Below, piece after piece: positions 1 through 64,000 of a stretch of 64,000 bases of DNA. Positions within the stretch are counted from its first letter, which is position 1; the number at the start of each line of letters is the position of its first letter. This stretch comes from a virus: the IMG/VR virus record IMGVR_UViG_3300046513_000343, positions 1-64,000 of that record; one strand, 5' to 3'. The notes under the pieces are model-generated. The model had not been told where the DNA came from. It searched no databases and saw only the letters and a list, made by a program, of their open reading frames with translations. Made by a program: the position numbers and the translations under genes.

Positions 1-3000
1 CGAGGTGTCCAGCACCCGGTTCATTTCATACTGGCCAGGGAAGTTAATACTTTCGCTGGTGCCGGTTGACGGGTTCTTGAAACTGTCGGGGATTTTCACC
101 GTGACGGTGGTGCCGCTCGGCGCGTCGGTCTTGCTGGTGACGATGTCGGGCGCCAGCGTTGGGTCGTTGAACGACTTCATCAGCTGCGCGCCGGTCGTTT
201 CCAGCGTCGCCTCGACGCCATCGCGCACCGTTACCAGTTTCAGGTTGTCGTTGCCGAACAAGAACAGCATCTTGGCGATGCCGAAGCCGCCGCTGCTGCG
301 CTCGGTCTCCTTGTTGGTGCCGGCGATGGTCAGGAAAGCCTTGTTGATGATCGCCGGCGTCATGCCGGTGCCGTTGTCGGAGATCGTGATGGTGCGCGCG
401 TCGGGGTCGGTGGTGATGTTGATCTCGCCGCTGGCCAGCTGGCCGGATTCAAGCGCGCCCTTCAAGGCGTCAAAGGAATTCTGGAACAGCTCCTTGACCG
501 TGACCGGCCCCATCTGCTTCATGTCGCCGTACAGCTGCGGCCCGAGCAGGCCGGCCAGGCGCTCGACGTTGGCGCCCGGCGTGGCGCGTTCGCGCTGCTC
601 GTCGCGCGAGAACAGCGGCAAGCCACCCAGCGCCTTCTCGCGCAGGGCGTCACTGATGGCGAAGCCGAGCTGGCCGGGATACATTTTGCGCAGCTGCGCG
701 TCAATCAGGGCCTTGCGCTGCTGCACCGGCATAGCATCCAGTTCGGCCTGCGACTTGCCAGTAGCCTTTCCGGCCGCGACCAGCCGGTCATAGCTGAACT
801 GGCCATCAATCGTTACTGGTCCGACCTTGCCACCGCCGAGTTTTTTGAGCACGTCATTGACCACGTTCGGCACGATCTTGTCGTAGAACGTCTTCATGCC
901 TTCGCCACCGACGCGCAGATCGGCGCCGCTGTAGGTCTGGTCCACCGGCTCATCGAGAACCGCATTGCTTAATGGCTTGCCGTCCGGCACCACCTGCATG
1001 CCGTACGCGCGGGCCAGCTGCTGCGCCATTTGAAGTTGGTACTTTTTGCCGTCAAGCGGCATGCCATCGGCGGACTGCACGCGGTACATTTGCACGCCAG
1101 CCCGCTTGGCCGCATCCTTGGCCGCCAGGTCGGCGACGGCGCGCTGCCCCAGCTCCTGGCCAATGAAGTCGGCCAGTCCGGCAGCATCGACACCGGCGCG
1201 CTCGGTCAGACGCTGCGGGGATTCGTCGTCAACCGTGCCGAACACGCTGTAGCGGCCATCAGGGCGCAGCAGCACGCGGATTTCTTTCACGTGCTTTTCA
1301 AGACTGTAGCGCTCCACCGACTGCTTGCCATTGACGAACGCCACCTTGTCGTAGCCGTTCTGCGCCGCGTAGGCGATCATGCGCTTGACCGCCAGCGACA
1401 GCCAGGCTTCGGTCTTGCCGACAAACGGAGCGGGTGCAATGCCGTTGCCCTTGGTCGCCAGGGCGTTTTGCGCACGGGTCGCCTCAATCAGGGCGTCACT
1501 GGCGGCCTCGGCCACTTTTACCTGGGCGCTTTTCTGTTCAAGCGCCTCGTTGAGCGCTTTGTGTGCACTGGCCAGCGCCTGCTGTTCCGCACGCGGGTCG
1601 CGTTCCAGCTGGGTCAGTTTCTCGTTCCAGTATCGCACGTCGCCGGCGTATTTGGCGTGCAATGACCGCGCCGCGTCCAACGCCAGATCGGCCTCGTTGG
1701 CGGCGTCGGCCGCCGCACGCAATTCCTGCGCCGTCGCCGGTGGGCCGGCGAAACCCTTGCGCTTGCCAGACTGGCCCCAATCGGATTGCAGCTCCTCGAT
1801 GAACAACACCTTTGCCCCATCGGCGTCGGTGCGGTCGTTGAAGCGCACATGGGCGAGGACGTTGCCTACCCCCGTCCAGTGCGCCGACTGGAACTTGACC
1901 GCCTCCCGCGAAATGGACGCGCCAGCCTCGTAGGTGCCGCCAATGGTACGGGCCGCGTTGCGCGCCTCCGCCTCGGTTGCGTGCACGCCAAACGGCTCAC
2001 CATTGGCGTCCAGGGTCACGAAGTCGGCGGTGCTGATCGCCTTTTGCGGCAGCGTCAGCAGCAGCTCGCGGTAGTTTTCCCCGCCTGGCAGCTGGTATTG
2101 ACCGTACTGGCCAGGCGAAGTGGCGTCGGCCGGCAAGGTGTAGGCGTCGTTCGCGGCGCGGTCGCGCTCGGTCATCAATTCCTCCAGCGTGTCGCGGGCC
2201 TCGTCGTTTTCACGGCTGGACAGCGTATGGTCCCAGGCGCGCTGATTCGCCGCGTCGATCTGCGGCTGGTACTGGTCAAACACGCTCTTGCGCTGGGCTA
2301 TACCTGCATCGCTGGCCGGTTCCGGTTCGCCCTGCATGGTTTCGCTCACGCGCACGCCGTTCTCGGCCAGGTAGTCGAGCAGCTGCGCCTTGTCCACCTT
2401 TTTCACGCCGGCCTGCTGCTGCAGGTTCAGCCAGTCCAGCACGCCGGACCAGTGGATTTCATCCTGCTTGACGCCCTGCTGTCCAAACGAGGTGCCCATG
2501 ATCGTCTCGGCCCAATGCAGCGGCGAGGCCGATTTCGTCACCGTCTTGTCGATCTGGCGCGCCAGCGTCGAATAGAACACCGGCGCATGGTCAGGGTCGC
2601 GGGCGAACACCGGCATCGCCGGGCCTGCACGGCCGGTGGCTTTCGCGGCCAGGCTCTTGCGCGCGTCCGCCAGCAGGTGCGCCAGGTCGGTATTGCCGTA
2701 TTTGGCCAGCTTGGCGAAACCGTGCGCGCGCAGCCAGGCGCGCACCGCGCCGATGAACTCGTTGATCTTCTGGCGCAGCACGGTCTTCTTCTCGGCCAGG
2801 TGCGCCAGCAGCTCGTCCATCATGATGGCGCGGCGCTGCTCGTCGGTCAGGCTGGTGTCGGCTTGCAGGCCGGCGGCGTAGTCGTGCAGGTCGATCTGGT
2901 TGGCCGCGGCCAGCCGGTACAGGCCCGCGCCGCCGCCGATGGCTTTCAGCAGCGCATTCTGCTTGGCCAGCCACTCGCCGCCAAACAGGCTGGCGGTGGC

Positions 3001-6000
3001 GGCGTGGCCGTATAATTCGTGGAAGATCGTCCTTTCCACTTCCTCCGCCGTGCCATGGGCCTGCTGCACCACATATACGGTGTTCTCAAAAAACACGCCC
3101 TTGCCAAGGTTGAGCTGCTGACGGCGCGCCGCCGCTTGCAACACCGGCGGCAAGTCGGCCATCCCCCGCACTGGCTTGATGGTGACCGGCAGCGCGGCGC
3201 CCACGCGCCGGGCGAAAGCGGCCTGGATGCGCTCGATGACGGTGTCCAGGGCGCGGTCGCTGATCGGGTGCGGGTGTTGCGCGACGGCCCCCGCCTGGCC
3301 ATTCTTGGCACGCGCAAATAGCGGGTCCTCGGTGCGGCGCTTGCGGTCCTCGGCACGCCGTTGCAGGCGTGGTGCGGGTTCCGGTCCCGGCTCCCGGTCG
3401 CCGGTCAAGGTCAATTCCGGGGCGGCCGGGGCGCTATTGGCCGCGGCGGCCTGCGGCTTTGCCGACAGCTGGCGGATCACGTCTTCCAGGCGCGCCATCT
3501 TCTCGTCCAGCTCGGCCTGATGCGCGAACGGGACATCGCGCTTGGGCAGCAATTCAGGCAACGCTTTTTCGGCGTCGGCGATGCGCTCCTTGGCGGAACG
3601 AATGCCGCGCGTGAAGTAATCCGGGTCGGCCGTCCTTTCCAGCTCGATCAATGGCGCGGCCAGCAGCGCGGTGCTGAATTGGCCGTCCTTGCCGTCCGAC
3701 GAATTCCCAGCGGCCAGCGTGCTGCCGTCGGCGCGCTGCAAGGCCAAGGTGGCGCCGTAGAAGCTAAAGTATTGGCTGCGCCCGACCGTCAATTCGAGCG
3801 GCATGCCCAGCATGGTGCCGAGGATGACGCTCTTTTGCTCGCCCTTGGTCAGGCTGTTGGCCAGCTCGGTGGCGCGTTCGGCGGCGATGCGCTGCAGGGC
3901 GACCCGCTGCACCAGCGTCTGGCCGTCAACGCTGGCCTCGAATCTGTCGCCCAGCGCCGCGTTGACGGCGTCATGCGCGCCGTTCATCGAAGTGGCGCGC
4001 TTGGCGCCTACTTTGATGGTGAACTTGGCATCCTCGTTGCCGGCCTGCTGCGCCAACACCGAAGCGCGCACGGCGTCCATCGCCCCCTTGTAGGTTGAAT
4101 AGGCTTTGCCTTCCACCTCGACCGTGCGCTGCGCCACCGCCGCTTGCACGTCGGCCCAGGCCTTGTCCAGCGTGTCGACGTCGCGCTGGTAGCCGGCGAT
4201 GGCCGCCGGCATGGTCTTGAGGTCCCTTTCGGCGTCCTCGATCTGGCTGACCACGCCCCACATTTTGCGCGTGTATTGGCGCCGCAGCAGTTCCAGGCGG
4301 TCGATGTCGGCCATCAGCTTGACCCGCTCCAGCAGCAGCGGGTCGCCCGAGGCCAGCGCGGCCAGCTCGGCCATGGATACCGAATCGGCGTCCTCGAACT
4401 CCATCGAGAACGCGCCGTCGTAGTTGCGGATACCGTTAATGGTGCGCAACTTGGTCGCGTTCAGGTTCCACATTTTCGCGTCGATGGTGCGCTCGGTGGC
4501 ATAGGCGAGGATTTCGACTTCGAACTTGTCCATGCCGTACTTTTCCAGCAACGCATTGCCCTGCCGGATGATGCGCCCTTCGCGCTGCTCGATGTCGGAC
4601 GGCTTCCACGTCACGTCGGCATGGTGCAGCCCCACCAGCCGCTCCTGCACGTTGGTGCCGGCGCCCATGCGCTGGGTTGAGCCGATCAGCACCCGCACGC
4701 GGCCGTCGTTGACGGCATCGAACAGGGCCTGCTTCTGCTCGTCGTTGTTGGCTTCCTGCACGAAGCGGATTTCATTGGCCGGGATGCCGCGCGCGATCAG
4801 GTTGTCCTTGATCTGCTGGTAAGCGTTCCAGCCGCCGGCCAGCGCTTGACGCAGCGCGTCCATTTCATCCGGGTCGAATGCTTCCAGCTTCTCGCCGATG
4901 CGGCGCTGGGCGTCCTCGTCGTCGTCCAGCAGCGCCTGCTCCTGGGCGGCCAGCAGCGTGTCGTACTCCTTGACCCGCTTGTCGTCGCCCTTCGACTTCG
5001 GCACCGAACGGTCGAGGAACACCAGCTGCGTGCCAAGGTCCGCGTGCCACTTCTGATACAGGCGTGTCACCTCGTCGGCGATCTTTTCCAGCTTGCCGCC
5101 TGCCTCCTTGCTCGGGTTGTGCGGGTCGATCGCGCGCACATCGAGCGAGACCTTGCGCGCCCGGTCCATCAGGCGCAGGCGTTCCTTGTTGCGTTCATAC
5201 GGGTCGGTGATGCCCGGCAGGTGGTCGAAGGCGGCCATGATGTGGTCCAGCATGGCCTGCTGCGCCGCGGTCGGCTGGATCACCACCGACTGGCGGTCGC
5301 CGCCCCGCACCCGCGGGATGGGGAATTCGGCGCCCTCGTTGTCCTCGCGGTAGGCTTTCTTGATGTCGTCGTTGCTGACCGCGTCGGTGAAGCCGTAGTA
5401 CAGGTCCATCAGCGAGCGCATATTCGACCAGGTGCGCCCGAGCCGGTTGACCTCTTTCAGGCGGCCGGTCTCGTTCGGCTCCCAGGCGGCGTCGTTCGAG
5501 ACGTACTGCGCGCGCCACGCATCGAAGTGTTCCAGCCCCAGGTCGCGCAGCTCGTCGGCGGCCAGGTAGCGCATCATGGTGTACATTTCCACCGCGCTGT
5601 TGGAGATCGGCGTGCCGGTCATGAACGTGACGGCGCCCTTGGGCGACTCGCGCAGCACGCGCACCTTGTTGTACAGGTCGAAGGCCTTTTGCGAACCGGC
5701 CTTGTTGCCCATTCCCTTAACATTTGTTAAACGTGATGAATAAAACAAGTTTTTGAACTCGTGAGACTCATCTATTGTCAGATCGTCAACACCCATCTGC
5801 TCGAAGGTGAGCAACTTGTCCTTGTTTTGGCTGCCCCTGATCTTGTCCATGCGCGCGGTGATCTTGTCGCGCAGGCGTTCGGCCTCCTTGACGCCGAACG
5901 GCTTGCGCGTGCTGCCTTGCTGGCTGGGGTCTTCGTCGGCCGCCTGTTGCGCCTCGATGATGGCCGCCTCGGCTGTTTGCAGCTCCTGCTCCAGGTAGCG

Positions 6001-9000
6001 CAGCTCCGTGTCGGGGGCGATGCCGATGAAGCCGAACGACGAATGCGGCACGATGACGATGTCATAGTCGCCGGTGGCAATCTTGGCGAACAGCTTGCGG
6101 CGGCGGGACTTCTCAAAATCCTTGTTGCCGGCCGCCAGCACCTTGGCGCCGGGGTAGAGGCGGTAGGTGTCGGCGGTGAACTGTCGGACCATGTGGTTCG
6201 GCACCACGATCATCGGCTTTTTCGCCAGCCCCATGCGGCGCCGCTCCATCGCGCGCGCAATCGCCGAGTAGGTCTTGCCGGCGCCGACCGCGTGGTCGAT
6301 CAGCATGAAGCGCTCGACAATGCCGCGCCAGACGACGTTCTTCTGGTGGCGCCGCATGCTGATCACCGCATCGGGCACCTTGCCCGGCAGGATCAGGTGG
6401 GAGCCGTCATGCTGGCGCCCGACGCGGGTGTTGAATTTCTCGTTGAAGGTCTCGACCAGCAACTTGCGCCGTTCGCCGTCGGCGAACATCCAGTCGCCGA
6501 ACTCATTGTTGATGGCGCGCGCCTTGAGCAGGGCCAGCTTGGTGCGTTCCTCGTCCACCACCGTCTTGTTGTCGAAGGTGCGCATCATAATCTTGATGGC
6601 GCGGCTATTGAGTATGTCGCTGATGATGCCGGCGGCGCTGATGCCGTCCGAGCCCCATTCTTCCTCCTTGGCGTGCACTTCCGGTCCCGCCGACACGGTG
6701 AAGCTGTTGGTGGCGCGATTGAACGAGACGCGCGCGGCGCTGCCGGTGATGTGCTGCAGGAAGTCCTGATAGACCGCGGTTGGCACCCAGGTCGAGCCGA
6801 GCAGCGCGGTGACGTTTTCGGCGCCCCATTGTTCGGGCAGCACGCTTTCCAGCTCGCTGGCGTTCTTGCCCAGGCCGGCCGCGCGCGCGGCGGCCAGCTT
6901 GCGCTTGACCGCCCCGGTCAGGTAGTCGTTGCGCGTGACCCAGCCCTGCGTTTCCGGGTCGATGAACAGCAGCGGGTGCTCCGCTTGCTCGATTTCGGCG
7001 ACCGCCTCGTCCTCGCTCTTGCCCAGCAACGAGGCGATGCGCACGATATCGACGTTGCCAGATTCGGCGGTCTGGATCGCAATGGCGTCGGCCAGCGAAT
7101 CGGCCGAGGTGGGCGGCACGTACTTGACGATGACGCGCTCGGACAGGATCGCCGCTGGTTTGGCCGAAGCGGCGCGCACCGGCTCGCCGGTGGCGGCGGC
7201 CTTCTTGGCGTCGATCGCCTTGCGGTAGCCCGATTCGAGCGCCTGCACCAGCGCGCCGTCCGGCATGTTCGCTACCAGCGATGAATTGGCCGGTTCGCTA
7301 ATCAGGCCGTGCGCGGCGACGAAGGTGTGGTAGGCCTCGGCCAGCTCCTTGCGGTTGCCCTCGATCTGCTGCTCGGGCGCGTCTTCCGCTTCCAGGTTCA
7401 GCTGGTCCACCAGCGCGTCGCGCAGCGCGACCAGCTGGCGCAGGCGGGCGTATTTGGCGGCACCGAGGCGTAGCGTGGACGGCACATGCGACTCGTCGGC
7501 ATACACATGCCGCTCGTACACGTTGCGATTGGTGGGCTGGTCGCCGTTCATGATCTTGAGCGACTTGCCATCCTCTCCTTTGACCGCCTCGACTTTGTAC
7601 CATTGGCCACGGTCGTTCATCTGCAACTGCTCGGACCACGGCGAATCCGGCGTCAGGGTGCGCCGCGTCAGCTCGAACTGGCCGTTCGGCGTTTCACGCT
7701 CGGTCACCTGCTGCAAGCTGCCGTCGTTGTGCAGACGGATTGACCCCGCCTCATGCCCGGCCAGGGCGATTTGCAGCGCGTCGGCCAGGTTCGCATAGCG
7801 TTCCAGCGCGACGTCGACGGCGCTGGGCTCCTGCAGCATGACGTTTTGCGGCAGGCTGGCAATGGCGTCAGTCAGCTGCGCGGCCAGCGGGCGCGACTCG
7901 TCCGGGCGCACCGTGATGTCGTTCTTGAACTGCATCTTGCCCGAGCGTTCCAGCGTGCCCAGCACCATCTTCGGATTGGCGGCGAAATACTGGCCGGTCG
8001 GCATGGCGTCGCCGCCCAGCGGGTCCTTGACGCGCGCCACCTCGATCCATGCCGGCACCTGCGCGGCCAATTCCTGGCGCTGGCGTTCGGCCTCGGCGGT
8101 CTTGCCCTGTTTGGCCTGGTGCGCCGCAAAGGCGGCCTCCATGGCCGCTTCCTCGCTGTCGGTGTGGCGCTGCAGGAACACGATGTCGGTGACCACGCTG
8201 GTGCGGGCGTTTTCCTTGAAGGCGGTATCCGGCAGGCGGATGGCGCCCAGCAGCTTGGCGCGCTTGGCCAGCTCGATGCGGGCCGACGAGTCTTGCGCAT
8301 CCATCAGGTAGCGCGAGACCACCTGGATTTGCAGCCCGCCAGGTTTGACCGCGTCCAGCGAGGCGAGGAAGAACTGGTTGTGGATGGAAAAGCGGTTCAG
8401 TTCGGGCTTGAACTGGAAGCGCAGGTGCTGGTCGCCGAATGGCGGGTTGCCGATGGCCAGGTCGAACTGGCCATCGGGCAGCGGCACGTTCTGGAAGCCG
8501 CTGTGCAGGATCGTTTCCTGCGGGTACAGCAGGCCGGCGATGCGCGCCGTCAGGCTGTCGTACTCGACGCCGATGAAGCGCGTGCGCGCGCCCAGCGTGG
8601 CCGGCATCAGGCCGAGGAAGTTGCCGGCGCCGACCGACGATTCGAGCGCCAGACCGCCCTGGTAGCCAAGATGCGCGGCCGCCTGCCACATGCCGGCCAC
8701 CACCGTTTCGGAGGTGTAATGCGAGTCCAGCACCGAGCGCCGCGCGAGGGTGTATTCTTTTTTCGACAACAATGCTTCGAGGTCGGCGCCGCGCTGTGCC
8801 CAGCCGTCGCGGAATTTGCCCGTTTCCGGGTTGGGGAAGGAGGCGGCCAGGCCGCCCCAGCCGACATAGCGCGCCAGCAGCGCCTGTTCGGCGGGCGTGG
8901 CGCGGCGGTTATCCGCCTCGATGGCCTTGAGGGTGCGGATCGCCGCCAGGTTGTCGTTGAATTTTTCGGTCTCGCCGCCCTGGCCAAGGCGCAGGGCGGC

Positions 9001-12000
9001 GGTGATGCGGAAGTTGAGCGCCGGGATGGTCGGCGCCGGCGGGGTCAGTTCTCCGGGTTCGCCACGAACGGCCGCATCATTTTTTGATACTCCCGTTCCC
9101 TTTTCGCCAGTTCCCTTGACTCCCAATCGTCCTTTGGCTCCGGCTTGAGCAGGATGAACTTCGGCAGCACCACTTCCTCCGCCTCGTGTTCCTGATACCC
9201 CTGCATCATCAGGTCGGCGATTTCCCGCTGCGCTTTCAGCGCCGCCATCTGGATGGCCTGATTGAATTCCCCCGCCTCCTTCAGGTCCCGCGTTTTCTTC
9301 GGCAGCCATTCCTCCCAATGCTTGCGCGCCTTGATCGCCAGTGAAGTCCTGTCCATGGTCTGCCTCCTTGTTGGATGATGCTTTATTATCACCCTTTTCG
9401 GCGGCGGCGGTCATGGCGCTGACGCTGTCGTTGCTAAAATCGTTGACCGTGGCCTCACTGTCGGTGCCGCCGTGGAATTCGGCCACCGCGTTGTAGGCCG
9501 CCTTCCACTGGCGCGGGCTGATCTGGTCCACGAACGGCGCGGTCTTGTCGTTGCCGCGCATGGCGCGCGCGGCCGTGCCGATGGCCTGCTGGAACGAGCG
9601 CAAGCCTTTGCGAATCAGTAGCTCGACCACCTTCGACAGGGCCGGCAGCAAGTCGCCGGCGCTGCGCTGCGGCCCGCTCATCTTCTTGACGCCGCCGAAC
9701 ACGTCGCCCAGCACGTCGCCCAGGTCCGACAGCGCCGCTTTCAGCTCGTCATCGAGCAGCGCATCCAGGTCGACGGCCGCGGCCGGTTGGTCCTTGCCGA
9801 ACAGGTGCGCCAAATCATCGTCGCTGGCCATGGTCTGGCCCTTGGCCTTGGCGTCGGCCAGCTCGCGCTCATGCTCGGCCTGGTCGGCGGCGGCTTGCTC
9901 CACGCTGACCAGCGATTCGCCATCGGTATCCTGCGCCAGTTCCGACTTGCCGAGGCGGCGCAGCGCCACCTCGGCGTACTTGCGGCCGATCTTGTCGAGC
10001 GGGTAGAAGCGGCCCAGCTCCTTGTTGACCAGCACATAGCGCGGGATCGGCGTCTTGGAGATATTTTCGATGGCGTTGTAGCCGTCGGCGATGCGCTCGT
10101 CGATGACCTGCTTGCCGCTGATTTTGGTGGTGTCGGTGGCGCTGACCTGGAAGCGCTGCAGCTCGGCGTCGTTCTCGGCGGCGTCGTCGTCCTTTTGCTG
10201 CTGCTTTTCAGCGCGCTCGGCGTCTTCCTTGGCCTGCACGGCCCGCTCCTGCTCCGGCGTTACGCCGGCCCACGCTTTGAGCGCTTCCCAGGCGGCGCCC
10301 TGCGCGCGCGGCAGCTTCACGCCGGTCACTTCGGCGAACACCTTCTTGCTCTTGTCGTTCAGGCCGTTGGTGATCCATTTCAGGCCGAACGCATCCTTGG
10401 CCAGCAAATCGTCGGCAAAGCGCAGGTGGAAGTCCTTGACCTCGTCGGTCACGCCGTCGCGCATCAATTCGGTGGCGTAGCGCTGGGCGATGGTGGCGCG
10501 GTCAGCTGGGGCCGCCACCGCCGGCGCCTTCGCGGCCTTGGCCGGGCCGTCCTTCTTCCCTGCCGCATAGGCGGCGCGCGCATCGTCGGGATGCACGTCA
10601 ACCTTGGGCATGGCGGCGCCAGTGCGGCCGGCGTTATAGTATTTCTCGAAGTAGCTGACCAGATCGGCCGAGTCCTTGCCGTCGGCCGGGTCGATGGACA
10701 AGTGGGCACGCGCGGCCATCTTCGCCAGCGCTGCGCGCCCGCTGGCGCCATATTTTTCTTTTGCGGCCTTGGCGTCCTGCATCTTTTTCAGGCCAGGCTT
10801 GTCGTCCTTCGGTGCGTTGACATCGTCCGCGCCCTGTGACGGTTCGGCCTTGTTCGCATCCTGCGTGTCGGTGGTGGTCTTGTTGAGCTTGGCCACTTCC
10901 TTGATCAGGGCGTTGCGGGCCGCCTCGGTGTCGTAGTTTTCGTAAGTCTGCTCCATCAGCTTGCGCACGCGCTTTTCTGGCACGCCGGCTTTCAGGGCGG
11001 TGGCAATCGCGCCCGAGGCTTCCGGGTAGTCGCCGGTCAGGCGTTGCTCGGGCGTCAGGTCGGCGTAGTTGTTGGCCATGAAGAAGGCCGCGGCGAAGCC
11101 ACGCGGGGTTTCCGAACGGGCGTTCTTGGTCTCCTGGCTGCTGCCGCCGAATTTCTGGTGCATCTTGCTGCCCAGGACCGGATCGACCGGCGAGAGCGGC
11201 AGGTCGGTCTGGAAATTCCCCCACAGCATGGTCTTCTTGGTGTACGCATGGCCGAAGTTGTTCGGATTAAAACTCATGCGCGCCGGCGGCAGGCCGGTCA
11301 GGCTTTCGATGCGGCTGACCGGGTTTTCCAGCGCCCAAAATTTGGGGCGCAATTCCTCAACCAGCGACAGGGACGCCTTGACCAGTTCCTTGCTCGACTC
11401 GGTGCGCCCGTCGGCATCCTTGGCGGCGAAATGTTTAGCGCCGGCCACGGCAAAGTCGGTGCAGGGGACGGCAATGAGCATGCCGTGGATATCGCCCTCG
11501 ACGCCCATGTTCTCGGACAGGTACTCGGCGTTCAGGTCGAGTACGTCGATGCCGTTCTGAATGTCGATGGGGATCACGTTGTAGCCGGCGTCAGCCCACG
11601 GCTGACCCCACTCGCCGGTGTAATCGAACAGCGAGAGAATGATCTTCTCGCTGTTTTGCTGGCGCAGTTTGCTGTTTTCGGCCTGCTCGGTGGCGTGGTC
11701 GATCCACTTGTCCTGGTCAAGGATGGCCGATTCCAGCTCCAGCCACATCGCCTTCATTTCAGCCACCCCGCCCGCCAGCCCCTGCTTGGTGCCGACCCGG
11801 CCCGAGTCGCGCGAGACATTGTCTTCCATCTGTTCGCCGGTCATCAGGGCGCCATAGGTGAGCGGCGCGGCGTCGTAGCGGTTGGTGTAGTTGGCGGTGA
11901 TGCGGAAGTGGCGCTTGCCCTCCTTCTTGCTGCGCGCATCGCTGTCCTCCACCATGGTGATGAGCGGCTGTGCCGGGGCGTTCTCGATATCCTTGAGCGC

Positions 12001-15000
12001 GGCCAGGGTCGCCGGCGACGGCGTCATGGTCCATTTGCCGATGCCGGCGGGCGTCGGCTCGGGGGCGTGCCGCACGGTGGCGGGATCGACCCGCTTCTCG
12101 GTTTGCACATAGGTGTCCGGCGCGGCGAACAGCGCGGCGAACTCGTTGGTGATCGAGGCAAACTCGTCCACGCTCATGTCAAGCGGCACCAGGCCTGCAT
12201 CGACCGGCGCCAGCTCGTTGACCGGGCCGTTGTCAAACGGTCTGAACTTGTTGTTCGGGTCAAGCGGCTTACCCTCGTTGCGGGCGTGTTCCGGGGCGGT
12301 GCCGTTGTCGCGTTTGCCGGTAGCGGCGTTGGCGCGCGCCTCGATCAGGTCCTGCAGCTCGCCGTCCTCGCCGTCGTTCAGGCGCTCATCGACGGCGATC
12401 TGCTCGGCCATGCCTTCGCTGGCCTGGCCCGCCTCGATGGCCTTGCGGTAGCGCTCGTACTGCTCGCTGTGGGCGCCCTGCTGCGGCACATCGACCAGCC
12501 CGCCATCCTTGTACCATTGCTGGAACGCCATTTCTTTCGCCAGCGCGTTGCCCTTGACAATGCCGATGCGGCGATACAGTTCCGCGCGCAGCGCGTCCAC
12601 GCTGGCGTCTTTCTTGTCAACCGGCTGGCCCAGCAGCGTGCTCATAACGTCCTGGCGTGCCTTGGTATGCTGCACGCCGTCCATCTTGAACAGGTCGCCG
12701 GCGGCGCCCAGGTGCGTGTGCAGCTCGGTGCGCGCCTGCTCCAGTCGCGCCGTGGCACCGGGGGAGAGGTCGCCGCCGAAGTCGGCATAGCCGTCAGGCT
12801 GATCCTTGCGGTCGTTGCGCACGCGGAATGTCCCGCGCTCGTTCTCGAACAGCGCCTCGCCGGCGTCATTGGTGCCGACTGCCGTCGATTGTGCGATCAG
12901 GTCCGGCAGGTCGATCTGTTCTTTTGTGGCCGTAGTCGCCCCGGCCGGCGCCTTGACGCCCTGGCCGAGGGTGATCTGTTTGGTCGCATCGACGCCTGGG
13001 TGGGCGCGCGTATCGATGCCGAGGACGGTGGTGGCGAAGTCTTCCTCGCGCTCGATGGCATCCGGGTTGATGTTCTTGTGTTCGCGCTCGACCTGATAGC
13101 GGCGCGGCGCCAGGCCGTTCAGGGCGCTGCTGATGTCCTTGAGCTGCTTTTGCAGCTCGCGTGCCTCGGGCGCGTGGCGCGCATCGACCTCGCCATCCTT
13201 GAAGCCGAGCGCGGCCAGCTTGGGCGCGATCTCGTTCCAGCGCGCGACCGCGGCCTCGCCGATGGCGCGTGGCAAGGCGGGAATCGTGTTGATCTTCCCG
13301 GCCAGGCTGTCGTAGGTTTCCGGCGCGATGGCGACCGGCACCGGCGGCTTGCCCTCGCCGGCCTTGGTGTTGACGGCGATGCGCGCCTTTTCCTCGCGGT
13401 AGGCGATGTTCTGTTCGTTCAGCCGGCCCTGCTTGGCGTCCTGTTCGACACCCGTCTCGATGGCGTTGTGCATGCCTTCATCGCCTGCCTGTTGCAAGTT
13501 GATGAGCATGTTGCGAATGCGCGGGGCGAACGGCGAATCGTGCCAGGCGCGCGGCACGATTGCGGTGCCGGCCGGGGTATCAGGGGTTGCCGGGGTATCG
13601 GCAGCGGCTTCCGCGGGCGTAGTGGTGCCTGTCGGTTGTTCTGTTTGATCAATGGCAGCGCTGGCCGGCGCCTGCGGCTTGGCGTACCACTCGGCCACAT
13701 TCGGGCCATTCGCGGTCGAGCCGTCGCCGCGCATCATCGCGGTCGCCTTGAGGCGGCCGTCGAAGTTGTCCGGGTTGAACGGCGCTTTGGTGTCGCCGTT
13801 CTTCAGCCAGTCCTTCAGCTGCTCCGGCGTGGTCTCGGTGACGGCCTCGGCGCCCTGCCAGCCGGCGGCGTAGTTGTCCTGGTACAGCTCGCGCGCCGCT
13901 TCCGCGCTGTCCACGCCGGCGATGACCTTGTGTTCATCGAACTTGCCGGTCTTCGGGTCGATCTGGTCAACGACAAACACCTTCTGGCTGTCCGGGTTGT
14001 CGCCGACAAACACGTCCACCGGCGCGCCATCGGCGCCTACGGTGCCGGTGAAGCGGCCGTAGTGCGCCGTCATCAGCGACTCCCATGGGTTGTCGCTGTC
14101 CTTGCTGCGGCGGGTCGATCCCTTCGGATTCTCGATGCCGACCGGCAGGCCGAACAGCGTCGGGTGGCCCAGCTTGGCGTTGTCGGCGTCGATCTGCGCC
14201 AGGCTGGCCGGCGGGCGGTCGTTGAGCGGCGACGTGCTGGCCTCGTGCGCCGCCTCGTCAAAGGCGTTCTTGGGCACGATCGCCTCGGGCGTCACCTTGG
14301 CCGCGCCGACGTTGGTCGGCCCGGCCGGGAAGTCGGGCACGTCCGGGAACAGGTCGTCCTGCTGCTGTGCCGCCTGCTGTTTAGTCTGCTGGCCGCGCGC
14401 CTTGTACTCTGCGCGCCAGGCGTCAAACGCACCTTTGCCCTCGGGCGAGATCGGCGCCGGGATGCCGAGTGTGGCGCGCACGCCGTTGACCATGTTCGGC
14501 AGGTCGGCCGGCACCACGCCGGGCGCCTTGTCCTGAATCTGGCCGACCACCTGATTGACCGTCAGGCCGTCGCCAAACAAGCGCTCGATGGTGTCGGTCA
14601 GTCCCAGCGCGTCGGCGGTGTCGCGGTGGCGCTGGGCGTTGGCGTTCTGGTAGCCGTCGGCGGCCGGGCCGACCTGCACGCGCGGCGCGACTGCAGCGGC
14701 GCCATCTGCTCCAGCTGCAGCCGCGCCAGGGGCGGCCGGGGTCGCATCTGCGACCGTGCCGGCGCCAGCGGCAGGCGCCTCGCTGTCCAGGTGCGCATTG
14801 CCGCGCCCCTTCAAGGTGGCCAGCGTGGCGTCGGCCTGCTGCGTGAAGAAATCAATGGCCGGGCCGACCGGCATGCCGGCCACGCCCAGCTTGGCGGCCA
14901 CGGCCGGATCGGGGATGAACGCTGCCACCGGCGTCAGGTCGCGCTCGGAGGCCGGTACGTTCAGCAGTTCGGCGGCCGGGCCGGCGCCCAGCAGGCGCCC

Positions 15001-16497
15001 GATGTAGGTCTCGGCCGGCGTCGGCGCGCGCCCCAGCGCCTCGCCCAGCGTGTCGATGTCTTGTTTGAGGTAGGCTGCGGCCAGCTGGGCGCGCGTGGCC
15101 GGATCGCTCCACTGCTGCGCCGTCAGGTCCGGGTGCTGGGCCAGCAGCTCGGTCATCAGCTGGGCGCCGCCGTCGCCATGCGTGGCCAGCTGCGCGGCGG
15201 CCGGATCGACCCCCTGCCGCTCGGCTTCCTTGACGAACAAGTCGTCGGCGCCGTCAATGGTCACCGGCACGGCGGCGAACCTGCCCGCCACGTTCGGGTG
15301 CGGCACCGCCTGGTGCGGGATGCCGGAATCGCTGGTAAAGCTGTCGGCCTGCTTCTGCGCGAGGTCGAGGCTGCCGAACGGGAACAGCTGGCGCGCGCCG
15401 GGGACCAGGCTGGCCGCTTGCGTGAGCGGGCCGGGCGGCGCGGCGGGTGGCGGTGCTGGCGGTGGGGGGCTCTGGTCGCCAGCGGCATCCTGGCCACCGG
15501 CGCCTTGACCATCGGGATTGTGCGGTGCATCATGGCCGTGCAGGGGTCCCGCCACGGCGCCCATCAAGCCGCCGGCCAGCATGCCCTGTGCGCCCGCTTC
15601 GGCGGCGCCCTCGTCCCACGGTTTGCCCTGCGCCAGGTTTTGCGCCACCTGCTCCTGATACGACTGCCCCAGTTCCTGGCCGACGCCTTCGACCAGCGCG
15701 CCCTCGCCGATCTTGCGCAGGATGCCCTTATTCGCGCCGGTGGCGATCGCTGCCTCGCCGACCGGGCCAAGGTGCCCGGAAGCGGCCATGGTGGCGGCGT
15801 CGCCGATGCCCAGCCGGTTGGCCAGCTTGCCGGCGCCGAAGCCGATGAGGCCGGTCAGCGCGCCGGACGCGGCCAGGATCGCCGATTGGCCGGGCGTGAG
15901 GGTGCCGTTCGGGTCTTCCTGGCGCACCTGCTCGGCGTTCTGGCCGGCGGCGGTGGCGCCCTCGCCGATGGCGCCGGCGGCAATCGCGCCTTCCTTGGTG
16001 GCCAGGCTCGGCAGCGCTTTTATCGCGCCGCGCGAGATCACGCCGCCCGACAGAATGGTCGGCGCCGATTCGATTGCCTGATTGGCCACCGCCGACGGGT
16101 TCTGCAAGCCGGCGATGATCGTTGGCACTAAGCCCTTGGCCTCGGCCAGGTTGCGAATGGCAGACTGGCCTTCGGGCGAATAATGCTTGTCGAGCGCCGC
16201 TTTCCATTCCTTGGCGTGGAAGCCGGCCTGCTCGGCCAGCTTGCCGATCGCGCCCTCGGAGACCATGTCACCCAGGCCGAGGAAGGTTTCCGGCACGCCG
16301 ATCAGGCCCTTGGCCAGCGACAGGCCCATGTCGCCCGCGCGTGGCAGGACCTGCTGCATGGCGCTGCGCGGCGCCTGATAGTCGGGCGTGGTGTACTTGG
16401 CGAACGGGTCGGCGTCGGTCGCCGGCGCGGCCTGATCGGCAGCCGGCACGGCCGGCTTGACGTACTTGGCGAACGGGTCGAGGTCTTGATCAGCCAT
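1..16497 (-). CDS. Giant polyvalent (DarB-like) virion/anti-restriction protein, C-terminus cut by the window edge
   Basis: One uninterrupted frame gives at least 5,499 residues. Domains visible in order: two DPFAKY repeats (residues 7-35); hydrophobic Gly/Ala segment (about 130-290); transglycosylase-like segment (about 420-560) without catalytic Glu; inorganic-pyrophosphatase-like domain (about 780-900, DVFVGDNPDS); C5-methyltransferase-like domain (about 1619-1790, motif VPCTDF with Cys1679, ENP at 1724); N6-adenine methyltransferase (about 2500-2760, NPPF at 2684); SF2/SNF2 helicase (GAGKT near 3407, DESH near 3576, EQREGRIIRQGN near 3970); zinc peptidase motif HELYGH (4493-4498); EELQSDW motif near 4900; GHKL ATPase (about 5330-5450, FQNSFDA, DNGTGM, GGFGIAK). 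P1 DarB and Bcep22-type giant proteins are injected and protect DNA from restriction; a similar role here is inferred. Start ATG lies 3 bases after the transglycosylase stop. The C-terminus lies beyond base 1. Confidence 0.93.
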   Translation of the reverse strand, partial: MADQDLDPFAKYVKPAVPAADQAAPATDADPFAKYTTPDYQAPRSAMQQVLPRAGDMGLSLAKGLIGVPETFLGLGDMVSEGAIGKLAEQAGFHAKEWKAALDKHYSPEGQSAIRNLAEAKGLVPTIIAGLQNPSAVANQAIESAPTILSGGVISRGAIKALPSLATKEGAIAAGAIGEGATAAGQNAEQVRQEDPNGTLTPGQSAILAASGALTGLIGFGAGKLANRLGIGDAATMAASGHLGPVGEAAIATGANKGILRKIGEGALVEGVGQELGQSYQEQVAQNLAQGKPWDEGAAEAGAQGMLAGGLMGAVAGPLHGHDAPHNPDGQGAGGQDAAGDQSPPPPAPPPAAPPGPLTQAASLVPGARQLFPFGSLDLAQKQADSFTSDSGIPHQAVPHPNVAGRFAAVPVTIDGADDLFVKEAERQGVDPAAAQLATHGDGGAQLMTELLAQHPDLTAQQWSDPATRAQLAAAYLKQDIDTLGEALGRAPTPAETYIGRLLGAGPAAELLNVPASERDLTPVAAFIPDPAVAAKLGVAGMPVGPAIDFFTQQADATLATLKGRGNAHLDSEAPAAGAGTVADATPAAPGAAAAGADGAAAVAPRVQVGPAADGYQNANAQRHRDTADALGLTDTIERLFGDGLTVNQVVGQIQDKAPGVVPADLPNMVNGVRATLGIPAPISPEGKGAFDAWRAEYKARGQQTKQQAAQQQDDLFPDVPDFPAGPTNVGAAKVTPEAIVPKNAFDEAAHEASTSPLNDRPPASLAQIDADNAKLGHPTLFGLPVGIENPKGSTRRSKDSDNPWESLMTAHYGRFTGTVGADGAPVDVFVGDNPDSQKVFVVDQIDPKTGKFDEHKVIAGVDSAEAARELYQDNYAAGWQGAEAVTETTPEQLKDWLKNGDTKAPFNPDNFDGRLKATAMMRGDGSTANGPNVAEWYAKPQAPASAAIDQTEQPTGTTTPAEAAADTPATPDTPAGTAIVPRAWHDSPFAPRIRNMLINLQQAGDEGMHNAIETGVEQDAKQGRLNEQNIAYREEKARIAVNTKAGEGKPPVPVAIAPETYDSLAGKINTIPALPRAIGEAAVARWNEIAPKLAALGFKDGEVDARHAPEARELQKQLKDISSALNGLAPRRYQVEREHKNINPDAIEREEDFATTVLGIDTRAHPGVDATKQITLGQGVKAPAGATTATKEQIDLPDLIAQSTAVGTNDAGEALFENERGTFRVRNDRKDQPDGYADFGGDLSPGATARLEQARTELHTHLGAAGDLFKMDGVQHTKARQDVMSTLLGQPVDKKDASVDALRAELYRRIGIVKGNALAKEMAFQQWYKDGGLVDVPQQGAHSEQYERYRKAIEAGQASEGMAEQIAVDERLNDGEDGELQDLIEARANAATGKRDNGTAPEHARNEGKPLDPNNKFRPFDNGPVNELAPVDAGLVPLDMSVDEFASITNEFAALFAAPDTYVQTEKRVDPATVRHAPEPTPAGIGKWTMTPSPATLAALKDIENAPAQPLITMVEDSDARSKKEGKRHFRITANYTNRYDAAPLTYGALMTGEQMEDNVSRDSGRVGTKQGLAGGVAEMKAMWLELESAILDQDKWIDHATEQAENSKLRQQNSEKIILSLFDYTGEWGQPWADAGYNVIPIDIQNGIDVLDLNAEYLSENMGVEGDIHGMLIAVPCTDFAVAGAKHFAAKDADGRTESSKELVKASLSLVEELRPKFWALENPVSRIESLTGLPPARMSFNPNNFGHAYTKKTMLWGNFQTDLPLSPVDPVLGSKMHQKFGGSSQETKNARSETPRGFAAAFFMANNYADLTPEQRLTGDYPEASGAIATALKAGVPEKRVRKLMEQTYENYDTEAARNALIKEVAKLNKTTTDTQDANKAEPSQGADDVNAPKDDKPGLKKMQDAKAAKEKYGASGRAALAKMAARAHLSIDPADGKDSADLVSYFEKYYNAGRTGAAMPKVDVHPDDARAAYAAGKKDGPAKAAKAPAVAAPADRATIAQRYATELMRDGVTDEVKDFHLRFADDLLAKDAFGLKWITNGLNDKSKKVFAEVTGVKLPRAQGAAWEALKAWAGVTPEQERAVQAKEDAERAEKQQQKDDDAAENDAELQRFQVSATDTTKISGKQVIDERIADGYNAIENISKTPIPRYVLVNKELGRFYPLDKIGRKYAEVALRRLGKSELAQDTDGESLVSVEQAAADQAEHERELADAKAKGQTMASDDDLAHLFGKDQPAAAVDLDALLDDELKAALSDLGDVLGDVFGGVKKMSGPQRSAGDLLPALSKVVELLIRKGLRSFQQAIGTAARAMRGNDKTAPFVDQISPRQWKAAYNAVAEFHGGTDSEATVNDFSNDSVSAMTAAAEKGDNKASSNKEADHGQDFTGDQGAQALGGMAAEENAGPEGGGGIQSGHPDGGAESAAGNRRPDDAGVSGTRGGGSGAAEVHPAQAGAKGRLGVKGTGEKGTGVSKNDAAVRGEPGELTPPAPTIPALNFRITAALRLGQGGETEKFNDNLAAIRTLKAIEADNRRATPAEQALLARYVGWGGLAASFPNPETGKFRDGWAQRGADLEALLSKKEYTLARRSVLDSHYTSETVVAGMWQAAAHLGYQGGLALESSVGAGNFLGLMPATLGARTRFIGVEYDSLTARIAGLLYPQETILHSGFQNVPLPDGQFDLAIGNPPFGDQHLRFQFKPELNRFSIHNQFFLASLDAVKPGGLQIQVVSRYLMDAQDSSARIELAKRAKLLGAIRLPDTAFKENARTSVVTDIVFLQRHTDSEEAAMEAAFAAHQAKQGKTAEAERQRQELAAQVPAWIEVARVKDPLGGDAMPTGQYFAANPKMVLGTLERSGKMQFKNDITVRPDESRPLAAQLTDAIASLPQNVMLQEPSAVDVALERYANLADALQIALAGHEAGSIRLHNDGSLQQVTERETPNGQFELTRRTLTPDSPWSEQLQMNDRGQWYKVEAVKGEDGKSLKIMNGDQPTNRNVYERHVYADESHVPSTLRLGAAKYARLRQLVALRDALVDQLNLEAEDAPEQQIEGNRKELAEAYHTFVAAHGLISEPANSSLVANMPDGALVQALESGYRKAIDAKKAAATGEPVRAASAKPAAILSERVIVKYVPPTSADSLADAIAIQTAESGNVDIVRIASLLGKSEDEAVAEIEQAEHPLLFIDPETQGWVTRNDYLTGAVKRKLAAARAAGLGKNASELESVLPEQWGAENVTALLGSTWVPTAVYQDFLQHITGSAARVSFNRATNSFTVSAGPEVHAKEEEWGSDGISAAGIISDILNSRAIKIMMRTFDNKTVVDEERTKLALLKARAINNEFGDWMFADGERRKLLVETFNEKFNTRVGRQHDGSHLILPGKVPDAVISMRRHQKNVVWRGIVERFMLIDHAVGAGKTYSAIARAMERRRMGLAKKPMIVVPNHMVRQFTADTYRLYPGAKVLAAGNKDFEKSRRRKLFAKIATGDYDIVIVPHSSFGFIGIAPDTELRYLEQELQTAEAAIIEAQQAADEDPSQQGSTRKPFGVKEAERLRDKITARMDKIRGSQNKDKLLTFEQMGVDDLTIDESHEFKNLFYSSRLTNVKGMGNKAGSQKAFDLYNKVRVLRESPKGAVTFMTGTPISNSAVEMYTMMRYLAADELRDLGLEHFDAWRAQYVSNDAAWEPNETGRLKEVNRLGRTWSNMRSLMDLYYGFTDAVSNDDIKKAYREDNEGAEFPIPRVRGGDRQSVVIQPTAAQQAMLDHIMAAFDHLPGITDPYERNKERLRLMDRARKVSLDVRAIDPHNPSKEAGGKLEKIADEVTRLYQKWHADLGTQLVFLDRSVPKSKGDDKRVKEYDTLLAAQEQALLDDDEDAQRRIGEKLEAFDPDEMDALRQALAGGWNAYQQIKDNLIARGIPANEIRFVQEANNDEQKQALFDAVNDGRVRVLIGSTQRMGAGTNVQERLVGLHHADVTWKPSDIEQREGRIIRQGNALLEKYGMDKFEVEILAYATERTIDAKMWNLNATKLRTINGIRNYDGAFSMEFEDADSVSMAELAALASGDPLLLERVKLMADIDRLELLRRQYTRKMWGVVSQIEDAERDLKTMPAAIAGYQRDVDTLDKAWADVQAAVAQRTVEVEGKAYSTYKGAMDAVRASVLAQQAGNEDAKFTIKVGAKRATSMNGAHDAVNAALGDRFEASVDGQTLVQRVALQRIAAERATELANSLTKGEQKSVILGTMLGMPLELTVGRSQYFSFYGATLALQRADGSTLAAGNSSDGKDGQFSTALLAAPLIELERTADPDYFTRGIRSAKERIADAEKALPELLPKRDVPFAHQAELDEKMARLEDVIRQLSAKPQAAAANSAPAAPELTLTGDREPGPEPAPRLQRRAEDRKRRTEDPLFARAKNGQAGAVAQHPHPISDRALDTVIERIQAAFARRVGAALPVTIKPVRGMADLPPVLQAAARRQQLNLGKGVFFENTVYVVQQAHGTAEEVERTIFHELYGHAATASLFGGEWLAKQNALLKAIGGGAGLYRLAAANQIDLHDYAAGLQADTSLTDEQRRAIMMDELLAHLAEKKTVLRQKINEFIGAVRAWLRAHGFAKLAKYGNTDLAHLLADARKSLAAKATGRAGPAMPVFARDPDHAPVFYSTLARQIDKTVTKSASPLHWAETIMGTSFGQQGVKQDEIHWSGVLDWLNLQQQAGVKKVDKAQLLDYLAENGVRVSETMQGEPEPASDAGIAQRKSVFDQYQPQIDAANQRAWDHTLSSRENDEARDTLEELMTERDRAANDAYTLPADATSPGQYGQYQLPGGENYRELLLTLPQKAISTADFVTLDANGEPFGVHATEAEARNAARTIGGTYEAGASISREAVKFQSAHWTGVGNVLAHVRFNDRTDADGAKVLFIEELQSDWGQSGKRKGFAGPPATAQELRAAADAANEADLALDAARSLHAKYAGDVRYWNEKLTQLERDPRAEQQALASAHKALNEALEQKSAQVKVAEAASDALIEATRAQNALATKGNGIAPAPFVGKTEAWLSLAVKRMIAYAAQNGYDKVAFVNGKQSVERYSLEKHVKEIRVLLRPDGRYSVFGTVDDESPQRLTERAGVDAAGLADFIGQELGQRAVADLAAKDAAKRAGVQMYRVQSADGMPLDGKKYQLQMAQQLARAYGMQVVPDGKPLSNAVLDEPVDQTYSGADLRVGGEGMKTFYDKIVPNVVNDVLKKLGGGKVGPVTIDGQFSYDRLVAAGKATGKSQAELDAMPVQQRKALIDAQLRKMYPGQLGFAISDALREKALGGLPLFSRDEQRERATPGANVERLAGLLGPQLYGDMKQMGPVTVKELFQNSFDALKGALESGQLASGEINITTDPDARTITISDNGTGMTPAIINKAFLTIAGTNKETERSSGGFGIAKMLFLFGNDNLKLVTVRDGVEATLETTGAQLMKSFNDPTLAPDIVTSKTDAPSGTTVTVKIPDSFKNPSTGTSESINFPGQYEMNRVLDTS
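9045..9356 (-). CDS. Small charged helical protein, overprinted inside the giant gene
   Basis: A 103-residue frame that begins MDRTSLAIKARKHWEEW and ends MMRPFVANPEN. It lies entirely inside the giant gene but in a different frame. AAGGAGG at 9363-9369 (minus strand) stands 6 bases before the ATG, a textbook Shine-Dalgarno. The product has ordinary globular composition (charged, amphipathic helices, a central VVLPKFILLKPEP strand). The giant protein's own frame here encodes a Gly/Ala-rich, disorder-like linker (its residues 2381-2485), which is what a second, dominant frame would impose. Function unknown. It could be translated from the giant gene's mRNA and partner the adjacent methyltransferase-helicase part (inference). 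An alternative is that ancestral separate genes were fused by readthrough in the second frame. Confidence 0.75.
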   Translation of the reverse strand: MDRTSLAIKARKHWEEWLPKKTRDLKEAGEFNQAIQMAALKAQREIADLMMQGYQEHEAEEVVLPKFILLKPEPKDDWESRELAKREREYQKMMRPFVANPEN

Positions 16498-16499
16498 GG

Positions 16500-19325
16500 T
16501 TATTTGCCGTCCTTGTACTTGTTGTACTGCTCGACGCCGAAGTTTTTGATGAAGGAATTCATCGCCACCACGTCACCCTTACGCTTGCGCAATTCCTGTA
16601 TCGCCTCGTCCGGCGCGGCTGGGTAGGCTTGCTTGCCGGCCGGGTTCGGCCCGCCGAGCATCTGGCCGGTGCTGGTATCGACCGCGCCCTTCTTGTAGAT
16701 CGGCTGGTTCATGTTGTCGCGCTCGCCGGTGTCGACATCGACGATGGCGTGGCGGTTGCCTTTGGTGTTGATCTCGGCCACCTCCTTGGCGCCCTGCGCG
16801 GCAACCTGGTGCTGCTGCACGCCGAACTGGCCGGTGGTGGCGGCCACATTGCCGGTGCCCTGGTTTTGCAGCGCCTGCTCGTCCAGCTTCGCCTGGGACG
16901 GGTTGACGCCATAGATTTGCCCCTGCACCAGCGCATTGCGGTAGCGGGTTAGTGGGCTGTTCGGACCATTCACGTCACCGCTGGCCAGGGCCGCGTTGTA
17001 GATGGAGGCGGGCACCACGATGCCACTCGGCATCTGTACGGTGCTGTGCATGCCCCGCATTTCCCAGACGGGTTGCTCGCGCAGGTCTTCGGGGACGTCG
17101 TCGCGCGTGTCGCCTGGCGTGGCCGGCCCGGCCTGTGCCACCGCACCGGGCCGCTGCGCCGCCGACATGTGCGAGGCCGCCAGTCCAGTCCACTTGCCGA
17201 TGGCCTGGCCGGCGGTCATGCCGCGCATGCCGTTGTCATTGACGATGTTCTCGGCGTTCTTGGGATCGTAGCTGGCCACCACCTGCTTGATGGAGGCGTT
17301 CGGGTCGGCGCTCAGCAGCGTGCTGGCGCCTGTCACGCCCAGCAGGTGGCCCATGTAGGACTCGGCCGGGGTCGGCGCGCGCCCGAGCTTGGCGGTCAGT
17401 TCGGCGTCGGTCTTTTTCAAGAAGTCAATGCCGGCGCGCGCCTGGATCGTCGGGTCTTTCCATTGCTCAGGCGTCAGTGAATAGGCGGCGCGGGTTTTCT
17501 TGAGCATCTGGAACAGGCCGAAGGCGCTGCTGTTCGGGTTCTGCGCGTCGTGGTTGAACTTGCCGCCCGTTTCAATCGAGCTGACCATCAAGGCGCGCGC
17601 CGGGTCGTAGCCCATTTCCTGCGCCTGCGACAAGATGCGGCGCTGGTTCTCGCTCATGTTCGGGTTGGCCAGCGCCGGCGCGCTGCCGCTGCCCGGTGCC
17701 GCTGCGGGCGCTTGCCAGTTGCCATTCATCAGGTCGGCCACTTCGGCGCTGCGGTCGAGGTATCGCTGCACTGAGGACGGCAGCGGCTGACCATGCGGGA
17801 TGACGGCCTCGCCGCCATCCTTGTAGGAAATGTGCGTGCCGTTGTGCGCACCGCCAATGCCGATGGACGAGATCGGGCTTTCCTGCGACTCCTTGTACAA
17901 GGCGTTGTAGCGCGCCAGCATGGCCTGTTGCCGCTGGTCGCCTTGCGAGGGGCCGCTCGGGGCGGCAGCGGGCGCGGGCGCGCCAGGCTTGGTCGCCTGG
18001 CGGGCCTGCTGTTGCAGGCTGTACTGGTCGGCCTGGTCCTCGGTCATCACCGGGCCGGCAGGCTGCACCTGTGCTGGAGTTGGCTTTGCCTTCTCGGCGG
18101 CTGCCGCGGCGGCGATGCTGGCCTTGCGCGCATCGACGCGCTCCACCGGACTGGCCTCGTCGAGGCCAAAGAAGCCGCGCAACGCCTTGATCGCCTTGTC
18201 GCCACCGAAGTAGCCAGCCCCCCCGCCGATGATGCTGCCGACGATCGGCGCGGCCGGCGCGGCCGGGCCGAGGAAGGGCGCGGCCAGCAAGCCCACCTGG
18301 CCACCGATGCCGGCACCAGCGATGGTGGCAGCGCCGCGGCCGACGCCCTCGGCCGCTTGGGTGGCCACGTCGGCCTTGCTGGTTTCCGGGTCGGCCGCCA
18401 CTTTGGCCACGCGGCCCGCCTCGATCACCGGCTCAACCCATGGCGTCGCCTTGCGTGCCAGTGCCAACGTGCCACTGCCAGCCGCCACGGCGGCCTTGCC
18501 GATCAGGCCGCTGCCGGGCGGCACCAGCGGTTTCGCCTGGGCGCTGGCGCCTTCCATGAAGCGGGCATAGGCGGATGGACCGGAAGGGCCGGATGGTGCG
18601 GCGCCGGGAGCCGCGCCTGGCGGGATGCCGCCCGGTGGCGGTGGCGCACTGCCACCACCGGCGCGCGCGCGCACCGCGTCCGCATAGCCGGTGTCGGGTT
18701 CGGCGTAGCGCATGGTGGCCGCGCCCAGTTTCTGGTCCATGCTCAAAGGCCCGGTCGGTTCTGGCGGCGCCAGGGCGGCGGCGCGCACGCCGTTCGGGTT
18801 GGGCGCGTTGTTGAGGTTGCGCGCGGTGCGCACCTGTTCCTGCGCCTGGCCCAGCGCCTCGCCCGGCTGGCTGTTGAAGGCAGCACGCGGGTCAACCGCC
18901 GCGGCGGGCACGGCTGGGGCTGCCGGCGCAGCAGCGGGCAATGCTGGGCGCGGGCCGGCCATGGCGCGGTCGTACTGGGCATTGGCCACGCCGGCGCCGG
19001 GCTGCGGCAAGCCGGCGCGCAGGTCGGGGCGGGGCTGCGCCGCGTGTGGCGTGTCAAACTGCTCGCTGGCCATGGCGCGGTCGTACTGCGTATTGGCCAG
19101 GCCAGCGGCTGGCTGGGGCAGGCTGGCGCGCAGGCGCTGGCCGGCGGTGGGCGTGTTCAACAGCGCGGCGCCACGCGGGGCGGCCGGCTCGACCGGCACC
19201 GGCTCGGCCGGCGGCGGCAGCGGCGCTGGGCCGCCTCCCTCCGGCGGCTGCAGCAGCGCGGCGCGGCCCTGCTCAGGCATGAGCGATGCGGCAGCCCGGC
19301 GATACTGGTCTTCGAGGATGCCCAT
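16500..19325 (-). CDS. Virion-associated lytic transglycosylase
   Basis: A 941-residue protein. The N-terminal 250 residues are Pro/Ala-rich with two repeats around QYDRAMA. A Gly/Ala hydrophobic stretch (about 330-385, GAGIGGQVGLLAAPFLGPA) could insert in a membrane. The SLT-type lysozyme-like domain lies at about 560-720, with the catalytic Glu near 585 in SSIETGG followed by SAFGLFQM. Such proteins are packaged in podovirus virions and cut peptidoglycan during DNA ejection. The start codon sits behind AAGGAG, which overlaps the end of the upstream repeat-protein gene. The giant gene follows after 2 bases, so the two are probably co-expressed and co-packaged. Its GRAPTPAESYMGHLLG motif recurs nearly unchanged in the giant protein. 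Confidence 0.85.
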   Translation of the reverse strand: MGILEDQYRRAAASLMPEQGRAALLQPPEGGGPAPLPPPAEPVPVEPAAPRGAALLNTPTAGQRLRASLPQPAAGLANTQYDRAMASEQFDTPHAAQPRPDLRAGLPQPGAGVANAQYDRAMAGPRPALPAAAPAAPAVPAAAVDPRAAFNSQPGEALGQAQEQVRTARNLNNAPNPNGVRAAALAPPEPTGPLSMDQKLGAATMRYAEPDTGYADAVRARAGGGSAPPPPGGIPPGAAPGAAPSGPSGPSAYARFMEGASAQAKPLVPPGSGLIGKAAVAAGSGTLALARKATPWVEPVIEAGRVAKVAADPETSKADVATQAAEGVGRGAATIAGAGIGGQVGLLAAPFLGPAAPAAPIVGSIIGGGAGYFGGDKAIKALRGFFGLDEASPVERVDARKASIAAAAAAEKAKPTPAQVQPAGPVMTEDQADQYSLQQQARQATKPGAPAPAAAPSGPSQGDQRQQAMLARYNALYKESQESPISSIGIGGAHNGTHISYKDGGEAVIPHGQPLPSSVQRYLDRSAEVADLMNGNWQAPAAAPGSGSAPALANPNMSENQRRILSQAQEMGYDPARALMVSSIETGGKFNHDAQNPNSSAFGLFQMLKKTRAAYSLTPEQWKDPTIQARAGIDFLKKTDAELTAKLGRAPTPAESYMGHLLGVTGASTLLSADPNASIKQVVASYDPKNAENIVNDNGMRGMTAGQAIGKWTGLAASHMSAAQRPGAVAQAGPATPGDTRDDVPEDLREQPVWEMRGMHSTVQMPSGIVVPASIYNAALASGDVNGPNSPLTRYRNALVQGQIYGVNPSQAKLDEQALQNQGTGNVAATTGQFGVQQHQVAAQGAKEVAEINTKGNRHAIVDVDTGERDNMNQPIYKKGAVDTSTGQMLGGPNPAGKQAYPAAPDEAIQELRKRKGDVVAMNSFIKNFGVEQYNKYKDGK

Positions 19326-19328
19326 GAC

Positions 19329-22300
19329 TTACTCCTTGTGCGTGGTGATGTCGGAATAGTTGACGCCAAAGCTGTTGCTGCTGCTGTTGCTGGCACTGTT
19401 GTTGGCACTGTTGTTGGCATTGTTGCTGGCACTGTTGCTGCTGCTGTTGCCGCTGCTGTTACTGCTGCTGTTGTTGCTGCTGTTGCTGCTGCTGTTGTTG
19501 CTGCTGTTGGCCGACGCATTCGAGGAGCTGTTAGCCGACGAGTTGGACGACGAGTTCGAGGCGCTGTTGCTGCTGCTGTTCGAGTCGGACGACGAGATCG
19601 ACGCATGCACGCTGCGCGCCGACAGGGCGGCGGCGGCCAGCTGGCCCGACAGCTGGCCGGCCGCGCGCAGCGACGCCTGCGCCGTTTCGGCCGCCGACAA
19701 CGCCAGCTTCAAGTTCGCTTCGCCGGCCTGCAAAGCCAGTTGCGCCTGCGAGGTGTACACGGCGGTGGTCGCCTTGACCACTTCGACCTCGGCGCGCGCG
19801 TGTTCGTTGTGGGTGTTCTCGACGGCGGCAAAGGCCTTCACGCGCGTGTCGAACACGGTGGCCAGCGCACGCAGGCGTTCGGCTTCGGCCGACACCCCGG
19901 CCTGGTAGCTTTGCACCTCGCTCTTGAACACGTCGAGCGGGAATTCGGCGCTCTGCTTGAAGTTCAGGTTGGCCTCGCCCAGCTTGGCGTTGACCAGCGT
20001 GCCGTAGGCGTCGATGCGGCTCTTGTAGGCGCCCACCTGCTGGCCGTACATTTCCGCCTTCAGCGACTGGCCCTTGATGGCACTGGTGTAGCCCTCGTAT
20101 TCCAGTCCCTTGGCGCGCACGCTCGACTCGAAGCCGGCAATGGCGTCGCGGTACAGCGCCGACTTGATTTCCTCACCCTTCCAGGAGGCCTCGAAGCTGC
20201 GGATCTCCGAATCCTTGGCCTTGATCTGTTCGTCGATCGCCAGCAACTGGCTCTTATATAGCTCGACCTTGTTCAATTCCGCCCTGACCAGCGTTTCGTA
20301 GCCCTGGTACTCGGCCGCCTTGGCGCGCACGGCCGAATCGAAACCGGCCAGTTCCGCCTTGTAGATTTCCGGCTTGAGCGATTCGATCCTGGCCTGCGCA
20401 TCCAGGCCGGCGTACTCGACCTGTTTGGCCTTGATCAGCGAATCGAAGCCGAGCAGCTGGGCCTTGAACAGTTCCACCTTGGACAGTTCGGCGCGGATAC
20501 GGCTGTCGTAGGCCTGGTACTCGGACGCCTTGGCGCGCACCAGCGATTCATAGCCGGCCAGCGAGTCCTTGAAGATGGCCGACTTCAGTTCCTCGTTCTT
20601 GAACGAGGCCTCGAAGGTCCTGATTTCGCTTTCCTTGGCGTGGATCGACGCCTCGAAGCCGGATAGGGCCGCCTTGAACAGCTCGATTTTCGCCAATTCG
20701 GTCTTGGTCACCGTCTCATAATTGGTGTACTCGGCCGTTTTGGCCTTGACCAGCGAATCGAAGCCGAGCAATTCCGCCTTATAGATATCGGCCTTGACCG
20801 ATTGCGCCTCGGTCTGGAATTTATAACCCTCGTACTCGGACGATTTGGCCTTGACCTGGCTGTCGTAGCCGGCCAGCTGGGCGGAAAACAATTGCACCCT
20901 TGACAATTCAGCCTTGACGCGCTCGCTGTAGCCGGTGTATTCCAGCCCTTTGGCGCGCACCTGGCTTTCAAAGCCGGACAATTGCGCCTTGAACATTTCC
21001 ACCTTCGAGGCATCGGCTTCGATGCGCAGTTTGGCGGCGGAAACGCGGGTGGCATACACCTCGGCCATGGTTTTGACCGCAGAAATTTGCGCGGTATAGG
21101 TGGCCACGGCCTGGGCATTGATGTCGCCGATCAGTTTTTGCCCTTCCAGCTGGGCCTTGTAGATATCGAGCTGGGCCAGCGCGGCCGACAGGCGCGTCTT
21201 GAACACCTCGGCCTTGGCCGAAAACGCCTGCACGTCGGCCTGGAACAGCGACACGCGGGCGTTGAAAATCTGGATCACCGATGTCAGCGTGAACTTGGCC
21301 GCGTCCAGTGCGCGGTTCTGGACGCTGTTGAAGTGCTCGATCAGGCGCGTTTCGAGCTGCATCGCCTGATTGAAGGCGAACTGGAAATTGCTTTGCTCCA
21401 GTTCGGCCTGTTTGATCATCACCTCGCGGTTCAGGTCGCCATCGGCGTTCATGCCCTCCTGCAGGGCTTGCTGAATCACGCGCAACAAGGTGCCGCCGGG
21501 GATGGTGAAGCCGCGCGCGGCAAACAGGCGCTGCGCTTCCTCGACGCCGCGCTGGGTGATCAAGGCTTGCCGGTCACGGCCGCGGTTCCAGATCGCCGCC
21601 TCGACCACCGGGTCCAGCCCGGTGTGGGCGCCGTTGACCAGTTCGATCAGGCGCGCATTCATGCTGCCCAGCAGCGTCGTGTTGTATGCGACCTCGCTCC
21701 AGGCGAAGGTCGCATCCGGTGCGTTCGGCAGCTCGCCAACGCTGGCGTCGAACAGCGGAATGTCGATCACCGGCACGCCCGGCAGGTTCAGCCCGGCCAG
21801 GGTCGGCACGGGCGGGAAAATAAAATCCGGCTCGCTGGGGGTGGCGATCTCGGCCAGCGTCGGCGCGGCCGGCAGCGGCGCATCGAAGGCGCTGGGCACC
21901 GGCACCTCGCTCAGCACTGGCGCGCTGGGCATGATGCCGGCAAAGGCGCTCGGCACCGGCACCACGTCCAGCACCGGGGCGAGCGGCACGCCGGTGGTCA
22001 AGGGGTCGGGCGCGGCGAAGTTGGTCAGCACCGGCAGCGCCGGCAGCGGCTCGGCAAACGCGGCCGGGGCGACCAGCTCGTTGATGGTCGGGGCCACCGG
22101 CAGCGTGGCCGCCAGCGCGTCCGGCGCGGCGATATTGTCCAGGGTCGGGGTGGCCGGCAGTGTGCCGGCAAAGGCGGCCGGCAGCGTGATCGGCGTGATC
22201 GCGGGCGCGAGCGGGACCGGCGTGGTGAACACGGCCGGCACGAGCGCCACGTCCAGCGTGGGCGCGGCCGGCACGGCCAGGTCGAGCGTGGCCGGCGCGC

Positions 22301-22844
22301 TGAACTGGTTGATGACGGGCGCGCTGGGGGCCAGCGCGCTCAAGGGGTCGGGCAAGGCGATGTCGACCAGCAGCGGCGTGGCGATGTCGAACAGCGGTTC
22401 CGTGTCCAGCGTGATCGGGATCAAAGCCGGCACGCTCGGCGCGGTCGGCGCCAGCGGGAACACGGCGCCCAGGTCGGCCGGCTCGGCCGGAGCGATGCCG
22501 GCCGGGTCCAGCGTCACGCTCGGGATCGGGATCGACGGCATCGTCAGCAACGGCAGATGCAGCGAAAAACTGCCCAATTGCGCAATCGCCGCCATGGCGC
22601 TCGATTGCGAGGCCTGCGCCAGCGATTCGGAGCTGGACATGTATTGCGACACCACATTGTTGGCGCGGCCTTCGATCCACTTCGCCGGTTCGGCCGGCGC
22701 GGCCGGGGCCGCTGGCGCGGCAGCGGCGGCGGCCGGGGCGGCAGCGGCAGCTGGCGCCGCCCCGGCGGCGGCGGCCGGGGCGGCGGCAGCGGCGGCGGCC
22801 GGTCCTACGGATGGGGAGCCGGTGCTAAAGAATCCGAAGCTCAT
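19329..22844 (-). CDS. Large repeat-rich structural protein (35-residue coiled-coil repeats, Ser/Asn tail)
   Basis: A 1171-residue protein with four zones. Residues 15-60 are almost pure Ala/Pro/Gly. Residues about 95-370 hold Pro-rich repeats of about 19 residues (APAAFAEPLPALPVL type). Residues about 612-961 hold ten consecutive repeats of exactly 35 residues, i.e. five heptads each, following FKAQLxGFxSxVRAKxxEYxGY. Residues about 1085-1160 are almost only Ser and Asn with some Ala/Gly. The start has AGGAGA upstream. The place between tail proteins and the transglycosylase suggests a virion ejection, needle or rod-like tail component; this is inference. I recognise no family. The regular 35-residue period predicts a long trimeric or dimeric coiled coil. 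Confidence 0.85.
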   Translation of the reverse strand: MSFGFFSTGSPSVGPAAAAAAAPAAAAGAAPAAAAAPAAAAAAPAAPAAPAEPAKWIEGRANNVVSQYMSSSESLAQASQSSAMAAIAQLGSFSLHLPLLTMPSIPIPSVTLDPAGIAPAEPADLGAVFPLAPTAPSVPALIPITLDTEPLFDIATPLLVDIALPDPLSALAPSAPVINQFSAPATLDLAVPAAPTLDVALVPAVFTTPVPLAPAITPITLPAAFAGTLPATPTLDNIAAPDALAATLPVAPTINELVAPAAFAEPLPALPVLTNFAAPDPLTTGVPLAPVLDVVPVPSAFAGIMPSAPVLSEVPVPSAFDAPLPAAPTLAEIATPSEPDFIFPPVPTLAGLNLPGVPVIDIPLFDASVGELPNAPDATFAWSEVAYNTTLLGSMNARLIELVNGAHTGLDPVVEAAIWNRGRDRQALITQRGVEEAQRLFAARGFTIPGGTLLRVIQQALQEGMNADGDLNREVMIKQAELEQSNFQFAFNQAMQLETRLIEHFNSVQNRALDAAKFTLTSVIQIFNARVSLFQADVQAFSAKAEVFKTRLSAALAQLDIYKAQLEGQKLIGDINAQAVATYTAQISAVKTMAEVYATRVSAAKLRIEADASKVEMFKAQLSGFESQVRAKGLEYTGYSERVKAELSRVQLFSAQLAGYDSQVKAKSSEYEGYKFQTEAQSVKADIYKAELLGFDSLVKAKTAEYTNYETVTKTELAKIELFKAALSGFEASIHAKESEIRTFEASFKNEELKSAIFKDSLAGYESLVRAKASEYQAYDSRIRAELSKVELFKAQLLGFDSLIKAKQVEYAGLDAQARIESLKPEIYKAELAGFDSAVRAKAAEYQGYETLVRAELNKVELYKSQLLAIDEQIKAKDSEIRSFEASWKGEEIKSALYRDAIAGFESSVRAKGLEYEGYTSAIKGQSLKAEMYGQQVGAYKSRIDAYGTLVNAKLGEANLNFKQSAEFPLDVFKSEVQSYQAGVSAEAERLRALATVFDTRVKAFAAVENTHNEHARAEVEVVKATTAVYTSQAQLALQAGEANLKLALSAAETAQASLRAAGQLSGQLAAAALSARSVHASISSSDSNSSSNSASNSSSNSSANSSSNASANSSNNSSSNSSNNSSSNSSGNSSSNSASNNANNSANNSASNSSSNSFGVNYSDITTHKE
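19960..21011 (-). repeat. Ten tandem 105-bp coding repeats
   Basis: These encode the 35-residue units of the structural protein above. The units are similar but not identical at DNA level, so they are old or diversified duplications. Conserved residues per unit include a hydrophobic-Phe/Tyr-Lys start, GF or GY near position 12, AK near position 19 and EY near position 23. Confidence 0.8.
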
Positions 22845-22892
22845 ACTGTTCTCCTGGGGTGATGGGGGCGCCGCTACGAGGGCAAGGCAGGG

Positions 22893-24653
22893 TTAAGGGT
22901 CCACCTCCACCTCCAGATCGGGCAGTTCCAGCTCGTAAGTGAGGCTGGCCACGCCACTGGCCCAGCCGGTAGTGGTGCCGTCGATCAGGTCCAGCAGTGT
23001 CGGTGGCGACACGGTGGCGCCCACGGCCCACAGCGCCGGCAGGCCGAAGCTGCTATCGGCGTCGGTTTGTGCCGCGCCGACAACGATTTCGCCGTCGTCG
23101 GACATGGCGTAGGTGCTGGTAAACGGGCCGAGCGACTGCACCGGCTTGTCTTTGATCAGATACCAGCCGGCCGGTTCGGGCGCGTTGAAGGCCTGCGACG
23201 TGGTGGTGACGGTGGTGTCCGGGATACCGAATTCGGGCGGGTGCTGGAACACGTCAACGGTGATGACGGTGTTGAGCGGCGACGCAATGCTGTTGCCGGC
23301 CAGGGTCACGCCGTCGCCGTCGATGGCGACCAGGTCGCCGTCGTTGTAGAAGGCGTATTTGCCGGGGTTGTCCACCTCGGGTAGCGGCATTTGCCACAGG
23401 AAGGCGGTGTTGGGCGAGAGCGGGTCGGCCACCAGCGGGTACTGGTCGGGCGGGCTGACGCCGTCGCTGTTGTCGATGTGGTAGACGGTGCTGACCATGC
23501 TCAGGTGCATCGAGTAGCCGGCCACCAGGCCGGCGTCGTTGATATCGACCGGCAGGCTCTGGTCGCCGTCTTCCCCCGGCCCATACAGGCCATCCTGCGC
23601 TGGATGCACCGTGCCCCCCGAGGTCACGCCATACGGCTCGGTGGTGGTGCCCGGCACCGGGATGCGCTGCAGGGCACCGTCGGCATCCCATGCCACGCCC
23701 ACGTAGGACGGCATCGGGGTCAATTCGCGCATCACCCCGCACATCAGGCGCCCGTCGGGCGAAATGCTGGGGGCGCAGTCGAAGCGCAGTTTGTTGGCGC
23801 GTGACGGCCGCGGCGGGATGCCGATGCCCATCGCGCCCAGGCCCAGGTCTGACATGAGCGTAACGTCCCCCGGACCGTCGTCCGGCGCGGCGTCCCAGCG
23901 CCAGACGGCGTAGCTGTCGTCGTCGTTGCGGCAGATGCCGCAGATGGCGGCGCCGTCGGCTGACACGTCGGTGGCGATCGCGTAGTGGCCGCTGCCGATC
24001 GTGCCCAGCGCTTGCATGCCGTCATCCTCGGTCCAGCGGAAGGCGAAGGTGCCGCTCGGCCCCTGCGAATAGCCAACGATGGTCGTGCCGTCGATGGAAA
24101 TGGCCAGCGCCTCGCCGGTGACGCAGTCGGGCAGGAAGCCCAGTTCGAGCGGCTGGTTGTCATGGATGAAACCCCAGGCAACCGGGTGCAAATGGTCGGC
24201 GCCATTGGCGCACACGCCGCAAACGAGGGTATCCGGGTAGTCGAGTTTTTGCTTGATCAGGGCGCGCTTGCGGCGCGGCTCCAGCACCGGCTCACTCGGG
24301 GTGTCACTTGGCTGCTCCGGCGTCTCGGGCGATTCCAGCGCCTCGCTGGGCTGCGGCGCCGTCGTCACCGACTCGGCTGTCGGCGGCACGCTGATGCGCA
24401 GCGTGTCGTGGCCGTCATTGGTGATGACCTCGATGCGGGTGCCGTCGGCCAGCACGCGGCGCTCCATGTAGAAGCCGCCCGCTTCGCCGTTGGCGGTACG
24501 CTCGTTGACGCCGTAGTGCGTCTTCATGCGCCCGAGCATGGCGCGTGCGGTGCCGATATAGCCCTTGGCCGCCTCCAGGTCGCCAAACAGCGTGGTGCGC
24601 AGCCAGCCGGTGGCGATCGGCTCGTCCAGCACCAGGTCCGGCTTGTTCTGCAT
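22893..24653 (-). CDS. Tail/virion protein with HAF-like beta-propeller repeats
   Basis: A 586-residue protein beginning MQNKPDLVLDEPIATGWL. Residues about 100-150 are a Pro/Glu/Ser linker. The rest shows recurring units such as TFAFRWTEDDGMQALGTI, AIATDVSADGAAICG and SYAVWRWD, resembling the HAF-type extracellular repeat that builds propellers. The ATG overlaps the stop of the upstream discoidin-like protein by one base, so the two are translationally coupled and probably neighbours in the particle. It could be a tail accessory or host-surface-binding protein. No enzyme motif is visible. Confidence 0.7.
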   Translation of the reverse strand: MQNKPDLVLDEPIATGWLRTTLFGDLEAAKGYIGTARAMLGRMKTHYGVNERTANGEAGGFYMERRVLADGTRIEVITNDGHDTLRISVPPTAESVTTAPQPSEALESPETPEQPSDTPSEPVLEPRRKRALIKQKLDYPDTLVCGVCANGADHLHPVAWGFIHDNQPLELGFLPDCVTGEALAISIDGTTIVGYSQGPSGTFAFRWTEDDGMQALGTIGSGHYAIATDVSADGAAICGICRNDDDSYAVWRWDAAPDDGPGDVTLMSDLGLGAMGIGIPPRPSRANKLRFDCAPSISPDGRLMCGVMRELTPMPSYVGVAWDADGALQRIPVPGTTTEPYGVTSGGTVHPAQDGLYGPGEDGDQSLPVDINDAGLVAGYSMHLSMVSTVYHIDNSDGVSPPDQYPLVADPLSPNTAFLWQMPLPEVDNPGKYAFYNDGDLVAIDGDGVTLAGNSIASPLNTVITVDVFQHPPEFGIPDTTVTTTSQAFNAPEPAGWYLIKDKPVQSLGPFTSTYAMSDDGEIVVGAAQTDADSSFGLPALWAVGATVSPPTLLDLIDGTTTGWASGVASLTYELELPDLEVEVDP

Positions 24654-27493
24654 CAGATGCGCCGCGTCAGCATGGTCGCGTCGAGCGTCAGGGCATCGAG
24701 CGCGAAGTCGGCCCCAAGCCGGTTGGCCAGCCGCCATTGCCAGTAGCGCCCATCGACGCCGCGGCCGAACTTGACGCGGGCGGCATGCTCCTGGGCGAGC
24801 TGGTTCGGTTGCAGCGCATACACGTATTCGTGGTGGCTGTCGGTGATCATGGTCAGTTCCAGGTCGCCGCCGGCGGCATAGCCGACATAGCCGGCCAGCA
24901 CGCGCTTGAACTGTTCCGCTTTCAGGTCCGACACGCCGGACGCCAGCATGGCGGCGATCGGGCTGCCGTCGTCGTCCTCACCAATCAGGGCGACGATGCC
25001 GCCGCTGGTGGCCGCCAGCAGCAGGCCGTTGAACTGCGCCAGGCTGTTGAAGGCCAGCCCGGCATAATTACTCACCGCCTTGGTGTGGGTATTGAGGACA
25101 ATGCCGGTAAACACCGGCGCCGGCACGCTGGCCATGCCGGCCACGCCGGCCGCCGCCAGCGTGAACAGCGGCAGCGTGACGCTGGCCACGCCCACCGTGT
25201 CGGCATAGCCGTCGGCCGACAGGCTCACCAACGGCAGGGTCAAGGTGCCGCTGCTGATGGTTCCCGCGTCCAGCGTGCCGCGCAGGGTCCAGGTGGCGAG
25301 TTGCACGGCGCCGGCGCCGACGCCGCTGACCTCGCCGCTGGCGGCCACGCGCCACTCGGCCAGTGTGATATCGCCGGCGCCGGCGCCGCTGGCGAAGGCG
25401 GTAGCGGAAAGCGTCAACGCCTGCAGCAGCGCGCCGCCATCGGCGAACATATCGCCGCTGGCATCCGCGTCCAGCGTGGCGCGCCCCAGCACGGCGTCGC
25501 CTGCGCTCATCGTCCCGGTCAGCAGCGCGGCGTCGGCCGCGGCCAGCGGCAGCGTGACAGTGCCGTCCGCCAGGCCTTGCGCCGGGCCGAAGTCGGCCGC
25601 CAGCGTGAATTTATCCAGCAGCACGCCCGCCGTGCCGAGATTGCCCGCCAGCGCGCTGCCGGCCGCATCCAGCAGCGGCAGGAACAAGGCGCCTTCCGGT
25701 CCGCCTTCGGCCGTCAGCAAGGGCAGCGTCAGCGCGCCGGCGCCGACGGAGCCCTGCAGCACCGCGCCGGCCACGCTCAGCAGGGGCAATGGCAGGTCGT
25801 TGTCGGGCCGGGTGTCGGCCAGCAAGGTCAGCCCCGGCCAGTCGATCGCGCCCACCGCCGCGCTGCCGGCCAGTCCGGCCCCGCTCGCATCCAGCAACGG
25901 CAGCGTGACCGCTCCCTCGGGGCCGCCTTCGGCATGCAGCAGCGGCAGCGCGACGGCGCCGTCGGCGACATTGCCGAGGATGGCGTCAGCGTCGGCGGTC
26001 AAGGTCAGCAGCGGGTTGTCGCCAGCGGCCACGCTGCCGCCGAGCAGGCTCGCGTCCAGCGTCAGTTCCTCGGTGGCCAGCGGCGCGTCCATCGCGCCCA
26101 CCACCATGATCATGCTGCGCAGCGTCAGGCTGCCGGTGGCGACTGTGCCGCCCTCGCCGCTCGCATCGAGCGTCAGCCAAGGCAGCGGCAGGGCTGGTTC
26201 GAGCGCGCCGGCGCTGTCCATGGGCAGCAGCGCCAAGTTGCCGCCGGCGGCCATGTGGTGCGGGAAGCCGGTGGCGGCCAGGCTCAAAGGCAACAGAGTC
26301 GCCTCGCCGTCGGGCGTGCGCAGGCCGGTCGCGGCCAGCGTCAGCGCTTCCATCGTCAAGCTGCCGCCCACATAGGTGTCGGTCGGCACGTTGAGCAGGC
26401 CGTTGGCGCTCAGCTCCAAGAGCGTGAGGTCGCCGTCGTTGGACGGCGGCGCGCTCAAGGTATAGGTGCGCGCCTCGCCGTAGGTGTTCCACGGCGTTTG
26501 TCCGGTTTGCGTGTCGGCCACCTGCCAGCTGGCGCCGTCGTAATACTCCAGCGTCCACGCCGACGGCTGCTGGTTGGTGGAATTGGCCGTTTTATGGCTG
26601 GGCGCGCTGACTACGTATTCAACGACGGCATACGGCGCATTGAATTCGTATTCCAGCCAGGGCGTGCTGGCCCCGCTGGCGTACCAGTAGGTGTCGATGG
26701 TGTTGTCGAACGCCTGGACGGCGCCGTAGGAGTAGCCATACGCGCCGCCGGTGGGCGCGTCGGCCGCCGAGGCGGTGGCGGTGCCGTCGGCGCTGGTGAG
26801 CGTGAAGGCGACATCGTAGCCCTGGTTGACCACGCCGGCGCCAAAGGTGGCCGCCAGCGCGTAGTAGTAGCCGTCGCTGATGCCGGCGATCAGGCCCTCG
26901 GCCGCGCCGGCATAGCCGCTGGTGCCGAAGTCGATGCGCAGCGTGTTCGGCGCGGCGGAGGCGAAGGTGACTTCCCATACCGTGTCGGCCGAGCCGGGGT
27001 CGGTGTCCTGCGAACACATTTCAAGGCGGATGCGGAACGTCGTGCCGCTGTTCTCGGCGCCCGCGTACAGCCGGCGCGTGCCGCTGAAGCCGGAATCGTT
27101 GCCGGGACTGTGGAAGATGCTGGGGAAGCCCTTGGGGGTGTTCTCGACCTGGAAGTAGTCCCAGCCGTAGGTGGCGCCGTCGGTGCTAAATTCGATCTGC
27201 CCGTCATCGGTGATGAAGCAGCTCGAATACGACACGCCGCCCAGGATGACGGCGAACGGGAAGGTGACGGTATGCCAGTTATACGACGAGAACGCGCCGA
27301 CGATGGTCGACAGCGACGCGGTGCCCAGCAGGCTGGCGGCGCCGGTGTTGGTGGCGCTGACGGTGAAGAAATCGCGCACGTACTGGTGCGCGACCCCGAC
27401 GCTGGAACGCAGTTCCAGGCCGCCAACGCCGTAGCCGAAAGAGCTGCCGGCGTTGGCGGTCATGTTGAGCCGCCACTTGGTCGGGGCCGTCAT
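24653..27493 (-). CDS. Large tail protein with discoidin-like domain and beta-repeat region
   Basis: A 946-residue protein. Residues 1-240 look like a globular beta domain (WHTVTFPFAVILGGVSYS). About 255-350 (AFDNTIDTYWYASGASTPW, then WTLEYYDGASWQ) fit the F5/8-type C (discoidin) fold, a carbohydrate or surface-binding module. About 350-830 is a ladder of units of the type LTLPLLxAxGxxLxG, likely a beta-solenoid. The C-terminal 110 residues are ordinary (GVDGRYWQWRLANRLGADF). It is probably a tail or fibre protein that contacts the cell surface. The order (connector, small tail protein, this protein, HAF protein) supports a tail-tip role. Confidence 0.7.
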   Translation of the reverse strand: MTAPTKWRLNMTANAGSSFGYGVGGLELRSSVGVAHQYVRDFFTVSATNTGAASLLGTASLSTIVGAFSSYNWHTVTFPFAVILGGVSYSSCFITDDGQIEFSTDGATYGWDYFQVENTPKGFPSIFHSPGNDSGFSGTRRLYAGAENSGTTFRIRLEMCSQDTDPGSADTVWEVTFASAAPNTLRIDFGTSGYAGAAEGLIAGISDGYYYALAATFGAGVVNQGYDVAFTLTSADGTATASAADAPTGGAYGYSYGAVQAFDNTIDTYWYASGASTPWLEYEFNAPYAVVEYVVSAPSHKTANSTNQQPSAWTLEYYDGASWQVADTQTGQTPWNTYGEARTYTLSAPPSNDGDLTLLELSANGLLNVPTDTYVGGSLTMEALTLAATGLRTPDGEATLLPLSLAATGFPHHMAAGGNLALLPMDSAGALEPALPLPWLTLDASGEGGTVATGSLTLRSMIMVVGAMDAPLATEELTLDASLLGGSVAAGDNPLLTLTADADAILGNVADGAVALPLLHAEGGPEGAVTLPLLDASGAGLAGSAAVGAIDWPGLTLLADTRPDNDLPLPLLSVAGAVLQGSVGAGALTLPLLTAEGGPEGALFLPLLDAAGSALAGNLGTAGVLLDKFTLAADFGPAQGLADGTVTLPLAAADAALLTGTMSAGDAVLGRATLDADASGDMFADGGALLQALTLSATAFASGAGAGDITLAEWRVAASGEVSGVGAGAVQLATWTLRGTLDAGTISSGTLTLPLVSLSADGYADTVGVASVTLPLFTLAAAGVAGMASVPAPVFTGIVLNTHTKAVSNYAGLAFNSLAQFNGLLLAATSGGIVALIGEDDDGSPIAAMLASGVSDLKAEQFKRVLAGYVGYAAGGDLELTMITDSHHEYVYALQPNQLAQEHAARVKFGRGVDGRYWQWRLANRLGADFALDALTLDATMLTRRI

Positions 27494-27509
27494 CGCGCGC
27501 TCCCGCCGC

Positions 27510-28280
27510 TTACGAGGTTGGCAGGGTGATCGGGAACGAGCTGATGGTCTGCGTCGCGCCGGAGGTGATGCTGGTGGAAGACATGTTCAGCTGCGCACCG
27601 CTGGTGGAGATCGCGCCGTCCAGGCGGATCTCGGTCTCGGCCGAATCGAGCGCGCCCGAGTCGGCCACCGCGCCGACGAAGCGGAACCAGCCGGCGGTGC
27701 CGGTGGCGCCGGCGATGCCGGACCAGGTCTGCGCGGCCAGTTTCGGCAGCACGCCAGCGGCGGCGACGCCGAAATTGAGGCCGTTGACGGCGGTCACGCC
27801 GCTGGCCATGTTGACATCGGTGCTGGTCATGGTGGTGCAGGTGGCATCGACCACGAAGCCGTTCGGGCCGGCGCCCGAGCCGCGCTTGGCACGGATGGTC
27901 ACCACCGCGCCGGACGAGGTGGCGCTGTATTCCGGGTCGGAGGCGGCATTGTTGACCGCCAGCGCCAGGTCCACGGCGGTCTGCGTGAGCGAGGAATTGA
28001 ACGGCACGGCGGCGTCAATGATGGCGATGCCGTCCACCGTCAGCGCGGTCACCGAGCCGGCCGAGCCGGCCAGGGTGACGGTGCCGCTGGCCAGCACTTC
28101 GGCGGTGTGCGAGCCCGAGGCGTCGGTGATGGTGGCCAAGAGCGTGCCGGTCGGGGCGGCGTCGGCGGTGGCCGGCTGGGCGCCGCTGTAGACAAGGATT
28201 TTGCCGCCTTGCAGGGTGTCCTTGAGCGAGCCGCCCGAGAGAACGTGATTGCGCAGCGCAGAGCTGAGACGAAGGGTCAT
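27510..28280 (-). CDS. Phage structural protein, paralogue of the 59363-59782 product
   Basis: A 256-residue protein starting MTLRLSSALRNHVL, with GGAGAA 5-6 bases upstream. It shares YSGAQPATAD, a GTAGWFRFVG-type block and a C-terminal TSGAQLNMSSTSI with the shorter protein at 59363-59782, so both belong to one small tail family of unknown function. Composition is Ala/Ser/Thr-rich beta. A terminator stands 38 bases upstream of its start, so its transcription needs readthrough or a short local promoter. Confidence 0.75.
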   Translation of the reverse strand: MTLRLSSALRNHVLSGGSLKDTLQGGKILVYSGAQPATADAAPTGTLLATITDASGSHTAEVLASGTVTLAGSAGSVTALTVDGIAIIDAAVPFNSSLTQTAVDLALAVNNAASDPEYSATSSGAVVTIRAKRGSGAGPNGFVVDATCTTMTSTDVNMASGVTAVNGLNFGVAAAGVLPKLAAQTWSGIAGATGTAGWFRFVGAVADSGALDSAETEIRLDGAISTSGAQLNMSSTSITSGATQTISSFPITLPTS

Positions 28281-28317
28281 GGTAATTCTCCAAAGGAAGC
28301 CCCGCAAACGCCGGGCG

Positions 28318-28341
28318 AAAAAAAACCCGCGGCTGCGGGTT
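28318..28341 (-). terminator. Rho-independent terminator
   Basis: On the minus strand, stem CCCGC/GCGGG with loop AGCC, followed by eight T. It lies between the propeller-like protein and the start of the next structural gene. Confidence 0.85.
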
Positions 28342-28364
28342 CGAGGGGTGATGCAGGAAAAGGG

Positions 28365-29546
28365 TCAGCTCAGGAACAGCAGGTACTGGTTCAGCAGGGC
28401 CGAACGGCGGAAATGCGCCGCCCCGGTGGCGCTGGCGGCGTAGCGGTAACGCTCATGGGTCAGGTTCTGCACCGAGCCGTCCGGGGTGCCCAGGCAGATG
28501 CCCAGGCCGGTGGCGAACAGCACGCATTGCTGGCCGGCCAGGCCGGCGTTGCCGCTGACGGCGTAACCGTCGGCGGCGACGGCGCTGCGCGCGATGCCGG
28601 CGCTGTCGACCACCACCTTGCGCGTCAGGTCTTCGAGCCGGTCACCGGCCAGGAAATACACTTGCTGCTCGGTGCCGACGAACAGGCCATGCTCGACGGC
28701 GGCCACAAAAACGATGGTGCTGCCGTCCAGCGGAACATAGTCGCGCCGGTCGCAGTATTCGTAGCCCAGCGCGGCGCTGGCGAACAGCACATTGCCGGCG
28801 GCGATGATGATGCGGCCGCGGTGCACGGCCAGGCACTGCCCGGCCGGCGGCTGATCGAGCCATTGCGTGGCCAGCGGCAGCGTCGCTCGGCCGCTGGTGA
28901 TGTCCACGCCGCCGTCGCTGGCGGCGACGATGGCGGCCTGATACAGCGTCTTGCCGTCCGGTTCGGACAGGTAGACGGCAACCTCGACCAGTGCCGGATC
29001 GGCCGGCACCGGCCAGGTCACGCGCACGCCGCCGTTGTCGGGCAGCGTGATCAGCGAGGTGATGCCGGCGCCGGACTCCTGGCCGTCGGCGCGCAAGGTG
29101 GTGAGTACCGCCTGATAGGCGCCGGCAGTCAAGGCGCCGGGGATGGCCGCCAGGCCGGGCGGCTCCGGCAGCGGCATGCCCCAGCTGCGCGAACGGCCGC
29201 CCGCCAGCGCGCCGCTCTGCTGGCCGTTGCTCCAGTAGATATTGCCGTTGACGGCGACGTAATTGTTGGGCACATCGGCCAGCAGGCCGGTGGCCAGCGT
29301 GGTGCTGCTGAAGTCGGCGTTGAGCCGCTTGAGGGCGGGGCCGGCCACATACAGGCAGGTGTCGCCTTCGGCCCACAGCGAGTGGGCGGCGCCGGCCACC
29401 TGCAAGGTGGTGCCGGCGCGGCGCGCCACGCGCCCGCTGTCGTCGATGTCGACGTTGACCGCCTCGCTCAGGTCTTCCGGCGCCAGCCGTTCGGCCGGCA
29501 GCGTGTTGCGGATGCCGGCGAAGGCTTTGTAAGTAGCTTCGGCCAT
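28365..29546 (-). CDS. Head-completion/tail-hub protein, beta-propeller-like
   Basis: A 393-residue protein. The N-terminus (FAGIRNTLPAERLAPEDL, then AVNVDIDDSGRVARRAGTT) is the hallmark of a widespread podovirus protein that sits at the neck or tail tube and is built from propeller blades; it resembles DNA-stabilising neck proteins in position. Repeated blades such as CLYVAGPALKRLN and HGLFVGTEQQVYFLAGD are seen. It lies directly after the connector/adaptor gene in transcription order, apart from one opposed small gene. Exact role is inferred. Confidence 0.65.
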   Translation of the reverse strand: MAEATYKAFAGIRNTLPAERLAPEDLSEAVNVDIDDSGRVARRAGTTLQVAGAAHSLWAEGDTCLYVAGPALKRLNADFSSTTLATGLLADVPNNYVAVNGNIYWSNGQQSGALAGGRSRSWGMPLPEPPGLAAIPGALTAGAYQAVLTTLRADGQESGAGITSLITLPDNGGVRVTWPVPADPALVEVAVYLSEPDGKTLYQAAIVAASDGGVDITSGRATLPLATQWLDQPPAGQCLAVHRGRIIIAAGNVLFASAALGYEYCDRRDYVPLDGSTIVFVAAVEHGLFVGTEQQVYFLAGDRLEDLTRKVVVDSAGIARSAVAADGYAVSGNAGLAGQQCVLFATGLGICLGTPDGSVQNLTHERYRYAASATGAAHFRRSALLNQYLLFLS

Positions 29547-29556
29547 GATGTAGAAT
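29527..29556 (+). promoter_or_regulatory. Putative sigma70 promoter for the plus-strand moron-like gene
   Basis: TTGTAA (29527-29532), an 18-base spacer and TAGAAT (29551-29556) stand 32 bases before the plus-strand ATG at 29589. It overlaps the start of the minus-strand gene. Confidence 0.5.
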
Positions 29557-29588
29557 CCTTTCCCTTTGTAAATCTTTCAGGAGGGCCA

Positions 29589-29819
29589 ATGGCCGAAAAT
29601 ATGGAAGTGATGGCATTGGCGCACAAGGTCCATGTGGACCTGGGCGCGTTGGCCACCATCTTGCTGGTGGTAGAAAACGACGACGACGCCTCGGTTGGCA
29701 TCGTCCTTCCTATCCATTTCAAACACCGCGAGGACTTGGCGCTGGCACTGGAAGCGCTGGCCGAGAAGGTGCGCTCGGCAAGCTACCCCGACGCAGGCAG
29801 CCGGGTCTACAGCAACTAA
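29589..29819 (+). CDS. Small opposite-strand (moron-like) protein, unknown
   Basis: A 76-residue protein, MAENMEVMALAHKVHVDL..., behind AGGAGG with ideal spacing. It stands against the direction of the surrounding late operon, and its TAA overlaps the TAG of the convergent adaptor gene. A promoter-like TTGTAA-N18-TAGAAT precedes it. No family recognised. Acidic cluster ENDDDAS and an amphipathic helix near the C-terminus are visible. Independent promoter and opposite orientation suggest a moron, i.e. a gene expressed apart from the lytic programme (inference). Confidence 0.75.
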   Translation: MAENMEVMALAHKVHVDLGALATILLVVENDDDASVGIVLPIHFKHREDLALALEALAEKVRSASYPDAGSRVYSN

Positions 29820-30475
29820 AAGGTCCCGTCCATATAGCTCTGTTCACGCTCGATCCAGGTCTCGTCGATCGCCGACGACTTCTTGCCGAACTCCTGTTCG
29901 AACAGGGCCAGCGCATCGGCCGACTTTTTCGGGTCGTTGGCCTGGCTATCCTGTTTGCTGTAGGCGCGGAACATCATCCAGTAGCGCAGACTGCGGTGAA
30001 AGCGCGGCGCGATCTCGGGGCTGTCCTCGTCGTCGTTCATGTCCTCCAGCGGCGTGCGCACCACCGTCAACAGCAGCACGTCGTCCTCGTCCGGGGCGGG
30101 CCATAGCAGCAGCTTGCCGGTCTGGTAGTCGGTGATGAACATGCGCGGCGTGCCGGCCGGGGCGTTTTGCCAGTAGGGATTGTCCGTTTCCATGTCCTGC
30201 ATGTTCATGCGCGCCAGCGGGCGGGCGCCCTCGATGCGGGCGCGGCGCACGAACATGATGCGCGGGTCGAGCGTAACCAGGCCGCCACCGGCCGCCAGCA
30301 CCTCCACCACGCAGATTTCGGCGGTGCTGGAATCGACCAGCAGGCGCGCGCGCCGGCACGCCTCGCCCTCGGCGTCGTTGGCGAAGTCGATGGCTTCCTC
30401 GTCGCTCCACAGGAAGGGCTCGGTGGCATCGTCCACCTCGTTGCGGAACAACGCCGTCAGGTCGCGCAGGTTCAT
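29816..30475 (-). CDS. Head-tail adaptor/connector protein
   Basis: A 219-residue protein starting MNLRDLTALFRNEVDDA. The pattern (N-terminal helix, WSDEEAIDFANDAEGEACRR, later LRYWMMFRAYSKQDSQAN and a C-terminal EQEF helix) matches the adaptor proteins that bind below the portal in podoviruses and related phages. The ATG overlaps the stop of the Ntn hydrolase gene (ATGA type). Its stop overlaps the end of the opposed small gene by 4 bases. Confidence 0.65.
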   Translation of the reverse strand: MNLRDLTALFRNEVDDATEPFLWSDEEAIDFANDAEGEACRRARLLVDSSTAEICVVEVLAAGGGLVTLDPRIMFVRRARIEGARPLARMNMQDMETDNPYWQNAPAGTPRMFITDYQTGKLLLWPAPDEDDVLLLTVVRTPLEDMNDDEDSPEIAPRFHRSLRYWMMFRAYSKQDSQANDPKKSADALALFEQEFGKKSSAIDETWIEREQSYMDGTF

Positions 30476-30933
30476 GGAAGCTCCAGGGAGGGGAACGTCA
30501 GGGTATCGACGCCATTGCCGCAGCCGGCGCACACCAGCGAGGTGATTTCAACGGCGCGGCGGGCGTCGTGCCCGGCCAGCATGACGGCCATGGCCGCCTC
30601 CTTGCCGGCGCCGATGGCGTAGCGGTTGCCGAATTCGCCTTCGGCGTAGATGACCGGATACGGCGTGTTCTGGTACACCTTGACGGTGCCGTCCGGCGCG
30701 ATCGCCAGCATGGTCAAATTGTCGAGCTTGCGCAGCGACTCGTGGAAGGCGGCCGGATCGGCGCCCGCGGCGAACCACGCCTGCATTTCCCGCGCAGCAG
30801 AAGCCGGGCCGGCGCAGCCGACCAGGTGGCCGGCAAGGCACGCGATCTTGATCACGCTGTTGCACTTGATCCAGCTGTCGCCGGCCTCGCGGTCGGCGGC
30901 CAGGGTCCGGCCATCCCATGCAATGACGGTCAA
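30472..30933 (-). CDS. Proteasome-like Ntn hydrolase, TTG start
   Basis: A 153-residue protein beginning MTVIAWDGRTLAADREA. The TTG start overlaps the upstream TGA (AATTGACC) and has GGAAGG about 7 bases upstream. The N-terminal Thr-x-hydrophobic-AWDG-x-x-x-AAD motif is that of phage 20S-proteasome/HslV-like hydrolases, in which Thr2 becomes the nucleophile after Met removal. GNRYAIGAGKEAAMAVMLAG corresponds to the conserved Gly-Ser/Gly region. A role in cutting scaffold, coat or tail proteins is plausible but inferred. Placement between the glycosyltransferase and connector genes fits a morphogenetic use. Confidence 0.75.
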   Translation of the reverse strand: MTVIAWDGRTLAADREAGDSWIKCNSVIKIACLAGHLVGCAGPASAAREMQAWFAAGADPAAFHESLRKLDNLTMLAIAPDGTVKVYQNTPYPVIYAEGEFGNRYAIGAGKEAAMAVMLAGHDARRAVEITSLVCAGCGNGVDTLTFPSLELP

Positions 30934-32564
30934 TTTGCGTCCTTCCACGCCGCGTAGGCGGCCTTGATGGCGTCGAACACGCGGCTTGGGGCGATGTGGC
31001 TCTGACAGCTGGACGCGCCGGTGGCCTCGTCCTCGACACAGTAGATTTTCCCGTAATGCAGGCGGTGACAGGCTTGGTCGTTGCAAACCGGGTTGGCCGG
31101 GTTGAACGGCGCCGCCAGGCTCTCCGTGTTGAGCCAGTGCTTGGTCAGGTTCTCGACCGATGAATGCGACAGCAGCGCCACCTTGGCCACCTTGGCCTCG
31201 AAAGCGACCGCGTTCAGCACGCCCGTTTCCGGCCCCACCACGCAGTCGGCCATGGTGGCCAGGGTCAGGGTTTCACGTATGCTCTGTTTGCCCGACGCGC
31301 GGTACACGCGCGGCTCGATCTCCCAGCCCGCTTCCAGAATCTGGCAGGCCATGTCGCCGGTGAGGATGACAACGGCCTCGGGCAGCTCCAGCAGCAGCTT
31401 GGCGATCACCGCGTCCATGTGCGGGTAGAACTTGTGCATGCTCGACCCGGCCAGCGCCCACACGATGAAAAAACAGTCCGGGGTTGGCACGCCGATCATC
31501 AGGTCTTTCGGCGCACGCGACAGGCGGATGCCGGTCAGGTAGCCGGCCGCGATGCCCTGCTCGTACAGGCTGGGGTAGAACTTGGCGTCGGAGCGGTACG
31601 GCAGCTCGGCCAGTTCGGCGCACCATTCCAGGTAGTTGCGGTTCAGCTCCATGTGGCGCACCGCATGCGGCCAAGCGTGGTTGGCGCGGCCCGGCATGGC
31701 CAGCAAGGTGCCCTCGATCGACTCGGACAGCTGGATGAACTTGGTGTAGCGGCGCGCGATGGCTTCCCAAAACAGCGGCAGCTGGTGGTTCGGCACCTGG
31801 TCCGGGTCGACGATCAGCCAGTCGTCGATGTGCGGGTCGTGCAGCAGGATATCCTGCCCGCTGGGGGTGGTGTTGAGGGTGATGTGATAGCCCTGCCGTT
31901 TCAGTTCCGGCAGCAGGGCGGAAGCCATGAGCATGTCGCCGAAGCCGCCGAAGCGGGAAATACACGCTGTCTTGGTGGGGCGCGGCGCCAGGTAGCTGTG
32001 CAGGCTGGCGTCGTTCTCGTCGCGCTCGATCTTGCGCAGCACCAGCAGGAACGAGTATTCCATGCGCTGGGCGCGCGTCTCGCAGAGCAGCACATCGCAG
32101 GCGTTGCCGACCTCGCGCGTGATCTCCGTCATGGTGTCGATGATGTCCTGCGGCTTGAAGTCGTGCTTGTGGTCCGGGTTCGCGCCCGGCTGGCCGATGC
32201 GCGGGTACAGGTCGCGGTGCGGCAGGTACAGGACCATGTGCCCGCCCACCTTGATGATGCGCCACCACTCGCGCAGTGCGCCCTGGTAGTCCTCGATGTG
32301 TTCCAGCAGGTGCGAGGAAAAGACGAAATCGAGTTTGCCGGTCGGGACCTGCGGCAGGCTGGCCGCGTCCTCAACCACGTTGTCCGGCTCCATTTCAATG
32401 CCGAACAGCGCGGTGTCCTTCTTGGAATCGACGCCGATGAAATGCGGGAAGGCCTTGTGCGGGCCGCAGCCGATGTCCAGCCCGAGGCCGCGCGTGTACT
32501 GCGCGATCTCGAACTTGACCTTGGATGCCTCATCGCCCTCGGGGTCAGAAATGCGCCAGATCAC
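30930..32564 (-). CDS. Fusion of SAM methyltransferase and GT9-like glycosyltransferase
   Basis: A 544-residue protein. Residues 1-190 form a class I methyltransferase (GLGLDIGCGP at 26-35, FSSHLLEHI, ending in a typical LRKIE strand). Residues 200-540 start with SRFGGFGDMLMASALLPEL and contain VVGPETGVLNAVAF, as in GT9/heptosyltransferase-type enzymes. Four Cys in the last 60 residues (CNDQACHRL, YCVEDE, SSCQSH) may bind metal. Such fusions occur in phages and probably decorate a glycan or a virion protein. The stop overlaps the TTG of the Ntn hydrolase. Substrate unknown. Confidence 0.8.
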   Translation of the reverse strand: MIWRISDPEGDEASKVKFEIAQYTRGLGLDIGCGPHKAFPHFIGVDSKKDTALFGIEMEPDNVVEDAASLPQVPTGKLDFVFSSHLLEHIEDYQGALREWWRIIKVGGHMVLYLPHRDLYPRIGQPGANPDHKHDFKPQDIIDTMTEITREVGNACDVLLCETRAQRMEYSFLLVLRKIERDENDASLHSYLAPRPTKTACISRFGGFGDMLMASALLPELKRQGYHITLNTTPSGQDILLHDPHIDDWLIVDPDQVPNHQLPLFWEAIARRYTKFIQLSESIEGTLLAMPGRANHAWPHAVRHMELNRNYLEWCAELAELPYRSDAKFYPSLYEQGIAAGYLTGIRLSRAPKDLMIGVPTPDCFFIVWALAGSSMHKFYPHMDAVIAKLLLELPEAVVILTGDMACQILEAGWEIEPRVYRASGKQSIRETLTLATMADCVVGPETGVLNAVAFEAKVAKVALLSHSSVENLTKHWLNTESLAAPFNPANPVCNDQACHRLHYGKIYCVEDEATGASSCQSHIAPSRVFDAIKAAYAAWKDAN

Positions 32565-32800
32565 GCTTCACCCAGCTGGGCGTCGAGCTGGGCGTCCTGT
32601 GCCAGCGGTTCGGCGGCAGCCCTGGCCTTCTTCGGCGCAGGCTTGTCCGGCGCCACATCAGGCAGCGGGTCGGGCTCCGGCGCGACCCACACGTTGCCGT
32701 CGGCCATGAAGAACTGGTGGTCCTGTTCGTACATGCGGCCGAACTCGTCGCCAGATATCGTGCCGAACTGGCGCTTGCGGTCGAGGGTCGGGGCGGCCAT
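32561..32800 (-). CDS. Small hypothetical protein
   Basis: 79 residues: MAAPTLDRKRQFGTISGDEF then DHQFFMADGNVWVAPEPD and a Pro/Ala/Lys tail. Its stop overlaps the ATG of the methyltransferase-glycosyltransferase fusion and its ATG overlaps the preceding TGA, so it is coupled on both sides. No function recognised. Confidence 0.75.
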   Translation of the reverse strand: MAAPTLDRKRQFGTISGDEFGRMYEQDHQFFMADGNVWVAPEPDPLPDVAPDKPAPKKARAAAEPLAQDAQLDAQLGEA

Positions 32801-33072
32801 CAGTAGGCTACCTTGTCTTCGGCGGCGTCTTCCTCGGCGTCGCCCTTGGCCGGGCCGAAGGTCGGATCGTCAACGTAGCACTCGTCCATCGGGTCGCTCT
32901 TGGTCGCGCCGGTGATCTTGCCGATGGTGTTGGTGGCCTCCAGGTCCAGGCTCATGCCCTCGTCGTGGGTGTTGTAGCCGGTCATGCCGGTGCTGGTGCC
33001 TTTGTCTGGCATGGGTTTGCGGTCGCCCATCACGACGCCGGTGCCGTCTGGTTTGTAGTTTGATTCGGACAT
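32800..33072 (-). CDS. Small acidic hypothetical protein
   Basis: 90 residues: MSESNYKPDGTGVVMGDRKP then EECYVDD-like acidic C-terminus (ending AEEDAAEDKVAY). AAGGAG lies 7 bases before the ATG. Hydrophilic and probably disordered. Possibly a minor virion or decoration protein given its neighbours, but nothing shows this. Confidence 0.75.
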   Translation of the reverse strand: MSESNYKPDGTGVVMGDRKPMPDKGTSTGMTGYNTHDEGMSLDLEATNTIGKITGATKSDPMDECYVDDPTFGPAKGDAEEDAAEDKVAY

Positions 33073-33119
33073 GTCAATCTCCTTCGTTGGTGGTGGTCTG
33101 CGGTGGTAAGTGGCGGGGC

Positions 33120-33368
33120 TTAACGCTCCCAACCCTCGGGGCGGTTTAGGAAGCCACCACGTTCGAGCGGGTTGCCGACATAGTTCTCGCCGTCGTCGGT
33201 GTTCTGCGGCAGGTAGTGCGGCACCTTCGCGGGGTCGGCCACCTTGGCGTAGCCCGCTTTCAAAGCCGTCAGCGACGGGTCGTTGCCGTCACCGGAACCG
33301 CCGCTGTAGCTGGTGTCGGACTCTTTGAGTGCAGCGCTGGTGTTCAGTTCGGCGTTCTCGATGGTCAT
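33120..33368 (-). CDS. Small hypothetical protein
   Basis: 82 residues: MTIENAELNTSAALKESDTS then KVADPAKVPHYLPQNTDDG. An AAGGAGG site with ideal spacing precedes the ATG. Hydrophilic. First gene of a tight cluster that continues to the glycosyltransferase fusion. No family recognised. Confidence 0.75.
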   Translation of the reverse strand: MTIENAELNTSAALKESDTSYSGGSGDGNDPSLTALKAGYAKVADPAKVPHYLPQNTDDGENYVGNPLERGGFLNRPEGWER

Positions 33369-33425
33369 GGTGACCTCCTTGGGGGTGGGTTAGAATCGCG
33401 GCTCCCCCAACCACAGGAGAGCTGT

Positions 33426-33782
33426 ATGTCCTACTGCCGCTGGAGCAGCGACGACTGGCAATGCGATGTGTACGTGTACGAGGGCTGCGGCTTTGTGACG
33501 CACGTCGCGCGCAGCCGGGTCCTCGGCGCGATCCCGCCGACCCCGCCTATGCGCAACGATCCGGCGTGGCCGCGTGAATTCCTGCTGGCGCACCAGGCGC
33601 AGATGGCGTTTCTTGCGACCTGCGAGCGCACAATCATCACGCTGCCGCACGCCGGTGAGTCGTTTCACGATGACACACCGGGCGCATGCGCCGACCGGCT
33701 GGAAATGCTGCGCGCGCTGGGCTACAACGTGCCGCAGTACGCGATTGACGAACTGCGCGCGGAAGCGCTAGACGATGATTAG
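33426..33782 (+). CDS. Opposite-strand moron-like protein (MSYCRWSS family)
   Basis: 118 residues beginning MSYCRWSSDDWQCDVYVYEG. I recall the MSYCRWSS start from small phage and prophage proteins of unknown function. AGGAG lies 7 bases before the ATG and TAGAAT (33391-33396) could serve as -10. It runs against the late operon, and its 3' end overlaps the convergent TylF-like gene by 15 bases. Like the gene at 29589 it looks like an independently expressed insert. Confidence 0.8.
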   Translation: MSYCRWSSDDWQCDVYVYEGCGFVTHVARSRVLGAIPPTPPMRNDPAWPREFLLAHQAQMAFLATCERTIITLPHAGESFHDDTPGACADRLEMLRALGYNVPQYAIDELRAEALDDD

Positions 33783-34286
33783 CGCCTTGCCCGTTTCGCC
33801 CAGGATCAGCACCGGAAACGCGCTTTCATAGACCGCCTGGGTGCAGCCCTCGCAGTCATCGACGGCGAAGTCATCGAACAGGATGAAGCCACCCTTGACC
33901 ATCAGCGGCGGCAGGCGTTCAAGGATCGCCTTGGTGCTCTCGTACTGGTCGGCGTCGGCATGGACGAAGCCGATTGGCGGCATCGGCACCAGCGTATCGG
34001 GGAACAGCCCCTGGATGACGGTCGCGGCCGGGATCAAGGCCTGCACCGCCTCGGCGCTGGTGTCGCCGAACTTGCCGACCGGGTTGCCGGTGTCGAGCTG
34101 GCCCTGATACGGGATGCCGGTGAAGGTGTCGTACAGGTACAAAGGGCGCCCCAGCTTGGCCAGGTGCCACGCCGAGCCGCCGCGATACACGCCCACTTCG
34201 ACAATGGCTGCGGCCGGCGCGCGGCTGGCGTAGTACATCAAGCTGTTGATGGCCAGCTGCGACAGAGCGGTATAGGGAGCGTCCAT
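33768..34286 (-). CDS. TylF-like/class I SAM methyltransferase
   Basis: 172 residues. IVEVGVYRGGSAWHLA is the SAM-binding motif I, LYLYDTFTGIP the acidic loop, and GFVHADADQYESTK with GGFILFDDF complete the TylF/macrocin O-methyltransferase pattern (metal-binding Asp pairs). It is shorter than usual TylF proteins. With the methyltransferase-glycosyltransferase fusion nearby it suggests modification of sugars on a virion or host glycan (inference). First gene after the coat-gene terminator. Confidence 0.8.
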   Translation of the reverse strand: MDAPYTALSQLAINSLMYYASRAPAAAIVEVGVYRGGSAWHLAKLGRPLYLYDTFTGIPYQGQLDTGNPVGKFGDTSAEAVQALIPAATVIQGLFPDTLVPMPPIGFVHADADQYESTKAILERLPPLMVKGGFILFDDFAVDDCEGCTQAVYESAFPVLILGETGKALIIV

Positions 34287-34316
34287 AGGGTCCGTTTGAT
34301 TTCACTGGAAATGCTT

Positions 34317-34336
34317 GTTTCAGCAAACGCTGAAAC
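34317..34336. promoter_or_regulatory. Inverted repeat upstream of the TylF-like gene
   Basis: GTTTCAGC-AAAC-GCTGAAAC, an 8-bp perfect stem with a 4-base loop, 31 bases before the TylF-like start and downstream of the coat-gene terminator. It may be an operator or RNA hairpin. No clear promoter boxes were found around it. Confidence 0.35.
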
Positions 34337-34379
34337 CCCTGCTTTTGGTGAAACTGGCAAGGGTTGAAATTGGGGTAAG

Positions 34380-34403
34380 AAAAAAGACCCGCCGAAGCGG
34401 GCC
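34380..34403 (-). terminator. Rho-independent terminator after the coat gene
   Basis: Minus-strand stem CCCGC/GCGGG with the very stable TTCG loop, then TC and six T. It follows the coat stop by 56 bases and should cap the abundant coat mRNA. Confidence 0.9.
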
Positions 34404-34458
34404 TTTCGGGGTAGTCCGAACCCTGGTACGGATTATAGGATGGTTGTCAAAAAGACAA

Positions 34459-35238
34459 CTATGCGGCAGAATCCCAGCGAATGATGCGCGATTGCGCAGC
34501 GGCGGTCTGAACCAGGCCGAAACCGCCCATGTAGTACCAGGCCACACCACGCTGGCGACCGTAATCGCCAGGGATCATGCCGCGCATTTCCTCGGGGATC
34601 ACGATGCCCTCGGCGACGGTGTCGTTGCCGAAGAAGTAGGCCCAGTTCGACAGGCCGTTGGTGAACGCGGCCTTGGCGATGTTGGTCTGCTCGACGAAGC
34701 GCACCGACTCGTAGCGGCCGATCTCGCCGTTCAAGATCATCTGGAAACCGGCGTCCACGTACTGGTGGACAGCTTCCAGGTCGTTCTTCAACTGGCGGAA
34801 CGTGGTCGGGTGGGCCAGGCTGATGTAGTCATCCTGGATATAGGGCGGGACGTTGCGCTCTTTCATCACGTCCACGATGGCCTTCACGTGATTTTTGCCC
34901 AAACTCACATTATTCGTCGCCGTCGCAGTGCCGTTGGTGGTCAACGTCACGGCGGAAGTCGAGGTGCCGCCGGTCGGCACCACGCGCAGCGGGGTCAGGC
35001 GGAACTGCGCCTCGGCCATGATGTCGAAGGCCTTCTTGGCGTCGTTCTTCAAGACCTTGCTGATGATCTCCTTGACCGGCTGTTCCGAGAGGTCGTCCAG
35101 CTTGGAGCTGTACGGCACGCTGTTGCCGGCCTCGGTGATGGTCATGGTGCCCTGGGTAATTACGAAGTTCGTGGTTGGCATCGCGGTGCCTTCCGTGAGC
35201 GTCGTTCCTTGGGTCGCTACATCGCTGTAAACGTTCCA
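34459..35238 (-). CDS. Major capsid protein, exon 3 (259 codons plus stop)
   Basis: Begins in frame with WNVYSDVATQGTTLTEG and ends IIRWDSAA. The fold-type features (long central helix region, YIQDDYISLAHPTTFRQL, RYESVRFVEQTNI) fit HK97-fold coat proteins of the N4-gp56/podovirus type. Joined to exons 1 and 2 it gives a 314-residue coat protein, directly after the scaffold gene as expected. Reading exon 3 alone from an upstream GTG would give a coat lacking its N-terminal arm and without a ribosome site. Splicing is inferred from sequence, but the join restores a continuous, family-like N-terminus. Confidence 0.88.
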   Translation of the reverse strand, partial: WNVYSDVATQGTTLTEGTAMPTTNFVITQGTMTITEAGNSVPYSSKLDDLSEQPVKEIISKVLKNDAKKAFDIMAEAQFRLTPLRVVPTGGTSTSAVTLTTNGTATATNNVSLGKNHVKAIVDVMKERNVPPYIQDDYISLAHPTTFRQLKNDLEAVHQYVDAGFQMILNGEIGRYESVRFVEQTNIAKAAFTNGLSNWAYFFGNDTVAEGIVIPEEMRGMIPGDYGRQRGVAWYYMGGFGLVQTAAAQSRIIRWDSAA

Positions 35239-35467
35239 CACACTGTTACTTGATAACCTGTCGCTGCATTGACAGGCGGGTGGTCATTTCTGCCACCTCA
35301 CGGCGTTCATTGGGTTATATGCCGTGGTCGGACTATCGCATCCCCGTTGCCGGGGCCAACTCGCTTAGTCTCTCAGGCTGCACAGCCTTGCGGCTTGCTT
35401 GCCCCTTCTTTCCCGCTGCCGGGGGTTGAAGTCAATCAGAGTCGGTTTTAATTCCACCAGGTCGTTA
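35239..35467 (-). ncRNA. Group I intron 2 in the major capsid gene
   Basis: 229 nucleotides, no ORF. The 5' exon end AUUCCAU pairs with the internal guide GUGGAAU (35457-35451), giving P1 with the required U.G at the splice site. P7 strands are GACTA (35370-35366, within GAGAGACTAAGCG) and TAGTC (35335-35331, within GATAGTCCG). The intron ends in G (35239) before TGG of exon 3. Stop codons in frame exclude plain translation through it. Confidence 0.88.
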
Positions 35468-35596
35468 ATGGAATGCGTCACCCATGCCTTTACCCTGGAC
35501 AGCTGCGTCCTTGATATCAGCAAATTGACGGAATTTTGTGAGTGGCTGGACGGCCATACGCAAAACTTTTGAGAGGTTGGGGGACCACATGTATCC
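35468..35596 (-). CDS. Major capsid protein, exon 2 (43 codons)
   Basis: Encodes GYMWSPNLSKVLRMAVQPL followed by TKFRQFADIKDAA and GKGMGDAFH. Flanked on both sides by group I introns and in frame with both neighbours. No start codon or ribosome site of its own. It supplies the conserved coat N-terminal region between exon 1 (ending NSLG) and exon 3 (starting WNVYSD). Confidence 0.88.
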
Positions 35597-35866
35597 CATT
35601 TTGTTCAGCAGAGATCGCTACACGCTGCTCGCCGGTTCCCACTCCGGCTGCTTGCCATTTCTGGCAAGATCAGACTATTTCATCGTCCCTTGGGACGTTG
35701 CGCACTTCGGGGCGCTTGCCCCTACTCCCACCTACGGGATAGTCGTTGAACCTTCCGGCTTGCGCCGGCTTGGCTGCAGATTGTCTGCGCCTTAACGCGG
35801 TCAGAGTTCCCTGCAATTCACGCAATTATCAGTCGCCGATTACTCGGTGACGGGGCAGTGTTATTT
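35597..35866 (-). ncRNA. Group I intron 1 in the major capsid gene
   Basis: 270 nucleotides, no ORF. Classic core elements are legible on the minus strand: AATTGCAGGGAA (P4 side), CAATCTGCAGCCAAGCC (Q), GGTTCAACGACTATCC (R) and GATGAAATAGTCTGATC (S). P7 pairs GACTAT (35744-35739) with ATAGTC (35678-35673). P1 pairs exon GGGU with GCCC (35856-35853), U.G at the splice site. The last base is G (35597). Several in-frame stops begin at its second codon. Confidence 0.93.
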
Positions 35867-35902
35867 ACCCAGGCTGTTGGTGAGCCAGACTTGACCTGCC
35901 AT
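35867..35902 (-). CDS. Major capsid protein, exon 1 (12 codons)
   Basis: MAGQVWLTNSLG, starting 8 bases behind TTAGGAG. Without splicing translation would stop after one more codon (AAA TAA). Joined to exon 2 it reads NSLGGYMWSPNLSKVLR, a typical coat-protein N-terminus in this phage type (recollection). The exon ends in T, as group I 5' splice sites require. Confidence 0.88.
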
Positions 35903-35937
35903 GATATGTACTCCTAAAAGAGAAAGATGGACTCCAC

Positions 35938-36999
35938 CTATCCCCCGGCGCGCGCCGCCTTCATCGCCGCGATCACATCGCTGGGATTTTCGGGCTGCTG
36001 CTCGGTGGTGGTGGTTTTGGTGTTGACCGAGGCGACGTTGTCGATCGATCGTTTTTGCTCCAGCTTTGCCGTTCGTGCGGAGGACGTGGTTGGGGCAGGT
36101 TCGGCGGGACGGCCCGCTGCGGTACTCGCGGCCCAGCCGAATTTGTTGGCCATGTCCTTGCTGACGGTATCCAGTGCAGTGAAGAAGTCACTGCCGTTCT
36201 GCTCGCGCAGGCGGTGGATTTTGGTCAGGGCCAGGGCCTCCATATCGGGGTCGCTGTACAGCTCGGGATAGTCGCGCTGGTTCTGCGCTAATGCACTCTC
36301 GACTGCGAACTTCTGCTGCACTTGCTGCGTGACGGCGTTGGCGATCTGGTCAATGTCGAGGGTGGGCGCAGCCGCCGTGGCGGGTTGCTGCCGTCCTCCA
36401 ATGACCTTCTGCAGCGCGGTCAGCGCGTTTTCCTCGTCGCCCTCAAACAGGGCCTTGAGAAATTCCTTGCCTGACTCGTCCACCGGCGGGGTGTCGGTCG
36501 TGGCGGGGTTCGGGGTGGCGGTGGTTGCCGCCTGCTGGGCGCGCAGCTGGGCTTCCTGCTGTTCCAGCAACAGGCGCTGGGCCTGCGCTTCCTGGGCTTC
36601 GCGCAACAGGCGCGTGGCCTCGTTCAGGCGCTTGTCGGCGCTGCTGTTCTTCTGGTACTGGCGCACCACTTCATCGAGCGGCACATCGGTCTCGACGCCG
36701 TCGACCTTGACGCGCACCGTGGCCGGCGCCTCGGTCACGGCGGCGGGCGGGTCTGCCAGCTGCGCGGCCAGTTGCTCGGCCGGCGCCGGTGCTGGTTCAG
36801 GCTCGGCGGGTTCATCGACCGGCAGTTCGTAGCCGTTCGATTCGGCCATCTGCTGCTGGTGGCGGGTTTCCAGCGCTTCCATGGCCAGCTCGCGGGGCGA
36901 CTTCGGGACTTCTGCTGCTTCGGTGGTGGTGGGCGTTGCCGGGGTGGCTGGGGTAGCGGGTGCGGCGGTGTCTTGCACGTCCGTTGGGATAGCGCTCAT
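35938..36999 (-). CDS. Scaffolding protein
   Basis: 353 residues, start MSAIPTDVQDTAAPATPATP behind AGGAG (6-base spacing). Acidic, Pro/Ala/Thr-rich ends and a long central coiled coil (about 100-170, LREAQEAQAQRLLLEQQEAQ), no globular domain. This composition and its position between portal-side genes and the coat gene are typical for internal scaffolds. VRVKVDGVETDVPLDEVVRQ near residue 100 is a recurrent motif in such scaffolds. The C-terminal region around NPSDVIAAMKAARAGG may bind coat. Confidence 0.85.
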   Translation of the reverse strand: MSAIPTDVQDTAAPATPATPATPTTTEAAEVPKSPRELAMEALETRHQQQMAESNGYELPVDEPAEPEPAPAPAEQLAAQLADPPAAVTEAPATVRVKVDGVETDVPLDEVVRQYQKNSSADKRLNEATRLLREAQEAQAQRLLLEQQEAQLRAQQAATTATPNPATTDTPPVDESGKEFLKALFEGDEENALTALQKVIGGRQQPATAAAPTLDIDQIANAVTQQVQQKFAVESALAQNQRDYPELYSDPDMEALALTKIHRLREQNGSDFFTALDTVSKDMANKFGWAASTAAGRPAEPAPTTSSARTAKLEQKRSIDNVASVNTKTTTTEQQPENPSDVIAAMKAARAGG

Positions 37000-37017
37000 G
37001 TACGGCTCCTGAAATGC

Positions 37018-37049
37018 AAAAGCCCGCATGGCCAGAGCGGCGTGCGGGC
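37018..37049 (-). terminator. Likely rho-independent terminator upstream of the scaffold gene
   Basis: Minus-strand TGCCCGC ... GCGGGCT hairpin with a long loop, followed by TTTT. It stands only 18 bases before the scaffold ATG. Confidence 0.6.
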
Positions 37050-37090
37050 AAATGTTGAAAAGCAGCGCCGCGTATGGCAGCGCTGCGGTT

Positions 37091-37573
37091 TTACTGCGGC
37101 GTGACTGGCTCGTCCAGGCAGGGCGCGCCGACCTTGCGGTAGGCGGCGCGCACGGCCTTGTTCTCGCACAGCACCTGCTTGGCCGCCGCCGTGTCGCCCA
37201 GCGAGCGCAGTTCGCGCGCGTTGAGGCGGTTGACGCATTCGACATCGTTCCAGGTGCCGCCCAGCGAGACGCCGAAGGCGATGCCCGACAGGCCGGCGCT
37301 GGTCGAGCCCATGCAGGTTTCCGACAGCGTGGTGGTCAGGGAGGGCGGCGCGATGCCCGGCGCCGAGCGCACCGTCAGCTTGTCTGGCGTGGGCGCGGCG
37401 TTGTAAATCGAGGTTTGCGCGTTACCGGCGTTGGTGGCGGTGCCGGACACCGAGCCGTTGCTGCTGGCGGTGCTGCCGGACGCACTCGTGTTGCCCGACG
37501 ACTGCGCACTGGCGCTGCCGCACAGCAGCAGGCCCGCCAGACCAAGGTACAACCAGGACAGCGGGCGCGTCAT
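37091..37573 (-). CDS. Exported protein with signal peptide and four C-terminal cysteines
   Basis: 160 residues. MTRPLSWLYLGLAGLLLCGS is a signal sequence with a likely cut after ASA. Then comes a Ser/Gly/Ala/Thr-rich segment, a short Gly-rich patch around GIAFGVSLGG, and Cys residues near 115, 141 and 152 with one at about 88. The ATG overlaps the stop of its partner gene (TAATG). The pair is probably periplasmic or envelope-associated, or an injected virion protein. No known family identified. Confidence 0.75.
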   Translation of the reverse strand: MTRPLSWLYLGLAGLLLCGSASAQSSGNTSASGSTASSNGSVSGTATNAGNAQTSIYNAAPTPDKLTVRSAPGIAPPSLTTTLSETCMGSTSAGLSGIAFGVSLGGTWNDVECVNRLNARELRSLGDTAAAKQVLCENKAVRAAYRKVGAPCLDEPVTPQ

Positions 37574-38016
37574 TACGGGTGCCCTGCGTGACCGGCGGTG
37601 CCGGCGAACACGCCGCCCGCCTGCGCCCCGGCGCCACCGGCAGCCGCGCCTTGCGCCGAATTCGAGAACGAGGCGCCCGCCTGGCCGCTCAGGGCGACGT
37701 TGCCGGCCGCGCCCGAGCTGCCGGTGGAGGTGGTGCCGGCGCTGGCGTGGGTGACGGTGCCGCCGCCGGTGGGGCCGCTGCCCGCGACCGCGCCAGCCGA
37801 GGCGCCCGAGGTGTTGCCGGCGATGACGCCGTTCGACTGCGTGGTGCTGGCCGCGCCGTTGCCGTACACGCTGGTGCCGACCGCGATGCTGGAGGTGCCG
37901 CTGGCCGCCGAATGGGCGTTGCCGCTGACCGACGACGCGCTCGACTGGTTCGGGTGGCCGGCAAAGGCGGCGCCGCAGCAGGCGCTCAGGAGGGTGATCA
38001 GGCAGAAGTTTTTCAT
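37573..38016 (-). CDS. Exported Gly/Ala/Ser-rich protein
   Basis: 147 residues. Start MKNFCLITLLSACCGAAFAG is a signal peptide, possibly with a lipobox-like LSAC. The mature part is almost wholly Gly, Ala, Ser, Thr, Asn, low-complexity and beta-prone, ending HAGHAGHP-like. Coupled to the next exported gene by a TAATG overlap. Unknown function; two paired secreted proteins between the methyltransferase and scaffold genes are unusual. Confidence 0.75.
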   Translation of the reverse strand: MKNFCLITLLSACCGAAFAGHPNQSSASSVSGNAHSAASGTSSIAVGTSVYGNGAASTTQSNGVIAGNTSGASAGAVAGSGPTGGGTVTHASAGTTSTGSSGAAGNVALSGQAGASFSNSAQGAAAGGAGAQAGGVFAGTAGHAGHP

Positions 38017-38107
38017 GGTGTCCTTTAAGGATGGGAAGGTGGTGTTACGGGTGACAAGCACAACGGCACAACAGGGGCTGGCGCCCCGACAAACATAATC
38101 AGGATGG

Positions 38108-38329
38108 CTAGTCGCCGTGGGTGGCTTGGCCTTTGACCAGGTAGCGCTGGCCGCAGTGCAGGCATTGTTCGCGGCGCTGGCTGTCGGCGTGGCGTTCCAT
38201 CGGCCAGGTGCGGCTCTGGCAATGCAGGCAGTTTTTCAGTTTGCGCCAGCTGACCTTTTGCTCTGGTTCGCCGACGCGGGCATCGCGTGCCTGTTGCAGC
38301 AGGTCCAGCGGCAGGTCGTCGGTCAGCAT
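38108..38329 (-). CDS. Small zinc-ribbon-like protein
   Basis: 73 residues: MLTDDLPLDLLQQARDARVG, then CLHC and, 24 residues on, CLHC, the spacing of a two-CxxC zinc ribbon. The ATG overlaps the last codons of the DPPY methyltransferase gene. Possibly a nucleic-acid-binding partner of that enzyme; inferred only from coupling. Confidence 0.75.
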   Translation of the reverse strand: MLTDDLPLDLLQQARDARVGEPEQKVSWRKLKNCLHCQSRTWPMERHADSQRREQCLHCGQRYLVKGQATHGD

Positions 38330-39612
38330 GGCGTGTCCTCGAACAGGTCGGGCTGCAAGCTCGCGCCTTGCGGGGAAGACGCGCAATCCGCCGCGGCCGT
38401 GCGCTGCGCGTGCAGGATGCGCGCCTCGGCAATCGGCAGGTACTCCGGGGTCAGTTCGATGCCGATGAAGTCGAAGCCTTCCAGCATGCAGGCCTTGCCG
38501 GTGGAGCCGCTGCCCATGAACGGGTCCAGCACCACGCCGCCCGGTGGCGTCACCAGCCGCACCAGGTAACGCATCAGCTCGGTGGGCTTGACGGTCGGGT
38601 GAAAGTTGCCGCGTGCGCTGTTGGTGCGTGTTCCCTGGCTGCGCCCTGCGCGCTGGTCCACCGAGGTCTTGATGCCATTGAGCGGTTCGACGGTGTGCAG
38701 TGCGAAGCCCTCCAGCCCCTCGTTGCGGTCGCGCTGGGACACCTTGGCGCTGTAGAAGAAGCGCGCCGCGCTGCCGGTGTCAAAGTGACGTTCAGGAACG
38801 TCCTGCTGGCCGATATGGCCACTGGTGCTGATGCCACCGGCACCGCGCGCGGCCGGGGTATGGCCGACCGAGCTGGTGGTCGGGAAAGCGGCGATCACCT
38901 CGTCGCTGCCGTCGTGGATCAGGTTGGCGGGCCAGCGGCCAGGTGCGCCGCTCGGTGTCGTTTCGCCCATCTGGTACGTGCCGGGGCGGTATCCCGCTTC
39001 GGCCAGTGCGGCGTTGCGGCGGTCAACACCGCTTGGCGTCGTGTTCACGAAATCGCCAACCCGGCAACCGTCGATATTCAGTGCCCCGGTGCCGAACTGC
39101 AGCACGTTGGAGGCCACGGTGCCGATTAGGGGCTTGCGCGCCACGCAGATAGGCTCGTGCGCAGGTTTCAGCGCGGTGCCCCAGCCGGCGTGATCGCCGT
39201 CCAGGTTGAGCGATTTCGGGAATCCGCTGCCATACACCCACATGATCTGGTCGCGTATTTCAGCCCCGGCGTCCTCAATGGCGCACGCCATGCGGTGATA
39301 GGTGCGGCTGCCCGAGAACGCCAGCAGATGCCCGCCAGGTTTAAGCACGCGCATCGCTTCGGTCCACAGCTCCACGCTTTGCGCGATGTCGCCGCCGTCC
39401 CATTTCATGCCCATGAACCCTGCCGAATTTAAGTGGCTGACCTTGCTGTATGGACTGGTAGTGCTTTTGCTCTCGCTCGCCTTGCCGCTGCCGCCCTTCT
39501 TGCCGGTCGTCAGGTGGTACGGCGGGTCGGTGACGATGGCGTCCACCGAGTTGTCGGGCATGCCGCGCATCACGGCGAGGCAGTCGCCCAGGTGCAGGGT
39601 AAAGTCGCTCAT
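38323..39612 (-). CDS. DNA methyltransferase, beta-class N6-adenine/N4-cytosine
   Basis: 429 residues. Catalytic DPPY at 29-32, then a long variable region with inserts, and the SAM-binding DPFMGSGSTGKA at about 363. The order DPPY then FxGxG is the beta class. HPTVKPTELMRYLVRLVTPP precedes the SAM motif, as in the N6_N4 family. No restriction nuclease neighbours it, so it is an orphan phage enzyme, probably protecting phage DNA. The ATG overlaps the upstream TGA. Confidence 0.9.
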   Translation of the reverse strand: MSDFTLHLGDCLAVMRGMPDNSVDAIVTDPPYHLTTGKKGGSGKASESKSTTSPYSKVSHLNSAGFMGMKWDGGDIAQSVELWTEAMRVLKPGGHLLAFSGSRTYHRMACAIEDAGAEIRDQIMWVYGSGFPKSLNLDGDHAGWGTALKPAHEPICVARKPLIGTVASNVLQFGTGALNIDGCRVGDFVNTTPSGVDRRNAALAEAGYRPGTYQMGETTPSGAPGRWPANLIHDGSDEVIAAFPTTSSVGHTPAARGAGGISTSGHIGQQDVPERHFDTGSAARFFYSAKVSQRDRNEGLEGFALHTVEPLNGIKTSVDQRAGRSQGTRTNSARGNFHPTVKPTELMRYLVRLVTPPGGVVLDPFMGSGSTGKACMLEGFDFIGIELTPEYLPIAEARILHAQRTAAADCASSPQGASLQPDLFEDTPC

Positions 39613-39983
39613 GTCGAGAATCCGAACATGTCGCGTTGCGGCGGCTCCGGGGGCTGCGTGCCGACGGCTGCGAGGAATTCCTTCCAGTCGTCGCGGCGGT
39701 ATTCCCACAGCAGCGCGTGTTGAGGGTGCAGGATTGCAAAGACGCGGGCCAAATCGGGCGCACGATGGTCGTTGATTTTCAAGGTGCCGTCGCTATCGCG
39801 CAAGCGGGAGAAGTGGCGCATGTCCTCAACAATGGTACGTGCCGAGAAGTGCTGTCTGCCGCGTTCAAGCATGACCAGCGCATGGCGCTCAAAGTCGTCG
39901 TAGATCGTCGGGTTATCGGCCAGCCACGCCAAGAATCCTGGCGCGAAGAATTGCCTGTAGCTTGCCAAGCGTCGCACATTCAT
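39609..39983 (-). CDS. Conserved-looking phage hypothetical protein
   Basis: 124 residues: MNVRRLASYRQFFAPGFLAW ... ALLWEYRRDDWKEFL, C-terminus RDMFGFST. Basic and aromatic, all-alpha in appearance. Coupled by ATGA overlaps to both neighbours. Proximity to the methyltransferase suggests a DNA-modification or restriction-evasion link, not demonstrable from sequence. Confidence 0.7.
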   Translation of the reverse strand: MNVRRLASYRQFFAPGFLAWLADNPTIYDDFERHALVMLERGRQHFSARTIVEDMRHFSRLRDSDGTLKINDHRAPDLARVFAILHPQHALLWEYRRDDWKEFLAAVGTQPPEPPQRDMFGFST

Positions 39984-40258
39984 TCGTCGCGCACCAGCAC
40001 GTTGACGAACAGCGGCGTCTTCTCGCCCACATACGCGCCCGAGGTGTTGAACTCGAACCATTCGACTGCCTCGTCGTGATCCCACTCGTTGTCCTCGGCC
40101 AGCGCAGCGATGCACTTGGCCGAGTCGTACACCGCCACCCCGGCGTGATGGCAGCCCTCGCTGATGCCAATCAAGGCGCGGTCGTAGGTCGCGCGCGGCT
40201 CCAGCAGCAGTGCTTCGGCATCCTCCAGCAGCTCCATCAGCACGTCGAGGTCAATCAT
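39980..40258 (-). CDS. Small acidic hypothetical protein
   Basis: 92 residues: MIDLDVLMELLEDAEALLLE ... GEKTPLFVNVLVRDE. Start chosen after AGGGAGA. Its own start is inside the end of the preceding gene and its stop overlaps the next ATG. Aspartate/glutamate-rich, one His-His-Ala pair. Unknown. Confidence 0.7.
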   Translation of the reverse strand: MIDLDVLMELLEDAEALLLEPRATYDRALIGISEGCHHAGVAVYDSAKCIAALAEDNEWDHDEAVEWFEFNTSGAYVGEKTPLFVNVLVRDE

Positions 40259-40553
40259 TCGCGTTCTCCCTTGGGTCGAGTTGAGCCTGGGTGTTGATCC
40301 CGGCCTGGATCGCGTCGTGCAGCCAGAACAGCAGCGAGTCGGCGCGTTTGATGGTCGATTGCAGCGCGCGGATGGCCTCCGGGTCGGCCGGTGAGGCGTC
40401 CACCAGATCGGCCAGCGCATCGGTGCGTTCTTCCTCGGCCTTGCGCAGCAGGTATTGCCCCACCGGCGACTTGAGGAACAGTTCCGCGTCCAGGCCCAGC
40501 TCGACGGTGGCGTACATGTCGCGCAGCTCGCTTTGCTCGAACTGGCCGCTCAC
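40251..40553 (-). CDS. Small helical protein downstream of portal, GTG start
   Basis: 100 residues: MSGQFEQSELRDMYATVELG then a helix FLKSPVGQYLLRKAEEERT. GTG overlaps the portal TGA (GTGA), a coupling pattern. Position right after portal is where many podoviruses keep a small, helical accessory protein. Function unknown. Confidence 0.7.
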   Translation of the reverse strand: MSGQFEQSELRDMYATVELGLDAELFLKSPVGQYLLRKAEEERTDALADLVDASPADPEAIRALQSTIKRADSLLFWLHDAIQAGINTQAQLDPRENAND

Positions 40554-43399
40554 TGCGCACCGCCGTACAGCTGCACCAGCCGGTCGAAGAAGTCAGCCCC
40601 CAGCGCGGCGACGACATCGGCGGGCACGATGAAGTCACCCTGCGCCATGCCGAGTGGTTGAGCGCTGCTTGGCAGCGGCCCCTGCGCGCCGCCGCTCGGC
40701 TGGTGGAACTGCGCCACCAGCTTGTCGAAGAAGTCGCGCCCCAGCGCCGCCACGACAGCGGCCGGAATGTGGTACTCGCCGTTCGACACCGCCAGCGGCT
40801 GGCCATTGGCCTGCGCCGCAATCGAGTCGGAGGTGCCGCTGCCGGGTCCGGCGATCAGGCCGCCGTTGGCCAGCCGCCCGTTGTTGAAGGCCGACCCGGA
40901 CAGCAGGTCGCGCGTCTGCGAATACGCCATCGCATCGTGCAGCGGGCTGTTGTTGAGCGCGTTCGGGGCCAGCCCCAGCGGAGCCAGGTTGTAGCTGGCC
41001 AGGTTGTCCGGCTCGCCCTCGGCGTTGGTGAACTCGCCGCCGCGTTGCAAGGTGTTGATGTAGTCGCCCTGGCTGTTGAACTGGGTCGGGTGGATCACCT
41101 GTTGCGCCGGGCGGGCCGCCCGCTGTTCGCTGGCCATGGCGGCATATTGCAAGTGTTGCCGCTGCTGGTCGGTCAGGCCGTCGTAGCCCACCATCTGCTC
41201 GATCAGGCCGCCGTCGGCGTAGGCTGCCTGCGCAATCGAGTCGGGGCGGGTGGTCTCGATGCCGTGCCGCTCGCCGATGCCCGGCGTGGCCGGTCCGGCC
41301 GGGCGCAGGGTGGTCGATGGCGGCGGCAGCGGTGGTGCGCTGCCATCGCCCGGCGTGAACACCATGCCGGTACGCTTGTTGGTGACCTCCTTGATGCCGA
41401 GATTGGCGTCCGGTAGGCCCGGTTGCGGGAAATTCGGGTCCACACCCGGCGGTGTCGGTGGCGTGTAGCCCGCCGCCTTCATCAACACGTCGGCAATCGG
41501 CGCCACCGCAGGCACGGCGGCGATCACTTCCGCCGTCTGCATGGCCGAGAACTGCGCCTCGGTGCCCTGCTTGACTGCGTTGGCGTTCTGCACCTTGTCC
41601 TTGACGCCCATGGACGCGATCTCGGCGTCGATCTTGCGCACCGTGGCGTCGATGATCTTCGGGTCCATCTTGGCGTCCAGCGCCTGCTGCAGCTGGTCGA
41701 TGGTGGCCTGCATCTGTTTCAGCTGCGGGTCCTCGTTCTGCATGTCGAAGAAGCGCGAACCGTCTTTGTAGCCGAGCTTGCCGAACAATTCCTTAATGAC
41801 TTCCTCGACCTTCAGGCCGAGGCGCATCAGGGAACCGTCGGAGAGCATGTCGCGCAGCGCGGTCATGCCGCTAATGAACTGTTTCACCTGGTCGGTCGGG
41901 TTGGTCGCGCCCATGCCGACATTCACATTCAGGGTGAACTCCTGCATCAGCATGTCGTCGGTGACTTGATCGACGCCGAACTTCTGCGCCAGCTGCGCCG
42001 CTTCGCCGCACAGGCCGACCAGCGTTTCGTCGGTCTCGTAGAACTGTTCCAGCAAGACGATCTGGCGCAGCACCGGCTCGACCCAGGTTTCCACGAACGT
42101 GCGCAGCTGGTAGCTGGACACCTGATTGGCGTTGGTGTCGAGCAGCTTCATGCCGCCCACGGTCTCGTTCAACTTCCTGTTCGACTGCACCGACGCCCCG
42201 CTGAACGCACCGGCCATGTCGTCGAAGTCCAGGTTCAGCACTTCCTGCTCCTTGTAGCTGGAGCCGGTGACGTCGTTGAACTCGACCACCTTGACGTCGT
42301 CTACGTCCTGCATCAGCGTCACCGAGCCCGGCACGTTGCGCGTGACGCTGCGGATATCCACTTGCTTGTTGCGCCGCGCGAAGTACCTTTTGTTCATCGC
42401 CAGCTTGACGTTGTCGATGCGCTGGTTGGCCACCTCGTTGATCTCGGCCTGCACGTCGCGCGTCAGGCGCGGCACCGAACTCGGGTAGGTCTTGTGCGTC
42501 TCGATGACGCACGAGCCGATCACGTAGGGCCGCTTGCCATGGAAGTAGCGCTGTTCCAGCGGCAGCGGCTCCGACAGCAGGTGTTCGCAGCCCAGCGTGT
42601 AGTACACGTAATCCGCGTCGTCCATGCTGACGATGTTCTTATGCACCCACACGATGTTGAAGGCGTTGTTGGCCTGCTGCTGGCTTTTGCTGTCCATGCG
42701 CTGGCCTTCGCGCTGCATGCGGATGGTGTCGCCGTAGCCCTTGGTGGCCGACAGGATGACCGCGTCCGGCAGCGTCTTCCACTTCGCCTCGCCGGTCTTC
42801 GGGTCCGGCGTGTTCATGCGCGCCTTGACTTCGCCCAGGTACATCGGGATCAGCTCGATCAGGTAGGGGCTGGTGCCGACCGGATCGGTCCAGCTCGCGC
42901 CTGGATCGAAGCGCAGGTTCTCGATGGGGATCAGGCGCACCTGCGGGCGGTCCAGCTTCTTCTTCTCGTTGTATTCCCAATACTGGTAGCTGGCCACCAC
43001 GCCCACCGTCTGCGCGTCCTGATAGGCACCGACCAGCGTCAGGAACCACGGTATCGACTTGGTCAGGCGGTACTGCAGCAGCTCGGCCATGACGGCGGCA
43101 CTGGCCTGCTGCAGCGGGTCGTTGTCGTTCTCGGCGGCGATCTGCACCACGTCCTGGGTGGCGAAGAAGGCCTCGGCGGCCACCGCCTCGTTCTTCCTGA
43201 TGGTGGCGCGCGTCTTGGGGCGGAACAAACGACTACGGCTCTTGTCGGCCAGATACTTGGAGCCGACCGGGTGCTGCCCCTGCGACTGGCGCAAGTCGGC
43301 CTCGATCTGCTGACGGATCGAGGCGTCGAAGTAGCTGGTGGACGCGGTGTAGGCGTCGCGCGCCAGCGTCAGCCAGTCGGGAGCGGTGTTGGTCATCAT
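40550..43399 (-). CDS. Portal (head-tail connector) protein with C-terminal extension
   Basis: 949 residues. Start MMTNTAPDWLTLARDAYTAS overlaps the upstream TGA. The body shows portal features: SRSRLFRPKTRATIRKNEA, GVVASYQYWEYNEKKKLDRP with RLIPIENLRFDPGA, long stem helices and GASVQSNRKLNETVGGMK. The C-terminal 200 residues are an extension with two repeats (VPADVVAALGADFFDRLV and IPAAVVAALGRDFFDKLV) and GPGSGTSDSIAAQANGQPLA, also seen in other virion proteins. The dodecameric ring is the packaging gate. Longer than typical portals because of the extension. Confidence 0.88.
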   Translation of the reverse strand: MMTNTAPDWLTLARDAYTASTSYFDASIRQQIEADLRQSQGQHPVGSKYLADKSRSRLFRPKTRATIRKNEAVAAEAFFATQDVVQIAAENDNDPLQQASAAVMAELLQYRLTKSIPWFLTLVGAYQDAQTVGVVASYQYWEYNEKKKLDRPQVRLIPIENLRFDPGASWTDPVGTSPYLIELIPMYLGEVKARMNTPDPKTGEAKWKTLPDAVILSATKGYGDTIRMQREGQRMDSKSQQQANNAFNIVWVHKNIVSMDDADYVYYTLGCEHLLSEPLPLEQRYFHGKRPYVIGSCVIETHKTYPSSVPRLTRDVQAEINEVANQRIDNVKLAMNKRYFARRNKQVDIRSVTRNVPGSVTLMQDVDDVKVVEFNDVTGSSYKEQEVLNLDFDDMAGAFSGASVQSNRKLNETVGGMKLLDTNANQVSSYQLRTFVETWVEPVLRQIVLLEQFYETDETLVGLCGEAAQLAQKFGVDQVTDDMLMQEFTLNVNVGMGATNPTDQVKQFISGMTALRDMLSDGSLMRLGLKVEEVIKELFGKLGYKDGSRFFDMQNEDPQLKQMQATIDQLQQALDAKMDPKIIDATVRKIDAEIASMGVKDKVQNANAVKQGTEAQFSAMQTAEVIAAVPAVAPIADVLMKAAGYTPPTPPGVDPNFPQPGLPDANLGIKEVTNKRTGMVFTPGDGSAPPLPPPSTTLRPAGPATPGIGERHGIETTRPDSIAQAAYADGGLIEQMVGYDGLTDQQRQHLQYAAMASEQRAARPAQQVIHPTQFNSQGDYINTLQRGGEFTNAEGEPDNLASYNLAPLGLAPNALNNSPLHDAMAYSQTRDLLSGSAFNNGRLANGGLIAGPGSGTSDSIAAQANGQPLAVSNGEYHIPAAVVAALGRDFFDKLVAQFHQPSGGAQGPLPSSAQPLGMAQGDFIVPADVVAALGADFFDRLVQLYGGAQ

Positions 43400-43752
43400 G
43401 TGTCGAATGTGAATTCGCCCTTGAAATCGGTTTTCAGGTCGGCGTACTGCTGTTCGTTGAAGCGGCCAGCCTGCAGGCGGTAGCGCTCCAGCAGCTCGCC
43501 CCCGGCGCGGATCACGTCGGCCTTGAAGGCACTGGCGCTGTAGATATCGGGAATCTTGATGACAAAGCCCATGTTCCCCGACAGCAGCAGGTTGCGGATG
43601 ATGCACAGCCCCGTCTTCGAGTCCGCCGACACCGCCCACAAGTGCGGCGCGGGGTAGTGCGCCACCAGCGCATCGGCCATGGTCTTGGCCATCAGGTGGT
43701 CATTTGCCGTGGTGACGGCGGTCTCGTCCAGGCCGTTGAGCAGTCGTGTCAT
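43396..43752 (-). CDS. Hypothetical protein upstream of portal
   Basis: 118 residues: MTRLLNGLDETAVTTANDHL ... GEFTFDT, mixed alpha/beta with a central strand LCIIRNLLLSGNMGFVIKI. The stop overlaps the portal ATG. Weak ribosome site (GAGAACC). No family recognised. Confidence 0.7.
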   Translation of the reverse strand: MTRLLNGLDETAVTTANDHLMAKTMADALVAHYPAPHLWAVSADSKTGLCIIRNLLLSGNMGFVIKIPDIYSASAFKADVIRAGGELLERYRLQAGRFNEQQYADLKTDFKGEFTFDT

Positions 43753-43758
43753 AGGTTC

Positions 43759-43944
43759 TCAGTCGTCGTACTGGTCTGGTTCGGTCTCGGATTGGATCAA
43801 GCGCGCTTTCTCGCTCTCCGACAGCCACTGGTATTGCACCCAGCTGTAGTAGTGGCGGATCGCTTCCGGCAGCGCGTCGTACTCGGCGCGTGCCTGATCG
43901 CGCTGTTCGTCCATGGCCTCCTGGCGGGTGCGCGGGAAACTCAT
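43759..43944 (-). CDS. Small hypothetical protein
   Basis: 61 residues: MSFPRTRQEAMDEQRDQARA, then YYSWVQYQWLSESEKARLIQ. The ATG overlaps the preceding TGA. Highly charged helix pair. One of a row of tiny genes between terminase and portal. Confidence 0.7.
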   Translation of the reverse strand: MSFPRTRQEAMDEQRDQARAEYDALPEAIRHYYSWVQYQWLSESEKARLIQSETEPDQYDD

Positions 43945-44162
43945 GGCGTGCCTGCGTCGGCGGCTACGTCGCCGATGAAGCGGAACGACTCGATGGTCCC
44001 GATCTCGCCGCGCAGCGGTTCCAGGCTGGGCAGATTGGCATCGGCGCGCTGGGCGTAGCGCTGGCGGCTGCGTAGCATCAGGTACTGGCCGCGCGGCGTC
44101 ATGTCGAACAGGTCGGCACCGCGCCAGCAGCGGCGCGATATCTGCCAAGTCAGGTAGGGCAT
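43941..44162 (-). CDS. Small basic hypothetical protein
   Basis: 73 residues: MPYLTWQISRRCWRGADLFD, then GQYLMLRSRQRYAQRAD. GAAGGAG lies 7 bases before this ATG, which I prefer to an upstream TTG. Coupled to the next gene by ATGA. Unknown. Confidence 0.7.
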   Translation of the reverse strand: MPYLTWQISRRCWRGADLFDMTPRGQYLMLRSRQRYAQRADANLPSLEPLRGEIGTIESFRFIGDVAADAGTP

Positions 44163-44173
44163 GGGCGGCTCCT

Positions 44174-44356
44174 TCAAGGTGGCGGTGGGTCGTCGTCCAG
44201 CGGGCGCGGGTCGTACAGCGAGTTGTCGGTGCGCGTGCGTCCGTTGCTGAAGGTGTAGGTGCCGCCCGGCGAGGGCGTGTTCGCTTCCGGGTCGGCCAGT
44301 CCGACTTCGTTGCTCCAGAGCTGGGTGGTGAAGCTGGGGATGGTCGGATCAGGCAT
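44174..44356 (-). CDS. Small hypothetical protein
   Basis: 60 residues: MPDPTIPSFTTQLWSNEVGL, then GGTYTFSNGRTRTDNSLYDP and a DDDPPPP tail. AAAGGAGG 5-6 bases upstream decides the start. Unknown, no motif recognised. Confidence 0.7.
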   Translation of the reverse strand: MPDPTIPSFTTQLWSNEVGLADPEANTPSPGGTYTFSNGRTRTDNSLYDPRPLDDDPPPP

Positions 44357-44357
44357 G

Positions 44358-44618
44358 TCAGCCTCCTTTAAAGCCGCGCCCCTGGTGCTTGCTCGACGCG
44401 GGCACATGGTTGTTGGCGGCGTTGTGGGTATCGGTGCGCACCACCCCGCGCGGCGTGGCCACGCTGGGCACCAGACGCTGGCTGGCGGCCACCGGCGGGC
44501 GCGCCATCGGCGAGGGCGCGGGCATGGGCGCTGGCGGTGGCGGTGCGGACTGGACCGGCAGCGGTGGCGGCGGGCCTTGAACTGGCATGGGCGGCAGGGG
44601 CGCTTTCAACTTGGACAT
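44358..44618 (-). CDS. Small proline-rich protein
   Basis: 86 residues: MSKLKAPLPPMPVQGPPPPL and further Pro/Ala runs, ending HQGRGFKGG. Probably disordered. An in-frame ATG four codons earlier is possible but has a poorer site. Role unknown. Confidence 0.65.
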   Translation of the reverse strand: MSKLKAPLPPMPVQGPPPPLPVQSAPPPPAPMPAPSPMARPPVAASQRLVPSVATPRGVVRTDTHNAANNHVPASSKHQGRGFKGG

Positions 44619-44633
44619 GGCGGGCATCCTCGG

Positions 44634-44900
44634 TTATAGGTACTGCACTTCATTGCGGCAGGTAATGAGCCGGGGCGCGCTGGCCTGCACGGTGAACACC
44701 AGCTCGATGCCGTGGAACTGTCCGTGCAGGCCGTGCGCGATCTGGTCCTGATAGAAACGTGGTTCGCTGTACAGGTCCGGCTTGAGCGCCGGGTGCAGCT
44801 CGAAGCGGCGCGGCTTGCGGCCCTGGTAGGTCTTGATGTGCTGGTGCAGTGCGTGTTCGAGCATGTGCGTCAGACCGCACGCCAGTTCTGGTAGTTCCAT
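44634..44900 (-). CDS. Hypothetical protein
   Basis: 88 residues: MELPELACGLTHMLEHALHQ then FELHPALKPDLYSEPRFYQD and HGIELVFTVQASAPRLITC. His-rich helix and a beta strand; GGAGA about 10 bases before the ATG. No family recognised. Confidence 0.7.
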   Translation of the reverse strand: MELPELACGLTHMLEHALHQHIKTYQGRKPRRFELHPALKPDLYSEPRFYQDQIAHGLHGQFHGIELVFTVQASAPRLITCRNEVQYL

Positions 44901-44980
44901 GCGGGGTTTCTCCGACAAAGCCCCGATCCGGCTTGCATAGCGGGCCGTGGTGGCGTTTAAACGGGGACGCCGGTAGGTTG

Positions 44981-45130
44981 CTACCAGCAGAAACAGGGGT
45001 TGAAGGAGCGCACCAGCCAGACCACCGTGGCCAGCATTGCGCCGACGATCAAGAGCCACAGCAGCGTGGCGACGACGTAGACCATGGGGCTGGGCCGGGA
45101 CGAGTGCGGGCGGTAGTGGGGCAGCGGCAT
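44981..45130 (-). CDS. Small single-span membrane protein
   Basis: 49 residues starting MPLPHYRPHSSRPSPMVYVV. One strong hydrophobic helix (about 17-40, VYVVATLLWLLIVGAMLATV) flanked by basic residues, C-terminus FNPCFCW. AGGAGG lies 5 bases before the ATG. The sequence fits a type II or III small membrane protein; holin-like or lysis-related use is possible but unproven. Confidence 0.65.
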   Translation of the reverse strand: MPLPHYRPHSSRPSPMVYVVATLLWLLIVGAMLATVVWLVRSFNPCFCW

Positions 45131-45156
45131 ACGGTCCTCCTGTCGGTTGGCTGTGC

Positions 45157-46773
45157 TCACATGCCGTCGGCGTAGGTTTCCGGCTCCAGCATGCGTTCGT
45201 CGATGATCTGCGGCGGCACCGGCTCCATGTCGTACAGGCGGCTGGCGGCGTCGATCAGGTCCTTCTTGGCGCTGAACGGGTAGGTCAGGAATTCTTCGAG
45301 AAAACCCTTGTTCAGGCTGTACACATTGCCCTCGTGGTCGCGGCGCTGCACCGGCTTGAAGATGCGGAACGGCTGGCCCTGCTCGCGGATGCGGCGCTGG
45401 TTGGCGGTCTCGGTGGGCGTCACGGTGGCCAGGAAGAACTTGTGCCCCATGAAGTCGGGCTGCAACCTCTGCACGCGGTCGTCCTTGGCCTGCGCGCCGT
45501 CGGAAGTCCAGTTCAGTTCCTCGATGGCAAACGCATCCTTGTCGCGCACCATTTGTTCCTCGAAATACTCAAGGTCGGCCTGCATGCCATAGCGCTCGTA
45601 GCCGACCTTGACCATTTGCACGCCCGGTTGTGCCAGCCACACGCGGCGCAGGCCGCGCAGGGCCTCCCAGCGCTCGCGCAGGCCCATCTTGTGGCGGTAG
45701 CCGTCCAACAGATATTTGTTGTTGCCCGCGTCGACGCCGATCACCGCCATGGCCGTGTTGTCCGACCCCTTCTTTTTGCTGTGGGCCGGGTCAACCATGA
45801 TGTACACGTTGAGCGTGGCGGGCCGCACATCGATGAACGACAGCCACTCCTTGCGGAACATCGCCTCGTTGCCCGCCGCCGGGTTCTGCAATTGCTGGCA
45901 GGCGATGGTGGCCGGACCCTGCACCAGCTTCTTGGCAGCCCACGCCTCGGCGGTCAGGAACACCGGCACGCCGTCCGGCATGCCGTTGGCGGTGGCCGGG
46001 AAGATGCGCGCCTTCAATGCGCCGCGCTCCAGGATGGCGTTGTAGCTGTCGGCAAAGCTGTAGCGGGTCCCAAAATGCCATGCGCGCGTGTTGCCGTTCT
46101 CACCGCGCGCGCCCAGGTTGTCGGACAGCTCCCATGCGCTGGTGGTCTTGCTGACCTGATCCGGCGTGCTGACCGACTCGCGCGTGACGACGTCGTCATA
46201 CACGCGCAGCATGAAGTGCGCGCCGGTCGGCTGACCATCGACTAGGCCGTGCGCCTCGACTGACGCCTCTTTGGGGTTGGACTTGCGGCGCACCACAATG
46301 CCCTTTTCCTCGCTCCACTTGCTGCTCTCGTTGCGCGGGTCGGCGTACAGCACGTCCGGGTAGGTCTGCTGCAGCTCGCGGTTCGCTTCCAACTCCTGTT
46401 TGATCTGCAGCAGGAATTTACGGGCAACGGGCTTGGTATGGCTGAAAATGCCGATGGTGCACTCGGGGTCGATCAGCAGTTCCTGGATGATCCCGGCGAA
46501 ACTGCCCAGGGTGCTCTTGTAATGCTCGCGCGCCCATAGGTCCAGGTGCCCATCCGGGGCCGCCTCCAGTTCGCGGCAGCGCGCGTACAGCCACGGATGC
46601 ACCGCATCGAGCCGGTGCAGCAGGCGCACCAGCAGATAGAAACGGTCATTGCGGCCCAGCCAGGCCTTGCCCGGCAGGCCGTATTGGCGTTCGATGACCT
46701 GCCATAGGTCGGCAATGCAGTCAAACGGCGCACTCTGCAGCGCCACCCTTACATCACTCGGTAGCGTCAGCAT
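45157..46773 (-). CDS. Terminase large subunit
   Basis: 538 residues. ATPase A motif in WAREHYKSTLG (about 80-90, an R-EHYKST variant), Walker B with DD at 193-194 in MLRVYDDVV. Nuclease domain with Asp328 in IMVDPA, acidic YERYGMQADLEYFEE near 395-410 and KDLIDAAS near the end. This is the packaging motor that cuts concatemers. It starts 20 bases before the end of the small-subunit gene. Confidence 0.92.
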   Translation of the reverse strand: MLTLPSDVRVALQSAPFDCIADLWQVIERQYGLPGKAWLGRNDRFYLLVRLLHRLDAVHPWLYARCRELEAAPDGHLDLWAREHYKSTLGSFAGIIQELLIDPECTIGIFSHTKPVARKFLLQIKQELEANRELQQTYPDVLYADPRNESSKWSEEKGIVVRRKSNPKEASVEAHGLVDGQPTGAHFMLRVYDDVVTRESVSTPDQVSKTTSAWELSDNLGARGENGNTRAWHFGTRYSFADSYNAILERGALKARIFPATANGMPDGVPVFLTAEAWAAKKLVQGPATIACQQLQNPAAGNEAMFRKEWLSFIDVRPATLNVYIMVDPAHSKKKGSDNTAMAVIGVDAGNNKYLLDGYRHKMGLRERWEALRGLRRVWLAQPGVQMVKVGYERYGMQADLEYFEEQMVRDKDAFAIEELNWTSDGAQAKDDRVQRLQPDFMGHKFFLATVTPTETANQRRIREQGQPFRIFKPVQRRDHEGNVYSLNKGFLEEFLTYPFSAKKDLIDAASRLYDMEPVPPQIIDERMLEPETYADGM

Positions 46774-47317
46774 CGCCGCCAGCGGGCTGTTCTAGGCGGC
46801 GCTTGAAGGCGGCGCGCAGCTCGGCGAAGCCGTCGCCGATATCCACCGACACGGACGCCTCGGGCGGCTCGTCGGCGTCCAGCGAACGTACTTTACGGAT
46901 GGTCTCGACGGCGATCTTGTTCGATTCGACAATCAGCTTGACGTCCTTGGGGTGGTCCACCTGTGAGCACATGGCCAGCAGGGTGGCCATGCAGCGGCGT
47001 GCCACGGTCAGGCCCATGTTCATGTCGGCTACGTCCTGGCTGGCCGCGTCCAGGCGTAGCTGACGAACTGCGTCATCAGTGAAGGCGTTCGTCATGTCCT
47101 CGCCAAGTGGGACGCCTGCCATGGCCTCACGCACCATGCCGCGCTTGACCTCGGCGTTGCCCTTGACCCAGCCGTGCCGCTTGGCGTGACGGCGCAATGT
47201 CGCTTCCGGGATGCCGTACTTGTTGGCCAGGGCATTCACGCTCCAGCCGCCCGCCATGAAATCCAGCTCGGCGGCGGCGAAGTCGTACTGCGCTGGCGGC
47301 GTGCTGTTCGCTGCCAT
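46754..47317 (-). CDS. Terminase small subunit
   Basis: 187 residues. Helix-turn-helix at about 24-50 (WSVNALANKYGIPEATLRRH, HGWVKG) followed by a helical oligomerisation region, C-terminus acidic. Position directly before the large subunit, and length, fit TerS. It recognises the packaging site. First gene of the 47-kb leftward transcription unit. Confidence 0.82.
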   Translation of the reverse strand: MAANSTPPAQYDFAAAELDFMAGGWSVNALANKYGIPEATLRRHAKRHGWVKGNAEVKRGMVREAMAGVPLGEDMTNAFTDDAVRQLRLDAASQDVADMNMGLTVARRCMATLLAMCSQVDHPKDVKLIVESNKIAVETIRKVRSLDADEPPEASVSVDIGDGFAELRAAFKRRLEQPAGGDADATE

Positions 47318-47320
47318 GAT

Positions 47321-47402
47321 TTGGTCCTTGAATATGTAGCACTATGCTATATAGTGAATGAACGGGCAATTGCGCCCGCGCCCCGCTATGCCACTGGAGA
47401 CT
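47321..47402. promoter_or_regulatory. Divergent intergenic control region
   Basis: AT-rich compared with its surroundings. A perfect inverted repeat CACTAT-GCTAT-ATAGTG lies at 47340-47356. TTGGTC (47321-47326), 16 bases, TATGCT (47343-47348) could be a plus-strand promoter overlapping the dyad. An operator for switching between terminase-side and early-side transcription is plausible. Individual boxes are weak. Confidence 0.4.
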
Positions 47403-48257
47403 ATGATGACTACCACCGCTCTGAGCAACGACCAGCTGATGAAGTACGCCCCTTCCATCTTCGCCACGTCGGCGTGGAACGGCGTGTCGGACCGCTACGC
47501 TTTCATCCCCACCATCGAGGTTGTCGAAGGCCTGCGCCGCGAGGGATTCATGCCGGTGCGCGCCCAGCAAAGCGCCTGCCGCGTCGAGGGCAAGGAGGCC
47601 TACACCAAGCACATGATCCGCTTCCAGCGCGCGCAGGACATGGTCGACCGGCAGGCCGTCAACCCCGGCCACCACTTCTATGCGCAGCATGGCGAGCTGG
47701 AACCGGAAATCCCCGAGATCGTGCTGGTCAACTCGCACGACCGCTCCAGCGGCTACCAGCTTGAAGCGGGCCTGTTCCGCCTGAAATGCTCCAACGGCCT
47801 GACGGTCAAGTCGTCCGACCTGGGTTCGATCAGCGTGCGCCATTCCGGCAACGTATCGGACATGGTCATCGATGGCTGCTGCCGCATCATCGAGAGCATG
47901 CCCAAGGTGCTGGAGCATGTGGACACCATGAAGCGCATCCAGCTCGACCCGCGCGAGCAGGCCATCTTCGCCGCTGCCGCCGTGCAGCTGCGCTACCCCA
48001 ATGACGAGGACGGCAAGTACACCGCCCCCTTCCAGCCCGCCGACTTGCTGGTCCCGCGCCGCCGCGACGACGCCCTGCCCGACCTGTGGACCACCTTCAA
48101 CACCGTGCAAGAGAACTTCATGAAGGGCGGTCTGCGCGGGCGCGGCACCACCGGCAAGCGCATGCACACCCGCGCGGTGAACTCGGTCAATGAGGATTTG
48201 CGCCTGAATAAAGCGTTGTGGGTGCTGGCCGAACAGATGGCAGTCTTGAAGGCCTGA
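47403..48257 (+). CDS. DUF932 phage/plasmid-like protein
   Basis: 284 residues from MMTTTALSNDQLMKYAPSIF; GGAGA precedes the ATG. Residues 40-130 (VRAQQSACRVEGKEAYTKHM) and later EAGLFRLKCSNGLTVKSSDL belong to the DUF932 family found in phages and plasmids. Function unknown; commonly linked to early takeover or anti-defence regions. First gene of the plus-strand operon, adjacent to the divergent region. Confidence 0.85.
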   Translation: MMTTTALSNDQLMKYAPSIFATSAWNGVSDRYAFIPTIEVVEGLRREGFMPVRAQQSACRVEGKEAYTKHMIRFQRAQDMVDRQAVNPGHHFYAQHGELEPEIPEIVLVNSHDRSSGYQLEAGLFRLKCSNGLTVKSSDLGSISVRHSGNVSDMVIDGCCRIIESMPKVLEHVDTMKRIQLDPREQAIFAAAAVQLRYPNDEDGKYTAPFQPADLLVPRRRDDALPDLWTTFNTVQENFMKGGLRGRGTTGKRMHTRAVNSVNEDLRLNKALWVLAEQMAVLKA

Positions 48258-48334
48258 GCCAGCACGGACCGGGGCATGCCGCCCCGGTTCGTCACCTCGT
48301 CACCCATTCTCGTCACTTACACAAGGAGTTCGTC

Positions 48335-48697
48335 ATGACACATCAAGTTAGGCTGGAAAAGAGCAAGCATCGCGGCTGGCAGGCCACCACCGATGTAGCG
48401 CTGGAGGGCACTCGCGTGCTGCAGATTCAAACCAGCAAGCGCGAATCGAATGGCCGTGCTGCTGGCGTCAGCGCCTTTGCGTCCGTCCACAAGGTCGAAC
48501 GCGGCTTCCTGACGTTTGAGCTGTTCGGCGACTACAGCAAGACCGTGGCACTGGACGCCAACGCGCGCAGCACTGAGAAAACGGTAGCACTGGTGCACGC
48601 GCAGGCGCTGGGCCAGCTCGATGCCATCCTGGCTGAGGTCAAGGCATACTACGCGGCCAAGGACGCCAAGGAGGCCCAGCGGGCGCATGCGGCCTAA
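48335..48697 (+). CDS. Small hypothetical protein
   Basis: 120 residues: MTHQVRLEKSKHRGWQATTD ... AYYAAKDAKEAQRAHAA. AAGGAG lies 8 bases before ATG. Basic N-terminus, alpha/beta core, helical C-terminus. A hairpin-like GGGGCATGCCGCCCC is in the 77-base gap before it. Unknown. Confidence 0.75.
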   Translation: MTHQVRLEKSKHRGWQATTDVALEGTRVLQIQTSKRESNGRAAGVSAFASVHKVERGFLTFELFGDYSKTVALDANARSTEKTVALVHAQALGQLDAILAEVKAYYAAKDAKEAQRAHAA

Positions 48698-48698
48698 T

Positions 48699-48775
48699 GC
48701 CAGTGTCAGCGCCTCTCGCGGGGCGCTCACGCGGGCACTATCCCGATCCACCAACCACCCACCAAGGAGAACACC
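48699..48775 (+). repeat. Leader repeat copy 1
   Basis: Starts GCCAGTGTCAGCGCC, holds the hairpin AGCGCC (48708-48713)/GGCGCT (48722-48727), then TCCCGAT and ACCCACCAAGGAG. Most of it recurs at 49550-49625, also just before a gene. Confidence 0.7.
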
Positions 48776-49549
48776 ATGACTGCCCCACTGACCACCATCG
48801 ATGGCTACAACGTCATCGCGCTGGGCGAGCCGCCCGAATTCTATGTCGAGACCACCATCGACGGATGGCGCTACATCGCCTCACTGGCTTCCCTGAACAC
48901 CACCTGTGAGCTGGTATGCGCCTCCAGCGGGCTGGACCCTGACCGCATCCATCAAGTTCCCCTCTCCGCCATTGAACACATTGACGCCTGGGTCAATGAG
49001 AACGGCGAGGACCCGGACGACGACGACGACGCCTGCGACAACCAGTTCGGCCTGTTCTGCCCGCAGTGCGGGGCCAGCGACCAGCTTGACATCACCGCCA
49101 CCGTCAAGGTGCGCCTGACTGCGGACGGCACCGACGAGGACCAAGCGCACAACGGCGGCACCGGCCACGAATGGCACGACGAATCGCCCTGCACCTGCCT
49201 CGCTTGCGACTATGACGGCACCGTGGCCGAGTTTGAACCGGCCTATCAGGCGGAAAAGAAGGCGATTCAGGACCGTCTGCTCCACCCCGCCAACCTCGCC
49301 AAGCTGCCACCGCAGGCGTTCGTTGAGAACACCGGATTGTGCACTGGCCCGCATGGCATCCCGCCTGTCATCAGCGTGACACGCGGCGAAACGGGCTACA
49401 ACCCGATCTACACCAATATGACCGCCGCTGCGTTGAACGAGGCCAGCGGCGTCACCCCAGCACAAGCCAGAGCCATGTTCAACGGCTCGCTGTTCGGCTG
49501 GGGCACGCCCGGTGCCGATCCTGACAACCCGATCAACCAGAAGGACTGA
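48776..49549 (+). CDS. Zinc-ribbon-containing hypothetical protein
   Basis: 257 residues: MTAPLTTIDGYNVIALGEPP. Two CxxC pairs, CPQC (about residue 95) and CLAC (about residue 140), suggest a zinc site. Acidic linker DPDDDDDACD before the first pair. AAGGAG 8 bases upstream. Unknown role, perhaps nucleic-acid binding. Confidence 0.8.
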   Translation: MTAPLTTIDGYNVIALGEPPEFYVETTIDGWRYIASLASLNTTCELVCASSGLDPDRIHQVPLSAIEHIDAWVNENGEDPDDDDDACDNQFGLFCPQCGASDQLDITATVKVRLTADGTDEDQAHNGGTGHEWHDESPCTCLACDYDGTVAEFEPAYQAEKKAIQDRLLHPANLAKLPPQAFVENTGLCTGPHGIPPVISVTRGETGYNPIYTNMTAAALNEASGVTPAQARAMFNGSLFGWGTPGADPDNPINQKD

Positions 49550-49625
49550 GCCAGTGTCAGCGCCTCCTGACGGGGCGCTGACGCGGGAGCTGTCCCGATG
49601 CCACTCACCCACCAAGGAACCGCAC
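49550..49625 (+). repeat. Leader repeat copy 2
   Basis: Same elements as at 48699: GCCAGTGTCAGCGCC, hairpin AGCGCC (49559-49564)/GGCGCT (49574-49579), TCCCGAT and ACCCACCAAGGA. The loop sequence differs (TCCTGACG), with the stem retained, which suggests selection on structure. Confidence 0.7.
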
Positions 49626-50066
49626 ATGAACCAGACTGACGACAAACCGGCGCTGTACGCGCTCACCCCGCAGCAGCACGCCACCGTGCTGATCGCGCTC
49701 GGCCACTATCAAGGCATGGTCGCCTCCATGGCACTGGCCAATACGCCCGACAAGCGCCCGGTCAACACCGCCCATGGCAGCGTGGTGCCGTTGTTCGCCC
49801 CGACCAGCGTCAACGACTTGTATGCTTCGCTGAACCATACCGGCCTCGATTTCAGCGCCGTGGTGCCGCTGTTCGGCGAGGACGAGAGCGACCCCTACGT
49901 CGCCGCCGCGCTCGGCCATGCGAGCGAAGGTGAACTGGAGGTCGATGTCCCCGCCGTGGTCTCGCGTGGCGACGATCCGGGGGCCTATGTCATGGCCTGG
50001 ATTTGGATCACTGACGAGGAAGCCGGGGTATCACCCGCCGATGTCACCAATGACCAAGGAGCTTGA
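49626..50066 (+). CDS. Hypothetical protein
   Basis: 146 residues: MNQTDDKPALYALTPQQHAT, acidic, with MAWIWITDEEAGVSPADVT at the C-terminus. Preceded by the second leader repeat and AAGGAA. No family recognised; small accessory protein of the plus-strand operon. Confidence 0.75.
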   Translation: MNQTDDKPALYALTPQQHATVLIALGHYQGMVASMALANTPDKRPVNTAHGSVVPLFAPTSVNDLYASLNHTGLDFSAVVPLFGEDESDPYVAAALGHASEGELEVDVPAVVSRGDDPGAYVMAWIWITDEEAGVSPADVTNDQGA

Positions 50067-50068
50067 CC

Positions 50069-50581
50069 ATGAACCTGATCCTATCGAACGGCTACCCGTT
50101 CCCCTACCCTGACGGCCTGAGCGAGGCGCAGCAGCAAGAAATCTCGCAGGCCGCGCCGTCGTACCGGCTGGTCGTTGCTGGCGTGACGCACTTTGAACAG
50201 AAGTACACCACCACCGTGCAATTCCGTGACACCGACACCTACCACACCGCGCTGGCCGTCACTGGCTGGGAACCATGGTCCCCGCTGGTCTTGGAAGCGC
50301 CCACCAGTGCCGCCGATGGCTACGACTACCCGGCCATCATCGTTGGCAACGTCGCCTACTGCGGCTACCAACTGGTAGAACACAAGGAGCCGGTGCTGCC
50401 AGCGGCCAACCCGCTCGACACGCCAGAGACGCGCAAGGTCATCGCCGACGCCCTGCGCGATGGTGTCGCCGCCGATATCTGGTACGACGCCGGCCACTAC
50501 GGCGACAACGCAAAGGCCACGCAGATCGAGGAAACACAGAACGCAATGGATAACGCCGCGCAACTGCTGGACCCAAGCTGA
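50069..50581 (+). CDS. Hypothetical protein
   Basis: 170 residues: MNLILSNGYPFPYPDGLSEA, then SYRLVVAGVTHFEQKYTTTV. AAGGAG 8 bases before ATG; the preceding stop is 2 bases upstream. Acidic and aromatic, probably alpha/beta. Unknown. Confidence 0.75.
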   Translation: MNLILSNGYPFPYPDGLSEAQQQEISQAAPSYRLVVAGVTHFEQKYTTTVQFRDTDTYHTALAVTGWEPWSPLVLEAPTSAADGYDYPAIIVGNVAYCGYQLVEHKEPVLPAANPLDTPETRKVIADALRDGVAADIWYDAGHYGDNAKATQIEETQNAMDNAAQLLDPS

Positions 50582-50606
50582 CCCAACCACCACAAGGAGC
50601 AACACC

Positions 50607-51371
50607 ATGGAACAGAAACCCACCACGCTGCTGGAAGGACTCAGGCGCGACAACATGTACCAACTTGGGGAACCCGCCGCCGCGCCAGCCACTCAGCAAA
50701 ACGAATACGCTTTCGATGTCGTCCTGGCCGCTGCGCTGCGCGTCAAGGCCAGCGACGAGGCTGACGCACGCCTCCAGCTGAAAGGGGCACTGCACTGCGC
50801 AGATACCAACTTCGGCGCATGGCGCAGCGGCGATCCGATCATAGGCGAAGTTAGCCTGCGCGGCACGCCGAGCCTGTACGAGGTCAATGGCGAGACGATC
50901 GAACACCCTGCCCCGGCCCCGTCAGCCACCGTGTATGAATGCCCCGACTGCGACTGGACCGGCACCCGCGACGAAATGAATGGCCTGTGCCACCTGCACC
51001 ACATCGACGAGCATATCAGTGTCGGGGAGCTGGTCCCGGCTGGAGTCTGCCCCGATCCCGACTGCCGCGCCATGATCGAGGCCAACAACGCCGACGTGGC
51101 CGACTATGTGGTCGAGAACGTCGCCACCATCATGCGTGCGCGCGGCTGGACCGTGATCGAGCCTCCCGCCCCACACGCCGATGTCGAGAAGGCCGACGGC
51201 GTGCTGGTCGCCATCGCTGACCTTCCCCGCGACACGGTAATCGACCTGCTCGACGAGATCGACGGTGTTGGCTGCCGCGACGAAGACGACGAAGACGACC
51301 TGAAAGCGGAGCTTAAAGCGCACTACCTCGCCAACCGCATCGACGGTCAGGAGATTATCGACCGCTCGTAG
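50607..51371 (+). CDS. Hypothetical protein with possible zinc-binding Cys/His cluster
   Basis: 254 residues: MEQKPTTLLEGLRRDNMYQL. YECPDCDWTGTRDEMNGLCH-type region (about 112-135, two Cys, then CHLHH) resembles a C2H2-type finger, and a further CPDPDC follows near 152. Residues about 215-240 are acidic. AAGGAG before ATG. Role unknown. Confidence 0.75.
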   Translation: MEQKPTTLLEGLRRDNMYQLGEPAAAPATQQNEYAFDVVLAAALRVKASDEADARLQLKGALHCADTNFGAWRSGDPIIGEVSLRGTPSLYEVNGETIEHPAPAPSATVYECPDCDWTGTRDEMNGLCHLHHIDEHISVGELVPAGVCPDPDCRAMIEANNADVADYVVENVATIMRARGWTVIEPPAPHADVEKADGVLVAIADLPRDTVIDLLDEIDGVGCRDEDDEDDLKAELKAHYLANRIDGQEIIDRS

Positions 51372-51478
51372 CGCCTACTGACGACAAGCCGACAGGACCC
51401 CGGCGCAACGGCGGCGCATGCCGGGGATGGCTTACAATCCCGCGCTTGCACAGAGCGCAACAGAATCAAGGAACCACC
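51372..51478 (+). promoter_or_regulatory. Gap with hairpin and TACAAT -10-like box
   Basis: CCCCGGCG ... CGCATGCCGGGG can fold into a GC-rich hairpin just upstream of TACAAT, which lies 41 bases before the next ATG. A possible internal terminator and promoter; -35 not obvious. Confidence 0.35.
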
Positions 51479-51667
51479 ATGAGCGGACGCACATCAGCAG
51501 AAACGGTGCAGGCGATGCAACTCGTGCGCACCGGGATGACCGGCTACGCGGCGGCCAAGCGGGTCGGCATCGCCTTATCCACCCTTTACCGTTCGGCCTT
51601 GTGGAAACAGTACCAGGCCGAACTCGCAGCCCAACCAAAACAGGAGAACCAGCATGCAAATTCATAA
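51479..51667 (+). CDS. Small helix-turn-helix protein
   Basis: 62 residues: MSGRTSAETVQAMQLVRTGM then TGYAAAKRVGIALSTLYRSA, a clear HTH unit of the resolvase/AraC-small type. Likely a DNA-binding regulator of the plus-strand operon or of the divergent region. CAAGGAA stands before ATG. Confidence 0.75.
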   Translation: MSGRTSAETVQAMQLVRTGMTGYAAAKRVGIALSTLYRSALWKQYQAELAAQPKQENQHANS

Positions 51668-51875
51668 CCCGCCCGGCGACCCGGCCAAACGCTGGGTGTA
51701 TTACGTCGTCGTCAAGAACCACCCGCAAAACATCTATGCGCGCTTCTTGCTGACCGCAACCGCTCTCGCGCACGCGGAAGCGGCGGTGCTGGAAAGTGTG
51801 GGGCCAGCATGGACCGCGTGCCACGCTCGAATGGTGTGCAGCACGACCGATAGCCCTTTTTTCAATGAGCTTTAG
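51654..51875 (+). CDS. Small hypothetical protein
   Basis: 73 residues: MQIHNPPGDPAKRWVYYVVV; CAGGAGA precedes its ATG, which lies within the HTH gene's last codons, so the two are coupled. Two C-terminal Cys. Unknown. Confidence 0.7.
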   Translation: MQIHNPPGDPAKRWVYYVVVKNHPQNIYARFLLTATALAHAEAAVLESVGPAWTACHARMVCSTTDSPFFNEL

Positions 51876-51885
51876 GAGAACCAGC

Positions 51886-52635
51886 ATGACCAAGCGTAAG
51901 ACCCCGCAGGAAAACATCTGTCCTGGCCTGAGCGCCGAGGATGCCGCCACCATCCGCAACGCGCCCGAAGGCACCACCTACATTACCCTGTGGCGCAACA
52001 AGTACCTCGCCATCGACGCGGCCAGCTTCGACGAGTTCCGCACGGCGCTGGCCGATGCCGTTGCCCTGCTCGACCGCTGGAAGGCGCTTGGCATCGAGCT
52101 GCAAGACGACGGCGTGCCAGATGACTACGCCACGTTCTACACTACATCGAAGCAGATCGCGCTGGCCGAGGGCTTCATGCCCGAACCGGAGTGCGAGGAC
52201 GATGACGAAGAAGGCCCGGCCAATGCCTCCGATATTGCCGAGATCGGCCCGCTGGCACTTGGCGCGGGCTGCACCTGGACCATGACACGCGATAACCTGC
52301 CCGCCTCGCCCGCCGCGCTGATCACCGAGCTGGCGAAACGGGAAGCCGAACTGGTCGCCGACGATCCGAGCTACGAGCCGTTCGACGCCCAGCGACTGGC
52401 GGCGTCGTCCGGCCTGTGCGGCCTGTACGTGCGCTTCGACCAGTGGTTCAAGGGCAAGGAACCTGTCAAGAAGATCGGCGACTTCGCGCACGACCTGACG
52501 TTCGCCGAAATCCTGTTTGAACTGCACAAGTCGGTCCTCAAGGACAAGCTGGGCGATCATATCTACTTCGAGGGCCTGATCCGCGTCCATGGCCAGTCCG
52601 AAATACCGCTGTTCGACGTGTTCATGGGGAGCTGA
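51886..52635 (+). CDS. Hypothetical protein
   Basis: 249 residues: MTKRKTPQENICPGLSAEDA. Acidic stretch ECEDDDEEGPANAS at about 103-116, folded C-terminal region with FDQWFKGKEPVKKIGDFAHD and ILFELHKSVLKDKLGDHIYF. TAGGAGA precedes ATG. No known family. Confidence 0.75.
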   Translation: MTKRKTPQENICPGLSAEDAATIRNAPEGTTYITLWRNKYLAIDAASFDEFRTALADAVALLDRWKALGIELQDDGVPDDYATFYTTSKQIALAEGFMPEPECEDDDEEGPANASDIAEIGPLALGAGCTWTMTRDNLPASPAALITELAKREAELVADDPSYEPFDAQRLAASSGLCGLYVRFDQWFKGKEPVKKIGDFAHDLTFAEILFELHKSVLKDKLGDHIYFEGLIRVHGQSEIPLFDVFMGS

Positions 52636-52637
52636 CC

Positions 52638-53078
52638 ATGCGCAAACTTGAAACCCCCGAACAGATCATCGCCCGCGTCGGCTGGATGGTGCAGCTGGTC
52701 GGTGCCAGTGATCACGCGCCCAGCTTCGCCTACACCATCGGCCTGACCGACCGGCACCTGCCCGAACTGATCACCTTTTCCCTGCCCTTCGAGGTCGCAG
52801 GCTTCGCGCTGAACACGCTGGCCCAGCGCATGAGCGACGGCGAAGTCCTGCCCGGCCATACCCGCCTGCAGGACGTGCTGGCCGCCGACGTGCAGCTGGT
52901 GCAGGCCGAGCGCAGCTTGGCCGACCAGTTCATGTTCCAGGCGCTGTACCGCAACCCCAACTACCGCGCGCTGCAGGTGGTCTGGCCCGACCCGCAGAGC
53001 GGGGCCTTCCCTTGGGAGGACGGCTACCAGGAGCGCTATCGGAGCGCGCAGCCGCTGCTGCTGCCGACGTTGCAGTAA
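52638..53078 (+). CDS. DUF4262-type protein
   Basis: 146 residues: VGWMVQLVGASDHAPSFAYT then IGLTDRHLPELITFSLPFEV. This is the DUF4262 signature of many bacterial and phage proteins. FPWEDGYQERYRSAQPLL ends it. Immediately follows the upstream stop (2 bases). Biochemical role unknown. Confidence 0.8.
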   Translation: MRKLETPEQIIARVGWMVQLVGASDHAPSFAYTIGLTDRHLPELITFSLPFEVAGFALNTLAQRMSDGEVLPGHTRLQDVLAADVQLVQAERSLADQFMFQALYRNPNYRALQVVWPDPQSGAFPWEDGYQERYRSAQPLLLPTLQ

Positions 53079-53101
53079 CCAACCACCACCAGGAGACCAC
53101 C

Positions 53102-53617
53102 ATGCAGCAATTCCAGCGGCACATCATCTACGCCGAGGCCGAGGCCGCGTGCGCCCGCGCTGGCCACCAATTCGACGCCAGCAAATACAACGAGAGCAAC
53201 GGTGTCGACCACCTGTGCATCATCGGCACATTCGGCGACAAGCACGCCAGCATCCTGTATGCCCCTTGGAACGGCAAATTCTTCGGTGACACCACCGACG
53301 GCATCCACTTCAATTCGGACAACACCGAACATGACGGCCAGCCATGGTTTGACGCCATGCTGAACTTCTTCTACGTCCCGCACACGCAGGACCAGCAGCT
53401 CGCCAGCGCCGCGCCCGCCCCAAGACCGCTGGACGAGGCCGAACAGGAAGTGGTGCGCAAGGGCCTCGTCGCCGCGGTCGAGGCGGTGCAAGTGCTGCAT
53501 CCCGACTTCGACGCCGACACGCAGCCTGGGGTAGAGCTGCTGGACGCGCTGATTCGTTTCACCGTTGCTTGCCGCGATCCGGCTGCAAACGGACCGGCAA
53601 AGCCTAACAGAGCATAG
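53102..53617 (+). CDS. Hypothetical protein, last gene of the plus operon
   Basis: 171 residues: MQQFQRHIIYAEAEAACARA, then FGDKHASILYAPWNGKFFGD. AGGAGA 6-7 bases upstream. Its stop codon lies inside the strong terminator hairpin. C-terminal helix LDEAEQEVVRKGLVAAVEAV. Unknown function. Confidence 0.75.
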   Translation: MQQFQRHIIYAEAEAACARAGHQFDASKYNESNGVDHLCIIGTFGDKHASILYAPWNGKFFGDTTDGIHFNSDNTEHDGQPWFDAMLNFFYVPHTQDQQLASAAPAPRPLDEAEQEVVRKGLVAAVEAVQVLHPDFDADTQPGVELLDALIRFTVACRDPAANGPAKPNRA

Positions 53618-53653
53618 GCTTTGCCGGTCCCGCACCGCCCTCCGGGGCGGTGC
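53591..53653. terminator. Bidirectional double-hairpin terminator
   Basis: Perfect 16-bp stem GGACCGGCAAAGCCTA (53591-53606)/TAGGCTTTGCCGGTCC (53615-53630), then a 9-bp stem GCACCGCCC (53632-53640)/GGGCGGTGC (53645-53653) with loop TCCG. It separates the convergent plus and minus operons. No T-tract is present, so its strength rests on the stems. Confidence 0.65.
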
Positions 53654-53661
53654 AATGAATG

Positions 53662-53988
53662 TCAACTTCCACGCACGCGCGCGACACAATCGACGGTCCA
53701 CTTGCCCAACAAGCCCGTCCCCGCATCCACCACGATTTCTGCTGAATAGCGCCCATTGGGCTGCAGGTCCAGGCTGGCCAGCAGCAGCGTGCGGTACACG
53801 CCCTTGCTGTTGGCCACGTAGGGCATCGGCTTAGGCCAGGTGTCGCCTGTGGTCTCCGCGCCATCTGAATTGAACAGCGTCACCTGCACCGTGGCCGAAT
53901 TAAGGAAGTCGCCCGTCAGTTCCTCCCGGACATGGCACACTTCCAAAACGTTGTCGTTGTCGATATACAGTACGGTGATTGTGCTCAT
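53662..53988 (-). CDS. Small structural-type protein, Ig-like
   Basis: 108 residues: MSTITVLYIDNDNVLEVCHV, then LASLDLQPNGRYSAEIVVDA and WTVDCVARVRG. All-beta, resembles small Ig-like domains near phage tail fibres. The ATG overlaps the preceding stop. Last gene of the minus-strand fibre operon. Confidence 0.7.
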   Translation of the reverse strand: MSTITVLYIDNDNVLEVCHVREELTGDFLNSATVQVTLFNSDGAETTGDTWPKPMPYVANSKGVYRTLLLASLDLQPNGRYSAEIVVDAGTGLLGKWTVDCVARVRGS

Positions 53989-56150
53989 TGTGCGGGCCTC
54001 AAGATGGTGTAAGCAGCCAGTGCTGGAGCGAAGCGACTATGGGCCTGCACCGATGCCGCCACCCCGACATAGCCATTGACTGCCTGGCGCACCCTGATCC
54101 GGCCCACGTCGATGACACCATCCGGCTGCACATATTCGGCGAGGTCGCCACTGACCGACTGCCCGGCCTGGCCGGTGCCGACCACGGCATCCACGCCGAC
54201 GACGATATAGCCTTGCGTGCGCTGCGCCTGTGCCGTGGCCGCGATGCTATCGACCGCCACGGCGGCGCTGACGATCACCGTCTGGCCCTGCCAAGTGGCC
54301 AGCGTGCACACCGCCGACAGCTCGCCGCTGGCCTGCACGCTTTGGCGCGCCTGGAAGGTCTGCACGCCCTCACTGTCGCTGATCGCAAACAGGTCGCCGC
54401 GTGTGGTTTGCCCCTGACTGGTGCTGGCCTGGCTGTCACTACCGAGCTGGGCGCTGGCCGCCACCTGCTGGGCCTGCGCGGTGCCGCCACTGGCATCCAC
54501 CGACAACGCAGCATCCGCGCTGACCGATTGAGCCTGACTGGTATTCACCTGGGCGCTAAATTCCTCCTGGCCCTGCGCCTGCACGCTCTGTCCTTGCGCG
54601 GTGTCGACCAGCGCCGCCGCGGCCACCTCGCCGCTGGCCAATACGGTTTGGCCTTGGCTGGTGGCCGCGCTGCTGTCGAGCACCTGCGCCGAGCTGGCCA
54701 GCGTAGTCTGCGCCTGACTGGTTCCTGCTATCGCGTCCACCGCAACCTGACCATCCGTGCTGACACTCTGCGCCTGGGCCGTGGCGCTCACGGCATCCAC
54801 GCCGACCGCGCCGCTGGCGGCCGCGCTTTGCGCCTGCGCCGTGGCCGCGCCGACCGCAATTTCGTCTGCCAGCGTACCGGCGATGGTCTGGCCCTGGCTG
54901 GTGGCGCAGGCGGCGTCCGTGCTAAGTGCAAGCGTGACGACCACCGACTGCGCCTGGCTGCTATTGGCGCTGGCATCAACGGCGCTGGCCGCTGTGGCGA
55001 GGCTCGACTGCGCCTGACTGGTGGCCGCGATAACGTCCAGCGACAGCGCCACGTTGGCCGACACCGATTGCGCCTGGCTGGTGGCGACCACGGCGTCGTT
55101 CGCCGAGGCCATGCTGACCGTCGTGCTTTGCGCCTGACTGCTGCTGCTGCTGACGTCCACGCCCACAGTGCCGCTCGCCGATACCGTTTGCGCTTGCGCC
55201 GTGGCGCTCGCGGTCAACGCTGTTTCCACCAGCACGGCAACGCTCTGCCCCTGGCTGGTGGCGATGCTGGCCAGCGCCTCCAGTTCGGCACTGGCCGCCG
55301 TCGTTTGCGCCTGGCTGCTGCTGCTGGTCGCATCGACACCGACCGCGCCGCTGGCCGACACCGCTTGCGCCTGCGCCGTGGCGGACACCAGATCGCTGAG
55401 CAAGTCCAGCGTCCCCACCACCGACTGCCCTTGACTGGTGGCGCTCGTGGCGTCCACGCCCAGCGCCGCGCTGGCGGCAACCGTCTGCGCCTGGCTGGTA
55501 TTGCCGCTGGCATCGACTCCCAGCGCCGCCGAAACGACAACTGACTGCGCCTGGCTGGTGGCGATGCTGGCGTCCACGGCCAGCGCCGCGTTCGCTGCAA
55601 CACTTTGCGCCTGGCTGGTGGCCACCGTGGCAGTGGCGGACAGCGCCGCCGTGCCCGTCACACTTTGCGCCTGGGCGGTAGCGGCAAGCGCATCGACGCT
55701 GACCAAAGCCGTGCCGCTCGTGGTCTGCGCCTGACTGGTTGCGCTGCTGACGCTCACGCTTAGCGATCCTGTCGCGGCCACCGACTGCGCTTGATAGGTC
55801 GCCACGCTGGCGTCTGCCGCCAGTGTGCCGCTGGCCGTGACGCTCTGTCCCTGGCTGGTCGCCACCGTGCCATCCGTCACAATAGGGACTGCAACGGCAA
55901 GGAACGGCTGGCCTTTGAAACTGATGTCGAGCGTGGTCGTTGTGATGCCACCCTTGGCCGCCACCTGCGCAAAAGGCTCGCCGCCAAACGCCAGGTCAAG
56001 ACCAGCCAGTTCCGCCACGCTCTTGAGCGTGCGCGTGCATGCGACAACGGATTGCGACGCCTGGCCGGTGGCCACGGTGCAGTCGATACCGCTTACACCG
56101 ACTTGGCCGCCAAGTGGCGCAGAGGATATGGGTGCAAGACCGAGCGCCAT
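53985..56150 (-). CDS. Repeat-rich structural protein (20-residue QAQ repeats)
   Basis: 721 residues. After about 80 residues (KGQPFLAVAVPIV), about 29 units of 20 residues follow, pattern xATSQAQSVxxSxALxVDAx, nearly to the C-terminus. The last 70 residues (GYVGVAASVQAHSRFAPALA) form a cap. Composition is Ala/Ser/Gln/Val; a regular beta-solenoid fibre shaft is likely. Overlaps its neighbour by ATGA. Adjacent to fibre genes, so I infer a tail-fibre or adhesion shaft. Confidence 0.8.
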   Translation of the reverse strand: MALGLAPISSAPLGGQVGVSGIDCTVATGQASQSVVACTRTLKSVAELAGLDLAFGGEPFAQVAAKGGITTTTLDISFKGQPFLAVAVPIVTDGTVATSQGQSVTASGTLAADASVATYQAQSVAATGSLSVSVSSATSQAQTTSGTALVSVDALAATAQAQSVTGTAALSATATVATSQAQSVAANAALAVDASIATSQAQSVVVSAALGVDASGNTSQAQTVAASAALGVDATSATSQGQSVVGTLDLLSDLVSATAQAQAVSASGAVGVDATSSSSQAQTTAASAELEALASIATSQGQSVAVLVETALTASATAQAQTVSASGTVGVDVSSSSSQAQSTTVSMASANDAVVATSQAQSVSANVALSLDVIAATSQAQSSLATAASAVDASANSSQAQSVVVTLALSTDAACATSQGQTIAGTLADEIAVGAATAQAQSAAASGAVGVDAVSATAQAQSVSTDGQVAVDAIAGTSQAQTTLASSAQVLDSSAATSQGQTVLASGEVAAAALVDTAQGQSVQAQGQEEFSAQVNTSQAQSVSADAALSVDASGGTAQAQQVAASAQLGSDSQASTSQGQTTRGDLFAISDSEGVQTFQARQSVQASGELSAVCTLATWQGQTVIVSAAVAVDSIAATAQAQRTQGYIVVGVDAVVGTGQAGQSVSGDLAEYVQPDGVIDVGRIRVRQAVNGYVGVAASVQAHSRFAPALAAYTILRPAQ
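54240..55860 (-). repeat. Tandem 60-bp coding repeats (about 27 copies)
   Basis: The period is exactly 60 bp for long stretches. Each unit contains the coding word for SQAQ or AQAQ. Copies are diverged but retain reading frame. No uniform spacers, hence not CRISPR. Confidence 0.85.
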
Positions 56151-56159
56151 ACGCTACCG

Positions 56160-57140
56160 CTATGCCCCCCAAGCGCTGTAGCCGCTTGGTACGGATTGCG
56201 CGAAATCGGCGGCCAACAAACGCATCACCTGCGCGCCGGTTACACCAGCATTCATCCCTGGCCAGAGTAGACGGTTTGACGCGCCACCGAGCGCCCATGA
56301 CAGGTCGATACCACCTACCCCGGTTGCTGGGTCATTGGAGCCGCTGTTATTCCAATTGCCGCCGTTGGTGCGGAACCATATTAGTAGGGCATCCAGGTCT
56401 GCGGCGATGCACAGGTTATTGGTAGCGGCCCAGGTCTGGATGGTGGCGACGGTAAGGATATTTGGCGTACTGGTAAATTTGTTTACTGCCTTGACAGCAC
56501 CTGAGCTATCCCATCCGATCTGTCCGATGTACCAAGCTCCGAAATTACCACCGTCACCCTGCTTCTGGTGCCCGGCCCCGCCTGCCAGCCCGACAGCGGT
56601 GAAACTGGTCGAACTGGGTACGATTTCAAAATACCGCTTGCCGGTGTAGCGGGCTGGGCAGCCGAACATATGGTTGTAGGGACTGCTGGACGCAGGGGTT
56701 GCCGTTTTGTTGCTGTTCGATAACGTGACCGCCGAAGTGAGGCCGACGAACGCGGGATCAAAGCCGGGGTTAGCCGGTACTGTCAAAAAAGCCCCACCTG
56801 CCGCCAGGTTCATCGCTGCGATCTGCGACGCCGCCAGGTCGAGCCATACCTGTTTGGTGCCTGCCGCAAAGCTGACCGCCGCGCCGGCATTGCTGGACGA
56901 CAGCACCGTGCTGCGCGTCAGGGTGTTGGAGGCTGAATATGTACCCATCCCCACTTCCCAATCGCCGCTCGGCACACCGGCGCTGTCCACCGCCTGAATC
57001 GTGTAATAGCAGGTATCGCTGGGACTGGTGCAGACCGCCGAGAAGGCGCGAAAGCCGGTATAGGCGCCCGCCAGCGTGATGGCGCCGGTGCCAGTGGTCG
57101 TAGTACTCTCCTTGACGCGATCTGCAATGATAAGACCCAT
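56160..57140 (-). CDS. Tail-fibre-type protein with SPRY-like domain
   Basis: 326 residues: MGLIIADRVKESTTTTGTGA, a start typical for phage tail proteins that carry a short trimerising neck. C-terminal half (about 165-300: RYFEIVPSSTSFTAVGLAGG, then ADLDALLIWFRTNGGNW) resembles a B30.2/SPRY fold, a protein or glycan-binding domain. AGGGAG precedes the ATG. Could be a receptor-binding part. Confidence 0.7.
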   Translation of the reverse strand: MGLIIADRVKESTTTTGTGAITLAGAYTGFRAFSAVCTSPSDTCYYTIQAVDSAGVPSGDWEVGMGTYSASNTLTRSTVLSSSNAGAAVSFAAGTKQVWLDLAASQIAAMNLAAGGAFLTVPANPGFDPAFVGLTSAVTLSNSNKTATPASSSPYNHMFGCPARYTGKRYFEIVPSSTSFTAVGLAGGAGHQKQGDGGNFGAWYIGQIGWDSSGAVKAVNKFTSTPNILTVATIQTWAATNNLCIAADLDALLIWFRTNGGNWNNSGSNDPATGVGGIDLSWALGGASNRLLWPGMNAGVTGAQVMRLLAADFAQSVPSGYSAWGA

Positions 57141-57161
57141 GTCCGCTCCCTATGCGACCGT

Positions 57162-59336
57162 CTAGGACTGGCTGATCGAAATGTCGTCAATCCAGAAATT
57201 GTTCGTCGTGCCGACCCCATCCCACACCAGGAACAGCGCCTCCACCACACCGGCCTCGGTGGGGGTGAAGGTCAGGCTCGATTGCACCCAGGTGTTGACC
57301 GACGGCGTGCAACTCACCGACACGTCATTGCCGACCCCGGCCAACTGGCCGCCAAGGACAATCAATTGCCCGGCGATGTTGGTGTTGTCGCGCCGCGTCC
57401 AGATGGAGAGCGTGACCATCGCGTTCGCGCTCACCGCGATCTTGGCCACCGACAGGCGCAGCGGATACTGACTGCTGCGGTTGGTTGAGGTGGGCCGAAA
57501 CTTCCAGCTGATGCCCGACGCCGTGTGGCGTTGGTCGGTGGCCGAGGTGATACTGCCGCCATCGGTCCAGATCAAATGGTTGTCGGCGGTCTGGTTGTGC
57601 TTGTGCGAGTAAATGTAGGTGCCATGCAAGGCGGTCGGATCACTAAACGCGGTGGTGCTGAACAGGCCGTTGATCACGTTTACGTGCGCGCTGTTGGGCG
57701 CCGCCAGTCCGGCCGTGCCGCTGCCGCTGCACACAAAGCCGCTCAGCGACAATTCGCGCACGGACAGGTGGTTGAAGCCGATGGTTTTATTGCCCTTGGC
57801 CCAAATGTCACGCAGCGGCGGGCCGGTCAGCAGGCCGGTGCCGGTGGCGAAGCCGACCGAATTGCCGCCGCTGCTTTGCAGTGCCACCGCGTCGATGATC
57901 ACGTTGGCCACCGAGAAATCCATGCCGGCGCCGCTGCACATATTGGTCACGACATTGCGCAGGGTGATGCTGGCGTCGGTCGCCCCGGCGAAGCTGAAAC
58001 CGCTGACCGCGTTGTTGTGGTGGCAGTTCGCGTAACGCCACCCCTTATTGGTGTAGTAGACCCCGTAACTGCACCGCACCGAATTCAAATTTTCCTGGGT
58101 GACGTAATCCATGCCGGCCGTGGGGTTGTAGGCGATGCCCATGCCGTTGCCGCCGTCCACCCACGTCTCGCCGGTTTGCGTACTCATGTCGGTCCGGTTC
58201 CAGCCGCCCTTGTAGACGATGGGCTGCGCGGCCGTCCCGCTTTCCTGCACCGCGTTATTGCCGCCAAGGGCGATGGTCCCCAGCGGCAGTGGCAGCGGCT
58301 CGCGCCTGTAGGTTGCTATTGTCTCGCTGGTGTGCGGATAGCCGTAGGACGTGCTGTTACTGTTGGCCTGCACGGGACCGTCAAGCCGCACGGTGGTGCC
58401 GTTGATTGAGGCAATGCCATACCACGTATCTTCCAGTCCCTCGCACTGCCAGGTCACACCGCCGTCTGTGACGCTGACGCCGATCTCCTGCGGCCAGGTC
58501 GGCTCGCTGCTGCCGGTGGCGCCGGTCTGCGCCGTCACCTTGTACTTGTAGCCGTTGCGGTTCGGCTGCGTGGGGCGGCGGATATCGTTCACCGCGTAGC
58601 TGGTGGAGGCGATCCAGCTCAGGTTGTGCACTTTGCCGATCAGCGAATTAAACGTCAGCGCGTCGGCACTGGAGGCCGCCTTGCAGGCGATGATATTGTC
58701 CAGGCGGATAACGACGGCGCCATTATCCACTTCACAATACAAGGCGATGGAAGCGATGGACGAATTCAGGTTCGTCCCGAAGTCCACCGTGACCGGCATC
58801 CAGTTCGTAAAACTAGACGCGGGTATGGCTGGGATGGGAACGGTATGCACGGTCGTCGCCCCGGCCGTGTCCGAACACAGACGCAGCGTGAGTGACGACA
58901 CAGGGATGGTGGCCGTGGTCGATATCCAAAACGACACTTGCTGATACGCGGACAAGTCCAGCGTGCCGGTGGCGAAATAGGCGGCCAGGCCGGTGCTGAA
59001 GGCATCCTGAATAGTAATAACAGCAAGCTTGGTGCCTTCTTTTTGAATAGAGGGGCTGCCCGTGCCAATCGACACGTTGGCCGAGCCTGTCCAAGCCGTC
59101 TCGCAGTCGCAAATGTTGGTCGTCACCGCGCTGGCCAGCGTGATAGTGCGGCTGGCGTTGGTCCAGGTGGCACTGCCCACCAGCGTGGGGTCGGGCGAGG
59201 CCATGAGGCGGATGGTGTCGCCGGGCGCGGTGCGCGCAGCGGTGGCACCGCTGCCGAAGGTCAGCCAGCGATTGGCGAAGCTGGTCCCGTCGTTGGCGTC
59301 GTTGCCGCCCACCAGATCGAGGTAAAAAGTCGCCAT
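57162..59336 (-). CDS. Parallel beta-helix tail/tailspike-like protein
   Basis: 724 residues: MATFYLDLVGGNDANDGTSF, the start of many right-handed beta-helix phage proteins. Residues about 90-220 form a beta-sandwich (CBM-like); 380-600 carry helix rungs (ITLRNVVTNMCSGAGMDFSV, IDAVALQSSGGNSVG); 600-720 another sandwich domain. No catalytic set can be named. Probably a tailspike or fibre with glycan recognition. TAGGAG precedes ATG. Confidence 0.75.
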   Translation of the reverse strand: MATFYLDLVGGNDANDGTSFANRWLTFGSGATAARTAPGDTIRLMASPDPTLVGSATWTNASRTITLASAVTTNICDCETAWTGSANVSIGTGSPSIQKEGTKLAVITIQDAFSTGLAAYFATGTLDLSAYQQVSFWISTTATIPVSSLTLRLCSDTAGATTVHTVPIPAIPASSFTNWMPVTVDFGTNLNSSIASIALYCEVDNGAVVIRLDNIIACKAASSADALTFNSLIGKVHNLSWIASTSYAVNDIRRPTQPNRNGYKYKVTAQTGATGSSEPTWPQEIGVSVTDGGVTWQCEGLEDTWYGIASINGTTVRLDGPVQANSNSTSYGYPHTSETIATYRREPLPLPLGTIALGGNNAVQESGTAAQPIVYKGGWNRTDMSTQTGETWVDGGNGMGIAYNPTAGMDYVTQENLNSVRCSYGVYYTNKGWRYANCHHNNAVSGFSFAGATDASITLRNVVTNMCSGAGMDFSVANVIIDAVALQSSGGNSVGFATGTGLLTGPPLRDIWAKGNKTIGFNHLSVRELSLSGFVCSGSGTAGLAAPNSAHVNVINGLFSTTAFSDPTALHGTYIYSHKHNQTADNHLIWTDGGSITSATDQRHTASGISWKFRPTSTNRSSQYPLRLSVAKIAVSANAMVTLSIWTRRDNTNIAGQLIVLGGQLAGVGNDVSVSCTPSVNTWVQSSLTFTPTEAGVVEALFLVWDGVGTTNNFWIDDISISQS

Positions 59337-59362
59337 CCCGCGCTCCTAGCGCCCGCGCCCGC

Positions 59363-59782
59363 TTACAGGCCGGACGTGGCTTTGTTGAGCGTGTGCACGA
59401 AGGCCGAGCAGGACACCGTTTGCGCCGCCGTGATGGTGGTGGTGGCGATGTTCAGGTTGGCGCCCGAGGTGCCCACCGTGCCGTCCAGGATGGCCGTGGT
59501 GCCGTCCGATTTCAGGGCGCGGAACCAGGACGCCGTGCCGGAGGCGTCGGCCGACGAGTCGGCCGTGATGGCGTTGGCGGTCATCACCCCGGCCGAGGTG
59601 GCGCCAAAGGCGGTGGCGCCAAAGCGCAGCTCGGCCAGCAGCGTGTTGCCCGACAGCGCCGTGTCGGCGGTGGCCGGCTGGGTGCCGCTGTAGATTCTCA
59701 AATATCCAGACGAAAACAGGGTTGCCAGAGCGTCCCCCTCTTGATTTACTGCAACATTCGACAGCTGCGTATTCAGGGCCAT
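59363..59782 (-). CDS. Small structural protein, paralogue of the 27510-28280 product
   Basis: 139 residues: MALNTQLSNVAVNQEGDALA. Shares YSGTQPATAD, GTASWFRALKSDG and TSGANLNI with the longer protein at 27510. GGGGGA upstream. A terminator ends 19 bases before the ATG. Likely a minor tail or fibre-base protein. Confidence 0.75.
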   Translation of the reverse strand: MALNTQLSNVAVNQEGDALATLFSSGYLRIYSGTQPATADTALSGNTLLAELRFGATAFGATSAGVMTANAITADSSADASGTASWFRALKSDGTTAILDGTVGTSGANLNIATTTITAAQTVSCSAFVHTLNKATSGL

Positions 59783-59800
59783 GATGTTTCCCCCACAAGA

Positions 59801-59823
59801 AAAAGCCCGCGTAATGCGGGCTT
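59801..59823 (-). terminator. Rho-independent terminator before the tail genes
   Basis: Stem GCCCGC/GCGGGC (loop ATTACG) then TTTTT on the minus strand, 19 bases before the start of the small structural gene. Confidence 0.8.
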
Positions 59824-59842
59824 GATAGAAATGTCCAGATGA

Positions 59843-59866
59843 AAAAAAACCCGCTGATTAGCGGGC
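59843..59866 (-). terminator. Rho-independent terminator after the homing endonuclease
   Basis: Stem CCCGCT/AGCGGG then eight T on the minus strand, 30 bases after the endonuclease stop. Forms a tandem pair with the next terminator. Confidence 0.85.
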
Positions 59867-59895
59867 CATATGAAATGCCAGGTGTTATTCAATGA

Positions 59896-60900
59896 CTACT
59901 CTACTGGAGCGCCCTCGCTGGTGCGTTTTTTTGCCTTGCCCGCCAGCCGCGCCGCCACCCACTCAGCGCTCTGTTTTTTGCCGAGCTTGGCTGCCGACAG
60001 TTTGGCGCGGTGTTCTGGCGTAAGTACCTTACCCTTGTTTGCCTTGCCCAAGTTGGCCAGGTGCTCTGCGGTTTTAACCCTGCCCTTGAGCTTCGCCGAT
60101 ATTTGCGCTCGCGTTGCCACCGAAATGACCTGCCCCTTGTGCGCTTCGGATAACTTGGCGCAGAACTCGGCGCTCATTATCATATTCTTGTTCCATGGGG
60201 TCGCCGGTGGGCTTGGCAGCTTCGGCGGTGGGGGTGGCAACATCGCCAGCTTGCGCGCACGGTTCGCCGCTTGCGTTGCGAGCCTTTTGGTGACCTGCTC
60301 TGGCGGCTGCTTCTTGCCAATTTTTGCCGCCGCAAGACGAAATCTGGTTTCAGGCGACACCGTGCGGCCTTTGGCGTTTGAATTGCCCATGCCAGCTTCG
60401 CTCAACCGCTTTTTCGTTTCATCCGAGTGGTGGGACAGTTGCTCTTTTTTTGCCTTGGAGATTGCCGCCCCACGCTCTGGCGGATAGGGGCCACGCTTCT
60501 TGCCTTTTTGCCCGGCACCGATATTTGCCCGCCACTCTGCTGACATCACGCGGCCCGTTAAGGACTTGCTGATATTGGCACGATGTTCTGGTGAATTTGT
60601 CATGCCTAACCGGCTACCGGCCGTCGCCGTCATGTTGTACCCCGATGCCCAGGCATCGAAACCGTCAATCGCGCGCTGCTCGTAGAACAGCAAGTCCTTC
60701 TTCTCGCAGCAGAACAAGATCACAAACACGAATGTATCCTTGCCGTACTTGATCCACGCTCGTTGCAGCTTGCTGCTGTGGTGGCAATTAGTATTGAGTT
60801 CGTGCCTATGCTTTATGAACCGCTTAGAGAAATGCACAGCGCTACCGACATACCGCTTGCCGTTGCTGGTATTAATGATTGCGTACACACCGGATTTCAT
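59896..60900 (-). CDS. GIY-YIG homing endonuclease with NUMOD3 repeats
   Basis: 334 residues. N-terminal GIY-YIG domain: GVYAIINTSNGKRYVGSAVH (GVY and YVG), then helix FIKHRHELN and WIKYGKDTFVF. From residue 140 onwards NUMOD3-type repeats (SPEHRANISKSLTGRVMSAE; TAEHLANLGKANKGKVLTPE), basic DNA-contact modules as in I-TevI-like enzymes. GAGGTG precedes the ATG. It is bracketed by terminators and has no intron around it, so it is a free-standing mobile gene. Potential partner of the coat introns. Confidence 0.9.
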   Translation of the reverse strand: MKSGVYAIINTSNGKRYVGSAVHFSKRFIKHRHELNTNCHHSSKLQRAWIKYGKDTFVFVILFCCEKKDLLFYEQRAIDGFDAWASGYNMTATAGSRLGMTNSPEHRANISKSLTGRVMSAEWRANIGAGQKGKKRGPYPPERGAAISKAKKEQLSHHSDETKKRLSEAGMGNSNAKGRTVSPETRFRLAAAKIGKKQPPEQVTKRLATQAANRARKLAMLPPPPPKLPSPPATPWNKNMIMSAEFCAKLSEAHKGQVISVATRAQISAKLKGRVKTAEHLANLGKANKGKVLTPEHRAKLSAAKLGKKQSAEWVAARLAGKAKKRTSEGAPVE

Positions 60901-60924
60901 TTTCACCTCGCGGTCGATGTGTAC

Positions 60925-60930
60925 ATTGTA
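60925..60930 (-). promoter_or_regulatory. Putative -10 box of the endonuclease
   Basis: TACAAT on the minus strand, 24 bases before the ATG and just after the upstream terminator. No convincing -35. Confidence 0.3.
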
Positions 60931-60943
60931 TTGCCTGGATTCC

Positions 60944-60970
60944 AAAAAAAAAGCCCGCGCGAGGCGGGCT
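60944..60970 (-). terminator. Rho-independent terminator upstream of the endonuclease
   Basis: Minus-strand stem AGCCCGC/GCGGGCT with a 5-base loop, then nine T. It insulates the endonuclease from the upstream operon. Confidence 0.85.
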
Positions 60971-60995
60971 GAACGTGGTGAACGTGGTGTCAGTC

Positions 60996-61148
60996 TCAGC
61001 GCGAGCCTGGCGGGGAATTGTTGGGCAGCAGCCACCAGCCGAGCTGGCGGCGAATTTCCACCGGCGTGCCCGGTGGCGTGGGCGCTTTAGCGCGCTCCTG
61101 CAGGTAGTGGCGGACAGCTTCTTTCGTCGGCGGGATCACGGTCGGCAT
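60996..61148 (-). CDS. Small hypothetical protein
   Basis: 50 residues: MPTVIPPTKEAVRHYLQERA, then RRQLGWWLLPNNSPPGSR. CAGGAGG with ideal spacing before ATG. Pro-rich and basic. Likely a virion minor or assembly protein; unknown. Confidence 0.7.
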   Translation of the reverse strand: MPTVIPPTKEAVRHYLQERAKAPTPPGTPVEIRRQLGWWLLPNNSPPGSR

Positions 61149-61167
61149 GGCAACCTCCTGCGGGGTG

Positions 61168-61223
61168 GTTTAGCTGAAACGGCCTGATTAGCTGCACAGC
61201 TAATCAGGCCAGATCAGCTAAAC
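61168..61223. repeat. Nested long inverted repeat
   Basis: Inner perfect 14-bp stem GGCCTGATTAGCTG (61181-61194)/CAGCTAATCAGGCC (61197-61210), loop CA. Outer 9-bp stem GTTTAGCTG (61168-61176)/CAGCTAAAC (61215-61223). No T-tract. It could be an operator, recombination site or terminator. Confidence 0.75.
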
Positions 61224-61231
61224 AAGCGGGC

Positions 61232-61477
61232 TTAGTCGGGCGCTGCGGTGAAGGTGACGTAGTATTTTTTGCCTGGCTCGAAGAACATCGCGGCAGCCGC
61301 TTCGGCGTCGATCCCCATCTGGCAGCTGCCCCATGGGGTGTACTTGGTGAAGTCGGCGTTCTCGCTTTTGTCGTTGGAGTAGACGCAGCCCAGGTCCACC
61401 CGCGTGACCGCGCCGCTGGGAGTGGGCTGGGAGGTGCTGTTGCAAACCATCTTGGCGCGCACGGAAGTAATCGTCAT
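61232..61477 (-). CDS. Small phage protein (conserved-looking)
   Basis: 81 residues: MTITSVRAKMVCNSTSQPTP then DLGCVYSNDKSENADFTKYT and GKKYYVTFTAAPD. I recall similar small proteins in phage structural or accessory regions. AGGAG precedes the start. All-beta. Function unknown. Confidence 0.75.
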   Translation of the reverse strand: MTITSVRAKMVCNSTSQPTPSGAVTRVDLGCVYSNDKSENADFTKYTPWGSCQMGIDAEAAAAMFFEPGKKYYVTFTAAPD

Positions 61478-61798
61478 GGTGATGCTCCTATAGAGGCCCG
61501 GTAGGGCGGGTATAGGGCTGTGGTCTTGCGTCTTGCGCCCCGAAAGCTGAAAACCAATGCAACAAGCCCGCGCCTGGTAAGGGGGCGGGCTTGTTGCGAA
61601 AAGGGAAGTGCGAGGGTACGGGCGAACAAGGGCAGCAAGGGTCGCCTTCCGATGTAGACAGGTTCTTTGCTGCACCCGCCAATGGGGGTGTTCGCCCGAA
61701 TTATGCCGACTCGAAAGGGCCAGAAACTTCCCACGGCAACCCAATACGTCCGGCAGTGCGCACAGCTTAAATGTTTCGATTTTCAAATTCAAGCCTTT
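61478..61798. other. 321-base gap with hairpins, no gene seen
   Basis: Contains a 13-bp stem GCAACAAGCCCGC/GCGGGCTTGTTGC (61559-61597), and a less GC-rich stretch near 61765-61800 (TTTCGATTTTCAAATTC) that could hold a promoter for the minus-strand gene below. No ribosome-site-led frame of decent length. Confidence 0.5.
61559..61597 (-). terminator. Putative terminator hairpin
   Basis: 13-bp perfect stem with a 13-base loop, followed on the minus strand by ATTGGTTTTC. It would end transcripts of the zinc-finger protein gene before the 81-residue gene. Confidence 0.5.
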
Positions 61799-62299
61799 TC
61801 AAGCGACTTCCCGGCGCAGCTTCTTTTTAGCCCGCGCCCCCGCCTTGTACTCGAAGATGAACAGTTCCTCGATCATGTCCAGCACGTAGTCACGGATCGC
61901 CGGGTTGCAGCGCAGCTCGGCCTGGCCGCTGCCGTCGCACAGCGCGCAGTTCTTGGCTGACAGGGTCGGCGTGTTGAAGATGGTCTCCTGGCAGCGCCCG
62001 GTGCAGGCCGGGCACACCGACGAAATCCAGCGTGTCAGCGAGAGATAGGCGACCTTGTCGATCGGGACATGCACCGGCCAGTTGCGGCGGCCGGCCTTCT
62101 GCGACACGATCCACGTCCACTGGTCGCGCAGGCGCGGGTAGCTCGAAACGTCGTTGAAATACTTGACGCGGAAGTACAGCCCGCCAAAAGCCGACGACAG
62201 CGCCATCGCCGCCAGCACATCGGTGTCGAAGTGAAATTCGTCCGATCGGAGGTTGCCCGAGCCGACCGCGCGCACGTAGCGCTGTGCCAGTTGTGCCAT
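61799..62299 (-). CDS. Zinc-finger-like phage protein, possible antiterminator/regulator
   Basis: 166 residues: MAQLAQRYVRAVGSGNLRSD. CPACTGRCQ (about 96-104) and CALCDGSG (about 119-126) form a CxxCxG...CxxCxG cluster as in DnaJ-like fingers and in some late antiterminator proteins. The remainder is helical, C-terminus very basic (ARAKKKLRREVA). GGAGG precedes the ATG. The presence of terminators before late genes makes a Q-like role conceivable (inference). Confidence 0.6.
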   Translation of the reverse strand: MAQLAQRYVRAVGSGNLRSDEFHFDTDVLAAMALSSAFGGLYFRVKYFNDVSSYPRLRDQWTWIVSQKAGRRNWPVHVPIDKVAYLSLTRWISSVCPACTGRCQETIFNTPTLSAKNCALCDGSGQAELRCNPAIRDYVLDMIEELFIFEYKAGARAKKKLRREVA

Positions 62300-62311
62300 A
62301 TCGTCCTCCGC

Positions 62312-62509
62312 TTACAACTTGGCCACGTAGGCCGCCAGCAGGTCCAGCGCCGCATCGAGCAGCGCCGGCGTCGGTGTCTGCCCATTGTCCAGCAGCGGGT
62401 CCAGCCACTGCTGCGCCTGTTCCTGCTGTTGCTTGCTGGCGCACATCACCCAGCGCAAAGCGCGGTAGCGCTGCGCGTCGAGGTGGTCCTTGCTCGCTTG
62501 CTCGTCCAT
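62312..62509 (-). CDS. Small hypothetical helical protein
   Basis: 65 residues: MDEQASKDHLDAQRYRALRW, then LLDAALDLLAAYVAKL. TAGGAGC before ATG. No family recognised. Confidence 0.7.
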   Translation of the reverse strand: MDEQASKDHLDAQRYRALRWVMCASKQQQEQAQQWLDPLLDNGQTPTPALLDAALDLLAAYVAKL

Positions 62510-62517
62510 GGCCGCTC

Positions 62518-62880
62518 CTACGTTTCCAGAATGTCGATGTTGTATAGCGCCTTCATGATGTGGCGCTTGATCTTGTAGACGCGCGTGAGCACGCCCTTGG
62601 TGTCCTCGATGACCGTCTTGCCGCTGGCGGTCAGCGTGTAGCCGAAATCGGCGACGTAGCGCAGCGCCGGCGTGGCCCGCTTTGATCCAAACAGACGCAC
62701 CGACGGCACCAGCTCGAACGACACCTGGCGGCGCAGGTCGCTGATCTTGCCGCGCTGTTGCAGGCGGGTCAGCTCAATCCAGCGCGCCGCCTCGGCCTGC
62801 GAATCGAAGTGCTGGCCGTTGATCTCGACGTGCCTGTTGCCATACTTCGGGCGCTTGGGCAGGGAGCCGGGGCGCTTCAA
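62518..62880 (-). CDS. DUF1064-family nuclease-like protein
   Basis: 120 residues. KYGNRHVEINGQHFDSQAEA, then RRQVSFELVPSVRLFG, YVADFGYTLTASGKTVIEDT and TRVYKIKRHIMKALYNI match the DUF1064 pattern (restriction-endonuclease-like fold with D-ED-K residues). Probably a phage nuclease or resolvase-like enzyme for replication or recombination. ATG overlaps the preceding stop. Confidence 0.85.
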   Translation of the reverse strand: MKRPGSLPKRPKYGNRHVEINGQHFDSQAEAARWIELTRLQQRGKISDLRRQVSFELVPSVRLFGSKRATPALRYVADFGYTLTASGKTVIEDTKGVLTRVYKIKRHIMKALYNIDILET

Positions 62881-63368
62881 TTGCTGTCTCCGCCGCCACC
62901 TCCGCAGCCGTCGCTGCCGCCGCTATCGCTGCTGGCCGCGTTGGCGGCATCGCTGCCGGACGGGACGCACCAGTCGCTGTTCGACGGCAGATGGTGGATC
63001 GGCACCAGATGCACCTGCATGCCCATATCGAGCGGCATGCTGTCCGGTGCCGGGCTTGATACGCTGTCACGCTGCGCTTGCGCAGCTGGCCGCGGCGCCA
63101 GCTTGCCCTCGCGCTCGCGTTGCATGTCGCGTATCACATTGCGCTCGAATGTTGCGCGCTCGTTGCGCTGCGCCAGCGCCGCTTCCCGGCTGCGGGTCCA
63201 CGCCGCGTCGCGTGCCTGGCGCGCCGCATCCTGCGCCGCCTTCTCGCGGGCGCGCCGTGCCCCGATCGCCTGCGCCATCGCCGCCGTGCGCTCGATCGCT
63301 GCCTCGATTTCCCGCTCGGCGCGCGCATGGCGTGCCGCCGGTCCCCATTTTTTCAGCCATCCAAACAT
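62877..63368 (-). CDS. Coiled-coil protein with Gly-rich C-terminus
   Basis: 163 residues: MFGWLKKWGPAARHARAERE, long charged helix (10-95, RREKA/QARD repeats), then a region with SMPLDMGMQVHLVPIHHL and a GGGGGDSN tail. GGGAGC precedes the ATG. Stop overlaps the DUF1064 start. Possibly a structural or DNA-binding helper; unknown. Confidence 0.7.
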   Translation of the reverse strand: MFGWLKKWGPAARHARAEREIEAAIERTAAMAQAIGARRAREKAAQDAARQARDAAWTRSREAALAQRNERATFERNVIRDMQREREGKLAPRPAAQAQRDSVSSPAPDSMPLDMGMQVHLVPIHHLPSNSDWCVPSGSDAANAASSDSGGSDGCGGGGGDSN

Positions 63369-63396
63369 GCTTTGCTCCCGGTGAAGTGACTCGGAC

Positions 63397-63783
63397 TTAC
63401 GCTTTTTCCAGCGCGGCGTACCCGCTTGGCACGGCGCGCAGGTCGTTGCTGCCCTCGCGTATGCCGCGCGTGGACAGGAAGTAGCGGCGGTCCAGCGGCG
63501 GCGTGAAACGGTTCACCACGCGCGGCGGCACCAGCGGCGTGGCCACCTTCGGCTGCGGCGGTTCGTAGTAAAACAGCACCGCCTCGCTGACGCAGTAACG
63601 CGCCCCAACCCGGTCCAGGCAGCCGAGCGTCACCAGTTCCTCGTACAGCTTGTCCATGTCGGCCAGCGTCATCTTGTTGAACGAGCCGTGCAGCTCGATC
63701 CCCTCCTTGAGCGTGACCGGCCCGCACTGGCGCAGCGCCTGCACGATGGCCATGGTGCGGGAGTTCTTCGGCGGCAGTTTCAT
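63397..63783 (-). CDS. Winged-helix-like hypothetical protein
   Basis: 128 residues: MKLPPKNSRTMAIVQALRQC, then ELVTLGCLDRVGARYCVSEA, a helix-turn-helix/wing pattern found in small phage proteins. AAGGAG before ATG. Could be a regulator. The ATG overlaps the TGA of the upstream gene. Confidence 0.7.
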   Translation of the reverse strand: MKLPPKNSRTMAIVQALRQCGPVTLKEGIELHGSFNKMTLADMDKLYEELVTLGCLDRVGARYCVSEAVLFYYEPPQPKVATPLVPPRVVNRFTPPLDRRYFLSTRGIREGSNDLRAVPSGYAALEKA

Positions 63784-63998
63784 GGCGCTTCTCCTTGGCT
63801 GTATTTGGTGATCGGTTGGCGCCAGGTATCGAGCAACCACGTATTGAGGCGCACATAGTTGTTCTCGGCGGTTTGGGTGTAGCCATTGCGCAGTGCCATC
63901 GCCAGCGTGGCGATGTAATCCATCATCGGGCCGGGGCTGGCGCGCACCAGCTGGCGCCATTCCTCGGCCTCGTCCTCCGTCATGTCGTAAAACCACAC
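63780..63998 (-). CDS. Hypothetical protein, possibly N-terminally cut
   Basis: Up to 72 residues: FYDMTEDEAEEWRQLVRASP and on to LDTWRQPITKYSQGEAP. A GTG at 63998 or an ATG at 63983 could start it, or the true start may lie beyond the window. Its stop overlaps the next ATG. Unknown. Confidence 0.6.
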   Translation of the reverse strand: MWFYDMTEDEAEEWRQLVRASPGPMMDYIATLAMALRNGYTQTAENNYVRLNTWLLDTWRQPITKYSQGEAP

Positions 63999-64000
63999 GA

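Follow-up and report, generated by a model that had tools for sequence, protein, structure and literature searches.

Two group I introns of different families in a phage coat gene, probably gained together through one short exchange tract

The coat gene in a 64,000-nucleotide stretch of viral DNA (positions 1 to 64,000 of IMG/VR record IMGVR_UViG_3300046513_000343; hereafter the window) is divided into three exons by two inserts, which are very probably self-splicing group I introns of different families that were gained jointly through a single recombination tract. The gene lies on the minus strand. Exon 1 (35867-35902; 36 nt, 12 codons, ending in CUGGGU), delimited by alignment with L004, an intronless homologue on a related contig, is followed by intron 1 (35597-35866; 270 nt, family A), exon 2 (35468-35596; 129 nt, 43 codons, ending in AUUCCAU), intron 2 (35239-35467; 229 nt, family B) and exon 3 (34459-35238; 780 nt, 259 codons plus the stop), whose product matches the major head protein family phrog_1357 (E 1.1e-17). 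An earlier note on this DNA had described coding pieces of 12, 43 and 259 codons split by 270 and 229 bases, and these lengths are exact on the minus strand. Read directly and rebuilt, the joined exons comprise 945 nt and encode 314 aa with no internal stops. The last base is U in each upstream exon and G in each intron, as had been noticed before. The second codon of intron 1 is an in-frame stop, as is the first in-frame codon of intron 2; an intein reading of both inserts was rejected because of these stops.

The fit of the exons is exact. The coat protein of L004, encoded without interruption, and the joined protein of the window share 100% identity over residues 1-314, which bears out the earlier prediction of a 314-residue spliced coat with an intact N-terminus. 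Between the two coding sequences there are 37 differences in 945 nt, all of them silent, and 26 of the 37 fall in exons 1 and 2. Viral contigs were scanned with the exon 3 protein, and among the best 80 of 272 relatives (L004-L083) the coat aligns in one piece to the joined protein in 73 (4 of them without the first residues), so that the alignment proposed in the earlier note shows a full-length match to intronless homologues. In the other seven (L005, L006, L012, L025, L027, L028 and L062) introns cut the coat gene. When a marine relative served as the query instead, the best 80 of 327 loci are each tabulated as a single matching segment, a few being cut at contig ends; this is a reading of the table only. 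A broken gene, in which exons 1 and 2 are debris and a shorter coat begins at exon 3, would agree with the location of exon 3 inside a 260-aa open frame with a GTG start, but is very unlikely given that the 26 differences from L004 in exons 1 and 2 are all silent, that intronless relatives keep the same N-terminus, and that the same two introns are found at the same sites in L005 and L006 (two contigs, one allele). Introns hide coat genes from annotation: a gene call made on exon 3 alone would drop exons 1 and 2, and the window's gene could be called as a truncated coat of 260 aa that begins at a false start. As the records were assembled from metagenomes, introns of another phage might have been misjoined into the coat gene during assembly; this is extremely improbable, since L005 and L006 carry both introns at identical positions, with an intron divergence of about 1-2%, and since the frame closes exactly at the insert boundaries.

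Intron 1 is recognised as a group I intron by Rfam. It matches RF00028 at 35651-35876 (model positions 1-253) with 75.9 bits and an E value of 1.7e-17 over the window, the gathering score being 50, and it is the single match at gathering thresholds when the whole window is searched with cmscan; no Rfam group II match reaches gathering in the window. The P1 helix of this family A intron, with a U.G pair at the splice site, was read by eye only. In phage records no match covers 80% of the intron's length, and the longest extends over 39% with 73-75% identity. No endonuclease ORF lies within intron 1, where the longest ORF wholly inside is 51 aa, nor within intron 2, where it is 60 aa (ORFs of at least 40 aa listed).

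For intron 2, an Rfam search of 34300-36100 with relaxed filters finds nothing at E<=1; the RF00028 check put forward in the earlier note was therefore positive for intron 1 and negative for intron 2. The P1 pairing AUUCCAU/GUGGAAU and the P7 pairing GACUA/UAGUC given in that note can both be read as stated. The assignment of intron 2 draws on covariation among intron 2 and its relatives, nine family B introns without an ORF in all, for which the structure was drawn by hand and the pairs were then counted. Both partners change at 29 of the 51 pairs in this alignment, compared with 18.0 +/- 2.3 in shuffled and at most 14 in slid controls; by helix, 6 of 7 pairs covary in P3, 5 of 5 in P8 and 5 of 6 in P9.2, while in P7 one of the five pairs covaries, four are invariant and every cell is paired. 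A covariance model built from these introns (R1) scores 236.9 bits on intron 2 at 35239-35475, a value partly reflecting its training on intron 2 itself. Over 84 sources (the window, L004-L083 and three phage records) the model recovers at E<=0.1 only coat introns, the phage introns of L002 and L192, and short pieces of family A. In a larger alignment of 138 introns, which was fitted to R1 and so leans towards the structure, 43 of 45 pairs covary and 90.5% of cells are paired, compared with at most 45.8% when slid; with the same leaning it supports the P3, P8 and P9 pairings, all seven P1 pairs covary, and U.G is the commonest pair at the splice site (89 of 138). The family B guide also tracks its target, with GUGGAAY at site 165 and GCGGAAY at site 105 (coat CDS numbering). 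Judged by this covariation, intron 2 is a group I intron despite lacking an Rfam match, and the claim of two ORF-less group I introns in the coat gene is the best reading, by RF00028 for intron 1 and by covariation for intron 2. Translational bypassing, in which the ribosome skips the inserts and the RNA keeps them, would also be compatible with the early in-frame stops in both inserts and the intact joined frame. It has a negligible probability in view of the group I covariation, which includes P1 and P8, the terminal G, the U.G pair at the splice site and the RF00028 match on intron 1.

We infer from these structures that both introns are active in splicing. In the late transcript, each would pair its guide with the end of the preceding exon to form P1 with its U.G pair, guanosine would be used for the cut at the exon end, and the exons would be joined as the intron is released. 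Splicing would restore the mRNA for the 314-residue coat.

Among the close relatives, the two families occupy four insertion points, which were mapped against intronless genes to CDS positions 36, 105, 165 and 879. Site 36 is occupied in the window, L005, L006, L012 and L025; site 105 in L012, L027 and L062; site 165 in the window, L005, L006, L025 and L028; and site 879 in L025, L028 and L111. Three introns are thus present in the coat gene of L025, and L005 and L006 hold one allele with both introns at the same nucleotides as in the window. Family A is found at sites 36 and 879, which share YUGGGU|GG, and its introns at these two sites are 69-73% identical over about 260 nt; family B is found at sites 105 and 165, which share only RUUCCRU before the junction. 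More distant relatives have inserts, seen in translations only, near site 36 (L087, L098), near site 105 (L086, L091, L095) and at site 165, where L090 carries one of its two inserts. The site ends in T in 15 of 15 occupied and 104 of 297 unoccupied cells across 78 coat genes, with per-site Fisher P values of 0.015, 0.24, 0.007 and 0.036 that come from related alleles, L005 and L006 being the same one. The association of T with occupancy is supportive only, as the alleles are related and the per-site values weak.

The introns of the window lie in a short imported tract on the minus strand, which spans at least 35149-35882 and has its true edges within 35128-35932. It was delimited by comparing the window site by site with intronless L004 and with L006, which carries both introns, at two-way informative sites. 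Between nt 21 and 255 the window agrees with L006 at 27 of 30 such sites and with L004 at 3, five more sites being unique or three-way. Outside these limits the agreement is with L004, at 65 of 69 sites for nt 276-949 (L006 at 4) and at 388 of 396 for -2350 to -29 (L006 at 8). The distances follow the same pattern: inside the tract, 0.034 between the window and L006 and 0.136 between the window and L004; over nt 276-870, 0.103 and 0.005, respectively. The introns of the window and L006 (the allele on the other contig) differ by about 2% for intron 1 and about 1% for intron 2, which is in line with the divergence of the tract. This is clear evidence for the recent acquisition of both introns together, and most likely an L004-like intronless allele received a short exon tract with both introns from an L006-like donor. 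As exchange can run in either direction, both inserts could be group I introns that the window kept and L004 lost by exchange with an intronless allele. This is unlikely, though less so than the alternatives above, given that, inside the tract, each of the 19 further intronless genes in the comparison is closer to L004 than to the window, and that outside it they are almost equally near to both. The same comparison makes the window the most likely recipient; the 19 genes are related rather than independent tests, and their kinship overstates the support.

Under the favoured reading, in which the window gained the pair, a single short recombination tract from a relative with introns would have brought in both at once, the exchange being either homing-type break repair or ordinary recombination. 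Co-conversion of flanking exons would be expected to produce such a tract, whose pattern is in that respect consistent with a homing-type origin of the exchange. Further mosaic joints are present in the neighbourhood, the window being L006-like beyond about +2150 from the coat start and unlike both L004 and L006 beyond about -2500, so the tract may have arisen by ordinary recombination. In alignment columns, the joints lie approximately at window positions 33250 and 38400. Alleles with and without introns that differ by one short tract provide a natural test of the movement of endonuclease-less introns.

Putative endonuclease ORFs are present in other introns of the group. The introns of L027 (768 nt), L028 (754 nt) and L062 (721 nt), at sites 105 and 165, bear ORFs that all match phrog_5046, 'HNH endonuclease' (E 1.4e-8 to 1.1e-12), and are putative endonucleases; they give no match in Pfam, and their GIIDGEG motif is one that we take to be LAGLIDADG-like. 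Among 13 records searched, phrog_5046 is matched only in that of L028; the records of the window, L004 and L006 have none, and those of the window and L006 have no HNH_3. An endonuclease acting from elsewhere was rejected because both phrog_5046 and HNH_3 are absent from the window's record. The endonuclease-less introns may descend from endonuclease-bearing ones; the long introns of L027 and L028 align with intron 2 of the window over the 3' domain only, and that of L062 over a 14-nt stretch, so the ORF-bearing and ORF-less forms are not one deletion apart. At 59896-61035 on the minus strand the window encodes a 379-aa ORF with an N-terminal GIY-YIG domain (PF01541, 35.9 bits) and repeats that resemble NUMOD motifs, a probable free-standing homing endonuclease. 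A GIY-YIG match is also present in the contig of intronless L004, and hence this gene does not track the introns.

We tentatively suggest, while regarding it as somewhat improbable, that highly transcribed coat genes act as landing grounds in which a group I intron spreads to further sites of the same gene, copying itself by reverse splicing at the RNA level. If so, the window would display two steps, namely spread within the gene and the subsequent movement of the finished pair in one exchange. Families A and B are each found at two sites with little in common apart from the guide-pairing stretch (YUGGGU|GG at 36 and 879; RUUCCRU| at 105 and 165), a two-family, two-site pattern which makes ectopic group I spread in protein genes testable. 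In a tree of 137 family B introns, with ORF-bearing ones left out, the endonuclease-less introns of the window's coat group form one clade, and the site-105 intron of L012 joins the site-165 introns with a support of 0.756; it is 75-78% identical to them and at most 71% identical to others. Introns of the same locus are closer than under shuffled labels (mean distance 1.03 versus 1.29 +/- 0.05, with 0 of 2000 shuffles as low), a signal that kinship among the phages sampled can also produce. The nearest neighbour is a same-locus intron for only 8 of the 67 introns in multi-intron loci, where shuffling gives about 0.7, and most copies therefore look acquired from elsewhere. Any working intron needs a P1 target, so shared targets do not prove reverse splicing, and mobility by this route is without direct experimental evidence according to a 2014 review, as far as its available text goes (PMC3984707).

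Introns in phage capsid genes have precedents, and the accounts cited here are taken from the available parts of the papers. The major capsid gene of mycobacteriophage LittleE has a probable group I intron, with splicing confirmed by RT-PCR and protein sequence (PMC3706429). Like the introns of the window it interrupts a phage major capsid gene and is absent from relatives; unlike them it is a single intron of about 820 bp with an opposite-strand LAGLIDADG-like frame, in a different phage group (PMC3706429). The same paper cites a capsid-gene intron in lactococcal phage Tuc2009, which is similar to the window in its location. In crAss-like phages one MCP ORF is in five fragments, and three of the four segments between them code for domains that are characteristic of group I introns (PMC7886860). 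That gene resembles the window's in having multiple intervening segments; the earlier view that two introns in a coat gene are unusual must accordingly be qualified, since more than one intron per phage major capsid gene has this precedent. The crAss-like introns were found through intron-encoded proteins, and the part of the paper at hand describes neither an endonuclease-less pair nor an exchange tract (PMC7886860). In the Bastillevirinae, splicing has been shown and a small exon between two introns is known in another phage gene; unlike those of the window these introns lie in other genes, and the word "capsid" is absent from the text as available (PMC11878797). Single coat introns and a five-piece coat ORF are therefore already published, and the window adds a further, well-supported case. 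Searches of the open-licence literature gave no description of a pair of endonuclease-less introns in a coat gene, or of an exchange tract carrying one.

Introns of family B are common among phage contigs, often in genes for major head proteins. A search of viral contigs with the 3'-domain motif gave 26 stretches, and one with the core motif at least 119, with another 36 in genome contigs, of which 15 match R1 at E<=1e-5. At 20 other loci with R1 matches, Rfam scores stay below gathering in all 20, and since the family is common, it is probable that similar genes have been misannotated. The threshold of RF00028 itself is reached by two matches of R1 in other records. Of nine proteins scanned beside introns with the 3'-domain motif, the window's excluded, seven have matches among major head families, one is matched by a DNA repair exonuclease and one has no match. 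For the longest frame beside the intron at 111 loci, a tally of PHROG matches (25 of 83 families among the matches listed) gives the major head families phrog_1357 (27), phrog_283 (16), phrog_9953 (8) and phrog_1328 (2), a frame being able to match more than one, together with ribonucleotide reductase phrog_367 (8), tape measure phrog_991 (7) and portal phrog_156 (4). Several coat genes hold more introns than that of the window. The record behind L101 has three family B introns in one coat gene, whose joined peptide matches phrog_1357 (E 9.7e-40). In the record behind L108 (3300021495_000006, about 41588-44900, minus strand) one rebuilt coat gene has six: five are R1 matches, and the sixth is an insert with an ORF that scores weakly with R1 (23.3 bits) and below threshold with RF00028. 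The peptide joined from this gene matches phrog_1357 (E 3.4e-58), with the boundaries of one intron ambiguous and another junction set as X. Two of these six introns hold ORFs that resemble LAGLIDADG endonucleases by eye. Six and five R1 matches lie in and around the coat pieces of records G035 and G037, respectively.

Family B introns are also present in phage genome records and in other genes. In L002 (Podoviridae sp. ctn9Y15, MW202674.1; 2685-4200) a P22-like coat gene is split by a family B intron that scores 160.3 bits with R1, L002 being in the training set of the model. The locus is like the window in having a family B coat-gene intron, and unlike it in that one intron was found and the annotation gives two coat ORFs separated by a hypothetical protein. 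In L085, L093, L097 and L104 a family B intron lies in a gene that resembles a tail protein by eye, the short L085 exon having no PHROG match. In Roseobacter phage CRP-118 (L192; 2479-2707) such an intron lies between two CDSs annotated as ribonucleotide reductase, which are probably one split gene.

Follow-up and report, generated by a model that had tools for sequence, protein, structure and literature searches.

Two group I introns of different classes in a viral major capsid gene, very probably acquired together in a single homologous exchange

Group I introns in major capsid genes have been described in mycobacteriophage LittleE and lactococcal phage Tuc2009, in which the 5' exon ends with U and the intron with G, and for LittleE splicing of the capsid intron is proven experimentally (PMC3706429). 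Among viral group I introns, the IA2 type makes up over half of those in a recent database (PMC11835236). The IA2-type phage introns, such as those of T4 td, nrdB and nrdD and of the terminase gene of Escherichia phage RudolfGeigy, possess the core recognised by the Rfam model RF00028, followed after R by P7.1/P7.2. The P7.1/P7.2 elements are a hallmark of IA introns. Phage introns are known to be covered only in part by the seed of RF00028 (PMC11878797). Reverse splicing has long been proposed as a natural route of group I intron movement. A 2014 review knew of no experiment that directly demonstrated the pathway as a whole, and the best circumstantial case it named was the occurrence of related introns at two rDNA sites (PMC3984707). 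Spread by reverse splicing has been deduced for fungal rDNA group I introns, where related introns occupy different sites that have only a guide target of 4-8 nt in common (PMC1299323).

The window analysed here, a stretch of 64,000 nucleotides, is part of a 77,777-base IMG/VR virus record. Its major capsid gene (35902-34459, minus strand) is interrupted twice, and its parts are as follows.

35867 to 35902, minus strand: exon 1, 12 codons, MAGQVWLTNSLG, with the 3' end CTGGGT as the P1 partner of intron 1
35597 to 35866, minus strand: intron 1 at site A, 270 nt, a group I intron assigned to the IA type by its structure, without an ORF, matched by RF00028 and with same-site relatives in L145, L148 and G001
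35468 to 35596, minus strand: exon 2, 43 codons, with the 3' end ATTCCAT as the P1 partner of intron 2
35239 to 35467, minus strand: intron 2 at site C, 229 nt, a predicted minimal, P2-less group I intron without an ORF, of a family undetected by RF00028
34459 to 35238, minus strand: exon 3, through the stop codon

Excision of both introns leaves a single frame of 314 aa, which TIGR04387, the model of the N4-gp56 major capsid family, scores at 66.4 bits, above its cutoff of 60. The exon joins are exact because intron-free homologues read through them: the interruption is absent in 76 of the best 80 relatives in viral contigs, and the capsid gene of L125 is one uninterrupted frame encoding a protein identical to the 314-aa product. 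The exon 1 join is backed by both L125 and PTXU04, which are intron-free, and the empty site for intron 2 in L125 reads TTTCAC/TGG (slash, insertion point). Both introns have G as their last base (35239 in intron 2) and both 5' exons end with U, as in LittleE and Tuc2009. In comparison with those two phages, however, one gene carries two introns of two classes here, neither with a homing gene, and splicing is predicted. A sequence-only reading had already placed two introns in this gene, both without homing genes, and had quoted their Q, R and S motifs. The positions proved right to the base, 35239 and 35866 being the outer intron bases, all of the quoted motifs are found on the minus strand, and neither intron contains an endonuclease gene or ORF, the longest sense-strand stop-free runs being 51 codons in intron 1 and 33 codons in intron 2.

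Intron 1 is matched by RF00028 over 35876-35651 with 75.9 bits (E 1.7e-17), which exceeds the gathering score of 50 bits. Its Q (CAATCTGCAGCCAAGCC) is at 35783-35767 and its R (GGTTCAACGACTATCC) at 35752-35737 of the minus strand, and the exon-end GGGU is read from the sequence as pairing with the guide GCCC in P1. R is followed by a 33-nt insert that forms two hairpins.

35709 to 35738, minus strand: P7.1 and P7.2 hairpins of intron 1, between P7 and P3', from the sequence and alignment A2

Both hairpins are kept in the seven intron-1-type sequences of alignment A2, with a compensatory change in P7.2, and on this structural model intron 1 is of the IA type. The RudolfGeigy terminase intron is 75% identical to it over 43% of its length. 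What sets intron 1 apart from the IA2-type phage introns is its place in a capsid gene and its lack of a homing gene, its subgroup being assigned purely from structure.

Intron 2 is of another kind. RF00028 gives zero match to it even at E<=5 in the 1.1 kb searched; a model of its own family scores it at 179 bits, partly by construction because intron 2 is in the seed of that model. Its R (GAGAGACTAAGCG) is at 35374-35362 and its S (GATAGTCCG) at 35337-35329 of the minus strand.

35329 to 35374, minus strand: R and S of intron 2, with P7 formed around P3' and P8 and 100% paired in 40 sequences
35451 to 35457, minus strand: guide GTGGAAT of intron 2, pairing with the exon-end ATTCCAT, with U.G at the splice site

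A pattern derived from this core matched at least 119 stretches of viral contigs. In a diverse 40-member alignment of the family 96.6% of the cells are paired and 31 of the 40 pairs show compensatory change, against 40-46% of cells paired in partner-slid controls, none of which rises above 46%; the covariation score is 0.597 against 0.175 when shuffled. The supported helices are P3, P4, P5, P6, P7, P8, P9 and P9.1, with pairing in the 40 sequences of 98.6% for P3, 100% for P4, P6 and P7 and 97.5% for P8. The family has no P2, nor does it have P7.1/P7.2, P3' following R within three bases in 40 of 40 sequences. Because it has no P2 and P3' comes almost directly after R, intron 2 is not of the IA type. 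Judged by its conserved core, the U.G of P1, the terminal G and the precise absence in homologues, it is a group I intron.

Over 20 loci with members of the intron-2 family or related endonuclease-bearing members, RF00028 reached its cutoff three times, always on an intron-1-type intron at site A or D (introduced below), and the outcome was the same at E<=1 on six such loci. Thus, the family of intron 2 is widespread and is not recognised by RF00028, a blind spot that is no surprise in kind because the seed is known to be incomplete (PMC11878797). The group I introns of Bastillevirinae likewise fit known subgroups poorly, and the paper on them calls the Rfam model incomplete (PMC11878797); those introns are detectable with Rfam or GISSD models, whereas the family of intron 2 is without any RF00028 match. 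The exon pieces are short, and PHROGs annotated them too weakly to allow host genes to be tallied across the family. The closest deposited relatives of intron 2 have the same covariation core and lie in other host genes, namely the P22 coat gene of phage ctn9Y15 (74% identity over 54%) and the ribonucleotide reductase gene of Roseobacter phage CRP-118 (70% over 55%); both records annotate the gene as two CDS and no intron. In the former (L002:2976-3207, MW202674.1) a 'hypothetical protein', UOF80274.1, is annotated inside the intron of the P22-like coat gene, likely a misannotation, and in the latter (L003:1989-2207, OR420741.1) the ribonucleotide reductase gene is split by an unannotated intron of the family. 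Surveys based on RF00028 likely miss such introns, and phage capsid genes are then annotated as several proteins. Three introns of the family occur in series inside structural genes on each of the contigs L019, L085, L251 and L255.

That the two introns are copies of one, recently duplicated, is scarcely conceivable. They do share a gene and are both of group I, but there is no clear BLAST match between them (best E 0.09), RF00028 matches intron 1 and not intron 2, and the surroundings of P7 differ, which refutes a recent duplication of one intron into two. A gapped local alignment of the two outscores 300 shuffles, as expected of a shared group I core. The initial proposals that the introns belong to different subclasses and have no obvious similarity to each other, and that intron-free homologues with the same exon joins would support this, are therefore all upheld: intron 1 is RF00028-positive with P7.1/P7.2, intron 2 is RF00028-negative, minimal and P2-less, and the homologues exist.

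The DNA around the introns differs in ancestry from the rest of the gene. Against intron-free L125 the window shows 99.4% identity in the 500 bases upstream; most of exon 3 and the sequence beyond it reach 98.7-99.6%, but exon 2 stands at only 83.6%, every difference being synonymous. All 37 coding differences from L125 are silent, and 32 of them lie within the first 255 coding bases. These differences and the intron-bearing L145 delimit a tract of about 0.73-0.80 kb, which comprises both introns, the whole of exon 2, the last bases of exon 1 and ~90 bases of exon 3.

35149 to 35882 at minimum (35129-35931 at maximum), minus strand: imported tract with both introns, exon 2 and short flanks

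Where L125 and L145 differ, 27 of 30 sites inside the tract follow L145, and outside it 393 of 401 follow L125 and 8 of 401 L145, counts that omit sites matching neither (Fisher p 1.7e-32, a descriptive value because the interval was picked from the data). No second stretch resembles the tract at 35882-35149. The import also swapped the exon ends, from CTGGGC in L125 to CTGGGT in the window and from TTTCAC to TTCCAT, and the new versions pair with the intron guides. On these sequences, the simplest reading is that one exchange brought both introns together with exon 2 into an L125-like backbone. The same two-intron arrangement is present in L144 and L145, assemblies from different samples; L145, which is 95-99% identical to the window within the tract, is not the actual donor.

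Every sequence compared is a metagenome assembly, and a chimera of an intron-free and an intron-bearing phage from one sample might leave such a tract, its left junction lying within a 49-base stretch that is identical in L125 and L145. At the right junction, however, the nearest known sources are identical over only ~20 bases, L144 and L145 independently show the two-intron arrangement, and within the tract the window is 1-5% diverged from L145. Because so few bases are common to both sources at the right breakpoint, we regard an assembly chimera as highly improbable. We therefore have good confidence that the two group I introns, of different classes and independent origins, came jointly from an intron-bearing relative in one homologous exchange (co-conversion), and each is expected to splice via its own core.

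The wider histories of the two introns, as far as their sequences tell, differ. Intron 2 is 94.7% identical to the G001 copy, with 81-83% identity in the adjoining exon segments, from which it follows that this intron crossed lineages recently; intron 1 of the window and of G001 are only 79-85% identical. L148 has intron 1 at site A and a relative of intron 2 (~79% identical) at site B, with none at C. The two different families, their unequal identities to G001 and the arrangement in L148 are what would be expected if each intron had entered this backbone at a different time. Yet a donor-like haplotype runs uninterrupted across both introns and exon 2 within the L125-like backbone, and among 14 large records, a non-random set of which some were fetched for their introns and no member is known to be complete, both families are present in 5 and both absent in 9. 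Two arrivals at different times are improbable for this genome, although they are a likely history deeper in the clade. Hence the initial view of separate arrivals is right as to origins, which are independent because the introns are of different group I kinds and intron-free homologues give the same joins, and it is contradicted as to two independent insertions in this genome because one recombination tract carries both introns and exon 2. No gene other than the capsid gene yielded a group I intron in the search of the 14 large records.

Joint acquisition concerns introns at two of four sites used in the capsid genes of this clade, where intron-1 types are found at A and D and intron-2 types at B and C, B being 60 coding bases upstream of C.

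L354:2076-2344 and L261:10722-10446: intron-1-type introns at site D, near codon 293, after a YTGGGT exon end as at A
L181:1763-2500, L213:1673-997 and L307:961-261: longer, LAGLIDADG-type ORF alleles at site B
L261:12190-11437, L314:391-1114 and L324:1898-2620: longer, LAGLIDADG-type ORF alleles at site C

The 5'-exon target common to A and D is YTGGGT/GG, and B and C have only TTCCRT in common. The guide is matched to each of the latter, being GCGGAA (for TTCCGT) in 7 of 7 site-B rows, three of which are one identical intron, and GTGGAA (for TTCCAT) in 7 of 7 site-C rows. Copies at A and D are 68-73% identical and copies within each site are closer to one another, so a recent A/D duplicate was dropped and no recent jump between these sites is claimed. 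A move between B and C as a resolved sister pair was likewise set aside, since the 102-intron tree does not settle the positions of L148 and L344 and the AU test (p 0.43) neither rejects nor supports it. The site-C LAGLIDADG-type allele of L261 shows 94% protein identity; Pfam support for the LAGLIDADG-type genes is weak, the cutoff being reached in one of three. A derivation of intron 2 from the site-C LAGLIDADG intron by simple deletion is not favoured, because the 5' half of the core differs, though the P9.1 region matches. The LAGLIDADG-type frame extends across the intron core in L181 and L213, and the capsid homologue at L224:7807-8790 has a probable extra intron near codon 82/83 besides the site-C endonuclease form.

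A second capsid gene holds a younger pair. L025 carries two intron-2-family introns without a homing gene (3108-3316 and 3641-3846) in one SU10-type major capsid gene (PF17236). They are 93.4% identical and are sisters in the 102-intron tree (support 100/94), and their similarity starts at a common 7-nt 5'-exon target, AGACGCT, and stops in the last few intron bases, the flanks being unrelated. This pattern fits what reverse splicing predicts and suggests RNA-guided ectopic spread, which selection on rare DNA-level insertions could mimic.

Based on these site pairs, we tentatively propose that the guide sequence may direct movement to new sites, such that introns would have reached new sites in the same gene by reverse splicing under direction of the guide, followed by reverse transcription and recombination, with A/D and B/C as traces. 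The guide matching at each site and the confinement of the L025 likeness to the intron and its 7-nt target speak for the proposal, and the same criteria have been applied to the fungal rDNA introns (PMC1299323), from which the present case differs in involving phage protein genes and a young pair. Against it, the tree does not make the site-B and site-C copies sisters, the A and D copies are too divergent to attest a recent move, and endonuclease-bearing alleles exist at both B and C, so that DNA-level insertions under selection for splicing could look alike. It is accordingly possible, rather than probable, that Rfam overlooks a widespread subgroup of phage group I introns, that intron 2 is a member of it, and that the subgroup is spreading in this manner to new sites within capsid genes. 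If so, the B/C site pair and the L025 twins would document, from nature, the RNA-based transposition of group I introns in protein-coding genes. In the capsid genes, introns free of homing genes sit at guide-matched sites of one phage gene, a second gene has a near-identical pair, and an allele lacking introns encodes the same protein.

With respect to the joint transfer, we infer that in vivo each intron would splice independently from the capsid mRNA, and that in co-infected cells the intron-bearing allele would be copied over an empty one, flanking exon included, through break repair or plain recombination. The exchange was perhaps begun by the endonuclease of a relative, for instance the LAGLIDADG gene at site C in L261, and introns without an endonuclease may ride with a linked intron or use a relative's endonuclease in trans. 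That two unrelated introns, neither containing a gene, moved as a linked unit suggests a route of spread for introns that lack endonucleases. The introns themselves are ordinary in kind; what is noteworthy is the Rfam-unseen family, the linked transfer and the guide-matched site pairs.

No HNH or LAGLIDADG gene was found in the window's own record. The window does contain a homing endonuclease gene with GIY-YIG and NUMOD3 (59896-61035, minus strand), ~24 kb from the capsid gene; it was considered as a driver and rejected, being absent from the other intron-bearing records searched, and is not tied to the introns because it is missing from 13 related records. Between the capsid and portal genes lies a DNA methyltransferase gene (phrog_67) at 38323-39708 on the minus strand.
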